Assembly: GCA_030673895.1 (NCBI GenBank)
Contig: JAUTCR010000033.1
Location: forward strand, 62,001 to 126,000
Direction of reading: 5' to 3'
Origin: Verrucomicrobiota bacterium JB023
GTDB lineage: Bacteria > Verrucomicrobiota > Verrucomicrobiia > Verrucomicrobiales > Akkermansiaceae
DNA: 64,000 bases
Shown here: positions 1 through 64,000 of the stretch, piece by piece
Layout: each line of letters begins with the position of its first letter
How positions within the stretch are numbered: the first letter of the stretch is position 1
Notes under the pieces: generated by a model
Told to the model about the DNA's origin: nothing
The model's database searches: none
What the model saw: the letters and a program-made list of their open reading frames with translations, nothing else
Translations under genes and position numbers: made by a program

Positions 1-608
<608 letters not shown>

Positions 609-720
609 TTAAGGGATGAACGGGGAAGAGTCCAGTGAGAGAAGTGATTTGATGCAGGACCCGTTTTGCCGAGAAAAGGAATTGTCAGCGGGACGTGAAT
701 TTCATTTCTTTTCCGGCAAC

Positions 721-1038
721 ATGGCTAACGCGACAAATGTTTTGGCACAGGGGATCGAGATTACCGGATCCATCAAGTTCTCCAACGACATGATCATCGA
801 TGGCAAGGTGGATGGCAAAATCGAGTCCGACAGCGGTAAGGTGACCATCGGAGAAAATGCCCAGATCATCGGCGACGTGAAAGCCGGCGAGGTCAAGATG
901 TATGGCAAGGTTGAGGGAACCATCGATTCAGCGCGCTGTGAGCTGAAGACGAAGTCCGAGCTCAAGGGCGACATCAAAACCAAATCACTCTCGATGGAGG
1001 AAGGGGCCGTGCTTTCCGGTCAAACCCAGATTGGTTGA
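721..1038 (+). CDS. bactofilin family protein
   Basis: A 105-residue protein made almost entirely of a bactofilin (DUF583) domain. This is a right-handed beta-helix that polymerises into cytoskeletal filaments and recruits cell-wall or polar proteins. Visible signs are the repeated G-x-(I/V) pattern every 16-18 residues (ITGSIKF, IDGKVDGKIES, VTIGENAQI, GDVKAGEV, GKVEGTI, LKGDIKTKSL) and very short unstructured ends. The reading frame stays open upstream to 616, but the beta-helix similarity begins after the ATG at 721, which is preferred. An intrinsic terminator follows directly, so it is probably transcribed alone. Its client cannot be told from the neighbours. Confidence 0.88.
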   Translation: MANATNVLAQGIEITGSIKFSNDMIIDGKVDGKIESDSGKVTIGENAQIIGDVKAGEVKMYGKVEGTIDSARCELKTKSELKGDIKTKSLSMEEGAVLSGQTQIG

Positions 1039-1071
1039 GTTTAACTCGCTAGTTTTCAGTAGATAATGGAA

Positions 1072-1098
1072 GCTCGGAGGGACTCTCCGGGCTTTTTT
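1072..1098 (+). terminator. intrinsic terminator after the bactofilin gene
   Basis: An 8-base arm at 1072-1079 pairs with 1085-1092 (one G-T pair) around a short loop and is followed at once by a run of six T. It lies 33 bp after the bactofilin stop codon. Confidence 0.8.
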
Positions 1099-1162
1099 GT
1101 TTTTGGGCTGGCAGAAATCCGCGCTTGCAGATCGTCTGAGAATCAGGCACGGGCGGGCGCGG

Positions 1163-1768
1163 ATGTTGGACGTGAAATTTCCTGAAGGTGGGTTCGAAGG
1201 CTTGGTCTTCGATTTGGACGGCACATTGGTCGATTCGATGCCCGCGCATTTTGAAGCTTGGTGCGAGGCTCTGGAGCGGGCCGGTGCGCCGGGAATCTTT
1301 CCCGAGGACGTATTCTATGCGATGGGCGGACGCCCGACCCGGGATATTGTGGCTGACTTGAATTCAGAGCACGGCCTGTCGCTTAACGCTGGGGCGGTGG
1401 CTCTCTCGAAACGAGACGCCTTTCTCCGTCGCCTCGATCAGGTAACGATCTACGAGGAGGTCGTCGAGTTCGCCCGTCAGTGGCGGGGCAAGGTGCCGAT
1501 GGCCATCGCGACTGGCGGGACCCGCATCGTGGTGGAAAAGACCCTGCAAGTGCTCGAGCTCTCTTCGCTCTTCGATGAGGTCGTCACCGCTGATGACGTC
1601 AGCGCAGGGAAGCCCGCGCCAGATATCTACCTCAAGGCCGCTGAGTTGTTGGGCGTCGATCCAACCAAGTGTGTCGCCTTTGAAGACGCGGCCCCCGGCA
1701 TCATGTCCGCACAGCTGGCCGGCATGGAGGTCATCGCCATTCCTTCCCCCATGCGGGTGATTTCCTAA
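1163..1768 (+). CDS. HAD-superfamily phosphatase, beta-phosphoglucomutase/YqaB-like
   Basis: A 201-residue cytoplasmic HAD hydrolase acting on a small phosphorylated metabolite, probably a sugar phosphate. Motif I is FDLDGTLVDS (nucleophile and acid/base Asp) near residue 20, motif II is the Thr of ATGGT, the motif III Lys lies in GKPAPDIYL, and motif IV is FEDAAPGI. The small cap domain follows motif I. Overall it looks most like the fructose-1-phosphatase/YqaB branch, but substrate cannot be read from sequence. The start is ATG 1163; an in-frame ATG at 1097 lies on the terminator of the gene upstream and would add a tail not seen in the family. It converges with the acetyltransferase gene, 7 bp away. 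Confidence 0.85.
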   Translation: MLDVKFPEGGFEGLVFDLDGTLVDSMPAHFEAWCEALERAGAPGIFPEDVFYAMGGRPTRDIVADLNSEHGLSLNAGAVALSKRDAFLRRLDQVTIYEEVVEFARQWRGKVPMAIATGGTRIVVEKTLQVLELSSLFDEVVTADDVSAGKPAPDIYLKAAELLGVDPTKCVAFEDAAPGIMSAQLAGMEVIAIPSPMRVIS

Positions 1769-1775
1769 GCCTTGA

Positions 1776-2228
1776 TCAGAGGCTGACGCGGCAGATTCGC
1801 CAGTCATTCAGAATTTCAGCGCCATTGGCCTCATAGAGGTCGATGGCGTTTTGGTTCCAGTCGAGGACGGACCATTCCGCTCGTCCGCAGCCCCGCTCTT
1901 TCGCGGTGCTGATGAAGGTATCGAGCAGCTGCTTCCCGTAGCCTTTGCCTCGATAATCCGGTCGTACGTAGAGGTCTTCCAGCCACAGTCCGGGCTTGCC
2001 GGTGAAGCTGGAGAAATTGCTAAAAAAGAGGGCAAAGCCTGCCAAGCCGCCGCCTTCAGGTTTCTCGACGACCAAGGCTTCCAGATTCCCATCCTCGAAG
2101 ATGGCCCGGGCGAGATCGTCGGGCGTGGACTTTACCCAGTCGGCTATCTTTTCGAATTCAGCGAGCTCACGAACCATCAAGTGGAGCTCGTTCATTTCCT
2201 CGGGTTTGGCAGGGCGCGGTGTCTTCAC
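1776..2228 (-). CDS. GNAT-family N-acetyltransferase (diamine acetyltransferase-like)
   Basis: A 150-residue GCN5-related acetyltransferase that should transfer acetyl from acetyl-CoA to an amine. Motif A is clear: LWLEDLYVRPDYRGKGYGKQ (about 81-100), with the R-G-x-G-x-G pyrophosphate loop. Motif B appears as the WSVLDWNQNAIDLYEANGA segment, which resembles spermidine/spermine acetyltransferase-type proteins. The ELAEFEK stretch near residue 25 also fits that branch. The start is a GTG at 2226-2228. Substrate is not certain; polyamine, thialysine or another small amine are all possible. Confidence 0.85.
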   Translation of the reverse strand: MKTPRPAKPEEMNELHLMVRELAEFEKIADWVKSTPDDLARAIFEDGNLEALVVEKPEGGGLAGFALFFSNFSSFTGKPGLWLEDLYVRPDYRGKGYGKQLLDTFISTAKERGCGRAEWSVLDWNQNAIDLYEANGAEILNDWRICRVSL

Positions 2229-2246
2229 ATTCTGAGAGTTGCCAGA

Positions 2247-3101
2247 TCAAACCGGAAAAACGTCGTCCCCAGCGAGAAAGCCGAGTTCAACCAAGAAGTT
2301 ATCCAAGGTCCTCAGGGTGAGTTCGTAAAGCTGGTCGTTGGTGTTGTAGTTGAAGAAGGTGTGCCCCGCGTTTTCGTAGTCGACGAGGGTGCATTTGTTC
2401 CCCTTGCGCCGATAGGCCTTGGCGAACTTGGTAATGAGCTCGAAGGAAGCAATGCGATCCTGTGTCCCGTGCAGGAGGAGGCAAGGAGGCAGATTCTTGC
2501 GTGGTAGATTGGCGAGCGGGCTCATTTTCTTTGCCTCCTTCGGATTAGGAAAGCGTTCCGCGCCAACGCCTTTCGGCGAGGTATCGACAATGGAAGAAAG
2601 TCCGGCCACCACGGAGGGCGTCAGGGAATGGCCGTCGGCAGTGACCGGAGGATCCGGCAGCACGGCGGAAGCGAGGGCCAGGTGAGCTCCGGAGCCCGCG
2701 CCAATGACGACGATTCGCTCGGCGTCAATCCCGATGGTCGCCGCATTCTGCTTGAGGAAGCCGATGGCCATGCGGGCGTCCTCGATGGCTTCCAAGGGAT
2801 TGGTGCGGTGCTTGCCGAAGACGCGATACTCGACGGTGACGGCCACCGCTCCCCGGGAGGCAAAATGGTGGCAGTGGGGGACAAATTGGGTAGGCATCGA
2901 GGTATCCCACTGGCCGCCATGGAGAAAGAGGATGCAAGTCTGCTGCGCGCCCTCGGGATTATGATTGGGAGGGAGGAAAAAATGGGCGGCGAGAGGTCCC
3001 TGAGGGGATTCGTAGTAGACGTAGGATTTGGCTCCTTTGAGAAGCTCCCGATCGCGAGCTTCTCCGATGGCAGGAGCTGTCTTCAAGTGAGTCAGGGACA
3101 T
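2247..3101 (-). CDS. alpha/beta-hydrolase, esterase/lipase-like, with unusual nucleophile loop
   Basis: A 284-residue alpha/beta-hydrolase of the carboxylesterase/BD-FAE type, apparently cytoplasmic (no signal peptide). The oxyanion-hole motif HGGQWD lies at 61-66, a likely acid Asp214 in GTQDR, and a likely His246 in NAGHTF. The nucleophile elbow reads GAGSGAH (134-140, Ser137), where the family normally has G-x-S-A-G-G-H. The Ser is therefore shifted by one position, or the loop is one residue shorter. The enzyme may use Ser137 in a rearranged loop or may be weakly active. It is divergent from the secreted-protein gene at 3155, so the 53-bp gap should hold both promoters. Substrate unknown. 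Confidence 0.8.
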   Translation of the reverse strand: MSLTHLKTAPAIGEARDRELLKGAKSYVYYESPQGPLAAHFFLPPNHNPEGAQQTCILFLHGGQWDTSMPTQFVPHCHHFASRGAVAVTVEYRVFGKHRTNPLEAIEDARMAIGFLKQNAATIGIDAERIVVIGAGSGAHLALASAVLPDPPVTADGHSLTPSVVAGLSSIVDTSPKGVGAERFPNPKEAKKMSPLANLPRKNLPPCLLLHGTQDRIASFELITKFAKAYRRKGNKCTLVDYENAGHTFFNYNTNDQLYELTLRTLDNFLVELGFLAGDDVFPV

Positions 3102-3154
3102 GCGTGAAAAATGTTGTTCGGTTTGGTCGGGTTTTGTCCATAGTTTCCCGCACC

Positions 3155-4042
3155 ATGAAACGTCTTTGCGTGATTTCTTTCGTCCTTTTCAGCGTGCTCG
3201 GCCAGGCGCAAGCCCAGCAGCAATCGATGCGCGCGGTTCTTGAAGACGTGTATTCGAAATGGCGGCAGGCCATGATGACCAAAAATGCGCGCGCCTGGCA
3301 AGCCACCACGAGCACGCGTCGGCAAGTGGAGGTGCGCAACCGCATCCATTCCGAGAAGCTCGCTTTCCCCGGTGCCATCTTCAACACGCCGGTCCCTCCG
3401 CCAGATTTGCGGGGTCTGACCCTGGCCCAGCTCAAGGTGAAGGGGCCGACGGCGAAGGCGGTCTACTTTGGGAAAATCGACTTCGGTGTGGGTGGAGCCC
3501 CCACCGACAATCTCTTGGTCGTCTCCTACGTGATGGAGCGGGGGTGGACTTATGATAATGCGGAATTCATCAACCTAATCGCTCTCCCCGAGGTGCGTAA
3601 GTCATTGGCAGCAGGTGACTACTCGGTGGTGGACAAGCCTGAGTTCCAGCCGACCGGCGGTGTGCCTCGCCCGTCGCCGATTCAATTGAAGGGGCCAGTG
3701 AAATACATCGCCAAGGTTTACTGTTACTGCCCGGGACGAGAGGTGACGGTGCAGGTCAATCGCCGGAGCCGCCATGTATTCGGGAACACCAAGTCAGCTG
3801 AGACGGTGATTGGTGGCGCGCATGATGGCGAAAATGTGGTGGAATATAAAATCACCGACCTCCCCGGGAGTGCGGGCAACGAGCCGATCGCGGTGCGCGT
3901 TTATCTCATGTCGGAGGTGAGAGGAGTGAAGATTCCGGCCGTCTTCGAGTATCAGGTCAACGAGGGAGGCACCGTGAAAACGAGCGGGCAAGGTAGCTTC
4001 GTGATCGACGCGGCGATGGCTCGGCGTGTTTTGGGTCGTTGA
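3155..4042 (+). CDS. secreted protein of unknown function
   Basis: A 295-residue protein I do not recognise. The start at 3155 gives a clean Sec signal peptide (MKRLCVISFVLFSVLGQAQA, cleavage after AQA). The mature part has an N-terminal helical stretch (DVYSKWRQAMMTKNARAWQA) and then mostly beta-rich sequence. Its first half resembles small periplasmic proteins of the SnoaL/DUF4440 size class only in general shape, so no family is claimed. Near the middle, YCYCPGREV contains two close Cys that could bind a metal or form a disulfide. The second half reads as an immunoglobulin-like beta sandwich (VTVQVNRR, NVVEYKITDLPG, IAVRVYL). Confidence 0.7.
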   Translation: MKRLCVISFVLFSVLGQAQAQQQSMRAVLEDVYSKWRQAMMTKNARAWQATTSTRRQVEVRNRIHSEKLAFPGAIFNTPVPPPDLRGLTLAQLKVKGPTAKAVYFGKIDFGVGGAPTDNLLVVSYVMERGWTYDNAEFINLIALPEVRKSLAAGDYSVVDKPEFQPTGGVPRPSPIQLKGPVKYIAKVYCYCPGREVTVQVNRRSRHVFGNTKSAETVIGGAHDGENVVEYKITDLPGSAGNEPIAVRVYLMSEVRGVKIPAVFEYQVNEGGTVKTSGQGSFVIDAAMARRVLGR

Positions 4043-4093
4043 GGGCAGGGAAAGGCGTTGCGGAGGAAGGCTTTGGCGCGCAAGCTAGACGCG

Positions 4094-5089
4094 ATGGCGA
4101 TTGCGGCGGATTATCAGGAATCGGCGTGCCGGGCGGCACGGGCGATGGTCACGGCCCGCGTGCTCGAGGACAAGTTGCGGAGCCTGTATAAGGCGGGCAA
4201 GATTGTGGGAGGGGTCTATCTCGGGCGTGGGCAGGAGGCATTGAGTGGGGTGCTCGGGACGCAGTTGATTCCGGGAAAGGACGTTTTCGCGCCCTTGATA
4301 CGGGATCAGGCGGGGAGGACTGGCTTTGGCGAAGATTTGCTTGATGTCACCAGGACTTATCTCGGCTCGGTCGAGGGACCGATGAGAGGGAGAGATGGAA
4401 ATATCCACCGCGGCAGGCCCGACAAGGGGATGCCCGCCATGATCAGTCATTTGGGAGCCGCAGTCCCTGTCGTTGCGGGGATTCTTTTGGCCAAGCGCCT
4501 GAAGGGCGAGCTTGATGGGGTAGTGGGCGCGACCTGCATCGGCGATGGCGGAGCCTCCACGGGAGCCTTCCATGAAGCACTGAACGTGGCCGCCGTTGAG
4601 AAGTTGCCTCTCGTCGTCGTCATCGCGAATAATCAATATGCTTACTCGACACCGAACCAAGCCGAGTTCTCCGGAAACCTCGCTGACCGGGCTGCCGGCT
4701 ACGGCATGAGAGGCTGGGAGGCCAAGGGTAATGACCTCGCCGATTGCCTGGAGAAGGTCGGCGGCGCGGTGGCTGCGGCCCGGCGGGGCGAGGGCCCCCA
4801 GCTGGTGGTCGCTGATTTGCTACGTCTCAGTGGTCACGGCGAGCATGATGATGGTGCCTACGTCTGCGAGGACTTGAAGAAAGGGCCACTCGGGCGGGAT
4901 TGCATGGACATCGCCAAGGAGCAGCTCTTGAGTAGCGGATTCATCGAAGAGGGGACCTGGGAAAACTGGGAGCAGGAGGCACGCGAGAAGGTGACTGAAG
5001 CGGTGGCGCTCACCCAGCGGGAGCCGACGCCAGATGCTCATGGCGAAGTGTGGAATGCCTGCAAGGCGGTGGGAGCAGAGACCTATTAG
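4094..5089 (+). CDS. 2-oxoacid dehydrogenase E1 component, alpha subunit
   Basis: The thiamine-diphosphate-binding half of the E1 decarboxylase of a pyruvate or branched-chain 2-oxoacid dehydrogenase complex (331 residues). The TPP/Mg motif runs from GDG (150-152) to NN (179-180): GDGGASTGAFHEALN ... VVVIANNQYAYS. The substrate-loop region RGRDGNIHRG is also present. The ATG at 4094 is preferred over the TTG at 4058, because the extra residues are basic and outside the family. It heads an E1alpha-E1beta-E2 operon (gaps 14 and 12 bp). Whether pyruvate, acetoin or 2-oxoisovalerate is the substrate is not settled by sequence. Confidence 0.9.
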   Translation: MAIAADYQESACRAARAMVTARVLEDKLRSLYKAGKIVGGVYLGRGQEALSGVLGTQLIPGKDVFAPLIRDQAGRTGFGEDLLDVTRTYLGSVEGPMRGRDGNIHRGRPDKGMPAMISHLGAAVPVVAGILLAKRLKGELDGVVGATCIGDGGASTGAFHEALNVAAVEKLPLVVVIANNQYAYSTPNQAEFSGNLADRAAGYGMRGWEAKGNDLADCLEKVGGAVAAARRGEGPQLVVADLLRLSGHGEHDDGAYVCEDLKKGPLGRDCMDIAKEQLLSSGFIEEGTWENWEQEAREKVTEAVALTQREPTPDAHGEVWNACKAVGAETY

Positions 5090-5103
5090 ATTTTTCGTAA
5101 GAG

Positions 5104-6072
5104 ATGAGTGAAGTGGCCTATATTGACGCGATAAGGGAAGCTCAGCGGGAGCTGCTGGCGGATGATCCCCGCGTTTTCATCTATGGTCAGGACGTGGGAG
5201 ACTTTGGAGGAGCGTTTAAGGCGACCCAAGGCTTGAAAGCCGCCTTTCCGGGGCGGGTGATCGATTCGCCCATTGCCGAGGATGCGATGGCGGGGGTGGC
5301 TATTGGAGCCGCGCTGGAGGGAATGCATCCCATCGTGGAGATGCAGTTCGCTGACTTTTCTTCCATCGCTTTCAACCAGATGGTCAATCATGCGGCGACC
5401 TATTACTGGCGGACGGGCACGCCCATCCCCATGACCCTGCGCTTGCCATCGGGCGGAACGCCGGGTTCCGGCCCCTTCCATAGCCAGATGATGGAGTCGC
5501 TCTACGCTCACTATCCTGGCTTGGTCGTGGTGGCTCCGGCGACGGTCGGCGACGCCTATCACATGCTCAAGGAGTCCGTGGCTCTTGAGGATCCTGTCAT
5601 CTACTGCGAGCACAAGCTGTTGTATCGCTGGCTGAAGGCGGACAACTTCGAGAATGACAGCTTGCCACTCACCAAGGCGCGCATCACGCGCCCGGGCAAG
5701 CATGCGACCGTGGTGACCTATTCCGCGATGGTGCATGAGGCCGTCAAGGCTGCGGAGCGTTTGTCCGAGGAGGGTTGGGAGATTGAGGTTGTTGACCTCC
5801 GGTGTATCAAGCCCATGGATACTGATACGATCATGGCGAGTATCGCGCGGACCGGGAGGTTGCTAGCTTTGGGTGAATCCTTCCCTTGGGGCGGCGTGAC
5901 AGCTGAAGTGGTCTCCCGAGTGGCAAGCGACGGATTTCACCTTCTCGATGCGCCGCCTATGCGGCTCAATGCCAAGGACACGCCGATTCCTTACCATCCC
6001 GACCTCTGGCGAGCCCATCGCCCGACTCCGGAGTCGATCGGCGAGGCGCTCCGCAAGCTTCTCAATTTCTAA
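5104..6072 (+). CDS. 2-oxoacid dehydrogenase E1 component, beta subunit
   Basis: A 322-residue transketolase-like subunit that completes the alpha2beta2 E1 heterotetramer with the gene just upstream. Typical signs are VFIYGQDVGDFGGAF, the EDAMAG segment with the Glu that activates thiamine diphosphate (IAEDAMAGVAIGAAL), the FHSQMMESLYAH loop and the C-terminal transketolase domain (VVTYSAMVHEA, EVVDLRCIKPMDTDTI). The phrase VIYCEHKLLYR is closer to branched-chain or acetoin-type E1 beta subunits than to E. coli-type AceE. It lies 14 bp behind E1alpha and must be co-transcribed. Confidence 0.92.
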   Translation: MSEVAYIDAIREAQRELLADDPRVFIYGQDVGDFGGAFKATQGLKAAFPGRVIDSPIAEDAMAGVAIGAALEGMHPIVEMQFADFSSIAFNQMVNHAATYYWRTGTPIPMTLRLPSGGTPGSGPFHSQMMESLYAHYPGLVVVAPATVGDAYHMLKESVALEDPVIYCEHKLLYRWLKADNFENDSLPLTKARITRPGKHATVVTYSAMVHEAVKAAERLSEEGWEIEVVDLRCIKPMDTDTIMASIARTGRLLALGESFPWGGVTAEVVSRVASDGFHLLDAPPMRLNAKDTPIPYHPDLWRAHRPTPESIGEALRKLLNF

Positions 6073-6084
6073 CTTCAAATCACT

Positions 6085-7314
6085 ATGCCTCTAGTAGCTA
6101 TTACCATGCCCCAGTTGGGCGAATCGATTGCGGAAGCCACCATTGTTCGACTCGATTGCGCGGTCGGCGCGGAGGTCCAGGCCGACGATGAGGTCATTGA
6201 GGTGGAGACCAACAAGGCCACGATGGGAGTGACCACCCTCTGTGGAGGGGTGGTGAAAGAGCTTTTTGCAGAAGAAGGTGAGACCTATGCCGTGGGGACG
6301 ATTCTCGGTCTCGTCGAGGCCACCGAGGAGGAGATCGCGCGCACTGGCGTATCCGTCCACGGTGAGGAGGCTGCTACGCCCGAGGAGCCTGAGGCTCCGC
6401 GCCCTCACGACTATCGGCCGGGGGAAGAGGAAGAAAGCTATCTCCCGCCCAAGGTGGAAATCGAGCCCAGCGTGCAGGGATTGCCCGTCCCGGCAGGTGG
6501 CTCGAAGGGGGCTCACTACATCTCGCCCCGCATGCGGGCCCGGATGAATGAACTTGGCTTGCAGGGAGCGGATGTCTCCGCAATCGCCGGCAGTGGTGCC
6601 GGTGGCCGGGTCACGGTGGAGGATCTCGAGAACTTTCTCGGCTACATCGAGGGCTGGCCGAGTTCCAAGGCTTCTCCCATGAGGCTGGCAGTGGCCGATG
6701 CCATGCGGCGGAGCTGGACGCGTCCGCTTGCCACAGTTGGGATGCCTATCAGACTTGAGAATCTGTTGAAGTTCCGTTCAGCGCAGAACCCTAAGCCTGG
6801 GCTCACCCTTTTCGTGTTGAGGGCCTTTGGCCTTGCCCTGCGGGAGAACCCAGAGACCGCCGGCTTTCTGGTGGGCTCGAAGATTGTCCACCCCAAAGCC
6901 TATGACATCGGCGTGGCGGTGCAGGTCGAGGATGGAGTGCTGGTGCCTGTTCTTCGCAATGTCGATCAACGCTCAGTCCCTGAACTGCTAGGCGACTACG
7001 AGGAGCTGGTCGCAAAGGGGCGGGAGAAGAAAGTTCCCGAAGAAGCTGTCGGAGGAGGAATCGCCACGGTGACAAATTTTGGCACCTTCGGTTTGCGTTG
7101 GGCAACGCCTGTTCCTTTGCCGAGCGAGACCTTGATTCTCGGTATGGGCGGAGGAGAGAAGGTGCCTCGCTGGGACGAGGCAAAAGGCGAATTCGTGCCC
7201 GTGCTTGAGGCGGAATTCACCCTGACCTTCGATCACCGCGTTGTCGACGGAGGCGGCGCGGGTCTTCTCTTGAAGCGAGTGAGCGAACTCCTGCAGGCTC
7301 CCGAAGAGCTGTAA
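6085..7314 (+). CDS. 2-oxoacid dehydrogenase E2, dihydrolipoamide acyltransferase
   Basis: A 409-residue E2 core protein that moves the acyl group from E1 to CoA. Domains in order: one lipoyl domain (1-80) with the lipoylated Lys44 in ETNKATMG; a linker rich in Glu and Pro; the peripheral subunit-binding domain (about 148-190, SPRMRARMNELGL ... GRVTVEDLENFL); and the catalytic acyltransferase domain ending in FDHRVVDGGG, with the His and Asp of the active site. Third gene of the E1-E2 operon. No dihydrolipoamide dehydrogenase (E3) gene follows, so E3 must be encoded elsewhere. Confidence 0.9.
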   Translation: MPLVAITMPQLGESIAEATIVRLDCAVGAEVQADDEVIEVETNKATMGVTTLCGGVVKELFAEEGETYAVGTILGLVEATEEEIARTGVSVHGEEAATPEEPEAPRPHDYRPGEEEESYLPPKVEIEPSVQGLPVPAGGSKGAHYISPRMRARMNELGLQGADVSAIAGSGAGGRVTVEDLENFLGYIEGWPSSKASPMRLAVADAMRRSWTRPLATVGMPIRLENLLKFRSAQNPKPGLTLFVLRAFGLALRENPETAGFLVGSKIVHPKAYDIGVAVQVEDGVLVPVLRNVDQRSVPELLGDYEELVAKGREKKVPEEAVGGGIATVTNFGTFGLRWATPVPLPSETLILGMGGGEKVPRWDEAKGEFVPVLEAEFTLTFDHRVVDGGGAGLLLKRVSELLQAPEEL

Positions 7315-7405
7315 GTTTGGCGCTGATAGCGCGCGATGCACGGAGCTCGGCTTTCGGCTCGATTCCGCAGCATCCTTGGTGCAATTTGGCGAAAGCTCCG
7401 TTGTC

Positions 7406-9064
7406 ATGAAGGATCTTCTACGCCTCCTGTTCCTTTTGCTCGCCGTGACCGTGGTCAGGGTGGCGGGCGAGGAACTCACCGAGTCCTTCACAGGTTGGTC
7501 GGATTCCGCTTTCGCTGGAGTGAGCGAGTATTTAGGGAGGGATGGCGTGCGCTGGGAGACTGGGCAAGCCACTGCGGATGGTCTGCGGCCCCGTGATGAG
7601 GGTGGCACTTCCATCCGTTTCGATGACGAGGGTGCGCCTTACCTGGTGGCTAAAGGTCTTGATGGTGAGGGATTCGATGGCGGGATCGGTCGGGTCTCAT
7701 TCTGGTATCGGCACTGGGATGGCGACGGTCGGAAGATTCGCTTTGTGCTGGAATACAACGTGGATGGAACGGGGTGGCAGACTGCGGCGGGCGCGAGTGT
7801 TACCACCGAGACGGAGTTCCAGAGGCTGAGTCATAATTTGAATCTGCCTAACGATAACATTCAGCTGCGCCTCCGCACTCTCTCCAATCCCGAAAGGCTC
7901 ATTATTGATGACTTCACCATCGCGCCGTATGCGGCGGATGAAGGGAAGCCACTCATCGGATTTCAGAGGGCGCGATCCCGCCATCAGGAAGAAGAGGGGA
8001 GGGTGAGAATCCCGTTGCAAGTCTCTCGGCCCGGCAAGGCCCGTGTCGCTGTCTCCATCGTCGGGGGGACTGCGGATGAGGACGATTTCAGATTGGAGAC
8101 GGCCTCTCTCGATGTGGCTCCGGACTCGGCTGCTCCAGCGGTGGAGCTTTCTCTAACCAATGATGGGGAGCAGGAAGCGGACGAGACGATTATCATCAGG
8201 CTCGAACAAGCCGAAGGAGCCTGGCTGGAAACGGTGACTCATACCGTGATCATCTCTGCCAATGATTCACCAGCGGTCGCACCCTCTGATGACCTGTTGG
8301 TCATTGCTTCCGCCAACATCACGAGCGGCAATCATCAGGAGTATCTCGAACATGGAGAACGAATTTTTCGCGCCTTGGACGCTGATGTCATTGGCGTCCA
8401 AGAGTTCAATATCCCTGGCGGAGAGAGTGAACGGGAATGGGTGAGCCGGGTATTTGGCAGCGAATTTCACTACATGATCGAGGCTGGGGAGGAGAGCATC
8501 CCTTGCGGTATCGTCAGCCGTTATCCCATCTTGCAGGCCGGAGAATGGGACGATCCGCAGGTTCCCAATCGCGATTTTGCCTGGGCCACGATCGATATTC
8601 CGGGGGATGTCGATCTGCACGTGATTAGCGTTCATTTCCACGCTAGCGGAGGGAGTCCATCCCGTGCCATTGAGGCTGGAGTCGTGGTGCGGAAGGTGAA
8701 GGCCACTTTTCCTTCCGACGACTATGTCGTCCTGTGTGGCGACTTCAATTCCACTTCCCGCGAGGCTGCGGAGATCGCGAAGTTGAAGGAGGTCTTCTTC
8801 GACCAGAACCAGCCGGTGGACCAGAACGGCAACGGGAACACGAATGCCAACCGGAATAAGCCTTACGATTGGGTCATGCCCAATGCGGCCTTATTGGCCC
8901 TTCATTCAACCTACTCGATCGGGGGGCGGGATTTCCCGAACGGATTGGTGTTCGATTCCCGCGTTTGGCAGGTGCCGCCGGAGCCAGTTCGAAGAGAGGA
9001 CTCAGCAGCCGTGAACATGCAACACATGGCCGTCGTGAAGGCCTATACCTTGCCCGGGGAATAG
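7406..9064 (+). CDS. secreted Calx-beta / endonuclease-exonuclease-phosphatase fold protein
   Basis: A 552-residue exported protein. A signal peptide lies at 1-20 (LLRLLFLLLAVTVV). A beta-rich lectin-like part follows (20-180). Next is a Calx-beta domain (about 185-290: VRIPLQVSRPG, DEDDFRLET, DGEQEADETIIIRLEQA). The C-terminal half is an endonuclease/exonuclease/phosphatase domain: ASANITSG with the metal-binding Asn, IGVQEFN with the catalytic Glu, VISVHFHA, LCGDFNSTS with Asp and Asn, and NMQHMAV, where the terminal His sits in QH rather than the more common SDH. It may degrade extracellular DNA or act on a phosphoester; the exact substrate is open. Start chosen at 7406 for the signal peptide. 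Confidence 0.85.
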   Translation: MKDLLRLLFLLLAVTVVRVAGEELTESFTGWSDSAFAGVSEYLGRDGVRWETGQATADGLRPRDEGGTSIRFDDEGAPYLVAKGLDGEGFDGGIGRVSFWYRHWDGDGRKIRFVLEYNVDGTGWQTAAGASVTTETEFQRLSHNLNLPNDNIQLRLRTLSNPERLIIDDFTIAPYAADEGKPLIGFQRARSRHQEEEGRVRIPLQVSRPGKARVAVSIVGGTADEDDFRLETASLDVAPDSAAPAVELSLTNDGEQEADETIIIRLEQAEGAWLETVTHTVIISANDSPAVAPSDDLLVIASANITSGNHQEYLEHGERIFRALDADVIGVQEFNIPGGESEREWVSRVFGSEFHYMIEAGEESIPCGIVSRYPILQAGEWDDPQVPNRDFAWATIDIPGDVDLHVISVHFHASGGSPSRAIEAGVVVRKVKATFPSDDYVVLCGDFNSTSREAAEIAKLKEVFFDQNQPVDQNGNGNTNANRNKPYDWVMPNAALLALHSTYSIGGRDFPNGLVFDSRVWQVPPEPVRREDSAAVNMQHMAVVKAYTLPGE

Positions 9065-9074
9065 CGAGCTGCCA

Positions 9075-9467
9075 CTACTCATCATCGGCCAAGGACCCTG
9101 TCTTGCGGGGAGCGTAGGTCCAGCCGACCATGCCTTGCAACGCGCGGAAGAGACCGAGAGCCGCAGCCAGTCCGAAGGGGGCGGCCATCCGCGTCTGGAA
9201 GGCTCCCACACTCGGCGAGAGCTTCACCAGATAATAGATGCAGCCCAAGGTAAAAAAGAGAACGATGGCTCCCTGCACCATCTGGGTCAGGGCGTCACGG
9301 CGCAGCTCGGAGATGCGTGAGGCACGGGCCTTCTTGTAGAGATACTCAGCCTCCTCCTCGGTGCATCCGTTGACGGTTGCTTTCTTGAGCATGCGCTCGC
9401 GGCTCTCGTCCCAGATGGCCATCTTTTCAATGACCGGATACAGCTTCTCCAAGCGTTCGTTATTCAT
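9075..9467 (-). CDS. small membrane protein of unknown function, downstream of gatA
   Basis: A 130-residue protein I cannot assign. The N-terminal 55 residues are charged and helical (ERLEKLYPVIEKMAIWD, TEEEAEYLYKKARA). They are followed by two predicted transmembrane segments (about 63-83, VQGAIVLFFTLGCIYYLV, and 92-112). It starts inside the end of gatA (8-bp overlap), so it is translated from the same transcript and probably by coupling. The tail TGSLADDE is acidic. Nothing in the sequence ties it to tRNA charging beyond its position. Confidence 0.75.
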   Translation of the reverse strand: MNNERLEKLYPVIEKMAIWDESRERMLKKATVNGCTEEEAEYLYKKARASRISELRRDALTQMVQGAIVLFFTLGCIYYLVKLSPSVGAFQTRMAAPFGLAAALGLFRALQGMVGWTYAPRKTGSLADDE

Positions 9468-10875
9468 TAGTCAATTCTGCAGCCTTCGCGACTTGCAAAA
9501 CGAGGTCGTCTCGCAGATGGGGTGCCAAAATTTGTACACCCACAGGTAATTTTGCACCATCGCCGCTGTCCACCTTGCCACAGGGGATGGAGATGCCGGG
9601 CAATCCGGCAAGGTTGGCGGAAATCGTGAAGATGTCGGCCAGATAGTCATCGAGAGGATCCTCCTCACAAGCTCCGATCTTGCGCGCGGGGCGGGGGCTG
9701 GTCGGGGTCAGCAGGACGTCGGCCTGCTCGAAGGCTGCCGCGAATTCGCGTTGAATCAGGGTGCGCACTTTCTGCGCCCGGCTGTAGTAGGCATCGTAAT
9801 AACCGCTGGAGAGAACGTAGGTGCCCAGCAGAATCCGGCGTTTGACCTCGGGGCCGAAGCCTTCTTCCCGTGACTTTTTGTAGGTATCAATGATGTCCTC
9901 GGCCTCGCTACTGCGGTGACCGTAGCGGATCCCGTCGAAGCGGGAGAGATTGGACGACGCTTCCGCGGGGGCAAGAATGTAGTAGGTGGCCACGGCGGCT
10001 TCCGTGGAAGGCAGGTCGACCTCGACGAGGCTTGCTCCCTGCTTCTCCAGCCGTGCGGCCGCGGCCCGAATGAGCGACTCCATCTCCGGGCGCAGACCGT
10101 GCGCGAAGTATTGCTTCGGCAGACCAATGCGAAGACCCTTCACGCCGTCATTAAGGGTCGCGAGAAAGTCCGGCACCGGAGCATCCAGGGATGTCGAGTC
10201 AAGTGGATCGTGACCGGCGATAACTTGTAGCACACGGGCAACATCCTCCACATTGTTCGCCAGCGGGCCCACCTGATCGAGAGATGAAGCGAAGGCTACC
10301 ACACCATAGCGCGAGACCCGGCCGTAGGATGGCTTCATCCCCACGATGCCGCAATGCGCGGCGGGCTGGCGGATTGATCCCCCAGTGTCTGAGCCGAGCG
10401 CGGCAATCGCCATTCCGCTGGCCACTGCTGCGGCAGAGCCACCCGAGGAGCCTCCCGGGATGCGGGAGTGATCATGGGGATTGACAGTCTTCATCAAGGC
10501 CGAGTTCTCGGTCGAGGAGCCCATGGCGAACTCGTCCATATTTGCTCTTCCGAGAAGAATGGCTCCTGCCTCCCGGAGCTTGCGCGTCACCGTGGCGTCG
10601 TAGGGAGAGCGATAGGTGTTCTCCAAGAATTTCGAAGCGCAGGTGCAGGGATCGTCCAGGGCATTGATATTATCCTTAAGGACAATTGGCACACCGCCGA
10701 GAGGAAGGCTGGTGTCGGCCTTGGCAGCCTCCGCAAGGGCCCGCTCCTTGTCATAGGAGATGAGCGCGCCGATGGTTTCGTTCTGAGATTCAATCTGGCT
10801 AAGCAATTCCTCGACGAGGGCGGTCGGGGTGGTCTGTCCGGAGGAGAGCGCGGCAAGTGATTCGGTAAGAGTCAT
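9460..10875 (-). CDS. gatA: Asp-tRNA(Asn)/Glu-tRNA(Gln) amidotransferase subunit A
   Basis: The amidase subunit of GatCAB, which releases ammonia from glutamine to convert mischarged Glu-tRNA(Gln) or Asp-tRNA(Asn). It has 471 residues, close to the usual 480-490. The amidase-signature triad is visible: Lys in VLKDNI (about 67), and the Gly/Ser-rich stretch PGGSSGGSAAAVASG with the nucleophile region completed by GSDTGGSIRQPAA. The organism is therefore expected to use the transamidation route for Gln-tRNA and/or Asn-tRNA. gatC lies 36 bp upstream; gatB is not in this window. Confidence 0.95.
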   Translation of the reverse strand: MTLTESLAALSSGQTTPTALVEELLSQIESQNETIGALISYDKERALAEAAKADTSLPLGGVPIVLKDNINALDDPCTCASKFLENTYRSPYDATVTRKLREAGAILLGRANMDEFAMGSSTENSALMKTVNPHDHSRIPGGSSGGSAAAVASGMAIAALGSDTGGSIRQPAAHCGIVGMKPSYGRVSRYGVVAFASSLDQVGPLANNVEDVARVLQVIAGHDPLDSTSLDAPVPDFLATLNDGVKGLRIGLPKQYFAHGLRPEMESLIRAAAARLEKQGASLVEVDLPSTEAAVATYYILAPAEASSNLSRFDGIRYGHRSSEAEDIIDTYKKSREEGFGPEVKRRILLGTYVLSSGYYDAYYSRAQKVRTLIQREFAAAFEQADVLLTPTSPRPARKIGACEEDPLDDYLADIFTISANLAGLPGISIPCGKVDSGDGAKLPVGVQILAPHLRDDLVLQVAKAAELTNE

Positions 10876-10911
10876 CTGATTGGACGAGTGAGATAGTATG
10901 AGAGGGAAGGC

Positions 10912-11205
10912 TTAGCCCGCATCGACAACCTTGGGCACGCGGATCTGCCCCTGTGCCTGGTCGGGGGCATTTTGAAGGAAAGCCTCCGGGCTGAGGCCGG
11001 GACGGGATTCATCCGGGCGCAGAACGTCAAAGACCGGTGTGGGGTGGGCGCTAGGCTCCACGCCATCGACATCGATGGACTTGAGCGTGTCGATGTGCTC
11101 GAGGATGTGGGTGAGCTGACCCTCAAAGGTGCTAATTTCCTCGTCGGAGAGATCGAGGCGCGCGAGTTCGGCGATACGCTTGAGTGAAAGTTGGCTGTCG
11201 GACAC
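10912..11205 (-). CDS. gatC: Asp-tRNA(Asn)/Glu-tRNA(Gln) amidotransferase subunit C
   Basis: A 97-residue GatC, the small belt subunit that holds GatA and GatB together. The family pattern is plain: RIAELARLDLSDEEISTFEG at the N-terminus, HILEHIDTLKSIDVDGVEP in the middle, then VLRPDESRPGLS and the C-terminal NAPDQAQGQIRVPKVVDA. The start codon is GTG (11203-11205). First gene of the gatC-gatA-small membrane protein operon. Confidence 0.93.
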   Translation of the reverse strand: MSDSQLSLKRIAELARLDLSDEEISTFEGQLTHILEHIDTLKSIDVDGVEPSAHPTPVFDVLRPDESRPGLSPEAFLQNAPDQAQGQIRVPKVVDAG

Positions 11206-11288
11206 GCGCCTGCTTTAGCGACTTGTCATTTGCTTTTGAACCGCAAAGACGTCCGGCGGTGAACTTTTAAGGCCGCGCTACTGCTCGC

Positions 11289-11639
11289 TCAGCCGCCGGC
11301 CAGGGCGGAGAGAATCCAGGACAAGAGGGAGACGATGGCCACCACGAGGAGGACGAAAAGGAGAGTCGACCGGGCTTGGTAGCGGTGCTCGTTCCGGATC
11401 TCGCCTTTCGAGAGGTGCGCATTGAAGCGCTTGGCGCGCTGGCGGTCTTCCCAATCGTCCGGTGGAGGCATGAGGCTGCGGCGCTCCTCATACTCACGCC
11501 GGATTCGCTCGGGCGCTTCGTCGATCATTTCTTCCAATTTGGCAATCTGCTCAGCCACCGCGCGCTCTTGCTCAACGAGCGCCTCGAAGTCGCGTGCGCC
11601 GACCGGACCGTCTTTAGGTTTTTTCTTGAGAAGCTGCAT
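11289..11639 (-). CDS. tail-anchored coiled-coil protein of unknown function
   Basis: A 116-residue protein with no family I recognise. A helical, charged N-terminal region likely to form a coiled coil (ARDFEALVEQERAVAEQIAK, about 15-55) is followed by a basic stretch and one transmembrane segment near the C-terminus (about 92-112, LLFVLLVVAIVSLLSWILSA) with only a few residues beyond it. This gives a tail-anchored topology. It lies 27 bp downstream of another protein of the same design (11667-12263), and the pair are presumably one operon. No signal peptide. Confidence 0.7.
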   Translation of the reverse strand: MQLLKKKPKDGPVGARDFEALVEQERAVAEQIAKLEEMIDEAPERIRREYEERRSLMPPPDDWEDRQRAKRFNAHLSKGEIRNEHRYQARSTLLFVLLVVAIVSLLSWILSALAGG

Positions 11640-11666
11640 GGTGAAATTGGGAAGGCCGTTAAGGGA

Positions 11667-12263
11667 TTACCGGGTCAGCCACACCAAGAGGGCGAACGAG
11701 CCCAGGATGATGACCGGAAGATTGAAAGCGAACCCCTGGCGCAGGGTCTTGGCAAAGCTTTCGCCTTCGGGCGAACTGCGGTGGGTGAGGAAGCCCCGCG
11801 CGCGGCCTTGCCCGATATTGGCGGCGATGTCCTCGTAGTCGTTTTCATAACGCTCGAGCGTCTCCAAGGCATTTGCGACCTCGTCGCGGATTTTGGTCTT
11901 CTTCCACTTCGCAGGGTCCATCGCTTGGAGGCTCTGCAAGTGGTTGGCGAAGGTCTTGCGCGCTTCTTCCATTTCCTTTTGCTCTTGGCGCATCTCGAAG
12001 AGTTCGCGGTCAATGGCTTGCACGGAATTATCGAGTTTTGCCAAAAGCTCAATCTGACCATCGATGAAAAACTGCCGCTGCTGGGTCAGCTCCTCGGCCT
12101 CAAGTCGCTTGCGCTCGATTTCTTCCCGCTGCAGCTGGAGTTTTTCAAGCTGGGTCTGCGCGGCTTGGAGTTGCTGCTCATATTTGTCGCCGGCTCCACC
12201 ACGAGTTGAAGAGGGGGAATCGGCGTTGGCGATATTGACGTGTTGGTAACGGGTTGCGGACAT
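11667..12263 (-). CDS. long coiled-coil protein with C-terminal membrane anchor
   Basis: A 198-residue protein of unknown function. After a short Ser/Asn-rich N-terminus (SATRYQHVNIANADSPSS), residues about 27-105 are an almost unbroken coiled coil (YEQQLQAAQTQLEKLQLQRE, RELFEMRQEQKEMEEARKTF). A helical region and a single C-terminal transmembrane segment follow (about 178-196, LPVIILGSFALLVWLT). The reading frame extends to 12317, but the ATG at 12261-12263 begins a compact protein and is preferred. Same topology as its downstream neighbour; together they could form a membrane-attached heteromer, which is inference. Confidence 0.72.
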   Translation of the reverse strand: MSATRYQHVNIANADSPSSTRGGAGDKYEQQLQAAQTQLEKLQLQREEIERKRLEAEELTQQRQFFIDGQIELLAKLDNSVQAIDRELFEMRQEQKEMEEARKTFANHLQSLQAMDPAKWKKTKIRDEVANALETLERYENDYEDIAANIGQGRARGFLTHRSSPEGESFAKTLRQGFAFNLPVIILGSFALLVWLTR

Positions 12264-12375
12264 GACAAGGGAGGGCTCGCCCGCGACTTTACAAAAGGTC
12301 AAAATTTTTGGCGACAAGAATATTAAGATTTCCTTAGTTTTAGCTAGCTTTTAATGACACTTTGCTGTTTGCGAT

Positions 12376-13299
12376 TCACTTTGGCCAGAGAAGAGTGAGG
12401 TAGATGACGTAACCAATCAAAAGCGAGGCCCCTTTCAGTCGCGTCAGGCGACCGTCGCCCCAGAAGAGGAGGGGGAGAAGGATGGTGAAGGCAAAGAGGG
12501 CGATGAAGTCGAGAGCGGAAAGACCCGCGACGGTGATGGGGTGGATGAGGGCGGCGGCGCCAATCACGAAGAGGAGATTGAAGATATTCGAGCCCACCAC
12601 ATTTCCCACGGAGATGTCGGACTGCCGACGAAGGGCGGCAACTAAGGAGGTCGCAAGCTCAGGCATCGAGGTGCCTGCCGCGATGATAGTTAGGCCGATG
12701 ACGGCCTCGGATATGCCCCAGCTGCGGGCAATGAAGGTGGCATTGTCCACCAAGAGCCGGGAACCAATGACGAGAACAATCAGGCCGGTGACAATGAGGG
12801 CGATGGCCGTGGCTTGCTTGGTCTGCGCCGATTGGCCGGTCTCGGAGTTCGCCGGGTTCTTTCGCGCCATCCGGACGGCTTGGAAGGAGTAGGCTAAGGA
12901 GGACAGAAAGAGCAACGCCCCCTCAGTCCGGCTGATTGTCCCATCCCACATGGTCACCACCGTCACTCCGGTTGCGACCACCATGATGAGGCAATCCCGA
13001 CGGACCAAGGTCCGGTCTGCCTCGAGGGGTAAGACAAGAGCGGAGAGTCCGAGAATGACAGCGATATTGAAAATGTTCGAGCCGATTGCATTGCCAACCG
13101 CGATACCGGACTGACCGTCAAGAGACGCCTTGAGAGAGACGACAAATTCCGGGAGTGAGGTTCCGTAGGCGACAACAGTCAGACCGATCACTAGCGAACT
13201 CAATCCGAGCCGAAGGGCCAGCGCGGCACCGCCCCGGACCAAAAGCTCGGCTCCAATAAACAAGACTCCGAAACTTAACAGAGTCAGCAACAATGGCAT
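12376..13299 (-). CDS. CaCA-family sodium/calcium (cation) exchanger
   Basis: An inner-membrane antiporter of the Ca2+:cation antiporter family, about 307 residues with 10 hydrophobic segments. The two inverted alpha repeats are both visible. Repeat 1: VVAYGTSLPEFVVSLKA followed by AVGNAIGSNIFNIAVILG. Repeat 2: IIAAGTSMPELATSLVAA followed by SVGNVVGSNIFNLLFVIG. The Pro-Glu and Gly-Ser-Asn positions that bind the cation are intact. An Asn-rich loop between the halves is short, as in YrbG-type proteins. The upstream open frame extends far, but ATG 13297-13299 begins the first membrane helix (MPLLLTLLSFG); an ATG at 13329 is an alternative. Ca2+ export or ion balance is the likely role. Confidence 0.9.
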   Translation of the reverse strand: MPLLLTLLSFGVLFIGAELLVRGGAALALRLGLSSLVIGLTVVAYGTSLPEFVVSLKASLDGQSGIAVGNAIGSNIFNIAVILGLSALVLPLEADRTLVRRDCLIMVVATGVTVVTMWDGTISRTEGALLFLSSLAYSFQAVRMARKNPANSETGQSAQTKQATAIALIVTGLIVLVIGSRLLVDNATFIARSWGISEAVIGLTIIAAGTSMPELATSLVAALRRQSDISVGNVVGSNIFNLLFVIGAAALIHPITVAGLSALDFIALFAFTILLPLLFWGDGRLTRLKGASLLIGYVIYLTLLWPK

Positions 13300-13485
13300 T
13301 AGCACGGTGTCCTTATGCACCTGCCTCATAATTCTGTCTTGTGGAAAGAATGCCCAATTTTCCACGCACAGGCTTTTTCGCTCAACTACGGTGGTCATCG
13401 TAGGTTGCCCGAAAGGAACGGAGAAAGCTGGAGCGAGGATCGCTTGAGGGTTGAATGATTCTCTGACTAAGCTGGGGAGGTGAAT

Positions 13486-13668
13486 TTGAGCAATTTCGAG
13501 AAGATGGATCCGCATCTGTTGGTGGGATTGGTGAATACCGAGTTGAGAAATCATGCCGAATCTTTGGAGGATTTGGTCAAGACCCACGATTTGGATGAGG
13601 AGAGTTTGAAGGCTCGTCTCGCGAAGGGCGGCTACCATTATCAGGCTGACCAGAAGCAATTCCGGTAA
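13486..13668 (+). CDS. DUF4250 family protein
   Basis: A short cytoplasmic protein of about 60 residues that matches the DUF4250 pattern: DPHLLVGLVNTELRN, then SLEDLVKTHDLDEESLKARL, and the closing GYHYQADQKQFR. Function is unknown for the family. The start is decided by the ribosome-binding site: a strong GGAGGTGA (13476-13483) lies five bases before a TTG at 13486. A GTG at 13480 overlaps the Shine-Dalgarno itself, and an ATG at 13504 would be 23 bases away. It stands alone between two minus-strand genes. Confidence 0.78.
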   Translation: MSNFEKMDPHLLVGLVNTELRNHAESLEDLVKTHDLDEESLKARLAKGGYHYQADQKQFR

Positions 13669-13698
13669 TCTACCTTCAGCACAGGGGCTTGTTTCGAG

Positions 13699-15351
13699 TC
13701 AGTGCTCAAGGTTACCCGGCAGAGGATCAGGGGCGGACAGGTTCTCTAGAAAGGTCTCGACGGAGAGGGTCAGGCTGTCGGGAGCGGGGATGGATTTCGG
13801 ATTGTCGAAGCCAAGCCAGAGCGCGACCACGAGGTCGTCGGAGAGGTGAATGCCCCAGAGGTCGTTCTTGGGTGCGTTGAGAGAGACCCAGCTGTCTTGC
13901 CTGGTCGTATCAGTTGCTGCGGAAGCGGCCCGGGCATCCAGCACGAGTTTGTGCGAGGGTTCGTTTTTAAAGAGTATTTCGTCATCCTCGTCTTGCAGTT
14001 TCTCGATGAGATAGGTTCGGGGTTTCTCCCCTTGATTGGCTAAAGAGGCCAAGGCGGTAGCGACTTCCAGGCAGGTGGTCTGGAGGTTTCCTCTTGCGAG
14101 GTCATCTCCCTCGGTGAAGGGGCCTTTGAAGCCGAGTCGCTTGGCGAGACGGGCGAGCTCGCCCTTGGGAAGCTGGCGGGCGGTCTGCACTGGCTGGCGC
14201 GGGATGGGGAGGGCACCGCGTTCCACGGAAAAGGCATAGACGAAGGGCTCAAAGACGGGGCCAATTTGCCGGCGGGTATCGAAGGCGCGATTGAATTGGG
14301 AGGCATTGGCATCACGGGCCGTGATGACGGCGCGGATGGCTCCGCTTGACGGCTCAATGGCGACCAACGCGGCTTGGAGATCCGGGTGGGGGCTGAGGAG
14401 CTTGCTGACTCCCGCCTTGGCGCGATCCTGTAGGTTTGATGAGATTGTTGAGGTGGCTGTCAATCCTCCCAGGGAGTAGTCGCTCTTGGCGAGTAGCTCG
14501 TTAAGGTGCCGGCGGACGCAGCGGATGGCATCTGTTTTGGCTTCTTTCTCCGGCATCAGGTGGATGGCTGCTTCCTTGGATGCTTTGGCTTGTTCGGAAG
14601 AAATCTCCCCGAGGGAGGCCAGGGTGGTTAGGACCTGATTACGCTCGCGGAGGGCGGACTTCAGCGAATTGCGGGGAGAGAAATCGTGGGGTGCCCGGAT
14701 GATGCCGACGAGGAGGGCAGACTCGGCCAAGGTGAGTTCGCGAGTGCTCTTGCCGAAGTAGGAACGGGCGGCTTGTTCGATGCCCCAGGCTCCACTGCCG
14801 AAATAGATACGATTGAGATAGGCGGTGAGGATTTCGTCTTTGGAGAAGTTCGACTCGATGCGGTAGGAGATCGCAATCTCGAGCAGCTTGCGGTGAATGG
14901 TTTGCTCGCGGAGGTTAAAGGTATTGCGCGCGAGCTGCATGGTGAGGGTGGAGGCTCCCTGGGTGTAGCCACGGTCGATGAGATTGCGGATGAAAGCCCG
15001 GGCGATGCCCCGCAGGTGGACGCCTCCGTGCTCGAAGTAAGACCGGTCCTCCCGCGCGACGAGAGCCTTGACGAGATGGTCGGGAATGTCTTCCCGCGAG
15101 ATGAGACGTCGGCTGGAGCCATGAACGGCGGCCAGTTCCTTGCCCTCGCTATCGAGCAGAATCGTCCGTTCGGGCATCTTCTGGACCTCTGAGATGGCGA
15201 AGCGCGAAGCTTGCAAGAAATAGAAGACGATAATGAGAGCCCCGATCAGCAGGGCGATGACGGCGAAGCGGAGGGCGAGCCGGAAGGCGGCCCGGACCCA
15301 AGGCGGGATCTGGTCGATGAGCCGGGGTTCTTCGTGGTCGATCCAAGTCAT
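13699..15351 (-). CDS. PBP1-type peptidoglycan glycosyltransferase with degenerate transpeptidase domain
   Basis: A 550-residue bitopic protein. One transmembrane helix (about 23-46) is followed by an intact GT51 domain that polymerises lipid II: EDRSYFEHGG with the catalytic Glu near 101, QGASTLTMQLARN (131-143), RKLLEIAISYRIE and EILTAYLNRIYFG. The C-terminal domain has the outline of a class A PBP transpeptidase, but the active site is gone. The SxxK region reads RRQIGPVFEPF (360-370), with Pro for Ser and Glu for Lys. The segment that normally carries SxN is missing, and the KTGTT box reads AATDTT (478-483). The protein should polymerise glycans but not cross-link. The start ATG at 15351 precedes a short cytoplasmic tail. 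Confidence 0.88.
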   Translation of the reverse strand: MTWIDHEEPRLIDQIPPWVRAAFRLALRFAVIALLIGALIIVFYFLQASRFAISEVQKMPERTILLDSEGKELAAVHGSSRRLISREDIPDHLVKALVAREDRSYFEHGGVHLRGIARAFIRNLIDRGYTQGASTLTMQLARNTFNLREQTIHRKLLEIAISYRIESNFSKDEILTAYLNRIYFGSGAWGIEQAARSYFGKSTRELTLAESALLVGIIRAPHDFSPRNSLKSALRERNQVLTTLASLGEISSEQAKASKEAAIHLMPEKEAKTDAIRCVRRHLNELLAKSDYSLGGLTATSTISSNLQDRAKAGVSKLLSPHPDLQAALVAIEPSSGAIRAVITARDANASQFNRAFDTRRQIGPVFEPFVYAFSVERGALPIPRQPVQTARQLPKGELARLAKRLGFKGPFTEGDDLARGNLQTTCLEVATALASLANQGEKPRTYLIEKLQDEDDEILFKNEPSHKLVLDARAASAATDTTRQDSWVSLNAPKNDLWGIHLSDDLVVALWLGFDNPKSIPAPDSLTLSVETFLENLSAPDPLPGNLEH

Positions 15352-15470
15352 GCGTCTGCCGGAAGGAATCACGAAGACGATGAAGGGCACGACATTTTTT
15401 CAGCGAAAGCTGTCTTGCGGGAGTGGCGATTCGGGTTGCCAAGCCGTCGCCGAGCAGGGAAAGAGGGGGC

Positions 15471-16022
15471 ATGAATGCATGGGAAGCCTTGGGCTTGAAG
15501 CCCCGTCTGGCCTTGGCGGATGGGGAATTGGAAGAGAAGTTTCGCGAGCGGATGAAGGGGGCACACCCGGATGCGGGGGGCGGTGAGGGAGAGTTCGAGG
15601 CCGTTCAGCAAGCGCGCGATTTACTCGCCGATCCAGGGAGAAGGCTGGAAGCGTGGCTGAAGGCGAGGGGCGTCGAGATCTCGCATTCCGGTGCCGTGCC
15701 GCCGGAGGTGGGCGAGATGTTCATGCGGGTGGGGACAGCGACTTCCGGCGTGGATCAGTGGCTCGAGAAGGGGAAGGCCACGTCCTCGGGCCTGGGGAAG
15801 GCGCTGTGGCAGAAGGAGGGATTTCAACTGAAGGAGTCAGTCGAGCAGCTCATCGGGGAAGTTGAGGAATGGGAGGAGAGGGTGACCTCCCGGTTCGCCC
15901 TAATCGAAGAGCAGGGCGACAATGAGGCCGCCCTGCTGGCAAGGGGAGAGCTGGGCTTTCTCCGCAAATGGAAAGCCGAGTTGCGAGGCCGCTACGGGAA
16001 GCTGTGGGAAGGCTTGGTCTGA
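15471..16022 (+). CDS. J-domain protein, HscB-like in outline
   Basis: A 183-residue cytoplasmic co-chaperone-like protein. The N-terminal 65 residues form a J-domain: MNAWEALGLKP, EEKFRERMKGAHPDAGGG with the essential HPD motif, then VQQARDLLADPGRRLEAWL. The helical C-terminal half (100-180) has no zinc-finger or Gly/Phe region. This architecture is shared with HscB (Fe-S cluster co-chaperone), but the residues HscB uses for IscU binding cannot be verified here and no isc genes are nearby. It should stimulate an Hsp70 ATPase. Convergent with the DAHP synthase gene, 12 bp away. Confidence 0.78.
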   Translation: MNAWEALGLKPRLALADGELEEKFRERMKGAHPDAGGGEGEFEAVQQARDLLADPGRRLEAWLKARGVEISHSGAVPPEVGEMFMRVGTATSGVDQWLEKGKATSSGLGKALWQKEGFQLKESVEQLIGEVEEWEERVTSRFALIEEQGDNEAALLARGELGFLRKWKAELRGRYGKLWEGLV

Positions 16023-16034
16023 ACCAGCCGGTCC

Positions 16035-17075
16035 TTACAGCTTTGCCGCGGCATCCTTGATGAGGCGCTCGGTTGTTTCCCAGTCGATGCACTCGTCTGT
16101 GATGGAGACGCCGTAGGCGAGCTCATCAAGAGGTTGCGGGAAGGACTGATTGCCGGCTCCCAAGTGGGACTCCAGCATGGCTCCGGTGATCGACTTGTCG
16201 CCCGCCAACCGTTGCGCGAGAATCTCTTCGAAAACACCCGGCATGCGGGTGTGGTCCTTACCGCAATTGGCGTGAGAGGCATCGACCATGAGGGTTGGGT
16301 GCAGCTTGGCGGCCTCAAGAAGTTCGCACGATTGCTTGATGCTCGCTTGATCGTGATTCGGCCCGTTATCCCCGCCCCGGAGGATGAGGTGGCAATCGGG
16401 ATTTCCCTTGGTGGTGACGGCCGAGGCCAGACCTTGGTCGGAGACCCCGAGGAAGGTCTGTGGACGCATCGCGGCCTTGATGGCATTGGTCGCGGCGGTG
16501 AGTGAGCCGGAGGTCGCATTCTTGAAGCCCAAGGGCATGGAAAGACCGCTGGCCATCTGCCGGTGGGTCTGCGATTCCGAGGTCCGGGCTCCGATGGCTG
16601 ACCAGCAGACGAGGTCGGCGATGTACTGCGGGGTGATGGGGTCGAGCAGTTCTGTCGCAGTCGGCAGGCCGAGGGAGAGAATCTCGCGGAGGAATTCGCG
16701 GGCCTTGGTTAGGCCCTTGGGAATGTTGTCCGAGCCATCGAGATCGGGATCCATGATGAGGCCCTTCCAGCCGACCGTGGTGCGGGGCTTCTCGAAGTAA
16801 ACTCGCATGACGATGAGAATCTTGTCCGAGACTTCGCGGGAGAGCTTGGCCAGCTTCTCAGCATATTCTCGGCAGGCTTTGGTGTCATGGATCGAGCAAG
16901 GCCCGACGATGAGGAGGAAGCGCTCATCTTCACCGAAGATGATGTCCCGGATTTCCTTGCGGGAGCGGTTGACGAATTCTTCTTGTTCGGGCGTGGGGGC
17001 CAACTCCGAAAGGAGGAAGGCGGGTGCGGGCAGAGGAAGGGTCTTGGCGACGTTGAGGTCGGTAAGTTGAGGCAT
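16035..17075 (-). CDS. 3-deoxy-7-phosphoheptulonate (DAHP) synthase, class I AroF/AroG/AroH type
   Basis: First step of the shikimate pathway: phosphoenolpyruvate plus erythrose 4-phosphate to DAHP. It has 346 residues, the usual length for the AroF/G/H branch. Clear signature stretches are LLIVGPCSIHDTKACREYAE, VMRVYFEKPRTTVGWKGL, TELLDPITPQYIADL, GARTSESQTHRQMASGL, HLILRGGDNGPN and VDASHANCGKDH, with the metal-binding Cys, His, Glu and Asp present. The N-terminal 45 residues resemble the regulatory extension that confers feedback inhibition; which amino acid inhibits it cannot be read. Start ATG 17075; an upstream in-frame codon at 17144 overlaps the lipoprotein gene region and is unlikely. 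Confidence 0.94.
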   Translation of the reverse strand: MPQLTDLNVAKTLPLPAPAFLLSELAPTPEQEEFVNRSRKEIRDIIFGEDERFLLIVGPCSIHDTKACREYAEKLAKLSREVSDKILIVMRVYFEKPRTTVGWKGLIMDPDLDGSDNIPKGLTKAREFLREILSLGLPTATELLDPITPQYIADLVCWSAIGARTSESQTHRQMASGLSMPLGFKNATSGSLTAATNAIKAAMRPQTFLGVSDQGLASAVTTKGNPDCHLILRGGDNGPNHDQASIKQSCELLEAAKLHPTLMVDASHANCGKDHTRMPGVFEEILAQRLAGDKSITGAMLESHLGAGNQSFPQPLDELAYGVSITDECIDWETTERLIKDAAAKL

Positions 17076-17086
17076 GGGTCTGGGTG

Positions 17087-17584
17087 TCAGGGAAGAAGGG
17101 TGATGCGGGAAGGGTCGTAGTGATCGGCGGGACTGAAGAGCCAACCGGGGTTCTTGTCGAGACGCTCGTAGCCGGTGAGCATGAACTCGGGGAGAAACTG
17201 GTTTGAGTTGATTTCGTAAACGGTGTCGCCGGTGTAGTAGCCTTTGATTTTATATTCGTAATTGTTGTCGTAGCCGTAGCGGGCCTCGGGTGGTCCGACC
17301 TCGGGGAGGCGGTCGGGCTGTTTGCCGCGAGATTCATTCATGACCACGAGCTTGGCGCTCGACCAAGGCTGGCGGGGCTTGCGAAGGTAGCCCCAGAAGC
17401 GGGTTTTCTTCACATGATAACGACGGCCATAGTAGAAGTTGCCGGTCTCCTCGGTGGCGATTTGAGCTGCTCTTTCTTCAGCGGTTGGTCCCGGCATATT
17501 CGGTGAGCCGAAGTATTGTCCGGATCCTCCGCCACAGCTGACGATGAGGGGAACCAACGCGAGAAGTAGAAAGAGCTTGCGCAT
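17087..17584 (-). CDS. lipoprotein of unknown function
   Basis: A 165-residue lipoprotein: the signal sequence MRKLFLLLALVPLIVSC ends in a lipobox (Ile-Val-Ser-Cys, Cys17), followed by a Gly/Ser linker. The mature part has a tyrosine-rich middle (GNFYYGRRYHVKKTRFWGYL, YGYDNNYEYKIKGYYTGDTV). I do not recognise a family. The gene starts 85 bp downstream of the D,D-carboxypeptidase stop on the same strand and ends 11 bp before aroG, so it could be co-transcribed with them. Confidence 0.75.
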   Translation of the reverse strand: MRKLFLLLALVPLIVSCGGGSGQYFGSPNMPGPTAEERAAQIATEETGNFYYGRRYHVKKTRFWGYLRKPRQPWSSAKLVVMNESRGKQPDRLPEVGPPEARYGYDNNYEYKIKGYYTGDTVYEINSNQFLPEFMLTGYERLDKNPGWLFSPADHYDPSRITLLP

Positions 17585-17669
17585 AGGGAAGCAGACTGAT
17601 CAGTCCAGCTCCTGCTGGCAAGTCGAAGTCGTGTAGGCGGGCACCTCCTCGAAGGGGGCATCCCGCCAT

Positions 17670-18638
17670 TCAACGTTCGAGAGCCCAGCGAAGAAGGGCC
17701 TCACTGTCCTTGTAGAGGGCTGTTGAATTCGCGGCGCCGAGCACGACCACGATGGCGGAGCGATTCTCCAATTGGCCGCTGGAGACGAGGCATCTGCCGG
17801 AGGCATTGGTGGTGCCGGTCTTCATGCCGTTGCAATAGGGGACGCGGGTGAGAAGCTTATTGGTATTGGTGAGCGTCTTCGAGCTGCCGCCGGGGTGGGT
17901 GAAGGTGTAGCTCTTCGTCGCTACGAAGTCTCGCAGGACGGGAAGTTGATAGGCTCGGCGGGCGAGGATGGCGATGTCCCGCGCGGTGGAGTATTGCCCC
18001 TCTTCGGTGAGGCCGTGGGGATTGAGGAAGCGGGAGCTTCTCATGCCGAGCGAGTAGGCTTTTTGGTTCATCAACTGCACGAAGGCGGCTTCGGAGCCCG
18101 CTACATCGCGGGCGAGAGCCTTGGCCACGTCGTTGCCACTCTTCACCATCAGCGCCTTGACGAGGGCTGCCCGGGTGTAGGTTTCGCCGGCTCGGATATA
18201 GATCTTCGAGGGTTCGACGAGGGTGTCCGAGGTCTGCACGGTCACGGGGTCGCTGAGAGGGCCGTCTTCGAGGACAAGCAGGGCGGTAAGTAGCTTTTGC
18301 GTCGAGGCTACCGCGCGGACCTCATCCGCATTTTTTGTCGCCCAGACGCGACCGGTCACCGCATCCATGACAATGGCTGCTTGGGCGGAGATTGCCGGCG
18401 CGGGAGTGCGAGGAGATGGATCCTGAGGGACCGCGGTGGGAGGGAGGGTGGTCGGGGGCGGGTTATTGGCTTGGGAGGGCGGGGCCGGATAGCCTGATGA
18501 GGGCAGGGTGGATCCGACGGGGGTGCAGGCAGCGATCCCCAAGGTTGCTAAAAAACTAATGACCCAGCGCATGGCGGCGGAAAATTGCATCTCGGGCTTT
18601 CGACGAAAAGCCCGAATAGAGTCTTCACTCAAGTTCAT
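17670..18638 (-). CDS. D-alanyl-D-alanine carboxypeptidase (peptidase S11, lipoprotein-like)
   Basis: Removes the terminal D-Ala from peptidoglycan stem peptides in the periplasm. All three penicillin-binding motifs are present: S112-T-Q-K115, S167-G-N169 and K273-T-G in GMKTGTTNASG. The length (322) is shorter than E. coli DacA because the C-terminal beta domain and amphipathic anchor are missing. Instead the N-terminus has a lipobox-like ATLGIAAC (Cys38), then a long Pro/Ser linker, so it is probably lipid-anchored. The ATG at 18638 directly follows the glnD stop and has a GGAG five bases before it. ATGs at 18590 and 18572 are alternatives. A perfect inverted repeat (18592-18615) lies between these starts. 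Confidence 0.9.
   Translation of the reverse strand: MNLSEDSIRAFRRKPEMQFSAAMRWVISFLATLGIAACTPVGSTLPSSGYPAPPSQANNPPPTTLPPTAVPQDPSPRTPAPAISAQAAIVMDAVTGRVWATKNADEVRAVASTQKLLTALLVLEDGPLSDPVTVQTSDTLVEPSKIYIRAGETYTRAALVKALMVKSGNDVAKALARDVAGSEAAFVQLMNQKAYSLGMRSSRFLNPHGLTEEGQYSTARDIAILARRAYQLPVLRDFVATKSYTFTHPGGSSKTLTNTNKLLTRVPYCNGMKTGTTNASGRCLVSSGQLENRSAIVVVLGAANSTALYKDSEALLRWALER
18592..18615 (-). promoter_or_regulatory. 9-bp perfect hairpin near the start of the carboxypeptidase gene
   Basis: Bases 18592-18600 pair exactly with 18607-18615 around a six-base loop. No T run follows on either strand, so it is not a standard terminator. It falls between two possible start codons of the carboxypeptidase gene (ATG 18638 and ATG 18590), one base before the second. 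It could be a 5' UTR structure between glnD and this gene. Confidence 0.5.
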
Positions 18639-21377
18639 TCATTCTCCGTCGCCGGGCATCTGGGATAAGATGGGGTGCAGGGCCGTGCTCAGCTTTTCCC
18701 CCACCTCCGGGCTCAGTTTCTCCCCGTCCTTCAAGAGGTAGAAGGAGTCGAGGGCGGCTCCCTTCTCAGTGCAAATCCGGGCATGGACGATGGTCATTTC
18801 ATGCTTCTCCAAGAAGACGAGGATGTCGTGAAGAAGGGCGATGCGATCGACGGCCTGGATCTCCAGGACGGTGAAGCGGGGGTCCAGGTCATTGCGCACC
18901 AGGGCACGGACGGGAACGGTGTATTCCGTGATGGGGGACTCGGTGAGGTAATTCTTCGGGCGATGCAGGTAGCTGTCGGGATCATAGGATTCGCCATTGG
19001 ACAGCTCATAGAGGGTGGTGACGCAGGAGAGCTGCTGCATGCGATCCACCACGGCTTCATCCTCGGAGGTGGTCACGGTGAAGAGGTCGAGCACGGTGCC
19101 ATCGGGCCGGGTGTAGATGGCGGAGGAGAGAATATTGATGCTATGGGCCGCGAGGGCGCAGGCAATGCGACGGAGCAGGCCGGGCTGGTCGAGGGCTGCC
19201 ACGATGAGCTCGGAGTAGCCCTTGGCAGGGTATTCCAGCCAGCGCATGGAGCACTCGAAGGGGGTCTCCGTGCGTCGGCGGCGACGATCATGGTATTGGC
19301 CGATGGCCCGAAGGTGATGGCGGATGGAGCGAGCATTGCGGAAGCGGAAGTAGCGCTTCGGCATCTGGGAGAAGTGGTCGTCGATGAGATGCTTGTAAGC
19401 CTCGGGGAGTTTCCGCTCAACTTGCTCCCGGAGGTCGTCGAGCTCGGAACGGAAGGCGGCGTCATACTCCTTCTCCCCCTTCTCCAAGAAGGAGCGGGTC
19501 GCCATGAAAAGTTGCAGCATCAGTGTTTCCTTCCAGCTGCTCCAAGCTTCTTCGTTGGTCCCATTGGCGTCGGCATAGGTGAAGACGAGGAGGCTGTCCA
19601 AGTTGTGCTTGGACTTCATGAGTCCGGCAAACTCGGTGATGGTCTCCGGATCATGGAGATCCCGCTTGGTGGCATAGCGATAAAGCGAGAGGTGATGGTC
19701 GACGAGGAAGATGAGCAGCTTGCGTCGGTCACCCTTGATGGCCAAGCGGCGGCACACCCGGTCGGTGAGGATGGCGGAACCATCAATGTGCTCGGCCACA
19801 TCGAGAGCCCGACCGGTGTCGTGCATGATGAGGGCGAGATAGAGCGCGTAGGGGTCCTCATGCTTAATGAGCAGCTCCCGGTAACGCGAGGTCTCGGGCG
19901 CGTCGCTATCGAAGAGCGCGTCCAGCTGCTCGACGCAGCGGAGGGTGTGCTCGTCGGCCGTGTAGCGGTGGAAGAATTCATGCTGCACGAGGCAATCCAG
20001 CTTGCCAAACTCCGGAAGATACCGGCCCAAAAGGCCGACGCGGTGCATCTGGCGAAGAATCGGGCCGACCTTGCCCTTTTGCGAGAGAATAGCCTGGAAG
20101 GTGTCCCGATTCACCTTGGCATAGCGGAAGGATCGATCGACGAGCCGGAGGTGGGCCTTGATCAGCTTGCGCAAATCCGGGGAGGGCGAGAGATCATGCT
20201 TTTGGCAGAGGCGGAAGAGCGACAACAGCTTAGCGGGATGCTCCTTGAAGACCTCCGTATTCTCGGCAAAGAGGCGGCCATCTCGGGCGTAGAAATCCTC
20301 GAAATTGCGGACTTTGGACGAGGCTTTCTTCTTCTTGACCGTGAAGAATGACGTTTTGATCCGGGTATCCAGTTCGGCAATTTCGAAGATAGTCTCGGTG
20401 TGCTGCCGGACCTGGCGGGCATGCGCATAATAGTTATGCATCAGAGCCTCGATTTTCTTCAGTAGCACCCGATTGGGGTAGTCGAAGGCTTGGGCGACGG
20501 GGCCTTGGCGGCGAAGGGTCAGGATGTCGGCATTGGCACCGTCCCGATAGTGAAGGTCATTGCGAACGCGGAGCAGAAAATCAAAGGCTTCCACCAGTTC
20601 CTCGAGCGCCTTGCCAGACAGGACTCCTGACTTCTTCAGTTCGTCAAAGTCGCGGGTCTGGAAGAGAGCGTCCGAAATCCAGAGAAGATTGTGGTAATCC
20701 CTCAAGCCTCCGGGCGATTCCTTCACGTTCGGCTCCTGCAGATAGACAGTGTGGGAATACTGCCTGTAGCGATTGGCGACGTCCCGCTGACGGTCGGCAA
20801 GGAAGTCTTCCAGCTTGCGGTCAATGACGTCGCGGCGGAATTTTTCCTGAAATTTGGTAGCCAACGCTTCGTCTCCGATCAGAAGCCGCGAGTCGAAGAG
20901 GGTGGTCCGGGTGTGGGGGTCTTCCTTCCCCAGCGTGATGCACTCCGCGATGGAACGGCTGGCATGCCCCACTTGGAAGCCCATATCCCACAACGGATAC
21001 AGGATGGCATCGACGAAGCCGCGTTCCGCCTTGGATAGCTTGTGGGTCCCCTTGGAGAGAAGGAAGAGCATGTCGAGGTCCGAGCCGGGATTTAGCAATC
21101 CCCGTCCGTATCCTCCCGTCGCCATCACCGCAATTTTCGGAACCTTGTTCGAGATGGCTGCCATCTCGAAGATTCCTCGCATGATGTCATCCAGTCCGGC
21201 GGCACGGGCCAGGCAATTCTCCGTGCCTCCCTGACCCTCGTGGTGAAGCTTCTCGAGAGCGTCATTCAGGTCCTTCAAGTGGGACTTCAGAGTGGCCAGG
21301 CGATCACGCGGACTGGCCTCGGCGAGAGACCTCGGATCGGGGAAGGGGATGGGGCTGCGGGAGGGGAGTTGAAGCAT
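18639..21377 (-). CDS. glnD: bifunctional PII uridylyltransferase/uridylyl-removing enzyme
   Basis: The nitrogen sensor that adds or removes UMP on PII proteins in response to glutamine. It has 912 residues, the normal size. Order of domains: nucleotidyltransferase (about 60-230) with the signature GGYGRGLLNPGSDLDMLFL; a helical middle; the HD domain (about 470-600, HEFFHRYTADEHTL and MHDTGRALDVAEHIDGS) for de-uridylylation; and two C-terminal ACT domains (TELIVAALDQPGLL-like at SELIVAALDQPGLLRRIACA and AVDRIALLHDILVFLEKHEM) for glutamine sensing. No glnB or glnA lies close by. The carboxypeptidase gene follows with no gap. Confidence 0.95.
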   Translation of the reverse strand: MLQLPSRSPIPFPDPRSLAEASPRDRLATLKSHLKDLNDALEKLHHEGQGGTENCLARAAGLDDIMRGIFEMAAISNKVPKIAVMATGGYGRGLLNPGSDLDMLFLLSKGTHKLSKAERGFVDAILYPLWDMGFQVGHASRSIAECITLGKEDPHTRTTLFDSRLLIGDEALATKFQEKFRRDVIDRKLEDFLADRQRDVANRYRQYSHTVYLQEPNVKESPGGLRDYHNLLWISDALFQTRDFDELKKSGVLSGKALEELVEAFDFLLRVRNDLHYRDGANADILTLRRQGPVAQAFDYPNRVLLKKIEALMHNYYAHARQVRQHTETIFEIAELDTRIKTSFFTVKKKKASSKVRNFEDFYARDGRLFAENTEVFKEHPAKLLSLFRLCQKHDLSPSPDLRKLIKAHLRLVDRSFRYAKVNRDTFQAILSQKGKVGPILRQMHRVGLLGRYLPEFGKLDCLVQHEFFHRYTADEHTLRCVEQLDALFDSDAPETSRYRELLIKHEDPYALYLALIMHDTGRALDVAEHIDGSAILTDRVCRRLAIKGDRRKLLIFLVDHHLSLYRYATKRDLHDPETITEFAGLMKSKHNLDSLLVFTYADANGTNEEAWSSWKETLMLQLFMATRSFLEKGEKEYDAAFRSELDDLREQVERKLPEAYKHLIDDHFSQMPKRYFRFRNARSIRHHLRAIGQYHDRRRRRTETPFECSMRWLEYPAKGYSELIVAALDQPGLLRRIACALAAHSINILSSAIYTRPDGTVLDLFTVTTSEDEAVVDRMQQLSCVTTLYELSNGESYDPDSYLHRPKNYLTESPITEYTVPVRALVRNDLDPRFTVLEIQAVDRIALLHDILVFLEKHEMTIVHARICTEKGAALDSFYLLKDGEKLSPEVGEKLSTALHPILSQMPGDGE

Positions 21378-21382
21378 GAATC

Positions 21383-22069
21383 TTAAAAGGAAACAGCCAG
21401 CCAGAGGCCGGCGTAGGCGTGGTCCCCGGCCTCGCTATCGAGCCCGAGGGAGAATCCGGTGAAAGGGGTGACGGACAGGAAGGAATTGATATTATAAGTC
21501 AGGGAGAGACGACCGTGAAGGTCCTTCGGTCCACTCTGTTCGTAGTAATCAGCGGCTGCGCTGACTCCTGCCTGAGCACTCAGGAAGAGATCTTCTCCCA
21601 AGGGCTGGGACCAACCGATGATGAGATCGCTGTAGAAAGCTTCCGCTCCGAAATCGTAGTGAAGCTCCAAGCCAATGTCCCAGGAATCATCCCAATACCA
21701 AGTCGCGGCCAGACCGGTATCCATTCCGTTCTCAAGGAAGGAGCCAGAAAAGGCGTGATAAGCGGCTGACGCGGTGAGCCGGATGTCCTCCCAATCGCGA
21801 TGAAGGTCGATGCTGAAGGCGCTTTCCGAGAAATCGCCACTCGATTCGGCGGCGTGCCAGCCTGCCAAACCCAGGAAGAAGTCCCGTCCCAGACCGATCT
21901 CGGTCTCAATCTGGAAGTCCATTGTGGCGTCGGCCACGTCAAAGCCACGGTAGAGATAATGACTGCGTATCCCGGTGACCGTCTCGATCCCCAGCGTCAG
22001 GTCGTCCTCCACCTCGGCTTGCAAGACTACCGGGGGGCATAGCAACAATATGAGAGCGAAAATCCGCAC
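21383..22069 (-). CDS. outer-membrane beta-barrel protein (TorF-like)
   Basis: A 228-residue exported protein with signal peptide MRIFALILLLCPPVVLQAE. The mature part consists of alternating amphipathic beta strands (TDVTGIRSHYLYRGFDVADA-like repeats such as GIRSHYLYRGFD, LTASAAYHAFSG, LGLELHYDFGAEAF-type patterns) and ends in an aromatic C-terminal residue (LAVSF), as outer-membrane barrels do. The SHYLYRGFD segment resembles the TorF putative porin family. Start is a GTG at 22067-22069. It lies 5 bp upstream of glnD on the same strand, an odd pairing, and they may share a transcript. Confidence 0.75.
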   Translation of the reverse strand: MRIFALILLLCPPVVLQAEVEDDLTLGIETVTGIRSHYLYRGFDVADATMDFQIETEIGLGRDFFLGLAGWHAAESSGDFSESAFSIDLHRDWEDIRLTASAAYHAFSGSFLENGMDTGLAATWYWDDSWDIGLELHYDFGAEAFYSDLIIGWSQPLGEDLFLSAQAGVSAAADYYEQSGPKDLHGRLSLTYNINSFLSVTPFTGFSLGLDSEAGDHAYAGLWLAVSF

Positions 22070-22210
22070 GCCCCCAGCATGCGTGGGAAGCTGGGTGCGG
22101 TCAACCTTACGCGGTGGATTGGCGTGTGTGCGGCGGGAAAGAGGGTGGCGAGAGCGATGCGCTCACTTTTCGGAGTTGAGATTCAGGGCGCGACCGTCAT
22201 CTTGGAGTCG

Positions 22211-23305
22211 ATGTCGATAACGGGATACGCGAATCAGTTTCTGTGCGATTTGGTGGCCTACGTGCCGGGCAAGCCGATTGAAGATACGGCACGTGAGCAT
22301 GGTCTCCGTCCCGAGGATATCGTGAAGCTGGCCAGCAATGAGAATCCGCTGGGCCCATCACCCATGGCGCAGGAGGCCATGCGCGAGGCCGCTGGTCTGA
22401 TGCATCTCTATCCAGACGGTGGTGGGGTGAAGCTCCGGGAGGCTCTCGCGGCCAAGCATCGTGTCGAGTTCGATAACATCGTCCTCGGCAATGGCTCCAA
22501 TGAGATCATTGAGCTGCTCTGCCACTCGTTCCTCAATCAGGAGACCTCGCTCGTCGCTGCTGAGCACGCCTTCGTCGTTTACAAGCTGATGGCCACCCTC
22601 TTCGGCGCGCAGTATCTGGAGGTGCCGGACCCGGGTTTCATCCATGATCTGCCGGCTATGGCAGCGGCAGTCCGCGAGGATACGCGCCTGGTCTTCGTCG
22701 CGAACCCGAATAATCCGACCGGGACGCTGGTGGGGCAGGAGGAGATTGATCGCTTTCTTGAGGCTCTTCCGGAGCATGTCATCGCGGTCTTCGATGAAGC
22801 CTACTTCGAATTTCTGCAGAATCCCGCCGACACCGTGAAGTATGTCCGCGAGGGGCGGAATGTCTGCGTGATGCGCACCTTCTCCAAGGCGCAGGGTCTC
22901 TCCGGGCTTCGCGTCGGCTACGGTATTGCCAATAAGGAAGTCGCCGACCTTCTTAACAAGGCTCGCCAGCCCTTCAACGTCAATGCCATGGCTCAGACCG
23001 CGGCCTTGGCCTCCATTGCCGATGAGGACCACATCCGGCGCACGGTGCAGAACAATCAAGAAGGGCGGGCGATGTTCGAGAGCGCCTTTGCCGAACGCGG
23101 ATGGGAATACATCCCTAGCCACGCTAATTTCGTGATGGTCAAGGTGGGCGACGGCGACGCGGTCTTCCGCGAGATGTTGACCCGTGGAGTGATCGTGCGT
23201 GCCCTGAGGAGCTACAAATTGCCCGAGTGGATTCGGGTTTCCGTGGGCACCGCGCGGGAGAACGTTCGCTGCCTGCAAGTGATGGATGAGGTCATCCAAC
23301 TGTGA
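22211..23305 (+). CDS. hisC: histidinol-phosphate aminotransferase
   Basis: PLP-dependent transamination of imidazole acetol phosphate in histidine biosynthesis; 364 residues. The class II aminotransferase fold is evident: KLASNENPLGPSP, LYPDGGGVKLREALA, GNGSNEIIELLCHSF, FVANPNNPTGT, VFDEAYFEF, and the PLP lysine in RTFSKAQGLSGLRVGYG. The start ATG at 22211 (MSITGYANQFLCDLVAYVPG) matches the family N-terminus; the frame stays open upstream but lacks similarity. HisC-like enzymes may also serve in phenylalanine/tyrosine synthesis. Not in a his operon here. Confidence 0.93.
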   Translation: MSITGYANQFLCDLVAYVPGKPIEDTAREHGLRPEDIVKLASNENPLGPSPMAQEAMREAAGLMHLYPDGGGVKLREALAAKHRVEFDNIVLGNGSNEIIELLCHSFLNQETSLVAAEHAFVVYKLMATLFGAQYLEVPDPGFIHDLPAMAAAVREDTRLVFVANPNNPTGTLVGQEEIDRFLEALPEHVIAVFDEAYFEFLQNPADTVKYVREGRNVCVMRTFSKAQGLSGLRVGYGIANKEVADLLNKARQPFNVNAMAQTAALASIADEDHIRRTVQNNQEGRAMFESAFAERGWEYIPSHANFVMVKVGDGDAVFREMLTRGVIVRALRSYKLPEWIRVSVGTARENVRCLQVMDEVIQL

Positions 23306-23345
23306 GGCTCGTCCTCTGGTGAAACGAATCCAAGCGAGCAAAAAC

Positions 23346-24509
23346 ATGCCGGACTCTGAACGAACTTTTGTCTGCGAGCACTGCTCGAAGACGATCCGCA
23401 TCCCCTACAACTTGCCGCCGACCACCGCACCCTGTCCGAACTGCGGGCAGAAGGTGACCTCGCCTCCTCCGCCTGCCGAAGCAAAAGCAGAATCCGAGAC
23501 GACCGCGGAGCCGCGTCCCATCTCGGGCCGTTCCGTGGAGAGCAATCGCTGGCTGCTCCCGGCTGGGGCGGCCGCCGCGCTGCTGGCGCTCGCTTTCTCC
23601 CTGCTCTTCGTCAGCTTGAACAAGAAGGGGGACGAGGCGAAAGTGCTCCCTACACTGGAGGAATCGGAAAAGAGCGGGAACGAATCCGCGCCTCCCCCTC
23701 TTCAGCCCGAAGCGTTGCGAGAAGAAGCCGAGCGTGTCTTGAGAAACTTTCAAGCCACCTCCGATGTGGCGAGCCGGGCCAATTTTGTCATTGGAGGCGA
23801 CGAAATCCGCCCGGAGATGGAAGAGTTTTATGCACAATATCCTCTGGGGGAGGAGGATTGCCCGCACGAGGCCTTCGGCGCGGTTCCCTTATCGCGGAAT
23901 GACTTCATGCGGGGCTTCTACCTCATGGCTTATGACCGGCCGGAGCAGTTTGAAATGTCGGAATTCTTCCGTCCGATCGTCCCGCTGAGCGTGCAATACG
24001 GCCTTGAGGAGCCCGATCTCGTTCTCAAAACGGAGGCGGATCTCGAGAACTTCGTTGCGCCTGCTCTCCGCATCCTTGCTTTTTTCCGGTCCACTGAAAA
24101 AGGCATGAAGCTGGACTGGCACGTCTATGTGCAGACCAAGCATCGCCTGCTCCATCGCTTCGTCCAGCAGCCCGAGCCCGGCAGGAAGGGCGATTTCCGC
24201 GTTGTGGTGAGCCAGGATTTGGATGCCCGCGAGAGAGCGGGAGAGACGGTCTATCGCTTGGCGGATCCCGCGAATTACAGCGATTACGCCAAGATCGCCG
24301 TGAATGATGAGAGCGAGCTGGGCCGCGTTCTCTCCGTTCTCAAATGGCGGGGGAAGGCTCTCTCCGGTTTTCCCGTCCGCAACGCCACGGTCAGGCTCGC
24401 TTGGTCGGAAGAGGAACAGCCTGAAATGAGGCTGGATAGCTTTCTTTGCTGGGAGTTTCTCAATCTCGGTGGGGAGCTGGGTAATTGGAAAGGAGAGGAA
24501 AATCCATGA
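23346..24509 (+). CDS. zinc-ribbon, single-span membrane protein coupled to mnmE
   Basis: A 387-residue protein of unknown function. The N-terminal zinc ribbon is clear: CEHCSK (10-15) and CPNCGQ (29-34), a C-x2-C ... C-x2-C pair. A Pro/Glu-rich linker follows, one transmembrane helix (about 76-97, AGAAAALLALAFSLLFVSL), and a large outer or periplasmic domain (about 130-380) rich in aromatic and acidic residues (EEFYAQYPLGEEDCPHEAFG). Such FYDLN-type zinc-ribbon membrane proteins are widespread in planctomycetes and verrucomicrobia. Its stop overlaps the mnmE start (ATGA), so translation is coupled. Confidence 0.75.
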   Translation: MPDSERTFVCEHCSKTIRIPYNLPPTTAPCPNCGQKVTSPPPPAEAKAESETTAEPRPISGRSVESNRWLLPAGAAAALLALAFSLLFVSLNKKGDEAKVLPTLEESEKSGNESAPPPLQPEALREEAERVLRNFQATSDVASRANFVIGGDEIRPEMEEFYAQYPLGEEDCPHEAFGAVPLSRNDFMRGFYLMAYDRPEQFEMSEFFRPIVPLSVQYGLEEPDLVLKTEADLENFVAPALRILAFFRSTEKGMKLDWHVYVQTKHRLLHRFVQQPEPGRKGDFRVVVSQDLDARERAGETVYRLADPANYSDYAKIAVNDESELGRVLSVLKWRGKALSGFPVRNATVRLAWSEEEQPEMRLDSFLCWEFLNLGGELGNWKGEENP

Positions 24510-25831
24510 ACGACACCATCGTGGCCGTCGCTTCTCCTCCCGGAGTGGGAGCCGTATCCCTCATTCGTCTCTCGGGCAGCGAGGTGCTGAGCATCGCCGG
24601 GAAGATGCTGGAGAGTTTTTCCTCCCGCCAGGTCAGACCACGGCAAGTGAGGCGGGATTGGGTGCAGACACCTTCCGGAGAGCGGGTTGACGATGTCCTC
24701 GTGACCTATTTCGGCGGGCCGGCCAGCTATACCGGTGAGGATGTGCTGGAGATCACCGGACACGGGGGCATTCTGGTGACCCGGAAGATCGTCGAGCAAG
24801 CTCTCGCCCAAGGGGCCCGTCTTGCCGAGCCGGGAGAATTTAGCCAGCGAGCCTTCCTTAACGGTAAGCTGGACCTGACTCAGGCCGAGGCCGTCATGGA
24901 TCTGATTCATGCACAGACCGATCTCGCAGCCCGGGCGGCGCGAGAGCAATTGTCCGGTAAGCTGGGAGGTGAAGTGGCGGAGCTGCGGGAGACGCTCATC
25001 AACGTGGTTGCTCATGTTGAGGCTTATATTGATTTCCCTGATGAGGACATCTCGCCCGAGACGGGGAGCGCCTTGGATCAGAGCCTCGCTGATGTGGCGT
25101 CAAAGGTCAGAAGCCTACTCGGGACCGCCAAGCGGGGCCGCCTCCTGCGGGAGGGAGCCCGGCTTGCCATCATCGGTGCTCCCAATGCCGGTAAGTCGAG
25201 CTTGCTGAATGCTCTACTGGGCTATGAGCGAGCCATTGTCAGTGCGGTGGCCGGAACGACCCGTGACACGGTGGAAGAGGTGATGGACTTCGATGGGGTG
25301 CCCGTGCGGGTGATCGATACCGCAGGGCTCCGCGACTCCGGTGATGCCATCGAAGTCGAAGGCATCGCACGGGCAAGAGAGCGAATGAAGGATGCCGATG
25401 TGATCATCGAGCTGGTTGATGCCAGTCAGGCTCCTGCGGAGCGGCTCGCCGAGGAGGCGCTTTTGGTGCTCAACAAAGTCGATCTCGGCATCCATCCGGG
25501 ATGGGGGGGAGAGGAAGCGCTCCAGATTTCTGCGGCAACGGGTGACGGGCTCGAGGAACTGCGCTCGAGAGTGCGATCCAGTCTTTGGGAGGAGGACCGG
25601 GGCACAAGCTCGGGAGCGCTCATCGCCATCAATACCCGGCATCAGGATGCCCTTCGCCGCGCGCTCGATGCCGTGGAGGAAGCGCGGGCGATGCTGCAAA
25701 ATGGCGAAGAGCCTGAATTCGCCGCTTTGCCTCTGCGGGAGGCCCTCAATGCCGTCGGCGAGGTCGGCGGCCGGATCGATACCGAGGAAATCCTGGGCAG
25801 TATCTTCGGTCAATTTTGCATCGGCAAGTGA
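24506..25831 (+). CDS. mnmE: tRNA modification GTPase MnmE (TrmE)
   Basis: With MnmG it puts the 5-carboxymethylaminomethyl-type group on the wobble uridine of certain tRNAs. It has 441 residues. The N-terminal TrmE domain (1-120: NDTIVAVASPPGVGAVSLIR) is followed by a helical domain and the inserted G domain: G1 GAPNAGKSS (about 225), switch GTTRDTVEE, G3 DTAGLRD, G4 NKVD. The C-terminal end CIGK carries the Cys of the C-(I/L/M)-G-K motif. The start is the ATG at 24506, overlapping the upstream stop codon (ATGA). mnmG is not adjacent. Confidence 0.95.
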   Translation: MNDTIVAVASPPGVGAVSLIRLSGSEVLSIAGKMLESFSSRQVRPRQVRRDWVQTPSGERVDDVLVTYFGGPASYTGEDVLEITGHGGILVTRKIVEQALAQGARLAEPGEFSQRAFLNGKLDLTQAEAVMDLIHAQTDLAARAAREQLSGKLGGEVAELRETLINVVAHVEAYIDFPDEDISPETGSALDQSLADVASKVRSLLGTAKRGRLLREGARLAIIGAPNAGKSSLLNALLGYERAIVSAVAGTTRDTVEEVMDFDGVPVRVIDTAGLRDSGDAIEVEGIARARERMKDADVIIELVDASQAPAERLAEEALLVLNKVDLGIHPGWGGEEALQISAATGDGLEELRSRVRSSLWEEDRGTSSGALIAINTRHQDALRRALDAVEEARAMLQNGEEPEFAALPLREALNAVGEVGGRIDTEEILGSIFGQFCIGK

Positions 25832-25927
25832 TGCGCCGCCTGCCTTGCAGACCGGGAAAGAACTTTTGTTTTCGCCGTAATCGGATTCAGTAAGGGGAGC
25901 CTGCCGGGGGCAGGTCACCGATCGTCT

Positions 25928-27271
25928 ATGAACATCATCATTGTTGGAGCGGGGGAAATCGGGCGCCACTTGGCGACCGAGCTCTCCAGGTCGCATTCCT
26001 TGTCGGTCATCGAGGTGGATGCCCGCTTGGCCACCGAATTGGAGCAGAGCATCGATGCGAAGGTGGTGCGGGGCGATGGCACCTCGGTCAATGCCTTGGC
26101 TGAGGCCAATGTCGGTGAGTGTGAGCTTTTCCTCGGTCTCACCAGCTCTAACAACGCCAATCTAATGAGTGCTTCCATGGCAAAGAAGATGGGCGTGGAG
26201 CGCGTCATTGCGCGGGTTCACCCCGGTCTCCAGCGCGAGGAGTGGCTTTTCGATTACAAAGGGCATTTTTCCATCGATCACATTTTCAGTTCCGAGCGGT
26301 TGACCGCGATCGAATTGGCCAAATTCATCCGCAATCCTGACTCTCTCGCCGTAGAGGAATTGGCCCGGGGGAAAATCGAGCTTCAGCAGGTCAGGGTTCA
26401 TCCGAAAAGCCCCATGGTCGGGAAGTCTCTGCGGGATCTAAAGATGCCGGACCGCACCCGGGTGGTGGCTCTCTCCCGCGATGAGGGCCACTTGATCCCC
26501 GATGCGGAAACGGTGCTGGAAGCCGGAGACGTTGCCACGATCGTGGGCGAGCCACGCCGATTGCGTAAATTGGCTGCAGCTCTGCAGAAGACGCGAGGCG
26601 GCCTGGAGGGGCTCCGGGTGGTGATCTTCGGGGGAGGGGAATATGGCTTTGCCCTCGCCCAGATGCTGGAGAGCTGGGATTGTAAGGTTCGCATCTTTGA
26701 AGAGGATGAAAAGACCTGCCATGAGCTGGCGGATAAACTGGCTAATGTGACCGTTATCAATGCCGACGCCACCGTCTTGGCCGAGTTGGAAGAAGAACAA
26801 GTCGGAGAAGCCGACTTCTTTGTAGCGACCAGTGTCAGCGATGAAGATAATGTGATGACCTGTCTGCAGGCGAACAACCTCGGGGTCGAGAATTGCCTCA
26901 CCATCATCCACCGCGCGGATTATGCCCGGGCGATTGGCAGCAGCGGGCGGCACTTCGGCGTCATCGCTGCCGTGAGCCCCCGCGAGGCGACACGGCGGGA
27001 TATCGAGCGCTATCTCACCTCAGAATCCTTCCATGTGGTCAAGAAGCTGGGGGCGGGAGAAGTGATCGAAACGCGTATCAGTGCCAAATCTTCCGTCATC
27101 GACCAACCCGTCGGCTCCATCCGGTGGCCGCGCGGAGTCGTCCTCGTGGGTCTGCTGCGGCAGCTCCAAGCCGAGGTCCCCGGACCCGAAGATGTTTTGG
27201 AGGACGGCGATATCCTCTATGCCATGGTGGATCGGAAGTCCCGCAAGGAGTTCCTTAAGTTGATGAAGTAG
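25928..27271 (+). CDS. trkA: Trk system potassium uptake protein TrkA
   Basis: The cytoplasmic NAD(H)-binding regulator of TrkH/KtrB-type potassium channels; 447 residues. Two copies of the TrkA-N Rossmann domain are visible (MNIIIVGAGEIGRHLATELS at 1 and VVIFGGGEYGFALAQMLES near 237). Each is followed by a TrkA-C domain (about 140-215 and 370-445). The first carries the GxGxxG-type loop GAGEIG; the second is GGGEYG. A trkH gene is not adjacent. The 3' end overlaps the convergent psd gene by 17 bp. Confidence 0.93.
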   Translation: MNIIIVGAGEIGRHLATELSRSHSLSVIEVDARLATELEQSIDAKVVRGDGTSVNALAEANVGECELFLGLTSSNNANLMSASMAKKMGVERVIARVHPGLQREEWLFDYKGHFSIDHIFSSERLTAIELAKFIRNPDSLAVEELARGKIELQQVRVHPKSPMVGKSLRDLKMPDRTRVVALSRDEGHLIPDAETVLEAGDVATIVGEPRRLRKLAAALQKTRGGLEGLRVVIFGGGEYGFALAQMLESWDCKVRIFEEDEKTCHELADKLANVTVINADATVLAELEEEQVGEADFFVATSVSDEDNVMTCLQANNLGVENCLTIIHRADYARAIGSSGRHFGVIAAVSPREATRRDIERYLTSESFHVVKKLGAGEVIETRISAKSSVIDQPVGSIRWPRGVVLVGLLRQLQAEVPGPEDVLEDGDILYAMVDRKSRKEFLKLMK

Positions 27272-28172
27272 CGGAGGACTTGCTCGCGAAGGCCGTGCCC
27301 ATGCGGGCGTAACTCTCCAAGCCGTCCGCAGTGTTCTGGAGCAGTCTCTCATCGAGCTGCCAAACCACCTGCGGATCGAGCAGGGTGATGGTCGTCGAGC
27401 CTCCAAGATGGAAGATGCCTTTCTCCTCGCCCTTGGCGACTTCATGGCCGGGCTCGTAGCTCTGCTCGATACTTCCAACCATCGTGGCCCCAACCTCTAA
27501 CAATAACAAGGTGCCAAATTGAGGTGTGGCCAGTTCAGTGACGGTCCGCTTGTTTTCCCACAAGCGGGAAATCGTGCGGCGAAGGGCAATTGGCGAAACG
27601 GAATACAAGGGCCCATTGATGGTCCGGGTTTCTCCCGCCCTGCCTGCGGAGGGAAAGTGAAAGCGATGGTAATCTACCGGGCAGAGTCGCGAGAGGAGGA
27701 GAGGGGCCTTTTCGTAGCGAGCGGCGAGCGAAGGATCATCTAACAGGCGCGCGAGATCGAAGCGCTGTCCTTTGACGAAAATTTGCTCCACCTCGGATAC
27801 GTCCGGGAAGAGCAAATGTCGCCCGTCAGCAGGAAGAACGACGGTTTCAGGATTTTCATCAATCGCTCTGGCATCAGGTGTGAGTTGACGGGTGAAGAAA
27901 TCGTTAAAGCTCTCAAAGCAGTCGATCGATTTCCGGAATTCGCTTTCATCAAGCCCGTGGCGTTCGATGAAGGGGCGGATGAGCCGACGCGAGTCCGCGC
28001 TCGTCATCTTGCGGCCATAGAGACGCGAAAGCCATGGCTTGACGACGATCGTGTGAAGGAGGGGAGCTCCCACGGCATTTTCATAGAGGAGTCTGAGCCA
28101 GTTTTCACCTTCGACTTGTTCGGTAAACTCTTGGCCCGTTGCGAGGTCCCTGACGACGATTGGTTCGTTCAC
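27255..28172 (-). CDS. psd: phosphatidylserine decarboxylase proenzyme
   Basis: Converts phosphatidylserine to phosphatidylethanolamine at the inner membrane after self-cleavage to form a pyruvoyl group. Motifs: FNDFFTRQL, VLPADGR, CPVDYHRFHFPSAG, and the cleavage site GGST in FHLGGSTTITL, where the Ser becomes the pyruvoyl group. The length (about 305) fits the type II branch. Start is uncertain: a TTG at 28208 is in frame, but a GTG at 28170-28172 begins the segment (NEPIVVRDLATGQE) seen at the N-terminus of related proteins and is preferred. Confidence 0.92.
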   Translation of the reverse strand: MNEPIVVRDLATGQEFTEQVEGENWLRLLYENAVGAPLLHTIVVKPWLSRLYGRKMTSADSRRLIRPFIERHGLDESEFRKSIDCFESFNDFFTRQLTPDARAIDENPETVVLPADGRHLLFPDVSEVEQIFVKGQRFDLARLLDDPSLAARYEKAPLLLSRLCPVDYHRFHFPSAGRAGETRTINGPLYSVSPIALRRTISRLWENKRTVTELATPQFGTLLLLEVGATMVGSIEQSYEPGHEVAKGEEKGIFHLGGSTTITLLDPQVVWQLDERLLQNTADGLESYARMGTAFASKSSATSST

Positions 28173-28297
28173 TGCCGGAATGATGCTCCCAAAGCACGAA
28201 AGCTGCAATCGCTCGGTGAAATTGAATATCGTTGGAATCGATAGTTCAATAATTCATATCGATTTCCGGAATTTCTGAATATCGCCTAAAGAAAGGA

Positions 28298-31105
28298 ATG
28301 AGCTCATTGTCGGTCTTCCTCTTTTTAAGCCTGTTTCTCTTGGTCGTCGGGCTCTTCACCCGAATCAATAGGCTCTCAAAGGAGGTTGAGGGACTTCGTC
28401 ATCGGATTGGGCAGCGAGAAAACGAGGCACAGCCTCCCGTTGCTGAGGTAGAAAATTCGCCCCCCGGCGAAGTGGCCGACGGAGGGAGGCTAGTCACCCG
28501 CGAACTCCAGAAACGCGGTAGTGAAGAGGAAATCACGCGGTCGCTTACTACGGAACCGGAGGAACGGCCGGTGCCGGAACCAATACCGGGCGAGGAGCAC
28601 GACCGCTCCCCGGTTGAGCGAAAGCCCAGCCTTTTGCGGCGCTTAGAGCTATGGCCGCCTCAGTCTGGAGAGGCAAATATGATGGCTTGGTGGAGCACTC
28701 GTGTGGGTCTGGGGCTGGGCGTCATCGCCGCTGTTTTCTTCGGGCTCTATGTCAATCAGGATACGGTCCCGTGGGTGAGATTGCTTGAGCTTGTCCTCGC
28801 TGCGATCGTGGTCTTCTTTCTGGGCATCCGGCTGGAAAGCAAGTTGCCAGCTTTCGGTCGAGCGGTGGGGACCGGCGGGCTCTCCTTGCTCTACGTGGCG
28901 GCTTATGCCGCGTATGGCTTGCCCGCGCTCAAGGTGATTGAGAGCCCGGGCTGGGCCTTGGCTTGGCAAGGCATGGCCGTGGCTGCCATCTGTGGCTGGT
29001 CGTTGTTTCGGGGCAGTCAAGCGGTTGCCACCTTCGGCTTGTTCTTAGGATATCTCTCGGTCGCATTCTCAATTGCGGAAGGCTTGGCTCCGATGTCTCT
29101 CGCCGCACTCGGCTTATTGACTCTGGGAGGAACCACTTTGGCTTGGAAGAAGGATTGGTGGGCCAGTTTTGTGGTCGGCGTATTAGGCAGTGGCTCTGGC
29201 CTGGTTCTTCTTTCCTTCTTCCGCTGGTCAGGAGATGCCGGGCAGGGGATGGGTGGTCTCTTCGCTGCAGTCGGGATGACAGCCCTCTGGTTGCTGGCGC
29301 TGTTCCTGAAGGGGCATTCTGGAGGCGACGTGGCCCAGCGGTTGGCACCCTTGGCGAGCGGAGTCGGGCTGTTGAGCGGCTATCTCGTAGCCAGCCTCAC
29401 GGGCGTGAGCCTGTCGATTTATTACTCGCACTTTCTCGTGGTGATAGGCCTCGCGGCGATTTTCTGGAAGGAGGATAGCGAGTGGGCAAGGGGCGTGCGG
29501 CAGACTTTTGCCCTGAAGGCGGTCACCTTACTCGGTCTCCTTCTTATCGACCAACTTGGGGGAGCAGTCCGGGCTTTTGGACTTCTGGGGCAAGGGGGTG
29601 CATTGCTCTATTTGGCCAGGAAGAAAGCTTGGCCCCTTTTTGAAGTCATCGCCGGAGTGGTTAGTGCAGTGGGATGGTATTGGGTGGCCAAGGAAGTTGA
29701 AGGTGATGGAGGTCACCTCTTCGCCTACGGTTATCTAACATGTCTCGCCGCGCTAGTCGCTTGGCACTCGGGCTGGAGAAGAGTACCAGGCCTCTCCGAG
29801 TTCTTCTTGGGCTTGTGCGCGATTGGCTGGAGCTGGGTCGCGTTGGCAGAAGACTTGAGCGCACCCTTGGGAGCGCTGCTGGGCGGCCTCTTCATCCTTG
29901 GGGGAAGCGTTCTCATGATGGCTCGGCGTCTCACATGGATCGTGCCACCAATTTTCTTGCTAGTAGGCTTCTTCTGGTTGTTCTTCCAGTCGGATTCCCA
30001 TTCACGCGAAGGCTTGGTTTGGCTGGTGGTTGCATGGGCTTGTTATGGGGCGGGGTCCCGCTTTTTCTTTGGGCAGCTGGTGGTTCGCGCTGTCTGCTTT
30101 GGGATTCTTCTTCTCTCCCTCGTGCTCATCGGGCGGCTGGGTTACTGGCTCGATTTGGAACAGTGGCTGCCGGCGGCCTTTCTGCTCTTGGCTCTCCTGT
30201 GGCTCGCCCTTGACCAGATCCAAGGTCTTCGGGACTTGGGCAAAGCCTCGGGATGCGCGCTCGTCGGATCGGTCGGCTCCCTCCTCGCTTGGCCGGGGGG
30301 CTCATCCGAGGAGGCCCGTATTTTGGCCACGGTTCTCTTCCTGGGAGCCTGTGGCTACTGGACCCTTGATACTTGGAAGGGGAGAGAGGGGCGGCGATGC
30401 GGTTCGGGGTGGGGCGCGGTGCGGACCGGATGCACCACGGTCCTGACCCTCGCTAGTCTTGCCTCGGTCTTCTCAGGTTCCGCTCTGCTCGTCACCCTCT
30501 CCCTGTGGTCGCTGGCTTTGCAAGCGGTCTGGTACTGGCAGAAAGAATCGTCACTGACCTGGGCGCTCGCGGCGACCTGCGTGACGATGCTGGCCACTCT
30601 CTCATTCGCTCCTTCGGCTTTTGGGGCCGGACTCACCGCAGTCTGCTTCGTCATCCACGGAGCCTTGCTGGCTAGGAATGAGTCTAACAAGGGGCTCGCG
30701 AATCCCCGCCTCGCGACGACACTGTGGGGAGGGACCGCGCTCGTTGTTCTCCTCGCCGGGATTGGCTCTGACGCCCGGGTCGCCCCTTGGGTGACGATTC
30801 TTTGGGTGGTTGGGTGCTCCGGTTTGCTGGTGGCGGGTTTCTGGCTCCGCTTGCGGGGTTATCGGGTCTTTGGGTTGTTAGGACTCGCCATCGCGCTCCT
30901 ACGCATGTTCGTCGTCGATATCGACGAGCCTTTTTGGCGGATTGTCGCCTTCGGCTTGACCGGGGGCCTCCTTGTCGCGATCGGGTTCATTTACCAACGA
31001 TTCCACCGGAAGCTTGCTGATGGTGACCTCGACTGGGGCCAGTCGTCTCCTCGAGGGTTAGGTGACCTAGCGAACGAATCGGCCCCCCCGACCTCTTCAC
31101 ATTGA
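28298..31105 (+). CDS. DUF2339 multi-pass membrane protein
   Basis: A 935-residue integral membrane protein of the DUF2339 family, function unknown. An N-terminal helix with a short coiled coil (about 1-45: FLFLSLFLLVVGLFTRINRL, SKEVEGLRHRIGQRE) is followed by a charged linker, and then about 25 hydrophobic segments from residue 135 to 910. The segment ARVGLGLGVIAAVFFGLYV-type (TRVGLGLGVIAAVFFGLY) and GRAVGTGGLSLLYVAAYAAY are typical of the family. It is not a recognisable transporter. Divergent from psd, with a 125-bp promoter gap. It ends 36 bp before the convergent smc gene. Confidence 0.82.
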   Translation: MSSLSVFLFLSLFLLVVGLFTRINRLSKEVEGLRHRIGQRENEAQPPVAEVENSPPGEVADGGRLVTRELQKRGSEEEITRSLTTEPEERPVPEPIPGEEHDRSPVERKPSLLRRLELWPPQSGEANMMAWWSTRVGLGLGVIAAVFFGLYVNQDTVPWVRLLELVLAAIVVFFLGIRLESKLPAFGRAVGTGGLSLLYVAAYAAYGLPALKVIESPGWALAWQGMAVAAICGWSLFRGSQAVATFGLFLGYLSVAFSIAEGLAPMSLAALGLLTLGGTTLAWKKDWWASFVVGVLGSGSGLVLLSFFRWSGDAGQGMGGLFAAVGMTALWLLALFLKGHSGGDVAQRLAPLASGVGLLSGYLVASLTGVSLSIYYSHFLVVIGLAAIFWKEDSEWARGVRQTFALKAVTLLGLLLIDQLGGAVRAFGLLGQGGALLYLARKKAWPLFEVIAGVVSAVGWYWVAKEVEGDGGHLFAYGYLTCLAALVAWHSGWRRVPGLSEFFLGLCAIGWSWVALAEDLSAPLGALLGGLFILGGSVLMMARRLTWIVPPIFLLVGFFWLFFQSDSHSREGLVWLVVAWACYGAGSRFFFGQLVVRAVCFGILLLSLVLIGRLGYWLDLEQWLPAAFLLLALLWLALDQIQGLRDLGKASGCALVGSVGSLLAWPGGSSEEARILATVLFLGACGYWTLDTWKGREGRRCGSGWGAVRTGCTTVLTLASLASVFSGSALLVTLSLWSLALQAVWYWQKESSLTWALAATCVTMLATLSFAPSAFGAGLTAVCFVIHGALLARNESNKGLANPRLATTLWGGTALVVLLAGIGSDARVAPWVTILWVVGCSGLLVAGFWLRLRGYRVFGLLGLAIALLRMFVVDIDEPFWRIVAFGLTGGLLVAIGFIYQRFHRKLADGDLDWGQSSPRGLGDLANESAPPTSSH

Positions 31106-31140
31106 CTCAGTGGACAAGGGAGTGGAATCAGGTAGCTAAA

Positions 31141-34100
31141 CTAGGCGTCCAAGCGTTCGGCGGCACGCTGGGCGGCCGTGCGGGCTTCGCCCTTGGCGTC
31201 CTCCGTAGTGAGACGCATTCCGACTGGCTTGGAGACGCCGAATTCCTCCATGGTCACGCCATACATCACATCCGCGCGGCTCATGGTGCGTTTGCTGTGG
31301 GTCACGATGATGAATTGGCTCTGGTCAATGAAGGCATCCAAGACCTTGAGAAAGCGGCCAATGTTCGACTCGTCCAAGGGCGCATCCAGCTCATCCAAGA
31401 CGCAGAACGGGCTGGGCTTGACCTGATAGATGGAGAAGAGGAGGGCGACCGCCGTCATGGAACGTTCTCCCCCGGAAAGGAGGCCGATGCTCTGCAGCTT
31501 CTTGCCGGGAGGCTTGGCGATGACCTCAATGCCGGACTCAAGCGGGTCGTCCTCATCCAGCAGTGTGAGGTCGGCCTTTCCTTGTTCGCCGAAGAGAATC
31601 TTGAACATATTGCGGAAGTTTTTCCGCACGGTTTTAAAGGTGTCCGCAAAGCGTTTGGTCGTCTCGTCGTTGATTCGTTGGATCACCTCGAGAAGTTCGG
31701 TCTTCGAATTGACGAGGTCCTCATGTTGCGAGCGGACGAATTCGTGACGCTCTTCCAATTCCTCATACTCCTCGATGGCGTCCACATTGACCGGTCCCAT
31801 GGAGTCGAGCTTGCGGCGTTGCTCATTACCAAGGGCCTCGACTTCGTCCCAGTCGGGGCCGTCTCCCTCGAGGATGGCGGCAGCTTCGGCCTCAAGCTCG
31901 GGGGACTTTTCGGCGTCACCTTCTTCACTGGCGAGGGCATTTTTGCCTTTCTTATCACTTAAGCAGGACAGGAGGGCGTGGGCATCCGGCTCGAAGTGTT
32001 CCAGCTCCACCTGGTGACGCTCTTGGACGGTGTTTTCCACGTTCTCGATTTTCAGCCGGATTTTGGTCAGTTCCACTTCTTCGCGTCCGCGCTGGTCGGC
32101 AAGCTTCCGCATCCGCTCCCGGATGCTGGAGAGATTGGTCTCGGTCGCCTCGATCGCCTGGCGCAGCTCTGCCCGGCGGCCATCGAAGCCAGACACTTGG
32201 CTTTCAAGCTCCACAGCCATTTCTTCATTCTCGCTGATTTGCGCGGATAGTCCCTCGTCCTGTTCGGCATCGGAGGTGATCCGGTTCTGGAAGTCCTCGA
32301 TCTCCCGTTCACGCTTTTCAACCAATGAGCGCAGCTCGGCAATGCGAGATTGCATGGGACGCTGCTGGTCCTGCTCGGATTGGTGGGCACGACGTTCGAC
32401 CGCGAGAGCGGTTTGCACTTCGTTCAAGTGCTCGTTCTGTTCGGCGAGCCGCTGCTCGAGGCCATCGAATTCGTTCTGAAGCTCCCGCAGACTTTCCTCC
32501 AGGGTCTCGACTTGGCTGATTGCCTCCACAAGTTCAGCTTCCCGATTGTTGCGGGAATCCTCGGCTTCCTGCTCGCGTTGGCTAGTGTTGTCTTTCTCGG
32601 AACGGAGCGAATCGAGTTTGCCCTCGAGATTCTTGATCTCACGCTCGGCGAGGGAGACCTGACCCTGCGCCTTGGAGAGCTCCAGCTTGGTCTCTTGGAG
32701 GTAGCTCTTACTCTGCTCGGCTTCCTCGCGAGCGGCGTAGGTCTGGGCATCAAGGTCCTCCACAAGCGCATTGAGTTCCTCGATCTGAGCCTCCAGAGCC
32801 GACACCTCGTCTTCCAATGATTTGACCTCGTTTTGACGCTTGAGGACGGAATCATCGCCGGAGCCAGCGTTGCCTCCCCGGATGAGACCGGTAGGGAGGA
32901 GGGTTTCGCCCTCACTGGTTACGAAGGTGACGTCGCCCAGCGACTTGCGGAGCGAGAGGGCGGTGGAGCGGTCGGGGACGATGAGCACCTTCTCAAGAAG
33001 GGTATCGATCAAGTCGGAGACGGACTTATCGGCCTTTACGGCATTGACCGCCCAAGCAAGGGCTCCCTCTGGCAGAGCTTCCGTTTGATGGGCGTGGTCG
33101 GTCTGGATCAAGTCCTTGGGCAAGAGGGCGACGCGGCCCAGTTTCTTGAGCGAAAGCTTGTCGAGAATGGCTTCCGCGAAGTCGGCATCGCGGACGAGGA
33201 TGGCTTGCAACGCATCACCCATGACAGACTCGATGGCCACCGCGTATTCATCATTCACCTGCATGCGGGAGGCGAGAACGCCTTCCACGCCCGCTCGGAA
33301 GAGGTCGGGATCGTCCAAGCCCTTGAGGACCGCCTGGGTCCCCTTTTGGAGGCCTTCACCTTTCTCAAGAAGGCCCCTGAGGACATCGAGACGGGACTTG
33401 CGCGAAGTGAAGGTGCGGTGGAGTTCATTGGACTCTTTCCGCCTGGAATCGAGGTCTCCGCGGGTGTGTTGGTAGGCTCTCTCTGCCGTTTCCAGCGCGG
33501 CCTGGAGGTCGCGTTGCCGCTCCTCAAGCTCATTGAATTGCTGGCGGAAGGAGGTCTCCCGTTCACGCGCTTGCTCAAGCTCATGCTGGAGGCGCTGTTC
33601 ATCGGCCTCGAGTTGGCGGGAGCGGTCGCGAGAGGCCTCGGCCTGGGCGTTGTCGCTTTCGATTTTGGCCTGGATGGTGGCCACCAGCGTTCTGGTGGTC
33701 TCCGCACGCCGGCGGGTCTCTCTAACCTGGGAGTTGATCGCGTCTCTCGATTCGCGGGCCGCTGCCACGACCGCCTGTTGCTCGGCGACCGCGTCTTCAT
33801 GATTTTGGATCCGCTCCAGCCGTTCCTCGCTTTGGGTCTGGGATTCTGCGAAGTCGAATTCCTGCTGCGTGAGCCTCTCCTTCGTCTCCTCGATCTCGAC
33901 ACGGTGCTGCGTGATCCGCCCTTCAAGTTCACGCCGTCGCTCGTCATTGAAGTTCATGCGCGAGCGGGCTGACTCGGCTGCCGATCGGTGTTCGGAGATT
34001 TGCTCCCGTAGAGTAGAGAGCTCCGCCTCCAGAGCCTGGGAGGCATTGCGAGCCTCGACGACTGCGCCTTCGTGCTGGGGAAGCTCAACCTCCAGAACAT

Positions 34101-34866
34101 CGAGCTCTTTCTCCAGCGAATTGAGATTGGTGGCGAGCTCGTGCTCGGCCGCGCGGTAGCCTGTCCAATGCTTGTGGGAAAGGTGGGTATCGAGAATGCG
34201 GACCGAGGCGGAGAGCTCCTTATAGCGGCGCGCCTTGGCCACCTGGCGCTTGAGGGAATTCATGCGACGCTCTTGCTCGGCAAGGACATCTCCGGTTCTT
34301 AGGAGATTGGCCTCTGTGTATTCAAGCTTCCGGAGAGCCTCTTTTTTGTCCTTCTTGAACTTCGTGATTCCCGCTGCCTCTTCGAAGACCGCCCGCCGCT
34401 CTTCAGGCTTGGAAGAAAGGATCTGGTCAATCTGACCCTGGGCCATGATGGAATAAGCGGTGCGGCCAATGCCGGTATCCATGAAAAGCTCATGGATATC
34501 ACGGAGGCGACAGGCCTTGTCATTGATACGATACTCGCTTTTGCCATCCCGGAAGACCCGCCGGGTGATGGCCACCTCGTTGAAGTCCATCTTCAGGGCT
34601 TCCTCACAGTCGGCCATCGTCATGGTCACCTCAGCCATCCCGTGAGCCTTGCGGCGGTCGGTGCCATTAAAGATGACGTCGGCCATCTCACCACCGCGAA
34701 GAGCCTTGGCCGAAGTCTCACCAAGAACCCAGCGTATGGCATCCACGACGTTGGACTTTCCACAGCCGTTGGGTCCGACAATGCCAGTTACGCCTTTGTC
34801 GAATTCGAAGTGGGTCTTGTCGGCGAAGGATTTGAAGCCTTGGATGTCGAGGGATTTGAGGTACAT
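31141..34866 (-). CDS. smc: chromosome segregation protein SMC
   Basis: A 1,241-residue SMC ATPase that with ScpA/ScpB compacts and segregates the chromosome. The N-terminal Walker A is GPNGCGKSN (31-39). A long coiled coil (170-500) precedes the hinge (about 510-680), then the second coiled coil, and the C-terminal head with the ABC signature LLSGGERSMTAVALLFS and Walker B FCVLDELDAPLDESN. It is slightly longer than B. subtilis SMC. A linker of about 25 residues of mixed charge (EEGDAEKSPELEAEAAAILE) before the second head is unusual. scpA and scpB are not in the window. It ends convergent with the DUF2339 gene. Confidence 0.96.
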   Translation of the reverse strand: MYLKSLDIQGFKSFADKTHFEFDKGVTGIVGPNGCGKSNVVDAIRWVLGETSAKALRGGEMADVIFNGTDRRKAHGMAEVTMTMADCEEALKMDFNEVAITRRVFRDGKSEYRINDKACRLRDIHELFMDTGIGRTAYSIMAQGQIDQILSSKPEERRAVFEEAAGITKFKKDKKEALRKLEYTEANLLRTGDVLAEQERRMNSLKRQVAKARRYKELSASVRILDTHLSHKHWTGYRAAEHELATNLNSLEKELDVLEVELPQHEGAVVEARNASQALEAELSTLREQISEHRSAAESARSRMNFNDERRRELEGRITQHRVEIEETKERLTQQEFDFAESQTQSEERLERIQNHEDAVAEQQAVVAAARESRDAINSQVRETRRRAETTRTLVATIQAKIESDNAQAEASRDRSRQLEADEQRLQHELEQARERETSFRQQFNELEERQRDLQAALETAERAYQHTRGDLDSRRKESNELHRTFTSRKSRLDVLRGLLEKGEGLQKGTQAVLKGLDDPDLFRAGVEGVLASRMQVNDEYAVAIESVMGDALQAILVRDADFAEAILDKLSLKKLGRVALLPKDLIQTDHAHQTEALPEGALAWAVNAVKADKSVSDLIDTLLEKVLIVPDRSTALSLRKSLGDVTFVTSEGETLLPTGLIRGGNAGSGDDSVLKRQNEVKSLEDEVSALEAQIEELNALVEDLDAQTYAAREEAEQSKSYLQETKLELSKAQGQVSLAEREIKNLEGKLDSLRSEKDNTSQREQEAEDSRNNREAELVEAISQVETLEESLRELQNEFDGLEQRLAEQNEHLNEVQTALAVERRAHQSEQDQQRPMQSRIAELRSLVEKREREIEDFQNRITSDAEQDEGLSAQISENEEMAVELESQVSGFDGRRAELRQAIEATETNLSSIRERMRKLADQRGREEVELTKIRLKIENVENTVQERHQVELEHFEPDAHALLSCLSDKKGKNALASEEGDAEKSPELEAEAAAILEGDGPDWDEVEALGNEQRRKLDSMGPVNVDAIEEYEELEERHEFVRSQHEDLVNSKTELLEVIQRINDETTKRFADTFKTVRKNFRNMFKILFGEQGKADLTLLDEDDPLESGIEVIAKPPGKKLQSIGLLSGGERSMTAVALLFSIYQVKPSPFCVLDELDAPLDESNIGRFLKVLDAFIDQSQFIIVTHSKRTMSRADVMYGVTMEEFGVSKPVGMRLTTEDAKGEARTAAQRAAERLDA

Positions 34867-35192
34867 GGCTGGGTGGTGTCAGAGAATGACAGAATTGGGG
34901 GGTGGGGAACAAGCCGCAGGAGCTCGACCACTACATTTTGTATGAGTTTTTAAAATTTACCCCAAATATTGATAAGGTGAGCTTAATAATCAAGAGGCGA
35001 GAATTACAGCGGCGCGACACCGCGATCTGACGGCGTCCACCATTCGATACGCACGGCTCCATTTTTTTCTAGGATGCATAGTGCACGGAATAGGGGAGGG
35101 TGGGATGAAAGCGGGTTTTTGTATCAGTTTAACGATAAGTGGTTTGCGATGATTTTGCTCGCTGGCCCCTTATCTGCGCTAGAAGACTCACA
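34867..35192. other. intergenic region between smc and the Pmp3-type gene
   Basis: 326 bp without a gene. The left part should hold the smc promoter and the right part the promoter for the Pmp3/repeat-lipoprotein pair. I see AT-rich stretches around 34945-34985 and 35120-35135 but no convincing -35/-10 pair, hairpin or riboswitch. An in-frame upstream ATG for the Pmp3 gene (35139) only adds residues unlike the family. Confidence 0.6.
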
Positions 35193-35387
35193 ATGAATCA
35201 CTCCACAACAACCCATGAGGGCTCGAAGGATTTACTCCGAATTATCGTCGCTATTTTGCTGCCACCCGTCGGTGTGCTGATGCAGGTCGGCTTCGGTGCT
35301 CAATTCTGGCTGAACGTCGTTCTCACGCTCCTGGGTTACATTCCCGGAATCATCCACGCCCTTTATATCATTCTTACCCGTAAGTAA
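35193..35387 (+). CDS. Pmp3/YqaE family membrane peptide
   Basis: A 64-residue proteolipid with two membrane helices: about 14-32 (LLRIIVAILLPPVGVLMQVG) and 38-60 (FWLNVVLTLLGYIPGIIHAL). The LLPPVGV and LGYIPGIIHALYI motifs define the Pmp3/UPF0057 family, usually induced by cold, salt or membrane stress in many organisms. Start ATG 35193 removes a non-homologous upstream extension. It is followed 24 bp later by the repeat lipoprotein, with which it is probably co-transcribed up to a terminator at 35811. Confidence 0.9.
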   Translation: MNHSTTTHEGSKDLLRIIVAILLPPVGVLMQVGFGAQFWLNVVLTLLGYIPGIIHALYIILTRK

Positions 35388-35411
35388 CTGCCAACTACCC
35401 AAATTATCACA

Positions 35412-35753
35412 ATGAAAACGAAAAATACCGTTACACTGTCCGCACTGGTCGCACCCTTTTTCCTCTGGTCCTGCGACGTCGATAAAGTCGAGGAAGGTAA
35501 TATGCCTGATGTCGACGTGAATGCCGAGGAAGGCAAAATGCCTGAGGTTGAAGTCACCGAGGAAGGTAAGCTTCCTTCCGTCGATGTCGATGTCGATGGT
35601 GAGATGGAAGTTCCCAAGTATGATGTCGATACCCCTGACATTGATGTCGGCACAAAGACCAAAGAAATTGAGGTCCCGACCATCGACGTTGATATGCCTG
35701 ACGAAGACAAAGAAGGCAATGGCGACGAGTCCGAGGCTGACCTCGAGAACTAA
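35412..35753 (+). CDS. acidic repeat lipoprotein
   Basis: A 113-residue lipoprotein with signal sequence MKTKNTVTLSALVAPFFLWS and lipobox Cys21. The mature protein is built of imperfect repeats of about 11-16 residues containing (M/L)P-x-V-(D/E)-V: NMPDVDVNAEEG, KMPEVEVTEEG, KLPSVDVDVDG, then VPKYDVDTPDIDVGTK and VPTIDVDMPDEDK. It is very acidic and has few aromatic residues. Alternating V/D positions suggest short beta strands. I know no function. Adjacent to a Pmp3-type gene on one transcript, it may act at the membrane under stress, which is inference. Confidence 0.8.
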   Translation: MKTKNTVTLSALVAPFFLWSCDVDKVEEGNMPDVDVNAEEGKMPEVEVTEEGKLPSVDVDVDGEMEVPKYDVDTPDIDVGTKTKEIEVPTIDVDMPDEDKEGNGDESEADLEN

Positions 35754-35810
35754 GTTCTCCGAAAAATTTCCCCTCTGAGAGTCTCCCCGCTCTCGTTCCC
35801 CCCTGAATGT

Positions 35811-35841
35811 GCACCGTTCCCCCGCGGTGCGCATTTTTTTT
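35811..35841 (+). terminator. intrinsic terminator after the repeat lipoprotein gene
   Basis: GCACCG (35811-35816) pairs with CGGTGC (35825-35830), then a run of eight T at 35834-35841. It marks the end of the Pmp3/lipoprotein transcript. The 175 bp that follow, up to the ctaG stop codon at 36017, show nothing convincing; a 24-codon frame at 35886-35960 is too short to support. Confidence 0.8.
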
Positions 35842-36016
35842 GCGTGATCTCACTACGCGAGAAAGGTTCAGCGTGTATTCGTCTGATGAGCACCGCTTCG
35901 CACCCATCTAAAGCTCTCAGTGTCGAGGAGCTGGCAAAATTTGCTGAGTCGTTGAAATAAGTAGCCGTTGGTCAGCCGCGTCCGTTCAGGATGCAGGCGC
36001 CAAAACTAAAAACCAA

Positions 36017-36826
36017 CTAACCACCGTGGCTTCTAACCCTGCGGCGGAACCAAATCGAGAACAGAGCGATTGCAAGAAGCACCTCGGCAAGGTCGCCACC
36101 ATAATACATGAGCTTGGCAGCTGCCCGGGTGGCGGCGGGATCGTAAAGAGGAAAGTCCGGCAAGCCATGGATGTACAACATCTTCCCGAGAATAGCGTGC
36201 GCGGCTGCTCCCACGAAGAGAACAATCAGCCGGGTCCGCATGCCGGGTCGCCTCGGTGCGGGATCTGGGCCTGCGATGGCCCATACGAAAAGACAGCCTG
36301 CCGCCAAAAAATGAACGTGCACCAGATAGTGAAGGGGAGCGCTGTACATGCTCAACGCAAACAGCGGCGTAAGATAGAGAACGTACATTCCGCCAACGTT
36401 CAGAATGAGGGCAGCAACCGGATGACTTAACGTATGCACGACGGGCGCGCGCATCAAACGTGAGAACCGCCGCCCAACCCCTACCGGTACGCTCCGCAAG
36501 GCGAGAGTGACCGGAGCACCGAGAACCAAGCCTAGAGGGGCAAACATTCCGATCAACAAGTGTTGGAGCATGTGGGCTTCTGGATCCTTGTAAGCAGCGC
36601 CCGCGATTGGTGGCAGCAACGCCCAGATCAACAATGAAGACCCGATCAGAAAAAATGCCGTACGCCATCCGCTCCACTTGTCGTGCCTCGTGCGCTGTAT
36701 CAACAGCCCGGTAAGATAGGCGACAGGGAATAATGCAGCCAGAGCCGGGGGAATGATCTTATGTGCGTTGAATCCGCCTGTGGTGGCGGCCCCTCCGCAT
36801 TCCAGGCAGCCAATAAGTCCATTCAT
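36017..36826 (-). CDS. ctaG: cytochrome c oxidase assembly factor CtaG, caa3 type
   Basis: A polytopic inner-membrane protein of 269 residues with seven hydrophobic segments. It matches the caa3-type CtaG (YppD-like) family: AHMLQHLLIGMFAPLGLVLG with paired His, LTPLFALSMYSAPLHYLVH and HVHFLAAGCLFVWAI, with conserved His residues that likely handle copper. The family aids insertion of copper in cytochrome oxidase. No oxidase genes are near. The start at 36826 (MNGLIGCLECGG) has a Cys-x2-Cys pair. It sits 6 bp behind a DUF2243 gene. Confidence 0.82.
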   Translation of the reverse strand: MNGLIGCLECGGAATTGGFNAHKIIPPALAALFPVAYLTGLLIQRTRHDKWSGWRTAFFLIGSSLLIWALLPPIAGAAYKDPEAHMLQHLLIGMFAPLGLVLGAPVTLALRSVPVGVGRRFSRLMRAPVVHTLSHPVAALILNVGGMYVLYLTPLFALSMYSAPLHYLVHVHFLAAGCLFVWAIAGPDPAPRRPGMRTRLIVLFVGAAAHAILGKMLYIHGLPDFPLYDPAATRAAAKLMYYGGDLAEVLLAIALFSIWFRRRVRSHGG

Positions 36827-36832
36827 GGCGAA

Positions 36833-37318
36833 TTAGGCGGATGGACTGGAGCCGACACTTCCCTCGTGAATACGACCGGCGCGCCGGACAAGCACGATTC
36901 CTACGACCAACAGAATCAGTGCCATGAGATTCCAAGCAATATCGTATGGCAGGATCGGCACGTCGTAGCGGACCTGGTGAAGCCGGAGTATTTTGTGGTT
37001 CACGATCCCGTCGAACAATTGGAAACCACCCGCCCCCAAAAAGCCACCCGCCCAGGCGTGGGCTTTCGACATCGCACCATGTTTCCGCAGATCCAACAGG
37101 ATGAAGAATCCTGCGACCATGGCTATCAGCTCGCCCGCATGGAGGAGACCGTCCGACAGCAGCCCAATCGCCAGAGTGGAGCCATCGTAAAAATGATGCC
37201 ACGCGAGGAGCTGGTGAAAGACGATTTCGTCAACCGCGGCCATTATGGCGATACCGACCAAGATGCCGCCCCACTTGGACCGATTAGGGTTCTGTCGCAT
37301 CCGGGAAATTAGTGCCAT
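36833..37318 (-). CDS. DUF2243 membrane protein
   Basis: A 161-residue membrane protein with four hydrophobic segments and the DUF2243 pattern: GGILVGIAIMAAVDEIVFHQ, LLAWHHFYDGSTLAIGLLSD and LGAGGFQLFDGIVNHKILRL. It is commonly found next to CtaG-type genes, as here, suggesting a shared role in oxidase assembly or metal handling; no function is proved. It is the first gene of a two-gene set, with ATG 37316-37318. Confidence 0.82.
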   Translation of the reverse strand: MALISRMRQNPNRSKWGGILVGIAIMAAVDEIVFHQLLAWHHFYDGSTLAIGLLSDGLLHAGELIAMVAGFFILLDLRKHGAMSKAHAWAGGFLGAGGFQLFDGIVNHKILRLHQVRYDVPILPYDIAWNLMALILLVVGIVLVRRAGRIHEGSVGSSPSA

Positions 37319-37797
37319 ATTCAGTGGACGCGATCAAAATATGGCCTTCAAAAATTAAGGACACCATGGCACCAGCGGTATCTAAGGGGCAGGCAAGAAT
37401 GGCGCTCACTTAAGCGGATTTTTGGTATTTTGAGCGATGATGGATCGCTTGGAAGGTGTGGTGCGGTTCGGTAAGAAGTTGGTAGCCTTTAGGTCTTCGT
37501 TTGACGGCCCGGGGTTCGTGGCGGAAGGAGCGAATGTTAAGCTCTTTGCTTTCGCAGAGGGTGACGGGTTTTGCAGGGTTCCCGGCTCGAGCTGGGGGAC
37601 ATCCTCCAAATGCTGTGCCGAACAGATATGGGAGAAGTCTAAACGGAACCTGCCTGGGTGCTGTAAACCGACTCACCCGGGGGAGAATGCCGGGCGCGTG
37701 TCCCTATTGTGAAGGGACGCGAGCTCTCGGCACGTTGCCACGATTGCGGGTTTTGCCCCCGTGAAGGATGAGCACTCCGTAGGGTGCGACGGATGGT
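37319..37797. other. 479-bp region with transposase debris and no intact gene
   Basis: Contains the tail of an IS4-type transposase (listed separately, 37410-37526) and otherwise only broken frames. An inverted repeat (arms GTCCCT and AGGGAC, about 37700-37720) and another around 37655-37680 could form hairpins but have no T run. No clear terminal inverted repeats or target duplication were seen. Confidence 0.55.
37410..37526 (-). pseudogene. C-terminal remnant of an IS4-family transposase
   Basis: About 38 codons whose translation FRHEPRAVKRRPKGYQLLTE followed by PHHTFQAIHHRSKYQKSA looks like the final part of IS4-type transposases, which end in a basic E-P-R-(A/V)-V-K-R-R-P-K-x-Y-x-L-(L/M)-x-(K/E)-P stretch. 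The DDE catalytic domain is entirely absent. The upstream frame to 37676 has unrelated sequence. It lies just downstream of the DUF2243 start region, so a mobile element may have brought in the ctaG/DUF2243 pair. Recognition is from memory of the family. Confidence 0.6.
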
Positions 37798-40776
37798 TCA
37801 GGCATTGGTCAACCAGAGGCTCTCGTAGGGACCCAGCTTCCAGGTCGTTTGTCCAGGGACAAGGGGAGTGTTGGTGATCAAGTCCCGCCAGTCCTCAATG
37901 CGAGTAAGATTGAGCTCGACGAGGGGAACTTCTTGCTCTTCGCAAGTTACATTGTGAATGGCGAAGATATTCTGAGTGCGGTCGAGGCTTTCACGCCAGA
38001 AAGCGAAAAGGGCTTCCCCGTAATGCAAGGTGTATTGGGTCGCATTTGGGTGGAAGGCGGGTTGGCGACGACGAATTTCGATCAGGTATTTCAAAGCCGA
38101 AAGAACGCGGGCGTGTGAAGTCTCTGAGGAAAGAGCCACTTCCAGCTCATCGGCCTGCCAACGATGGCGGTTGATCGAGCGCTTGCGGCCGGTCTCGGCG
38201 AATAGCTTCTGATCGTTGGGTGTGGCCAGGATACTGTGGATGTAGAAGGCCGGGATGCCCTCAAGGGCGAGGAGGATGGTATGGGCACATAGGAAGCGGG
38301 CTTCCTGAAAATCGTCTTTGGTTCCTTTGAGCGTCCCTTGTAGGGCGTCAAAGAGAGAGATGTTCATCTCGTAAGGCTTCTCAGTGCCGGCGATGGAGCG
38401 GGTTGAGATCTGACCGCCGAACTTCAGAAGAGTCTCCAGCATGCCTTCTAGCTCGGCATCATCCAGAACTCCTTCCGCCGGACGGACGCCGATGCCATCG
38501 TGAGAGGCGATGAAGTTGAAGTAAGCTCGACCCGGACGGGCGGGTGGCATCGACATCATCCATTGCTTGAGATAACGCGATTGACCACTCAGGAGAGCGT
38601 GGAGAAGCAGAGGCGGGAGGGAGAAATTGTAGATGAGGTGCGCCTCGTTGTTATTGCCGAAATAGGTGAGATTCTCCTCATTGGGCACATTGGTCTCGGT
38701 GACCAGAACGGCCGCAGGCTCCATTTTTTCCAAGATGAGGCGGAGCAGCTTAATGACGGTGTGCGTCTTCTCGTGGTGGATGCAGGGGGTGCCAATCTCC
38801 TTCCAGAGATAGGCGACTGCATCCAGGCGGAAGTAGCTGGCACCATGTTGGACGTATTCACGCAGAATACGAACGAACTCCAAAAGGACCTCGGGGTTGG
38901 CGAAGTTCAAGTCCACTTGGTCGTGGCTGAAGGTGCACCAGACGTGTTTGGTGCCGTCGGAGGTTTCCACCTCACGCAGGAGGGGCGTCGCACGGGGTCT
39001 GACGACCTCGGAGAGATCGGCGGCGGGATCCTCGGTGATGAAGTAGTCAGCTCCGGGCGACTTGTTATTGAGGAAGTTCTGGAACCACACGGAGGAGGCC
39101 GAGCAGTGATTGAGCACGACATCAATCATGAAGGTCTTCTCCGAGGAGATGGCCTGGATGTCTTTCCAATCACCAAGCTGCGGATTCACCATCTTATAAT
39201 CAACGACAGAGAATCCGTCATCGGAGGTGAATGGGCAGAAGGGAAGGATGTGAACCCCGGAGACGGTGTCCGCGAGGTGCAGGGAGATGAAGCTTTGGAG
39301 GGTGGCGAGAGGAGATTCGCCCTCCCGAATGATGCTATCCCCGTAGGTAATGAGGAAGACGTCGTTCTCACTCCACTTGTTGATATTGGCTGGTGAGGGC
39401 GTCACGTCGTGCCCCAGGCCGGCAGCCTCACAGATTTGGTCCGTCAGGGCTGAGGCGTCTTGATCCTGGTAAATTTCGGAGACGAGGCTGGTCAGCCTTT
39501 GGTGAATCTGCACCGCCTCGGGATTCGGGGAGCGGGAGATGGAAATGGGAGTGGGGGTGCTGAAGTCGCGCATGTCGAGCTCGACTGCCTTCTTCAGCTC
39601 CTCAAAGACCTCTGGATAGGCGGAGTGGACCCGGCGCCAGCTGGGCATGAAGGGGGTCTCCATCGACTTCTCAAGGAAGTCATTGCCCGCGACCATGATG
39701 TTCTGGGCGAAGTTCTCGACGGCCAGCCCCTCAATGTGGCGATTGTATTTGAGGCCGTTGATGAGGGCGTCATCGTGGTAGCTTTGGTTGAGGTCGAGGG
39801 CGATGCGGTAGTAGGTCGCTTTGATGGTGCGGATCCTCTCTTGGCTGAAGACCTGCCCTTGGGTCGCCATCTTGCGGAAAAGTGACTTCGAGATGTCCAC
39901 GGACATCTTTGAAAGTCCCCGATTCCGGTCTTCGAGGGAGAGATCCTGGTGCTTGTGGTCATAGACATCCGCGATGTCCACTTGGCAGATATTGCGCGGA
40001 GCGTAGTTGCGGTGCATCTCGGACAAGACGCCCATTTCCAGTCCCCAGTCCGAGGGAATCTTAATATCCTCAAGAACCTCGCGCTGGAGCGAGAACTCGC
40101 CTGCCAGAGGGTAGCGGAAGCCATCAAGGTAAGAAAGATAGTCATTGGGGCCACAGACCTTTTGCAAGGCCCGGAGCAGGGGAGTAACCAAGAGGCGGCA
40201 GACTCGGCCGTTGAGGCTCTGGTTGGCGATTCTGGCGTAGTAACCCTTGCAAAACTTATAAGAAAAAGCCGGATTCGCTACGGGGTAGATGAGGCGGGCA
40301 AGCAGGCCTCGCTCGTAGGTGACGATGTCGCAATCGTGAAGGGCGATGGCCTCGGCCCGACCCATGGCGAGGATGTAGCCGAACATATACCAGACGTTCC
40401 GTCCCTTTCCCGGCTGATCGGGAGCGAGGCCCAGGCTCTGCAAGCGTGCGTCAATATCACGCAAGCGGGGACCATCATTCCACAGGACTTTTGGCTGTTG
40501 GGGAAGGTTTTCGAAGAAGCGGAGGGCATGTCGGTATTCTTCTTCATTGGCTTGATCCAGACCGACCACGATTTGGTCGAGATAGTTGACGTGAGCGAGC
40601 TCGGCGACGATCTTGCTCAGAGCTGGTCCCTGCAATTCGGAGTAAAGAGAGGGGAGGACCAAAGCCATCGGCCGAGTCTGGCTGATGTGAGTGAGCTCCG
40701 CCTCAAGGTCTTCTAGAGGACGCTGGCGGAGTTGATGTAGGGTGGTGATATTGCCGGATTGATGAAAATCGCCCAT
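37798..40776 (-). CDS. fusion: glucosyl-3-phosphoglycerate synthase-like GT and GH13_18 glucosylglycerate phosphorylase
   Basis: A 992-residue protein joining two enzymes of glucosylglycerate metabolism. Residues 1-405 resemble GT81-type glucosyl-3-phosphoglycerate synthases, with the DxD metal site D148-C-D150 in IALHDCD and the segments LVLPSLYSEL, DGFRYPLAGEF, DWGLEMGVL. From about 410 on it is a GH13 subfamily 18 (sucrose-phosphorylase-like) enzyme: DVVLNHCS, nucleophile D652 in FRLDAVAY, acid/base E694 in VTETNVPNE, third Asp D760 in SHDGIG. The TETNVP phrase is closer to glucosylglycerate phosphorylase than to sucrose phosphorylase. The phosphatase step between them is not encoded here. 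The two halves could make or recycle the compatible solute; direction is inference. Confidence 0.85.
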   Translation of the reverse strand: MGDFHQSGNITTLHQLRQRPLEDLEAELTHISQTRPMALVLPSLYSELQGPALSKIVAELAHVNYLDQIVVGLDQANEEEYRHALRFFENLPQQPKVLWNDGPRLRDIDARLQSLGLAPDQPGKGRNVWYMFGYILAMGRAEAIALHDCDIVTYERGLLARLIYPVANPAFSYKFCKGYYARIANQSLNGRVCRLLVTPLLRALQKVCGPNDYLSYLDGFRYPLAGEFSLQREVLEDIKIPSDWGLEMGVLSEMHRNYAPRNICQVDIADVYDHKHQDLSLEDRNRGLSKMSVDISKSLFRKMATQGQVFSQERIRTIKATYYRIALDLNQSYHDDALINGLKYNRHIEGLAVENFAQNIMVAGNDFLEKSMETPFMPSWRRVHSAYPEVFEELKKAVELDMRDFSTPTPISISRSPNPEAVQIHQRLTSLVSEIYQDQDASALTDQICEAAGLGHDVTPSPANINKWSENDVFLITYGDSIIREGESPLATLQSFISLHLADTVSGVHILPFCPFTSDDGFSVVDYKMVNPQLGDWKDIQAISSEKTFMIDVVLNHCSASSVWFQNFLNNKSPGADYFITEDPAADLSEVVRPRATPLLREVETSDGTKHVWCTFSHDQVDLNFANPEVLLEFVRILREYVQHGASYFRLDAVAYLWKEIGTPCIHHEKTHTVIKLLRLILEKMEPAAVLVTETNVPNEENLTYFGNNNEAHLIYNFSLPPLLLHALLSGQSRYLKQWMMSMPPARPGRAYFNFIASHDGIGVRPAEGVLDDAELEGMLETLLKFGGQISTRSIAGTEKPYEMNISLFDALQGTLKGTKDDFQEARFLCAHTILLALEGIPAFYIHSILATPNDQKLFAETGRKRSINRHRWQADELEVALSSETSHARVLSALKYLIEIRRRQPAFHPNATQYTLHYGEALFAFWRESLDRTQNIFAIHNVTCEEQEVPLVELNLTRIEDWRDLITNTPLVPGQTTWKLGPYESLWLTNA

Positions 40777-40950
40777 GGGTTGCAGTTGAGGCTAGGTGAC
40801 CTTCGGCCTACCGCAAGGCTTGTGCCAAAATTTGTTTTGATGACTTGGCCGTCACCGTTGGCAATCAGCCGATAAGGGCAATATGAGCGCAGGAGCAAAG
40901 CCTTGCCGGAAGCGATCGGGGCTCGCTCTGGCCTGGTCCTTTTCCCTCCC

Positions 40951-42102
40951 TCAGTTTGGTGGCGCGGGAGACTGGATCAGCAAGCAGCCTTCCAAAATCG
41001 GCTGCAGGACGTGGATGAAGGCATCACTTTCGTCCTCCAAACGTTCTCCAAAGCGTTCTTCCGCCTGCCGCAGCACATAGTCAAGGTCGGCTCGCACAAG
41101 CGCATTCGACCGCCCTCGGACGACCGCCGCGAGGATGGCGTGCTCACCTTCGCGGACGATCACAATCCGGTTCTCAGGGAAATCGAATGACTTCACTATG
41201 CGCCGGTCGGAGCCATACAGTCGGGTCGAGATCGACTTGACGGTGCTCTGAACCTTCCGCGTCGAGGCATGTCGTGCCGGGTCGTGAGAGGCGTAGGATA
41301 TCAGGGAGAAATCCTCCTTGCGTAGGAGGTAGGCTTCTTCGACTTGATAGCGGCGCGTTGATTGGAAAACGATCTCGTCATAGGTCCGGCTCGTTAAAAG
41401 AGCCTTCAAGCGCCAGCCGAGGCGATCCATCGGACCGGTCGAGCGAAATTGCACAGCGGTATCGATTTGCTCGGCGATCGCGCGGCGCACCGTGCTGCGG
41501 AGCATGGGCTCGAGATACGTATGGAGTCCCTTGTCCGGGGCGTAGAGAACTCGCTCGAGAGATGACTCGACGATGGGCTCGAAGGCGCGTCGCAGCTCGT
41601 CGTCAGTCACTTCGTCCTCATCCTCCATCGCGGAACTCGTGGCCATCGCGATGGGGCTGTAGGAGGAGGGGGCTGCAGCATCCGGGGTTGGCTCGGAATG
41701 AGGGGCGGGTGACTCGCAATCAGGCGCGGTCGTCCCTGTCTCAGGCGCGGGAGTCTCATCGATAGGAGGAAGCGGCGAATTTTCCGCAGGTGAGGAGGGC
41801 TGGGAAGCAGCCGGCGGGAGATCGGACGAACTTGGGAAAGTGGGTAGCGAGGAGGAAGTCCCTGTTCCGCCAGAAGTGCCGGGGAAAGGATGGATGTTCT
41901 CGTCGGCACGGTGGCTCGAGGCGCGGACGAAACCGCTGGGCTCGGTCGGGAACACCGGAAGTTTTTCTCCGGATCGATGAGCCTGGGGGGCTGGGAGCGG
42001 CTTTCCGCCCTTGGGTAGTTTCTCCAAGAGCTCTTCCAAGCTGGGCAAGTAGGAAGGGGATTCCAGGGCTCTCAGCTCAGGAAATGGCGTTGCGGGCTGC
42101 AT
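40951..42102 (-). CDS. protein resembling the central domain of OmpA-family signalling proteins
   Basis: 383 residues, no signal peptide or membrane helix. Residues 1-155 are Pro/Ser-rich and likely disordered. Residues about 165-380 match, from memory, the cytoplasmic module seen at the N-terminus of many cyanobacterial and other large OmpA-family proteins: ELRRAFEPIVESSLERVL, STVRRAIAEQ, LGWRLKALLTSRTYDEIV, YQVEEAYLLRKEDFSLI, and the final EGEHAILAAVVRGRSNALVR. Those proteins go on to a transmembrane helix and OmpA domain, absent here. Fifteen bp behind the coiled-coil gene that supplies the missing N-terminal piece. Function unknown. Confidence 0.7.
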   Translation of the reverse strand: MQPATPFPELRALESPSYLPSLEELLEKLPKGGKPLPAPQAHRSGEKLPVFPTEPSGFVRASSHRADENIHPFPGTSGGTGTSSSLPTFPSSSDLPPAASQPSSPAENSPLPPIDETPAPETGTTAPDCESPAPHSEPTPDAAAPSSYSPIAMATSSAMEDEDEVTDDELRRAFEPIVESSLERVLYAPDKGLHTYLEPMLRSTVRRAIAEQIDTAVQFRSTGPMDRLGWRLKALLTSRTYDEIVFQSTRRYQVEEAYLLRKEDFSLISYASHDPARHASTRKVQSTVKSISTRLYGSDRRIVKSFDFPENRIVIVREGEHAILAAVVRGRSNALVRADLDYVLRQAEERFGERLEDESDAFIHVLQPILEGCLLIQSPAPPN

Positions 42103-42117
42103 AACGTGAGGGGGAGA

Positions 42118-42699
42118 TTAGAGAAGATATCCTTCCGCTGGTTTTTCTGGCGCATCCTCCGCGATCGCCGCCTGGGCCATGCGGCTGAAGCGAGCCACAA
42201 CCTCTTGGCGGTCTGCCTTGACTTCCCGCAGGCTTTGAAGATCCCGTTCCATCTGATTCTTCCACTGCAGAATCTCAGTCTGCAGATGCTGCAGGATCTC
42301 CCTCGTCCGAGCGTCGATTCTTGAGCTCATTTCATTGGCCAGCGTCTCCATCCGCTCGCTGGTTTTCTTTTCCAAGTCCGCTGCGACCGCGCCTTGGGCT
42401 TGAGATGAGAATGGATAGCGTGAGTCAGATAGAATGCGGGAGACTTGGGCTAGCTGCTTCTTCCGAGTCTCCGTTTCATGTTGAATGCGGGCCTTCAATT
42501 CCTGCGTCTCCGCGAGTAGTCTTTCCTGCGTCTGCTGAACGACCTGGTTGGAATTCTTGGGAGCCACCGTATTGGTTTGCCGATGAGCGATTGACTCCAG
42601 CTCGCCAAGTCGTCTCTCCACTCGGTTAATCTGTCGACCAACCAAGATTTCACGGATTCGCTCCACATGCTGTGAAGGATTCAGATCTGTCTCTGCCAT
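42118..42699 (-). CDS. coiled-coil protein, partner of the 40951-42102 product
   Basis: A 193-residue soluble protein that is mainly coiled coil (about 15-185). The stretch HVERIREILVGRQINRVERR near the N-terminus resembles the L-R-x-L-L-(L/V)-G-P-E-Q-x-x-L motif that opens the cytoplasmic module of OmpA-family signalling proteins, whose next part is in the downstream gene. The two may therefore work as a split version of that module. ATG 42699 is chosen over an upstream frame to 42789 because the motif follows at once. No transmembrane segment, catalytic motif or known family. Confidence 0.68.
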   Translation of the reverse strand: MAETDLNPSQHVERIREILVGRQINRVERRLGELESIAHRQTNTVAPKNSNQVVQQTQERLLAETQELKARIQHETETRKKQLAQVSRILSDSRYPFSSQAQGAVAADLEKKTSERMETLANEMSSRIDARTREILQHLQTEILQWKNQMERDLQSLREVKADRQEVVARFSRMAQAAIAEDAPEKPAEGYLL

Positions 42700-43057
42700 T
42701 TCAGTGTAAAGGGTGTTGTTCCGCCGGGGGAAGGTGAACAAGGCGGGACGTTTGAACGTGAATCGCAGATTACTCTGATGTTTCGACATTCATCCATTCA
42801 AAAATGATTAGTTCGCACCCGTTAATTTTTAGTAAAGTAAGATAACTAAACGCTAGAAAATTTATAAAACGAAGCTGTCGGTGAGGGAGGCTTCCGATTA
42901 GGCAGAAAATCACCTGACAAAAGAAAATCGAATTTCGACGTAAATTGGTTTTGACAGGGTGATCGCGGCTGCTAGGTTCCCCCCCGCTTTTCGCGGGACG
43001 CTGGCCCACATTCCCAACAGGAATCAGGCTTCCGTCGCTCGTGAGGCGGCCGGACAA
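42700..43057. other. intergenic region ahead of the tRNA-Thr/tuf transcript
   Basis: 358 bp, AT-rich between 42800 and 42950. The right half holds a clear promoter (42951-42978). No open reading frame of note on either strand. The left edge should hold the promoter of the minus-strand coiled-coil gene, not identified. Confidence 0.6.
42951..42978 (+). promoter_or_regulatory. sigma-70-like promoter for tRNA-Thr and tuf
   Basis: A perfect TTGACA (42951-42956), 16-bp spacer, and TAGGTT (42973-42978) lie 80 bp upstream of tRNA-Thr. A GC-rich stretch just after the -10 box could be a stringent-control discriminator. This is the only good promoter seen ahead of the translation cluster. Confidence 0.6.
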
Positions 43058-43132
43058 GCTTATGTAGCTCAGGGGTAGAGCACATCCTTGGTAAGGATGA
43101 GGTCGCGGGTTCAATTCCCGCCATAAGCTCCA
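43058..43132 (+). tRNA. tRNA-Thr (GGT)
   Basis: 75 bases with all stems. Acceptor GCTTATG pairs with CATAAGC, discriminator T, encoded CCA end. The anticodon stem CATCC/GGATG holds loop TTGGTAA, giving anticodon GGT (threonine). The T arm GCGGG-TTCAATT-CCCGC is standard. First element of the tuf transcript. Confidence 0.95.
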
Positions 43133-43167
43133 GGTCCCCGGGAAAAATCCGCAATATAACAAAGGAA

Positions 43168-44352
43168 ATGGCGAAAGAACAATTCGAACGGAACAAGCCT
43201 CACGTGAACATCGGCACGATTGGGCACGTTGACCATGGTAAAACGACTCTGACTGCAGCGATCACAACGACGCTTGCTGAAGCTGGTGGAGGTGAAGCAA
43301 AGGCATACGACGAGATCGACGCCGCTCCTGAGGAAAAGGCTCGTGGTATTACAATCTCCACTGCTCACGTTGAATACGAGACCGAGAACCGCCACTACGC
43401 GCACGTTGATTGCCCTGGTCACGCGGATTACGTGAAGAACATGATCACCGGTGCTGCTCAGATGGATGGTGGTATCCTCGTGGTATCTGCTGCTGACGGC
43501 CCAATGCCTCAGACTCGTGAGCACATCCTTCTTGCCCGTCAGGTTGGAGTTCCTGCTCTGGTTGTCTTCTTGAACAAGGTTGACCAGGTTGATGACGAGG
43601 AGCTTCTTGAGCTCGTTGAGATGGAAGTTCGTGAGCTTCTTAGCACCTACGAATTCCCTGGTGACGACATCCCAATCATCGCTGGCTCCGCATTGAAGGC
43701 GCTTGAGGGTGACGCAACTCAAAAGGAGAATATCCTCAAGTTGATGGCTGCAGTTGACGAGTATGTCCCTGAGCCAGAGCGCCCAGTCGATCAGGACTTC
43801 CTCATGCCTATCGAGGACGTCTTCTCGATTGAAGGTCGCGGAACGGTTGCTACCGGCCGTGTTGAGCGTGGTATCATCAAGAAGATGGAAGAAGTTGAGA
43901 TTGTCGGTATCCGCGACACTCAGAAGACCACCATCACTGACATCGAGATGTTCCGTAAGCTTCTCGACGAAGGTCGCGCGGGCGACAACGTGGGTCTCCT
44001 CGTTCGTGGTCTCAAGAAGTCTGACCTCGAGCGTGGCCAGTGCATCGTAAAGCCAGGTTCCGTAACTCCTCACAAGCAGTTCAAGGCTGAGGTTTACGTG
44101 CTTTCCAAGGATGAAGGTGGTCGCCACACTCCGTTCTTCAGTAACTACCGCCCACAGTTCTACTTCCGTACCACAGACGTGACCGGCAGCATCAAGCTTC
44201 CTGACGGCGTTGAGATGGTTATGCCCGGCGATAACGTCGAGCTGGAAATCGAGCTCATCACCCCGATTGCAATGGAGAAGACCATGCGTTTCGCGATTCG
44301 CGAAGGTGGTCGGACCGTTGGTGCGGGTCGTGTTGGCGATATTCTTGACTAA
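43168..44352 (+). CDS. tuf: elongation factor Tu
   Basis: GTPase that delivers aminoacyl-tRNA to the ribosome; 394 residues. G1 is GHVDHGKTT (19-27), G3 [10 protein letters not shown]4 NKVD, and the effector region EKARGITI is complete. The three domains are intact and the C-terminus ends [10 protein letters not shown]. Codon choice is strongly biased to abundant tRNAs compared with the rest of the window, as expected for a highly expressed gene. An AAAGGA ribosome-binding site precedes the ATG. Flanked by tRNA-Thr and tRNA-Trp. Confidence 0.97.
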
Positions 44353-44402
44353 ATTTAAAGAAAAGTCTGGACGCAACTGCGTTCGGATGACATCGACCTT
44401 TC

Positions 44403-44434
44403 GGGGGCATCTCGGTCTGGACCGGGGTGCCCCC
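44403..44434 (+). promoter_or_regulatory. 14-bp hairpin between tuf and tRNA-Trp
   Basis: Arms 44403-44416 and 44421-44434 pair over 14 bp (two G-T pairs) with a CTGG loop. No T run follows, so a terminator is unlikely. It is placed 15 bases before the tRNA-Trp 5' end and may mark an RNA processing site that frees the tRNA from the tuf message. Confidence 0.6.
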
Positions 44435-44448
44435 TTAGTCGCCTCCAT

Positions 44449-44524
44449 AGGATGGTAGCTCAATTGGTAGAGCATCGGTTTCCAAAACCGAGGGTTGCGG
44501 GTTCGAGTCCTGTCCATCCTGCCA
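44449..44524 (+). tRNA. tRNA-Trp (CCA)
   Basis: 76 bases. Acceptor AGGATGG pairs with CCATCCT, discriminator G, CCA encoded. Anticodon stem TCGGT/ACCGA with loop TTCCAAA gives anticodon CCA (tryptophan). T arm TGCGG-GTTCGAG-TCCTG is near standard. secE begins 24 bases later. Confidence 0.94.
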
Positions 44525-44548
44525 CTTTTTCCAGACAAGAATCAGAGC

Positions 44549-44797
44549 ATGTTCCGCAAGGTTTTCACATTCATCAGCGAGGTTAAGAGCGAGCTTAGGA
44601 AAGCATCTTGGCCCTGGGATCCCGACCCGAAAGTCAAGGGGTTCAAGAAATACAAAGAACTGATTGATTCCACGGTGGTCGTCATTGTGGCGATGCTCCT
44701 CTTGGCGGGTTTTGTCTCCGCCTCTGACTTTCTTCACCGCAATGTGGTGGACTTTTTGACAGGACTTGGCGTTCAGCATAGCGAATCGTCCAAGTGA
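44549..44797 (+). CDS. secE: preprotein translocase subunit SecE
   Basis: The small clamp subunit of the SecYEG channel; 82 residues, single C-terminal transmembrane helix (about 39-62, STVVVIVAMLLLAGFVSASD). The amphipathic helix FISEVKSELRKASWPWD is the SecE signature, with the family's W-P after the basic stretch. The ATG at 44549 follows the tRNA by 24 bases. Next is nusG, 28 bp away. Confidence 0.93.
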   Translation: MFRKVFTFISEVKSELRKASWPWDPDPKVKGFKKYKELIDSTVVVIVAMLLLAGFVSASDFLHRNVVDFLTGLGVQHSESSK

Positions 44798-44825
44798 ACA
44801 AACAAACAGATTTTTATAAGTAACG

Positions 44826-45395
44826 ATGCCGGCAATTCCCAAGGCGAAAGATCAGTGGTACGTCGTTCATGTCCTTGCAGGGCAGGAGAACAGCGTGGCG
44901 AAGCGGATTCGCCGCGAAGTGGAACGTGAAGAACTCGGAGATTACATCTTCGAGGTTCTCGTGCCCACCGAGATGGTGGAGGAGAATCGCCGCGGGAAAA
45001 AAGTCGAGATGAAGAAGAAGTTCTTCCCCGGCTACATCATCGTTAACATGTTTCTTTTTGATGAAAACAAGGACCTGGTTGAACAGACTTGGTATTTCAT
45101 CAAGGAAATGGACGGCGTCATTGGGTTCGCCGGAACCAAAGACAAGCCCATTCCGATGCGTCCCCGAGAGGTGGACAGCATGTTGGCTCAGATCAAGGAG
45201 CGGGAGGAATCCGTGCGGCCTTCCATCGCATTCGAGGTCGGGGATACGGTGCTCGTCGCCGATGGTCCTTTCGAGAGCCAGACCGGCGTTGTTGAGGAAA
45301 TTGACCATGAAAAGGGTAAGCTGCGAGTCTCCGTGACCATCTTCGGTCGGGCGACTCCTGTCGAACTCGAGACATGGCAAGTGGAACAAGCTTAA
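44826..45395 (+). CDS. nusG: transcription termination/antitermination protein NusG
   Basis: Binds RNA polymerase to promote processivity, Rho function and coupling to ribosomes; 189 residues. The NGN domain begins DQWYVVHVLAGQENSVAKRI and contains FFPGYIIVNM. The C-terminal KOW domain has GDTVLVADGPFESQTGVVEE and ends in VELETWQVEQ. Usual secE-nusG-rplK order. Confidence 0.96.
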   Translation: MPAIPKAKDQWYVVHVLAGQENSVAKRIRREVEREELGDYIFEVLVPTEMVEENRRGKKVEMKKKFFPGYIIVNMFLFDENKDLVEQTWYFIKEMDGVIGFAGTKDKPIPMRPREVDSMLAQIKEREESVRPSIAFEVGDTVLVADGPFESQTGVVEEIDHEKGKLRVSVTIFGRATPVELETWQVEQA

Positions 45396-45411
45396 ATAAG
45401 AAAAACAGAAG

Positions 45412-45837
45412 ATGGCGAAAGAAGTTAAACAAGTATTGAAACTGCAGATTCCTGCGGGACAGGCCAATCCATCGCCCCCCGTGGGTCCGGCTTTGGGTCA
45501 GGCTGGTGTCAACATCATGCAGTTCTGCAAAGACTTTAATGCGGCCACGCAGCAATCAGCTGGAGACCTCCTCCCGACCGTCATCACGGTTTTCAAGGAC
45601 AGTTCGTTCACTTTCATTACCAAGCAGCCACCTGCAGCGGTTCTTTTGAAAAAAGCAGCGAACATCGCCTCTGGTTCTGGTGAGCCGAATAAGAAGAAGG
45701 TGGGAAGCATCAGCCGTGCTAAGCTGATGGAGGTTGTCGACAGAAAGCTTCCTGATCTCAATACGAACGATCCCGAGCAAGCCGCTCTCATCCTGGCTGG
45801 AACAGCTCGCCAGATGGGCCTGGAGATCGAGGATTAA
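45412..45837 (+). CDS. rplK: 50S ribosomal protein L11
   Basis: A 141-residue L11 that binds 23S rRNA at the GTPase-associated centre. Typical N-terminus [20 protein letters not shown], then [17 protein letters not shown] and the C-terminal RNA-binding part ([12 protein letters not shown]-type, here [16 protein letters not shown]). Sixteen bp after nusG. Confidence 0.97.
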
Positions 45838-45947
45838 TCAAAGATGATATCCGGAGTCGTTGGCCTGAATGGGGGAGTGACACCGGTAAACCGCAGGAGA
45901 GTCCGAGCGTAAAGCATTTGGATTCGCCAGCACTGCAAAACAAGAAA

Positions 45948-46646
45948 ATGGCAAAGAAAAGCAAACGATACCTCAAGGCCTGTGAGCTTGTTGAGGAGAA
46001 TAAGTCCTACAGTCTCGAAGAGGCTGTCAGCACCCTGAAGAAGTTTCCTGCTCCCAAGTTTGATGGGACAGTTACCCTTTCCTTCAAGTTGGGCGTTGAT
46101 CCCCGGAAAAGTGACCAGATGGTGCGCGGAAGCGTATCACTGCCTCATGGAACCGGTAAAACCGTTCGCGTGATTGTGTTCGCGAAAGGTGACGCCGCCA
46201 AAGCCGCTGAAGAAGCTGGTGCTGACGAGGTCGGTTTTGAAGAACTCATCAAGAAGGTTCAAGACGGTTTCCTCGACTTCGACGCGGCTATCGCCACGCC
46301 GGATGCGATGCTCGAGGTTCGCAAAATCGCTCGTGTTCTTGGTCCTCGTGGTTTGATGCCCAACCCCAAGACAGGCACGGTCACTGAAGACACTGCCAAG
46401 GCGGTGCAAGCAGTGAAAGCCGGCCGGATCGACTACAAGCTTGATAAGAATGGGAACGTTGCCGCTGCAATCGGCAAGGCGTCATTCGACGATAAGAAGA
46501 TTCTCGAGAACGCCAATTCTCTTATCGACAGCGTTGTCAAATCCAAGCCCGCTTCGGCAAAAGGCAATTTCATCCAGTCGGTGACTCTCGCTTCCTCGAT
46601 GTGTCCCGGTATCCGCCTCGAATCCTCCATCTACACCACTAACTAA
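45948..46646 (+). CDS. rplA: 50S ribosomal protein L1
   Basis: 232 residues. L1 forms the mobile stalk next to the exit site and can repress its own operon. Family stretches [36 protein letters not shown] and [15 protein letters not shown] are complete. The start is ATG 45948; an in-frame ATG at 45918 lacks homology. The 110-bp gap after rplK is long enough for an L1-binding leader, but I found no convincing paired structure. Confidence 0.96.
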
Positions 46647-46666
46647 TCCGCGAAGGAGTTCCCGAA

Positions 46667-47179
46667 ATGAATCCCGATAAAAAAATCATTGTTGATGAGA
46701 TCCTTGAGCGAGTGAACGGCTCGCCCTTCCTTCTCGTGGTGAATTATAACGGAATGACCGTACCGCAGTTCAACGAATTGCGGAATCGCCTCAGCGAACA
46801 TGGTTCCGAATGCCATGTCGGCAAAAACCGCTTCATGCGTATTGCCCTTGAGCAGGCTGGTTTACCCACCCTCGAGTCCGACCTTAAGGGGCAGACCGCT
46901 TTCATCACCGGAGAGAGCGATGTCTGTGCTGCGGCCAAAGTTCTCAAGAATTTCACCAAGGAGTTCAAGAAGCCTGAGATTGTCAGCGGTATCCTCGATG
47001 GTGCTGTCCTGAGCGCGAATGAGATTGGCGATTTGGCCGAGCTTCCTTCTCGCGAAGTCCTCCTCGCCCAGTTGCTTGGAGTTATCAATGCTCCTGCGAC
47101 GAAGCTCCTTCGTACCATCAACGAGCCTGGTGGCTCCTTGGCTCGCGTCATCAAGGCAAAGTATCCGGACGGCGAGTAA
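46667..47179 (+). CDS. rplJ: 50S ribosomal protein L10
   Basis: 170 residues. L10 anchors L7/L12 dimers to the ribosome stalk. The N-terminus KKIIVDEILERVNGSPFLLV and YNGMTVPQFNELRNRL, plus the C-terminal helix for L12 binding (ATKLLRTINEPGGSLARVIK), fit. A GGAG site precedes the ATG. No leader structure fits in the 20-bp gap before it; a structured stretch lies after it instead. Confidence 0.95.
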   Translation: MNPDKKIIVDEILERVNGSPFLLVVNYNGMTVPQFNELRNRLSEHGSECHVGKNRFMRIALEQAGLPTLESDLKGQTAFITGESDVCAAAKVLKNFTKEFKKPEIVSGILDGAVLSANEIGDLAELPSREVLLAQLLGVINAPATKLLRTINEPGGSLARVIKAKYPDGE

Positions 47180-47220
47180 GCGTCCGTTCAGAAAGACAAA
47201 GAAATATTTCGAACCGATAT

Positions 47221-47319
47221 CCCGGTGTGTGAGCACCGGGACTGAGACCCGTGAGGTCCCTTGTCGGAACCTGCGGCTGCAGGGGCTGAAATGGACCGGA
47301 GGCTTCCGGTCCGCGACAA
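47221..47319 (+). ncRNA. candidate structured RNA element between rplJ and rplL
   Basis: Ninety-nine bases with four compact helices. Hairpin 1: 47221-47227 with 47234-47240 (7 bp). Hairpin 2: 47246-47249 with 47255-47258. A closing stem 47261-47266 with 47314-47319 (6 bp) then encloses two arms: 47270-47274 with 47279-47283 (5 bp) and 47293-47300 with 47305-47312 (8 bp), a three-way junction. Both arms have the loop GGCT, and GGCT also occurs in the joining strand (47284-47287). It ends 19 bases before the rplL start, so it could control L12 output. No known family is recognised. Confidence 0.6.
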
Positions 47320-47338
47320 CACCAAACCAAAAAATAAA

Positions 47339-47725
47339 ATGGCTGATATTGCACAAATTGCAGAAGAATTGGGCAAGCTGACCGTACTTGAGGCGGCAGA
47401 GCTTGTGAAGAAGTTGGAAGATGAGTGGGGCGTAAGCGCTGCTGCACCTGCGGCCGCCATGATGGCGATGCCTGCTGGTGGTGGTGGTGAGGCTGCTGCT
47501 GAAGAAGAGAAGACCGAATTTGACGTCGTTCTCGCTGAAGCTGGTGGCAACAAAATTGCTGTCATTAAGGCTGTCCGCGGCGTTGTTAGCGGTCTGGGCC
47601 TTGCGGATGCCAAGAAATTGGTTGAAAGTGCACCGACCACGCTTGCTGAAGGTCTTGCCAAGGACGCTGCTGAGGAAGCCAAGAAGGCTCTCGAAGAAGC
47701 TGGCGCCAAGATCGAGCTCAAGTAA
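47339..47725 (+). CDS. rplL: 50S ribosomal protein L7/L12
   Basis: 128 residues. Recruits translation factors; several copies per ribosome. The N-terminal dimerisation domain ([20 protein letters not shown]), the Ala/Gly-rich hinge ([20 protein letters not shown]) and the C-terminal domain ([20 protein letters not shown]) are complete. The start is ATG 47339 (an earlier in-frame codon reads through the structured leader). Followed by an attenuator-like terminator before rpoB. Confidence 0.96.
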
Positions 47726-47748
47726 TCAACAGATTTCTTTTACCGAAA

Positions 47749-47778
47749 CCGGGAGAGCTTTGGCTCTTCCGGGTTTTT
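47749..47778 (+). terminator. attenuator between rplL and rpoB
   Basis: 47749-47758 pairs with 47763-47772 (10 bp, one G-T pair, loop TTTG) and is followed by T run 47774-47778. The organisation matches the partial terminator that lowers rpoB/rpoC transcription relative to ribosomal proteins in E. coli. The T run can also pair downstream, so the two structures compete. Confidence 0.7.
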
Positions 47779-47838
47779 CGGCTTCTGGAGGTGCTAGGAA
47801 AATCGCTTTTTATCAGCACCTCTAGAAGCCGGGAAACC
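47772..47838 (+). promoter_or_regulatory. long stem-loop between rplL and rpoB, RNase III-type
   Basis: 47779-47795 pairs without gap with 47815-47831 (17 bp, one G-T pair). The stem extends outward to 47772-47778 with 47832-47838, 24 bp in all. A 19-base loop can add four A-T pairs. In E. coli a RNase III cleavage hairpin occupies the same intergenic space. Its outer part includes the T run of the attenuator just upstream. Confidence 0.65.
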
Positions 47839-47939
47839 GAGACAATTTTCATAGGGATTCATTTCCCGCCCTTCAAACCGAGATTCTCAGGCTCCGCGCG
47901 AGCGACCTGATCAAATTAGCCCAAGACACAAAGCCAAAA

Positions 47940-50900
47940 ATGGAACGCCGCTACTTCGGAACAATCAAGGAGGTCATTGAACCCCCGAACCTAATCGAGG
48001 TCCAGAGCAAGTCTTATGAAGACTTTTTGCAAAAGGAAATTCCCCCCTCGCAGCGTACGGACACCGGCTTGCAGGCTGTCTTTAAAGAGGTTTTTCCGAT
48101 TAAAAGTTATGATGACGCGGTCGAGCTCGACTTCGTCGCTTATGATATTGAGGAGCCCAAGGTGACTTCTCTGGAGGCTTTGCGTACAGGCGAGACCTTC
48201 AGTTCCGCGCTCTACGTGACTTTCAAACTCAAGGATGAGTCCGCCACCAAGAAGGAGCGGGTTTATATGGGTGAGTTGCCGATGATGACCCGCCGCGGAA
48301 CCTTCGTGATCAACGGTGCCGAGCGCGTGATTGTGGCCCAGCTGCACCGTTCTCCCGGTATCTGCTTCGAGACTTCGGTTCACTTGAACGGGAAGATTCT
48401 TCACTCGTTCCGCATCATTCCCGACCGCGGTTCTTGGCTTGAGGTCCAGTTCGACACGAACGATCTTCTCTACGTTTACCTCGACCGCCGTCGTCGCCGG
48501 AGAAAGTTCCTGGCGTCGACTTTCCTCCGTGCGCTTGGATTCCCGACGGACCGCGATATCGTTGAGAACTTCTACAATGTCCAGCAGCTCGCTTTGAGTT
48601 CCGGGATGGATGAGGACATCCTTGCTTCGAAGGTTCCTTTCGAGGACATCAAGGATGGTGAAATTGTCGTTTCCCGCGCTTATGAGCCTCTGACCATGGG
48701 GGTTGTTAATCAGCTCCTCGCATTGGGGGTTAAGGAAGTGGACGTCATTGATTCGACCGAAGACGAGATTCTTCTCAAGTCTCTTCGCAAGGATCCTGCC
48801 CATGATGAGGAGTCGGCTCTCAAGGATATTTACAAGAAGCTGCGTCCCGGAGACCCGCCTACCGCAGCAAATGCCCGGGCGCTGTTGAAGCGTCTGTTCT
48901 TCGATCCCAAAAAATACGATCTCACTCGGGTTGGTCGTTACAAGATCAACCAGAAGCTTGGCCTCTCGGTTTCACCTGACGAGCGCATCATGGTCTCCGA
49001 GGATTTCCTTGGAGCAATGAAGTATCTTCTTCGTTTGAAGAAAGGGGAGGGCGTCATTGATGACATCGACCACTTGGGCTCACGTCGTGTCCGGGCAGTC
49101 GGCGAGTTGTTGGCCAACCAATGCCGTGTTGGTCTTGCCCGCACCGAGCGTCTTGTTAAGGAGCGCATGACGCTCTTCGACGTCAACATCGAGGGCATGA
49201 CCCCGCAGAAGTTGATCAATCCGAAGGCTCTCAGTGCCGTGGTGCGTGACTTCTTTGGTCGGAGCCAGCTTTCCCAGTTCATGGACCAGACCAACCCCTT
49301 GGCGGAGTTGACTCACAAGCGCCGCCTGTCGGCACTTGGTCCTGGTGGTCTGAATCGCGATCGAGCCGGTTTCGAGGTTCGGGATGTTCACCCTTCACAC
49401 TACGGCCGGATTTGTCCGATTGAGACTCCCGAGGGTCCCAATATTGGTCTTATTAACTCGATGTGTACCTATGCCCGAATCAACGAATTCGGCTTCATCG
49501 AGACTCCCTATCGTCTGGTTAAGGAAGGGAAGGTCACCAAGGATATTGAGTACCTCACTGCCGACCAGGAAGAGGGCTTTCTGATCGCGCAGGCGAACAA
49601 CCCGATCGATGAGGATGGTAACTTTGTCCACGAGCGCATCACGGCGCGTGAGCGCGGTGAATTCCTCGAAGTGTCTCCAGATACGGTCCAATACATGGAC
49701 GTTTCTCCCAAGCAGCTTGTTTCGGTTGCCGCAGGAATGATTCCTTTCCTGGAGCATGATGATGCCAACCGCGCCCTGATGGGGTCGAACATGCAGCGGC
49801 AGGGGGTGCCTCTTTTGGTTTCCGAGTCGCCCTTCGTCGGCACTGGTTTGGAAGCGAAAGCGGCGCGTGACTCTCGCGCGGTGATTGTTTCCGAGGGTGA
49901 CGGGGTGGTTGCTGCGGCAACTGCCGAGTACATCGTGACCACCAAAGATGGCACGCTTCCGGTAAGTGATGAGAAATTCCTGAGTAATCCAGAAAGTCTC
50001 AAGACTGTCGTCGATAAGGGAATCTTTGTTTATCCGTTGCGGAAATTCATGCGCTCCAACTCAGGAAGCTGCATTAACCAGAAGCCGATCGTTCGCAAAG
50101 GGCAGAAGATCAAGACCGGTGACGTCCTCGCGGACGGACCAAATACCGAAAAGGGTGAACTTGCTCTTGGCCGAAACGTACTCGTGGCCTTCATGCCTTG
50201 GAACGGATACAACTTTGAGGATGCTATCGTGATCTCCGAGCGCATCGTTAAGGATGACGTTTATACCTCGATTCATATCAGTGAATTCGAGGTTGCAGCT
50301 CGTGACACCAAGCTGGGACCGGAGGAAATCACCCGCGATATTCCAAACGTAGGCGAAGAGGCCCTAAAGAATCTCGACCATGACGGAATTGTGCGCGTGG
50401 GGGCTGAAGTTCATCCCGGCGACATTCTCGTAGGCAAGATTACGCCGAAGAGTGAAACCGAGCTGGCTCCGGAAGAGCGGCTTCTCCGTGCCATTTTTGG
50501 TGAGAAGGCAGCCGACGTTAAGGATACCTCTCTGCGGGTGCCGTCCGGCACCTTCGGCATCGTCCAGGAGATCCGGATGGCGTCTCATGGCACCGTCGCC
50601 CGCCGCCGCGGTGAAGATACTGGCAGTGCCGAGCAGAAGAAGCAGCTTAAGAAGATCAACGATGACTATAAGAAGAAAAAGGACAAGCTGACCGACGACC
50701 TGACGGAGAAGCTTTCCGATATCCTTCTGGGCGAGAAGATTCCTCTTGATGTCGTTAATGCGCAAACGGGTGAAATCATCATCCCAGCCAATCGCAAGAT
50801 CACGAAGACTTTGCTCCGTAAGTTGGCCAGCGCTCACGATCACATTGAAATCGACCCGAGTCCGATTCGGAACAAGATCCTTGAGATCATCTCCGGATTC

Positions 50901-51815
50901 GAGAGCCGCTTTAACGAGCTGGATTCCGACCGCGAGCGTCGCCTTGACCAGATCGAAAGTGGTGACGAGGTCGACCCGGGTGTGATCAAGGAGGTTAAGG
51001 TCTTTGTTGCCAAGAAGCGGAAGCTCTCGGTAGGTGACAAGATGGCTGGACGTCACGGAAACAAGGGGGTTGTCGCCACCATCGTTCCCGAGGCTGACAT
51101 GCCATTCCTCTCCGACGGCACGCCAGTTGATATCTGCCTGAATCCTCTTGGGGTTCCGTCGCGAATGAACGTCGGACAGGTTCTTGAGACCCACCTCGGC
51201 GTTGCAGCCAAAGCACTCGGCTTCAAGGTAGCTACTCCAATTTTCGATGGTATTCACGAAGACAAGATTTGGGAATACATGTCGGAGGCCAAGAAGGTCG
51301 ATGGATTCACTTGGATCGGTGACGGTAAGGACGGAACGACTGGCGGTAAGAGCCAGCTCTATGATGGCCGGACGGGAGATCCTCTCCATCAGCCGGTCGT
51401 GGTAGGCCAGATCTACATGCTGAAGCTCGGCCACCTTATTGCCGATAAGATTCACGCTCGTGCGGTCGGACCTTACTCGCTTGTGACGCAGCAGCCTCTG
51501 GGTGGTAAAGCCCAGTATGGTGGCCAGCGTTTCGGGGAGATGGAGGTTTGGGCGCTCGAAGCCTACGGCGCTGCTTACACATTGCAGGAGCTTCTGACCG
51601 TCAAGTCTGACGATGTGCAGGGGCGGACCCGTATCTATGAAGCCATCGTAAAAGGTGACAACACGCTGGAGGCCGGCACCCCGGAATCCTTCAACGTTCT
51701 CATCAAGGAAATGCAGTCACTGGGACTCGATGTGAGACCGGGACGGCGCGGGTCTGAGAAACGCGGAGAACTGGGTGTATCCGACAGTTTCTCACTCGAC
51801 GATTTGACCATCTAA
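47940..51815 (+). CDS. rpoB: DNA-directed RNA polymerase subunit beta
   Basis: 1,291 residues. Forms one pincer of RNA polymerase and holds the rifampicin pocket. Signature stretches are present: [73 protein letters not shown] and [14 protein letters not shown]. There is a charged insertion ([20 protein letters not shown]) in the flap region. The C-terminus ends [11 protein letters not shown]. The rifampicin region appears wild type. rpoC follows 35 bp later. Confidence 0.98.
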
Positions 51816-51850
51816 CCCACCCACCGAATACTAGAATTAACTGACAAATC

Positions 51851-54800
51851 ATGAGCGTTGAAACCAATTTGCGTGAACTCTACGGGGTGGATGAACGGCC
51901 TGAAGCCTTTGATCAGGTTTCCATCACCGTAGCCCACCCGGACACCATCCGGAGCTGGAGTCACGGTGAGGTGAAGAATCCCGAAACGATCAACTACCGA
52001 ACATTCAAGCCCGAGAAGGGCGGCTTGTTCTGCGAGCGGATCTTCGGCCCAACCCGCGACTGGGAGTGTGCCTGCGGAAAATACAAGCGAATCAAACACA
52101 AGGGCGTCATCTGTGACCGCTGTGGTGTGGAAGTGACCCTCTCCCGTGTGCGTCGCGAGCGCATGGGCCACATCGAGCTGGCTGTCCCGGTCAGCCACAT
52201 CTGGTTCTACAAGTGCATGCCCAGCCGCATCGGTCTCGTGCTCGACATGAGCGCGCGCCAGCTTGAACGTGTCATCTACTACGAAGACTACATGGTGACC
52301 GATCCTGGCACGTCACCTCTTGAGCTGGGTCAGCTCCTGACGGAGACCGAGCTGCGTGATGCCGAGGACGACTACGGTGAAGACACCTTCCGTGCCGCAA
52401 TGGGTGCGGAGGCTTTGCAACAAGCTCTGACTCAAGTGAATCTCGACGACCTAATCGTCGACCTTGAGGAGCAGATGGAAGCGACCCGCTCCAAGCAGAA
52501 TCGGAAGAAACTGGCCAAGCGTCTTAAGCTGGCACAGGGGTTCCGTGATTCGCAGACTCGTCCTGAATGGATGATCATGACGGTTCTCCCGGTCATCCCG
52601 CCGGATCTTCGTCCTCTTGTTCCTCTCGAGGGCGGTCGTTTTGCGACCTCCGACCTGAATGACCTCTATCGCCGAGTGATCAACCGGAATAATCGCTTGA
52701 AGAACCTTCTTCAGCTCAAGACGCCGGAAGTCATTATCCGTAACGAGAAGCGGATGCTTCAAGAGGCAGTGGATGCCTTGTTCGACAATGGGCGCCACGG
52801 TCGTGCAGTCACCGGAGCGGGCAACCGTCCACTTAAGTCGCTCTCCGACATGCTGAAAGGGAAGGGCGGACGTTTCCGTCAGAACCTGCTTGGTAAGCGC
52901 GTCGACTATTCCGGTCGTTCGGTAATTGTGATCGGACCCGAGCTCAAGCTTCACCAGTGCGGCCTTCCTAAAAAGATGGCACTGACCTTGTTCGAGCCTT
53001 TCATCATTCGTCGACTCAAGGAGCTTGGCTACTGCCACACTGTGCGTTCGGCCAAGAAGATGATTGACCGCAAGACCACCGAGGTCTGGGACATTCTCGC
53101 CGAGGTCACCAAGGGGCATCCGGTGATGCTTAACCGGGCTCCGACCTTGCACCGTCTTTCCATTCAGGCGTTTGAACCGGTTCTCATTGAGGGCTCCGCC
53201 ATTCGCTTGCACCCATTGACTTGTTCCGCCTACAACGCGGATTTTGATGGTGACCAGATGGCGGTTCACGTTCCTCTCTCGGTCGAGGCTCAGATGGAGA
53301 CCCGTCAGCTGATGCTGGCGCCCAACAACCTGTTCTCGCCGGCGAGTGGTCGTCCGATCACGACGCCTTCGCAGGATATCATTCTGGGTGTTTACTACCT
53401 CACTTACGTGCGCCCTGGACCGAAGCCCGGTCGCGAGCAAAGCCTTCCGACTTTCGCAACAACGACAGAAGTTGAGTATGCGATCTCCCAACGCGGTGTG
53501 AAGTACCACGACTGGATCCGGGTGCGAAATCCCGATTACGGTAAGGATTCCGTTTTCGGAGCGAAGGAAGAGAAGTATCTCGTGACCACCCCGGGTCGGG
53601 TTCGTTTCAACGAGATCTGGCCTGAAGGTCTAGGCTTCGTGAACAAGACAGTCGGCAAGAAGCAGATCGGAGACATCATCTGGCGCTGCTATCAGGTTTC
53701 CGGTCAGGACGGCACGGTCGCCACCTTGGACCGTCTCAAGGAGCTTGGCTTCAAAGAAGCAAGCCGCTCCGGAATCTCGATTGGTATCGTCGATATGGTG
53801 ATTCCTGAAGAGAAGAAGGACGAGGTGAGCCGCGCGTATGCCGAGATCGAAACCGTGACCAAGCATTACCGGAACGGTATTATCACCAATGGTGAACGCT
53901 ATCAGAAGGTGGTTGATATCTGGACCCGCGCGACGGACAACATTGCGTCGGCTCTCTATCGTAAGCTGGAGTTCAACGAAGGTTCCGAGACCGGTAACCC
54001 GCTCTTCATGATGGTCGATTCCGGTGCTCGTGGTAACAAAAACCAGATTAAGCAGCTCTCCGGCATGCGAGGTCTGATGGCCAAGCCGTCGGGTGAGATT
54101 ATTGAGCGTCCGATTACCTCGAACTTCCGAGAAGGTCTTTCCGTACTTGAGTTCTTCATCTCGACTCACGGTGCACGTAAGGGTCTGGCGGATACCGCGT
54201 TGAAGACGGCAGACTCCGGATACATGACCCGTAAATTGGTCGATGTGTCGCAGGACGTCATCATCACCGAGCCTGATTGCGGCACCGTCAATGGCATTGC
54301 CGTTCACGCTATCTACAGCGGGGATGAAGAGTCCGCTTCGCTTGGAACCCGCATCTATGGTCGCGTCTCTTGCGACAAAGTAACGGATCCCGTCACGAAC
54401 GAAGTTGTCGTCGAGCCAGGTCAGCTGATCGATGAAGAGGTTGCGAATCACATCGAGAATCTCGGCCATGAGCGCCTGAAGATTCGCTCGGTTCTGACCT
54501 GTGAGTCGGACCGCGGTTGCTGTGCGAAGTGTTACGGTCTCAATCTTGCCACCAACAAGGTAGCCAAGATTGGTGAAGCAGTCGGCATCATTGCGGCGCA
54601 GTCCATTGGTGAGCCCGGAACGCAGTTGACGATGCGTACCTTCCACTCCGGCGGGGTGGCATTTGGTGCCTCCAAGCAACCTGTCATTGCTTCCAAGCAT
54701 AAGGGCCAGGTCATCTATCAAGACCTACGCACGGTTGAGGATCTCGACGGGAATCACGTTGTTCTTAACAAGAATGGTAAGATTTCGATTCGTGACGCGA

Positions 54801-56011
54801 ACGGACTCGAGCTCGAGTCCCACAAGATTGTCATCGGTTCGATCATCACCGTTGCTGATGAGGGCGAGGTCAAGAAAGGGCAGAAGCTGGCAACTTGGGA
54901 TCCGCACTCCGTGCCAATTATTACCGAGAAGCCGGGTCTGGTTGAATTCCGCGACATGATTGTCGGAATTACCGTTCAGACTGAGACCGACAAGGAGACC
55001 GGTAAGAAGGGGATGACCGTAACGGAACACAAAGAGGATTTGCACCCGCAGGTCGTCATTGTGGATGCGAAGACAAAGGATGTTCTCGCCAGTTACTCGA
55101 TTCCTGTCGGCGCTCACCTTTCGGTTAAGGAAGGCCAGAAGATCGACGGTGGTGTTCAGCTTGCCCGAACGCCGCGTAAGGTTGCGAAGACAAAGGATAT
55201 TACCGGTGGTCTTCCACGTGTCGCCGAGCTCTTCGAATCACGTCGTCCTAAGGACGCCTGCGTCATCGCCAAGATTGACGGTGAAGTCTCCTTCGGAGGA
55301 ACCGTTCGAGGTAAGAAGAAGGTCATCATCACCGATCCAGAATCTGGTGATTCGGTTGACCATCTCGTGCCAATGGGACGCCAGATCATCGTGACTGAGG
55401 GTGACCCCCTCAAGCGAGGTGACCAGATTACCGAAGGCCCTGTTGCTCCCGAGGATCTTCTTGAGGCTTGTGGAACGCAGGCTCTGCAAGAGCACTTGGT
55501 CAATGAGGTTCAGTCTGTTTACCGGGCGCAAGGTGTGGAAATCAATGACAAGCACATTGAGATCATCATTCGCCAGATGCTCCGCAAGGTCCGAATCACC
55601 GAGCCGGGTGACTCCGATTTCCTTTGGGGTGACCAAGTCGAGCGTGTCGCCTTCAAGAAGACCAATGAAACCTTGGCCGAGCAGGGTGGTAAGCCCGCCG
55701 AAGCCGAGCCTGTTCTTCTTGGTATCACCAAGGCGTCCCTTGAGACTGAGTCGTTTATCTCCGCCGCGTCCTTCCAGGACACCACCCGGGTCCTCACCGA
55801 GGCCGCTACAATGGGTAAGGTCGATTACTTGACCGGCTTCAAGGAGAACGTGATCATGGGTCACCTTATCCCAGCGGGAACCGGTTTCGAAACCCACCGC
55901 GCGGTGGACATCGAGTTCACCGTTGAGGAGCCTGAGCCGATCGTCCAAGAGGAAGAGAAGCCTGAAGGAGCAGAAGAAGCGGCTCCTGAGGAAAAGAAGG
56001 AAAGCGCCTAA
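51851..56011 (+). CDS. rpoC: DNA-directed RNA polymerase subunit beta'
   Basis: 1,386 residues. Carries the active site: [15 protein letters not shown] with three Asp that bind Mg2+. The N-terminal zinc site uses Cys residues around CACGKYKR and CDRCGVE; a second is [13 protein letters not shown] in the C-terminal part. Trigger loop region [16 protein letters not shown] is intact. The final 30 residues are an acidic Glu/Pro-rich tail ([20 protein letters not shown]). A strong terminator follows. Confidence 0.98.
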
Positions 56012-56031
56012 GCCTTCTCCTCATCATTTTC

Positions 56032-56067
56032 AAAAGCCCGGTTTCCCTCAGGGGATTCCGGGCTTTT
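56032..56067 (+). terminator. intrinsic terminator after rpoC
   Basis: AAAAGCCCGG (56032-56041) pairs with CCGGGCTTTT (56057-56066 region) followed by T run and TCG. Ends the rpoB-rpoC transcript 20 bp after the stop codon. Confidence 0.85.
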
Positions 56068-56171
56068 TCGTTTCCCAAGCTGAACCGGAGGGAGGGGCAA
56101 TCGGTCTGCCCGGATTGCTTTAGAGGACCCGTCAACCGCTTGGCAGAAACGCCTCACAAGAGGATTGGCGT

Positions 56172-56894
56172 CTACTGATGCCGGAGATACGTGAGAAAGA
56201 TTTCTCCACCAGCATTTCGCTCAAACCCTTCGAGGGAGAGCTTTGTGGACTTTCCCAGATAGTCCCCCAAGTGACCTGTCAAGGTGGGTGCTTTACTCCC
56301 TCCGATTAAGGTGTGTCCCGCTAAGGTCAATCGGTACTCGTCGATGAGGTCTGACTCGATCAGACTTTTGGCCAAGGTGCCTCCGCCTTCGCAAAGTAGC
56401 CGCTCAATTCCGAGCGACATTGCGGAGTTCTCGATAAAGTCTTGGACCGTCGCCCTGTGGGTGGCGGTTGCACGAGGGTAGTTGCCTGGATCAAAATCAT
56501 CGGCTGGATCCGCGACAATAAGGTGAATATCTCCGCCGGGGGTGGCGAAAACTTTGTGTGAGGGATCGAAATTTCCCTTCCTCGAAACGAGGCATCGAAT
56601 CGGCTGCTTATCCAGACTGCGATCCGGGAGAATCATGGCCATGTTGTCGGCTTCCAAGGTACCTCGGGCGACCATGATGGCATCGACCGTCTGACGAATT
56701 TCCATGAACCGCTGCGTGTCTTCTTCGGAGGAAAATTTGGAAGGACCTCGCCCGGCGGGCGCAATCTTACCGTCGGCAGAGAGAGCAAAATTGACGATGA
56801 CATGAGGTCGCTTCACACGATGATCATAAGGCAATGCGAGCCAATCGAAAGCCGGGAGTCGAATGATGACTTCGTGCGAAGCTGGAGAGGGCAC
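56172..56894 (-). CDS. RibD C-terminal-type reductase (dihydrofolate reductase-like)
   Basis: 240 residues, matching the RibD_C domain that reduces the ribosyl side chain of a pyrimidine with NADPH in riboflavin synthesis. RPHVIVNFALSADGKIAPAG near the N-terminus, the VARGTLEADNM segment, and the ERLLCEGGGTLAKSLIESDL nucleotide-binding stretch are clear. The deaminase half of RibD is absent; standalone proteins of this type often reduce other pyrimidine or pterin substrates, so substrate is open. A GTG at 56894 with GAGG 7 bases upstream is the likely start; a GTG at 56816 would begin at the conserved part. Confidence 0.82.
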   Translation of the reverse strand: MPSPASHEVIIRLPAFDWLALPYDHRVKRPHVIVNFALSADGKIAPAGRGPSKFSSEEDTQRFMEIRQTVDAIMVARGTLEADNMAMILPDRSLDKQPIRCLVSRKGNFDPSHKVFATPGGDIHLIVADPADDFDPGNYPRATATHRATVQDFIENSAMSLGIERLLCEGGGTLAKSLIESDLIDEYRLTLAGHTLIGGSKAPTLTGHLGDYLGKSTKLSLEGFERNAGGEIFLTYLRHQ

Positions 56895-57023
56895 GATACG
56901 ACCTCGGGGGAGAGCAACTCAAACGCCGATAACCTTCGGCAGGGTCGACGTCGTCGAATTGGGCGAGGAATGACTGATAGCAATCGGGCTTGAGCTTTTG
57001 GTTTGCCGGATTACTTTCCCCCC

Positions 57024-57404
57024 ATGAGCGATCAGCCCAAAATTGTCTGCTACCTGAAAACCTACTGTGGTTGGAGCGAAGGTGTCCGTGCCGTCCTCCG
57101 TAAGTATGATTTCCAGTGGGAAGAGAAGGACATCATCAAGAATCCGGCCATGCGCGTCGAGATGGAGATGAAAAGTGGTCAACCTCTCTCTCCCTGCGTG
57201 GAGATTAACGGAACCATGCTTGCTGATGTGAGCGGGGAAGAGGTTGAAGATTGGATGGTTGAGCAAGGTATCGTCTCTCGCAGTGAGGAACAGCCTGATG
57301 CTCCCATTGATTCCGCCTGCTCGCCAGAGCAGCACGAGGCCCAGGCCCGCGCCGAAGCTCAGGCGCAAGGGGTTCCCGGCAAAGTCGTCTTCCTTGAGAA
57401 CTGA
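57024..57404 (+). CDS. glutaredoxin-like protein with CGWS active site
   Basis: 126 residues. The thioredoxin-fold core (1-80) has KIVCYLKTYCGWSEGVRAVL, where the active-site Cys-Gly-Trp-Ser keeps only the first Cys, a monothiol arrangement. A cis-proline (QPLSPCVEI) and GTMLADVSGEEVEDW (glutathione-site Gly/Asp region) support glutaredoxin. A C-terminal tail of about 45 residues rich in Glu/Gln/Ala is extra. Start is ATG 57024. An intrinsic terminator follows. Confidence 0.85.
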   Translation: MSDQPKIVCYLKTYCGWSEGVRAVLRKYDFQWEEKDIIKNPAMRVEMEMKSGQPLSPCVEINGTMLADVSGEEVEDWMVEQGIVSRSEEQPDAPIDSACSPEQHEAQARAEAQAQGVPGKVVFLEN

Positions 57405-57424
57405 GAGTTGAACATTTCGATTTG

Positions 57425-57462
57425 TCCCGGCAGCCCGAATGGCTCGCCGGGATTTTTTTTTT
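57425..57462 (+). terminator. intrinsic terminator after the glutaredoxin gene
   Basis: TCCCGGC (57425-57431) pairs with GCCGGGA (57446-57452), then a run of ten T. It is a textbook terminator. The remaining gap to 57601 shows no gene. Confidence 0.88.
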
Positions 57463-57600
57463 ACCCGGGGCTTGGGGGGCTTCCTTGATATCAAGGCGAA
57501 TTGAAAGGGCATCAGCGCGTTCTCTGCCTTCGGCAAAGTGAGGCGATTCCGGTGAACTCAGAGCTTGCCTCAATAGCTTCTCCTTTTGACTCTCTCTCCC

Positions 57601-58038
57601 GTGAGTCAACCGCTGTTAATCGTCGATGGGCACAATGCCATCTTTGGCTTGGAGCGGTTTGGGCAACACGGATCGCGCTTTTCCGAGCTTACTCGCTCCG
57701 AGCTGGTGGATTGGATTTCCCGTTATCAGACCGTTACCGACTACGCCACGGTCATTGTCTTTGACGGGAAGGGAAGGAAGCGAAGCTCGGTCGGCGGCAG
57801 CGAGGGTGACGCTTTGGTGATTTACTCGGCCAGCGGGGAAAGCGCCGATGCGGTCATCGAGCAGTTGGCGATTGGACAAGCAGCGAAGAGGAGGGTTCTC
57901 GTCGCGAGCAATGATAGGTTGGTTGCGCACGGAATCATGGATGCCGGAGCTGAGCCCATTCATCTGGAGATGCTGGAGGACATGGTCGAGTCCGCGCTTC
58001 AGGATTGGCGTCGCGCACATCAAGTGAGAACATCCTGA
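57601..58038 (+). CDS. NYN-domain (YacP-like) putative ribonuclease
   Basis: 145 residues with a PIN-like NYN fold. LLIVDGHNAIFG holds the first Asp, IVFDGKGRKRSSV the second, and ESADAVIEQLAIG and LVASNDRLVA the third set of acidic residues expected to bind metal. This resembles YacP, a B. subtilis RNase of the NYN family, though only by these motifs. Start is GTG 57601; a TTG at 57586 is an alternative. It stands alone. Confidence 0.8.
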   Translation: MSQPLLIVDGHNAIFGLERFGQHGSRFSELTRSELVDWISRYQTVTDYATVIVFDGKGRKRSSVGGSEGDALVIYSASGESADAVIEQLAIGQAAKRRVLVASNDRLVAHGIMDAGAEPIHLEMLEDMVESALQDWRRAHQVRTS

Positions 58039-58120
58039 AAAGTTCGCGAGCTACCAACCCGACCTGATTGACCGCTGTTAGGTTTTGAGAAGTTCTGCCA
58101 GACTTTCAATTTCGATGCGT

Positions 58121-61100
58121 TTAGTAGCTCACCTTGAGGCGGAAGAAGCGTTTTCCGTCCGCCGGGGTTCCTTGCCATTGTGGCTCGCCAGTGAGGATTG
58201 GTGAGCCCTCGTTGCCCTTCACTGTATGGATATCGGACCAATCGGCTGCGAGAAGGGTGTCTGATGTTTGCAAAGTGTAGGTGAGGGAAGGGTCCACGAT
58301 GCGGTTGAAGGTGACTTCCAGCTCGCCGGGGTTGCTTATCGACGGAGTGATTCGAATTGCAGAACCCGCTGAGGGATCGTGGGGATCGAGACCAGTAGCG
58401 TATTCGATCAGATTTGGGATACCGTCTTGGTCGGAGTCGAAGTCGTCTGCCGCGTTGCCAGAGTTCTCGTAGCTGCCGAAGTGGGTGAAGCGCCAGTTCT
58501 CGAGCTCCGTGTAGCTGGTTTCGGCAAAGGTGAACCAGTTGAGATTGAAGAGAAATCCTCCCCCGCCGGTGAACACTAGGTAGACGTCCTGGTAGCCGCT
58601 CGCTCCACTTACGGGGGCGGTCACGGTTTGCCAATTTTGCCAACCTCCGGTGTTGCCGAACGAGGCGGTGCCTACCAAGGGACCAGTGGGGCTGTCGAGC
58701 CGAATCTCGATGGCTCCGCCTGAAGTGTTACTGGCGACCCGAGCTTGAAATTCTCCCGCGCCATTGCCGTCGTCGAAGTAGACGCCCTCGTAGGCAGTCC
58801 ATTCTCCGTTGTTGATTGCCTGGACGTTGAGCCCTCCACCGGTGTCTTCAGTTGTCTGAGTCAAGATGCCAGATTGGCTGTCAAAGTCCTCGGCTTGAAT
58901 GATGGAGTAGGCATCCACGTAATTCAGCTGCCATCCCGCGTCTAACAGGGTGCCTGCATCCCAACCAGACCGGGTCAGGAAGGTGGTGTCGATTTGCGCA
59001 CCGATCGGAATGTCGCCATCGAAGCCGCCGAGGTTGTTGATCAGCGTGGTGCGGGCGGTTCCGGTGATGAGAGAAAGGTCGGCTCCCGAGAGGTCGATGG
59101 CATCTCCTTGGGTGGCCGCCGAGGTCGCGCCGGAACCCTCGCTGAAGAAGCGGGCTGGGTCGGCGGTGGAGGTGGGGGTTCCCCAGACCAAGTCTGAGAA
59201 GTCCGCACCGGCAAAGAGGTCTCCCGCGCCGAAGTTCCCGTCCGTATGGAGGGTGACACCGCTCAAGTTGGAGCCGCGCCAGTCGGTCACGAGGGCAGGG
59301 TCGCCGAAGTCGGTGGTGGTCCAAGAGCTGACTCCGAGGTTTGGAAGATTAAGAGCGCTCAGGTTGCTGCCATCTTCGAGTTGCAAATAGGTGGAGGTCG
59401 CATCCCAGTCCGTAATGCCGTTGCAGTTGGTGAGCTCATGCGCTGTGGGGTCGAAACTCAGCGGCAGGTCCATTCCCAGATCGTAGCTGGCGATGCTGGA
59501 AGCCGAGAGCTCGAGCCAGTTCAAATTGACGACGCTGGCCCCGTCGACGGTCGATCCGGTTTCGCGAAAAGTGAGATAGAGCGGGTGAGTCCCACTCAGA
59601 GGGGTGGCGAGAGGAATCTCGAAGGTTTCAAAGACCTGCCAGCCTCCAGTGGCAGACAAGTTCATGGACCCGACAACGCGTCCCGTGGGACTATCGAGGC
59701 GAATCTCTACCACACTGGCAGGACGTTGGTCATCCGGACGGGCGAGGCGGAGAGAGGCGGTCATTCCGGGTTGGAAGGTGAAGTCGCCATAATGCAGCCA
59801 GTCCCCGTGGCTGATGTAGCTCACGTTGATTCCGCCTCCAATGTCCTGGGTTGTTTCGGTGCGCGTCCCTTGATTAGCGACGAAGTCTTCACCTTCGATA
59901 CGCGTGGTCACGGTCGCAGGTACGATGTCGAACCAGTTCAGGTTGAACCCCGTGCCGGTCCCGGGAGTGACGGAAGTGTAAACGAAGTAGAGGTCATAAG
60001 TTCCAGTCGCTATAGTGAGAGGGGTTTCTACGGTTCCCCACCATTGGGTGCCCCCGGTATCGATAACGTCCGCCGTTCCGATCAAAGTCCCCGTCGGGCT
60101 GCCGATACGCACCTCGATGTCGCCGATTTCATCTGCATAGCCAGCCACGCGCGCCTGCAGGAAGGAGCCTTCTTCGATAAAGATGTCGTCGTAGCGCGTC
60201 CAATCGCCATCGCCCAAGAAGCTGAGGTTGATGCCCCCGTATACATCCGTCGTTTCCTCGGTGCGCACTCCGCTCTGCGCATCGTAGTCCTCGGCCTGAT
60301 AGAAGTCCGCTTTCACGAACTTGAGGTTTTCTTCCGGTGAGAGCGGACTTTCTCCCGCAGTGTTGACCGCACTCACCTTATAGTAGTAATAGCTGCCGGG
60401 ATTGATGGTGGTATCGACGAAGCTGGTGCCGCTTTGTTCTGTTAAAAGAGAGTAAGGTCCGCCGGGTTGTGAGGAACGCCAGATTTTGTAGCTGTCGGCC
60501 TCGAAGGATTCCAGCCAGTGGAGGGGCACTTCGTTCTCGCCGGGGGAGGCGTAGATGGCGAAGGGGGCGGCCGGAGCCTGAATCGCTTCTCCGCCATCGC
60601 CTCCTGTGATGCGCACGTTGGCGAAGGTCGCGGTAGCCGTGCTGTTGAAGGAGCCGGAGCTCACCGCGAGCCCGAAGTAGGCCGTGGCTTTGACATCATA
60701 GTCCGCACTTTCGCCACAGCTCCAGCTGATGCCATCGGGCGAGCTGTAGCAATTGACGCGACTGCCGATGCGCTCGATTTTGAACCAGTAGGGCACCTTG
60801 GGAAAAGACTGGCGGGGATAGGAGCGTGAGCCGGAATTGCCTTGGTGACTGTGGGCCACATCGCCACGGCGGAAGGAATTTGTGTCCTCCTCTCCAGCAG
60901 GATTGGACACCACGATGGCCTGCATCGCGGCCTCGTCAGTGAAGTCCTCGGTAAAGACGAGTCCCGCTCGCGCGTCATCCGTATCTCCACCGCTGAGAGA
61001 AGTCACTTGCGCGATGAGGGTGGCATTCCCTTTCACCGGCAGATAGGCAAAATGGTAGTCGGGTGAGGAGGAATACCAAAGGCTGGATCCTCGCCCGCTG

Positions 61101-62878
61101 ATCGTCCAGGTGCCGTCGCTATAGCTCGCTCCGCCTCCGGTCGCGTCACCGATGTTTGTGCTGTTCAGGCTGGTGACGGAGGCGACTCCCACCGCGTCGG
61201 GCAGTGGAGACGGACTGCTCGCGGTCGAGTTGTCGACGGGGGGAAGGTAGGTGAAGCTATCGAGATTTTGCGGAGCGAGAGCCTGATATTTTTCGAGATA
61301 AGGCGCGCTCATTCCCAGTCGTTTCACGTAGGCATTGTAGAGAATGTTCAGGGTGGGGGTCTCGATGTGATTGGTCTGGTAGGGCTGATCGAAGGTGTGG
61401 ATCTGGGGGTAAATATCGTAGACCGTGCCCGCTTGGATGAAGGGGGTGTGGACGTCGAGGTTGTGACGTGCCAGATACTCACCGGCCGCGAGGAGGCGGT
61501 GCTCATTTTCCGAGAAGACATCGATGCCTTGTTGCCAAAAAGTCTCCGCCGCCCGGGCCATCAGGAGGAGCTGCCCTTGGTCATGGGCGTCGCGTCCGGT
61601 ATCGCCAATCTGCCCATTGGGCAAACTACTGGGAAGCGCGCAGGTGGCATCGGTGCGAAAGGCGTGAAGACATTGCATGAGCTTCTCGGTATCGTCATTG
61701 AAGACTGCCACATTGAGCAGCGAGACGAACTGCGCCATCCCTTGATTCGCCGAGCGCAAGGGGCCGGGGAAGTCCAGGCGGCCACTATTCCACCAGACGT
61801 TCTCGAAGTAAGTTTTCAGCGTGTCGGTATCGGCCTGGGTCCAGCCTGACCACGACCCGCGTAGTAGGTCAGCACCTTGGAAGACATCGTGCGCGTGATA
61901 GCCCATGTCGAGGTAGGTCTCCCCGGGGATGAACTCGGTGTGGGTCGCGACCCAACTCATGAGAATGTCGTAGGCCTTTTGCGCGTAGGCCTCATTGTCG
62001 GTCAAATACCAGAGGCGGGCCAGATTGTGCATCGCGATCATGTCGGCGCGCCAAGCATTGCGGTTTTCGGCCGCAGTGTGGCCCACGGTCGCGAAGGGCC
62101 CCTGCATGGTGTAGTCGAGGGAGGTCGCGCTTTGCAAATCCTCGAAACCGGTCTTCCAAGGCTCCTCATCGAGCCTGGCCTTAATCGCGTCCAAGTCCGC
62201 GCTCGTGTAGCCGATGCCCGGGTGGGTGAAAGTGTGCGGTGTGGCCGGGTTGAGCTCGACGATTTGCAAACCGTTCAGCGCGGCATAGCGGCTGCCATTC
62301 CGTGCGATGGTGCAGGTGATGATGCCACTGAGGTCGGCGGTGGCATCCAGCACGACATAGTTCTCATTCTCGCTAATGGTGCCGTCGAGGAGTCCAGTCG
62401 TCGACACTGCCGAACCGCCCGCTGCGGAGACGGTGGCCTTCTGGCTGAGCCGATCGCCTTGGCAGTAAATATAGAGTCGGTAAGGCTCGTTCGGTTTCAG
62501 TCCCGTGATGTCGAGGGTCAGGTCCGTGTCCCGGGCCCAAGTGTAGTCCCCGACCAGATTGCTGTGTGACTGGCCAGCGGGCACATTGCCTCCAATGGCT
62601 GTCAGGAGGGAGGTGGTGGAAAAGTCGATATCGATGGTCGTCTCCGTGATCCCGTCGGAAGCGGTCAGGTTGAAGAGACTGTCGGTGGAGCTGTTCCAAT
62701 AATCATTGCCCGCATCGCCATAGCCTCCTTGTCCGGAAAAATTCTCGCTGGCATCGGCATCAATATCGACATTGACCGTAAGGGCTCCAACCGGGTAACC
62801 GCCCGATAAGATGAGGCTAAGCAGGGCGATGCAATGGATTCGACTGGAACGGTAAGGGGTCGTTGAAGGTGCAATCAT
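58121..62878 (-). CDS. multidomain secreted alginate-lyase-family protein with CBM6 modules
   Basis: About 1,585 residues, exported. Signal peptide 1-32; beta-sandwich domain 33-205; an (alpha/alpha) alginate-lyase-type catalytic domain about 215-535 (AWRADMIAMHNLARLWYLTD, YLDMGYHAHDVFQGAD, RSANQGMAQFVSLL, DAHDQGQLLLMARA); a DUF1349/laminin-G-like domain 560-760; fibronectin III 768-850; CBM6-like modules at 858-985, 991-1127 and 1326-1453 (YQAEDYDAQSG, RIEGEDFVANQGT, IQAEDFDSQSG openings); a pentapeptide-like part at 1145-1320; and an EF-hand/thrombospondin-like end (DFDSDQDGIPNLIEYATGLD) with a C-terminal domain. Probably attacks a uronate-containing seaweed polysaccharide. The catalytic residues are not certain. 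Alternative start 62908. Confidence 0.85.
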   Translation of the reverse strand: MIAPSTTPYRSSRIHCIALLSLILSGGYPVGALTVNVDIDADASENFSGQGGYGDAGNDYWNSSTDSLFNLTASDGITETTIDIDFSTTSLLTAIGGNVPAGQSHSNLVGDYTWARDTDLTLDITGLKPNEPYRLYIYCQGDRLSQKATVSAAGGSAVSTTGLLDGTISENENYVVLDATADLSGIITCTIARNGSRYAALNGLQIVELNPATPHTFTHPGIGYTSADLDAIKARLDEEPWKTGFEDLQSATSLDYTMQGPFATVGHTAAENRNAWRADMIAMHNLARLWYLTDNEAYAQKAYDILMSWVATHTEFIPGETYLDMGYHAHDVFQGADLLRGSWSGWTQADTDTLKTYFENVWWNSGRLDFPGPLRSANQGMAQFVSLLNVAVFNDDTEKLMQCLHAFRTDATCALPSSLPNGQIGDTGRDAHDQGQLLLMARAAETFWQQGIDVFSENEHRLLAAGEYLARHNLDVHTPFIQAGTVYDIYPQIHTFDQPYQTNHIETPTLNILYNAYVKRLGMSAPYLEKYQALAPQNLDSFTYLPPVDNSTASSPSPLPDAVGVASVTSLNSTNIGDATGGGASYSDGTWTISGRGSSLWYSSSPDYHFAYLPVKGNATLIAQVTSLSGGDTDDARAGLVFTEDFTDEAAMQAIVVSNPAGEEDTNSFRRGDVAHSHQGNSGSRSYPRQSFPKVPYWFKIERIGSRVNCYSSPDGISWSCGESADYDVKATAYFGLAVSSGSFNSTATATFANVRITGGDGGEAIQAPAAPFAIYASPGENEVPLHWLESFEADSYKIWRSSQPGGPYSLLTEQSGTSFVDTTINPGSYYYYKVSAVNTAGESPLSPEENLKFVKADFYQAEDYDAQSGVRTEETTDVYGGINLSFLGDGDWTRYDDIFIEEGSFLQARVAGYADEIGDIEVRIGSPTGTLIGTADVIDTGGTQWWGTVETPLTIATGTYDLYFVYTSVTPGTGTGFNLNWFDIVPATVTTRIEGEDFVANQGTRTETTQDIGGGINVSYISHGDWLHYGDFTFQPGMTASLRLARPDDQRPASVVEIRLDSPTGRVVGSMNLSATGGWQVFETFEIPLATPLSGTHPLYLTFRETGSTVDGASVVNLNWLELSASSIASYDLGMDLPLSFDPTAHELTNCNGITDWDATSTYLQLEDGSNLSALNLPNLGVSSWTTTDFGDPALVTDWRGSNLSGVTLHTDGNFGAGDLFAGADFSDLVWGTPTSTADPARFFSEGSGATSAATQGDAIDLSGADLSLITGTARTTLINNLGGFDGDIPIGAQIDTTFLTRSGWDAGTLLDAGWQLNYVDAYSIIQAEDFDSQSGILTQTTEDTGGGLNVQAINNGEWTAYEGVYFDDGNGAGEFQARVASNTSGGAIEIRLDSPTGPLVGTASFGNTGGWQNWQTVTAPVSGASGYQDVYLVFTGGGGFLFNLNWFTFAETSYTELENWRFTHFGSYENSGNAADDFDSDQDGIPNLIEYATGLDPHDPSAGSAIRITPSISNPGELEVTFNRIVDPSLTYTLQTSDTLLAADWSDIHTVKGNEGSPILTGEPQWQGTPADGKRFFRLKVSY

Positions 62879-63060
62879 GGGGACTTTACCAATTGTAACT
62901 GCACCCATGAATGAATCTTAGAATTCACCAGCGTATCCGACTCGCCTTCATTGCTTTACTGTTAACTTCGATATCACGTTCCACTGTTGAGCGCTTGAGT
63001 TCAGCGCCCCAGGCTTTGCCGCCAACACAGGGGGAAGGGGGTAAAGGGGTGCCGCCATGC

Positions 63061-63336
63061 CTAACGCACGATGATGAAACCGAGTCGATCAGGGTCTACC
63101 TCGACCGGCAAGGTGAGATGACCCTTGATATGGTGGGACAACGCGGAGTCCTGCACCAATTCATCGAGGTATTCTTCAATCTCCTCGAGCTCGCCCTGCA
63201 AGACCAGTTTCACCGTGCCATCGGGCAAATTTTCAACGCTTCCGGTGAGATCAAAGCCTTTTGCAAGGTCCTTGCAGGTGTAGCGAAAGCCGACGCCTTG
63301 CACACGTCCCTGAAAAATAGTTTGTCGAGCGGTCAT
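63061..63336 (-). CDS. acyP: acylphosphatase
   Basis: 91 residues. Hydrolyses acyl phosphates. The active-site Arg in FQGRVQGVGFRYTCKDLA (about 20) and Asn in LTGSVENLPDGTVKLV (about 38) are present, with the two beta-alpha-beta repeats expected of the fold. Start ATG 63334-63336 gives the family length; an in-frame start at 63381 is too long. No clear partner gene. Confidence 0.92.
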   Translation of the reverse strand: MTARQTIFQGRVQGVGFRYTCKDLAKGFDLTGSVENLPDGTVKLVLQGELEEIEEYLDELVQDSALSHHIKGHLTLPVEVDPDRLGFIIVR

Positions 63337-63482
63337 GGTATGAGTCTGAGGGAGGGATGTTGACTTAGAAAGTCCGCTCACAGAGGGACTTACGGCAATT
63401 TGAGAATCTTTTGAAATTTTTGATAAATGTCACGATTTTGTGAGTATGTATGAATTGGTATGCGGCTTGCAAGCTGGCGTTC

Positions 63483-64000
63483 ATGCTTGCTCGCCTCACT
63501 CCTGACGCCAGGTTCCTACCTGTCTGGCTCGCATCATTGACGACTTCGGTCGCAGCTCCCAAGCCATTTTCCTTTGACGATGTCATTGAGAAGGCGCGGA
63601 ACCTTGCTGAGGAGGCTTATGAACGTCCTGCACCCAAGGCGGCTCTGCCCGAGCCTCTGGGTGAACTGACCTACGACCAATATCGCGCGATCCGCAACCG
63701 GGAATCGGGCCGTCTGTGGAAAGAAAATAGCCCGTTCCGGCTCGAGCTCATTCATTCGGGCTACCTTTTCCGTCGCCCAGTGATGATGAATGAGGTTCTC
63801 CCCGATGGCACGGCCCGTCGGGTGGAGTTCGACAAAGAGCGCTATGATTACGACGACCTTGTTTTGGAACAGCAGGTCAACTGGGACGAGCTCAAGGGAT
63901 ACGCTGGATTTCGCGTCCAGTTTCCCCTGAATGGCAGTCCGGAGCAGTGGGATGAAATCGCTTCTTTTGTCGGTGCGAGTTACTTTCGCGTGCTAGGGCA
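63483..64000 (+). CDS. opgG: periplasmic glucan biosynthesis protein OpgG (partial)
   Basis: N-terminal 172 residues of a MdoG/OpgG-type protein that shapes osmoregulated periplasmic glucans; the window ends within the gene. A weak signal peptide (FLPVWLASLTTSVA) precedes FSFDDVIEKARNLAEEAYER, ELTYDQYRAIRNRESGRLWK, FRLELIHSGYLFRRPV and YAGFRVQFPLN, all typical. Start at ATG 63483 is chosen for the signal peptide; an in-frame ATG at 63450 would extend it. No clear ribosome-binding site. An AT-rich stretch at 63400-63430 could hold the promoter. Confidence 0.88.
   Translation, partial: MLARLTPDARFLPVWLASLTTSVAAPKPFSFDDVIEKARNLAEEAYERPAPKAALPEPLGELTYDQYRAIRNRESGRLWKENSPFRLELIHSGYLFRRPVMMNEVLPDGTARRVEFDKERYDYDDLVLEQQVNWDELKGYAGFRVQFPLNGSPEQWDEIASFVGASYFRVLG

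Follow-up and report, generated by a model that had tools for sequence, protein, structure and literature searches.

Autoregulation of rplJL by the L10(L12)4 complex has been described elsewhere, the leader of the mRNA mimicking the rRNA site by means of a kink-turn and a UAA (PMC4538822; PMC10931766). The corresponding Rfam family, RF00557 (L10_leader), was searched for in the phylum to which our locus belongs, where none of 145 genomes gave a match over the cut-off and one gave a match below it; the search control gave a match in 4 of 14 control genomes. At gathering scores, Rfam models matched only tRNAs in the window, by which we mean the whole stretch of 64,000 nucleotides that was analysed, and at permissive thresholds (E up to 10) they matched nothing over the element described below. 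Chance microRNA-type matches did appear at the hairpin after rplL, on both strands of the second (47778–47836) of two large inverted repeats in the rplL–rpoB gap (47726–47939), the first of which is at about 47750–47778.

The window is part of a 4.03-Mb genome, and comparison of its L12 gives Akkermansiaceae, Roseibacillus and Haloferula as the closest named relatives. The gene order, read directly, is tuf, secE, nusG, rplK, rplA, rplJ, rplL, rpoB, rpoC. Two tRNA genes (43058–43129 and 44449–44521) flank tuf in this gene run. The initial annotation of this DNA had pointed to the scant room ahead of rplJ, and the rplA–rplJ gap does measure 20 nt; the rplJ–rplL gap measures 159 nt.

The rplJ–rplL gap contains a three-way-junction RNA, at 47255–47323 (Table 1). 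Its architecture, from 5' to 3', is P1a, internal loop, P1b, P2, linker, P3, with 0 nt joining P1 to P2, 5 nt joining P2 to P3, and no more than a few joining P3 back to P1. When 47255–47323 is folded alone, the minimum free energy (MFE) fold, at −32.0 kcal/mol, is exactly the comparative structure, with pair probabilities of 0.52–0.68 in P1b. The span initially annotated, 47221–47319, folds at −50.3 kcal/mol (z −3.4), which none of 200 shuffles equalled; in this longer fold the outer 6-bp stem, P1b, is absent, another partner being preferred. Single-sequence folds gave a three-way junction for 168 of 189 homologous matches.

Table 1. Features in and around the rplJ–rplL gap (window coordinates)
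Feature	Position	Strand	Remarks
rplJ (L10)	46667..47179	+	Gene 5' of the element; ORF of 170 aa; tblastn to rplJ of relatives
P0 hairpin, 7 bp (47221–47227/47234–47240)	47216..47245	+	Flanks GAU (47216–47218) and UGA (47243–47245); kink-turn-like
P1a, 5' strand GGU	47255..47257	+	Partner 47321–47323; 96% of cells paired, double changes in 3/3 pairs
Internal loop, 3-nt side CCC	47258..47260	+	Opposite 47320 (C); 3-nt by 1-nt loop in the MFE fold
P1b, 5' strand UUGUCG	47261..47266	+	Partner 47314–47319; 97.8% of cells paired; in the MFE fold
P2 hairpin, loop GGCU (47275–47278)	47267..47286	+	Double changes in 7/7 pairs
J2/3 linker UGAAA	47287..47291	+	Best conserved part; class-wide UNAAA
P3 hairpin, loop GGCU (47301–47304)	47292..47313	+	Double changes in 6/6 modelled pairs
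P1b, 3' strand CGACAA	47314..47319	+	Pairing seen in the 100-sequence alignment
P1a, 3' strand ACC	47321..47323	+	Pairing in the 100-sequence alignment and the MFE fold
A-rich spacer, 15 nt, no Shine–Dalgarno	47324..47338	+	Up to the rplL start; mean unpaired probability 0.87
rplL (L7/L12)	47339..47725	+	128-aa frame; homologues 51–91% identical; putative target of the element

Every stem that had been named in the initial annotation is there in the sequence: one of 7 bp (CCCGGTG/CACCGGG), one of 6 bp (TTGTCG/CGACAA), which is P1b, and two arms, of 5 bp (CCTGC/GCAGG) and 8 bp (GGACCGGA/TCCGGTCC), each ending in a GGCT loop, with a third GGCT in the joining strand (47284–47287). Conservation of these loops extends over the families grouped with the window but not to Opitutaceae. 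A 4-bp GACC/GGTC hairpin can likewise be read, but it is not conserved, its GGU pairing with ACC in P1a instead; it is the window's version of an alternative hairpin between an upstream GAAC and the GGUUC of P1, which is found in many sequences but shows no covariation by eye, and which we rejected. The 7-bp hairpin is real but stands apart from the junction, as described below. The J2/3 linker is usually UGAAA within the window's group and UUAAA in most other families, the data for some distant sequences being taken from the broad 33-sequence alignment (see below). The 3-nt by 1-nt internal loop of P1 is also found in most sequences from other families; it is followed by Watson–Crick pairs, and with no tandem GA present a kink-turn in P1 was rejected. 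Kissing between the P2 and P3 loops gave a small overall gain over shuffled pairings, with relatedness uncontrolled, and is kept only as a suggestion; in 20 of the 20 sequences in which the P2 loop starts with AGC, the P3 loop has GCU.

The covariation of the junction stems is very strong, far beyond controls. For the first alignment, rplJ–rplL gaps were excised from relatives and not fitted to the structure, and on this alignment RNAalifold, given no structure, recovered the junction; in 16 of its 18 pairs both partners show compensating changes. With the named structure, 91.0% of cells were paired in 33 sequences, against 71.4% in shuffles, and the covariation score of the 33 same-group sequences was 0.522 (shuffles, 0.159; slid, at most 0.126). 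A covariance model, R1, then yielded a second alignment, of 100 distinct elements from the window's group. In this alignment, which is fitted to R1 and hence biased to the structure (a bias shared by neither the initial alignment nor the unconstrained RNAalifold run), 94.5% of cells are paired, 20 of the 22 pairs have double changes, there are 454 double-change cells against 121 in shuffles, and the score is 0.564 (0.152 in shuffles, at most 0.088 when slid).

The 7-bp hairpin, P0, which had been counted as part of the element, is a separate conserved stem 5' of, and outside, the junction. Among 61 distinct stems from relatives, 88.5% of positions pair, compared with 66.6% when strands are swapped. 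The flanks around the stem in relatives are GAU/UGA, GAC/CGA or GAA/CGA. The tandem GA beside a U.U, C.C or A.C looks like the core of a kink-turn; a second stem across this putative core was searched for among the P0 regions of relatives and none was recognised.

In the window's own genome R1 finds a single match and no second, and across the phylum it finds one match each in 53 of 387 genomes. Genomes of the window's family were also picked by rplL position alone, irrespective of the R1 result, and the element is present in all of the approximately 120 family genomes examined; four loci missed by R1 among the position-picked genomes are of the Opitutia type. In the homologues, the stretch from the end of P1 to the rplL start codon has a median length of 17 nt, which is inside the usual reach of the initiating 30S subunit. 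R1 misses most Opitutaceae gaps, where the same plan is written in different letters: P1b is GGCUAG/CUAGCC, P2 is GGGA-UACG-UCCC, the linker is UUAAA, a P3 hairpin follows, and there is a lower stem beyond a short asymmetric loop. This P2, seen in many Opitutaceae (L249–L273), has a UNCG-type tetraloop, and GGCU loops are absent. An alignment of 29 Opitutaceae-type sequences, with the lower stem poorly aligned, scored 0.334 (0.157 in shuffles, at most 0.213 when slid), and one Opitutaceae element is scored by R1 itself at E = 1.9e-7, forming a bridge between the two groups.

A second model, R2, reaches more families, with each element read directly 5' of rplL. The broad alignment of 33 sequences has double changes in 15 of 17 pairs and scores 0.505 (0.208 in shuffles, at most 0.181 when slid), and the model built from it, R3, matches 58 phylum genomes. 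Since the R1 and R3 matches share no family, the three covariance models combined give 111 of the 387 sampled phylum genomes with exactly one copy each, all in the same class. The covariation analysis that the initial annotation had suggested thus found stems conserved and compensated across this whole class. By eye, diverged three-way junctions are also seen in family f8 (L355) and in one of two f4 genomes (L356); in the f8 element P1 consists of two segments parted by a UC bulge, and the linker is UUAAU. No junction was seen by eye in the f7 gap, from a 0.9-Mb genome, nor in the rplJ–rplL gaps inspected in sampled families outside the class, which are mostly short (28–65 nt in most, up to 218 nt) and in which a Shine–Dalgarno sequence is usual. 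Searches of rplJ–rplL loci of other phyla with the models gave no credible match. In every group that was read, the element is placed directly 5' of rplL.

The best reading is a cis-regulatory RNA acting on rplL translation, given the invariant linker, the covariation and a position before a single cistron that hardly varies. A consistent place directly 5' of a ribosomal protein gene and a conserved, covarying structure are traits of ribosomal leaders that are seen in this element. The initial annotation had offered a new autoregulatory site as one possibility, and this fits the near-constant position, the single copy per genome, the absence of an L10 leader and the lack of room for a leader before rplJ; the ligand named below is a proposed one.

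The junction of helices h42, h43 and h44 in 23S rRNA is the GTPase-associated centre, where L11 is seated beside L10–L12. Its linker is UUAAA, residues 1082–1086 in E. coli numbering; the genome's own 23S rRNA reads CCAUUUAAAAAG at h43–h44. The element's junction linkers, of 0, 5 and 0 nt, appear to match those of the rRNA junction, the 5-nt linker reading UUAAA in most families and nearly so (UGAAA) in Akkermansiaceae, a short likeness. Consisting as it does of the 5-nt linker and the linker lengths, this resemblance is a lead and no proof. The stalk proteins, which sit at the rRNA junction that this one resembles, are the ligand we propose, and we put at about even the chance that rplL is translationally autoregulated by the L10–L12 complex, perhaps with L11. 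In such a scheme, L10–L12 complex left over from assembly onto 23S rRNA, perhaps together with L11, would bind the junction, the bound complex would block the 30S subunit from the rplL start and less L12 would be made, the switch being placed within the operon, 5' of rplL, instead of 5' of rplJ. The defining feature of the L10 target, the kink-turn, is missing from P1, and this counts against autoregulation. The fuller proposal, that the element is a class-wide mimic of the 23S stalk-base junction through which the stalk proteins set L12 separately from L10 inside the operon, we advance tentatively, thinking it somewhat less probable than not. If true, the one ribosomal protein that has multiple copies would have its stoichiometry controlled directly.

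It is unlikely, in our view, that the RNA is instead a ligand-free promoter of translation, whose rigid junction and A-rich spacer would hold the rplL start open so that L12 is made in excess of L10. In its favour, each ribosome requires several copies of L12 (PMC10931766), the window's spacer is mostly unpaired, and a Shine–Dalgarno-like motif occurs in the spacer of no more than 58 of the 149 elements from the window's group. However, the absence of such a motif is not special, the motif being found at 1 of 27 rplK, none of 55 rplA, 13 of 55 rplJ and 14 of 59 rplL genes. Most neighbouring genes in these genomes likewise lack it, so that its absence at the window's rplL provides no clue, and an enhancer deduced from that absence was rejected. 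Moreover, Opitutia-type rplL genes have a Shine–Dalgarno sequence in 29 of 33 cases and keep the element nonetheless, and a passive prop would need neither an invariant linker nor compensated stems of near-constant length.

That the control site serves another ligand (L1, say, or a small molecule or an RNA-binding factor) seems to us improbable. A three-way junction with a conserved linker is the plan of some riboswitches too, the P2 and P3 loops possibly touch in the window's group, and the gene for L1 is in the same gene run. Yet the element is always and only 5' of rplL, linkage to metabolic genes is absent, and the rplK–rplA gap holds a better candidate for L1 (see below). The other suggestion of the initial annotation, a processing element raising L12 over L10, found no support. 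An RNA processing or stability element that parts the rplL mRNA from the upstream transcript would suit a site that separates neighbouring genes of one operon, the cell requiring different amounts of the two proteins, but the helices, of 3–8 bp, are well under the usual RNase III duplex and the near-constant distance to the start codon suggests initiation; we consider it improbable. Chance folding of a G+C-rich spacer, for which the single-sequence z-score of only −3.4 might speak, is contradicted by the covariation, which exceeds that of shuffled and slid controls in each of three alignments, and can practically be discounted.

A second conserved RNA structure lies in the rplK–rplA gap (45893–45936), with the form GCAG-GA-[variable stem]-GNNNGNA-CUGC. 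It ends about 10 nt 5' of rplA (L1), has 5 of 9 predicted pairs compensated and occurs at most loci in the window's group; at the Opitutia-type loci L032, L036 and L070, with gaps of 9–18 nt, it is absent. Our guess is that it is an autoregulatory site for L1. Together with the junction, it suggests that the class has put the controls of the L11–L1–L10–L12 cluster between cistrons. Among ribosomal proteins, L12 alone is known to occur in several copies, and few bacteria have been studied for how its amount is set against that of L10. With a conserved RNA only 5' of rplL, in a large class (including Akkermansia) without an L10 leader, this question becomes directly testable.

Full-text literature searches, which covered the main texts of openly accessible papers, gave no description of the element, and the junction RNA is apparently undescribed so far. 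Eckert and Weinberg 2020 (PMC7247131) present 20 candidate ribosomal leaders, which likewise draw on comparative evidence and are structured RNAs 5' of ribosomal protein genes; Verrucomicrobia, rplJ, L12 and uL10 are not mentioned in the main text of that paper. Like h42–h43–h44 of 23S rRNA, the element is a three-way junction with a 5-nt linker between the arms and little or none elsewhere. Unlike it, the arms are shorter and of other sequence, and the stem is without a kink-turn; the h43 and h44 loops read by L11 are not reproduced, those of P2 and P3 being short and of other sequence. Mimicry of rRNA by the whole model was rejected, the search of the whole genome with R1 having found no second match. 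The RF00557 model has a kink-turn with a UAA and then a terminator hairpin, whereas the element is a three-way junction with no kink-turn in P1 and no terminator. In RF00557 the kink-turn is a tandem GA after a 3-nt bulge, with an unpaired UAA nearby, whereas P0 has the GAU/UGA core only. The L10 leader of E. coli and B. subtilis is 5' of rplJ, and the element is between rplJ and rplL. Nevertheless, both are structured RNAs carried by the mRNA that encodes L10 and L12, and for both an rRNA-like target is proposed.
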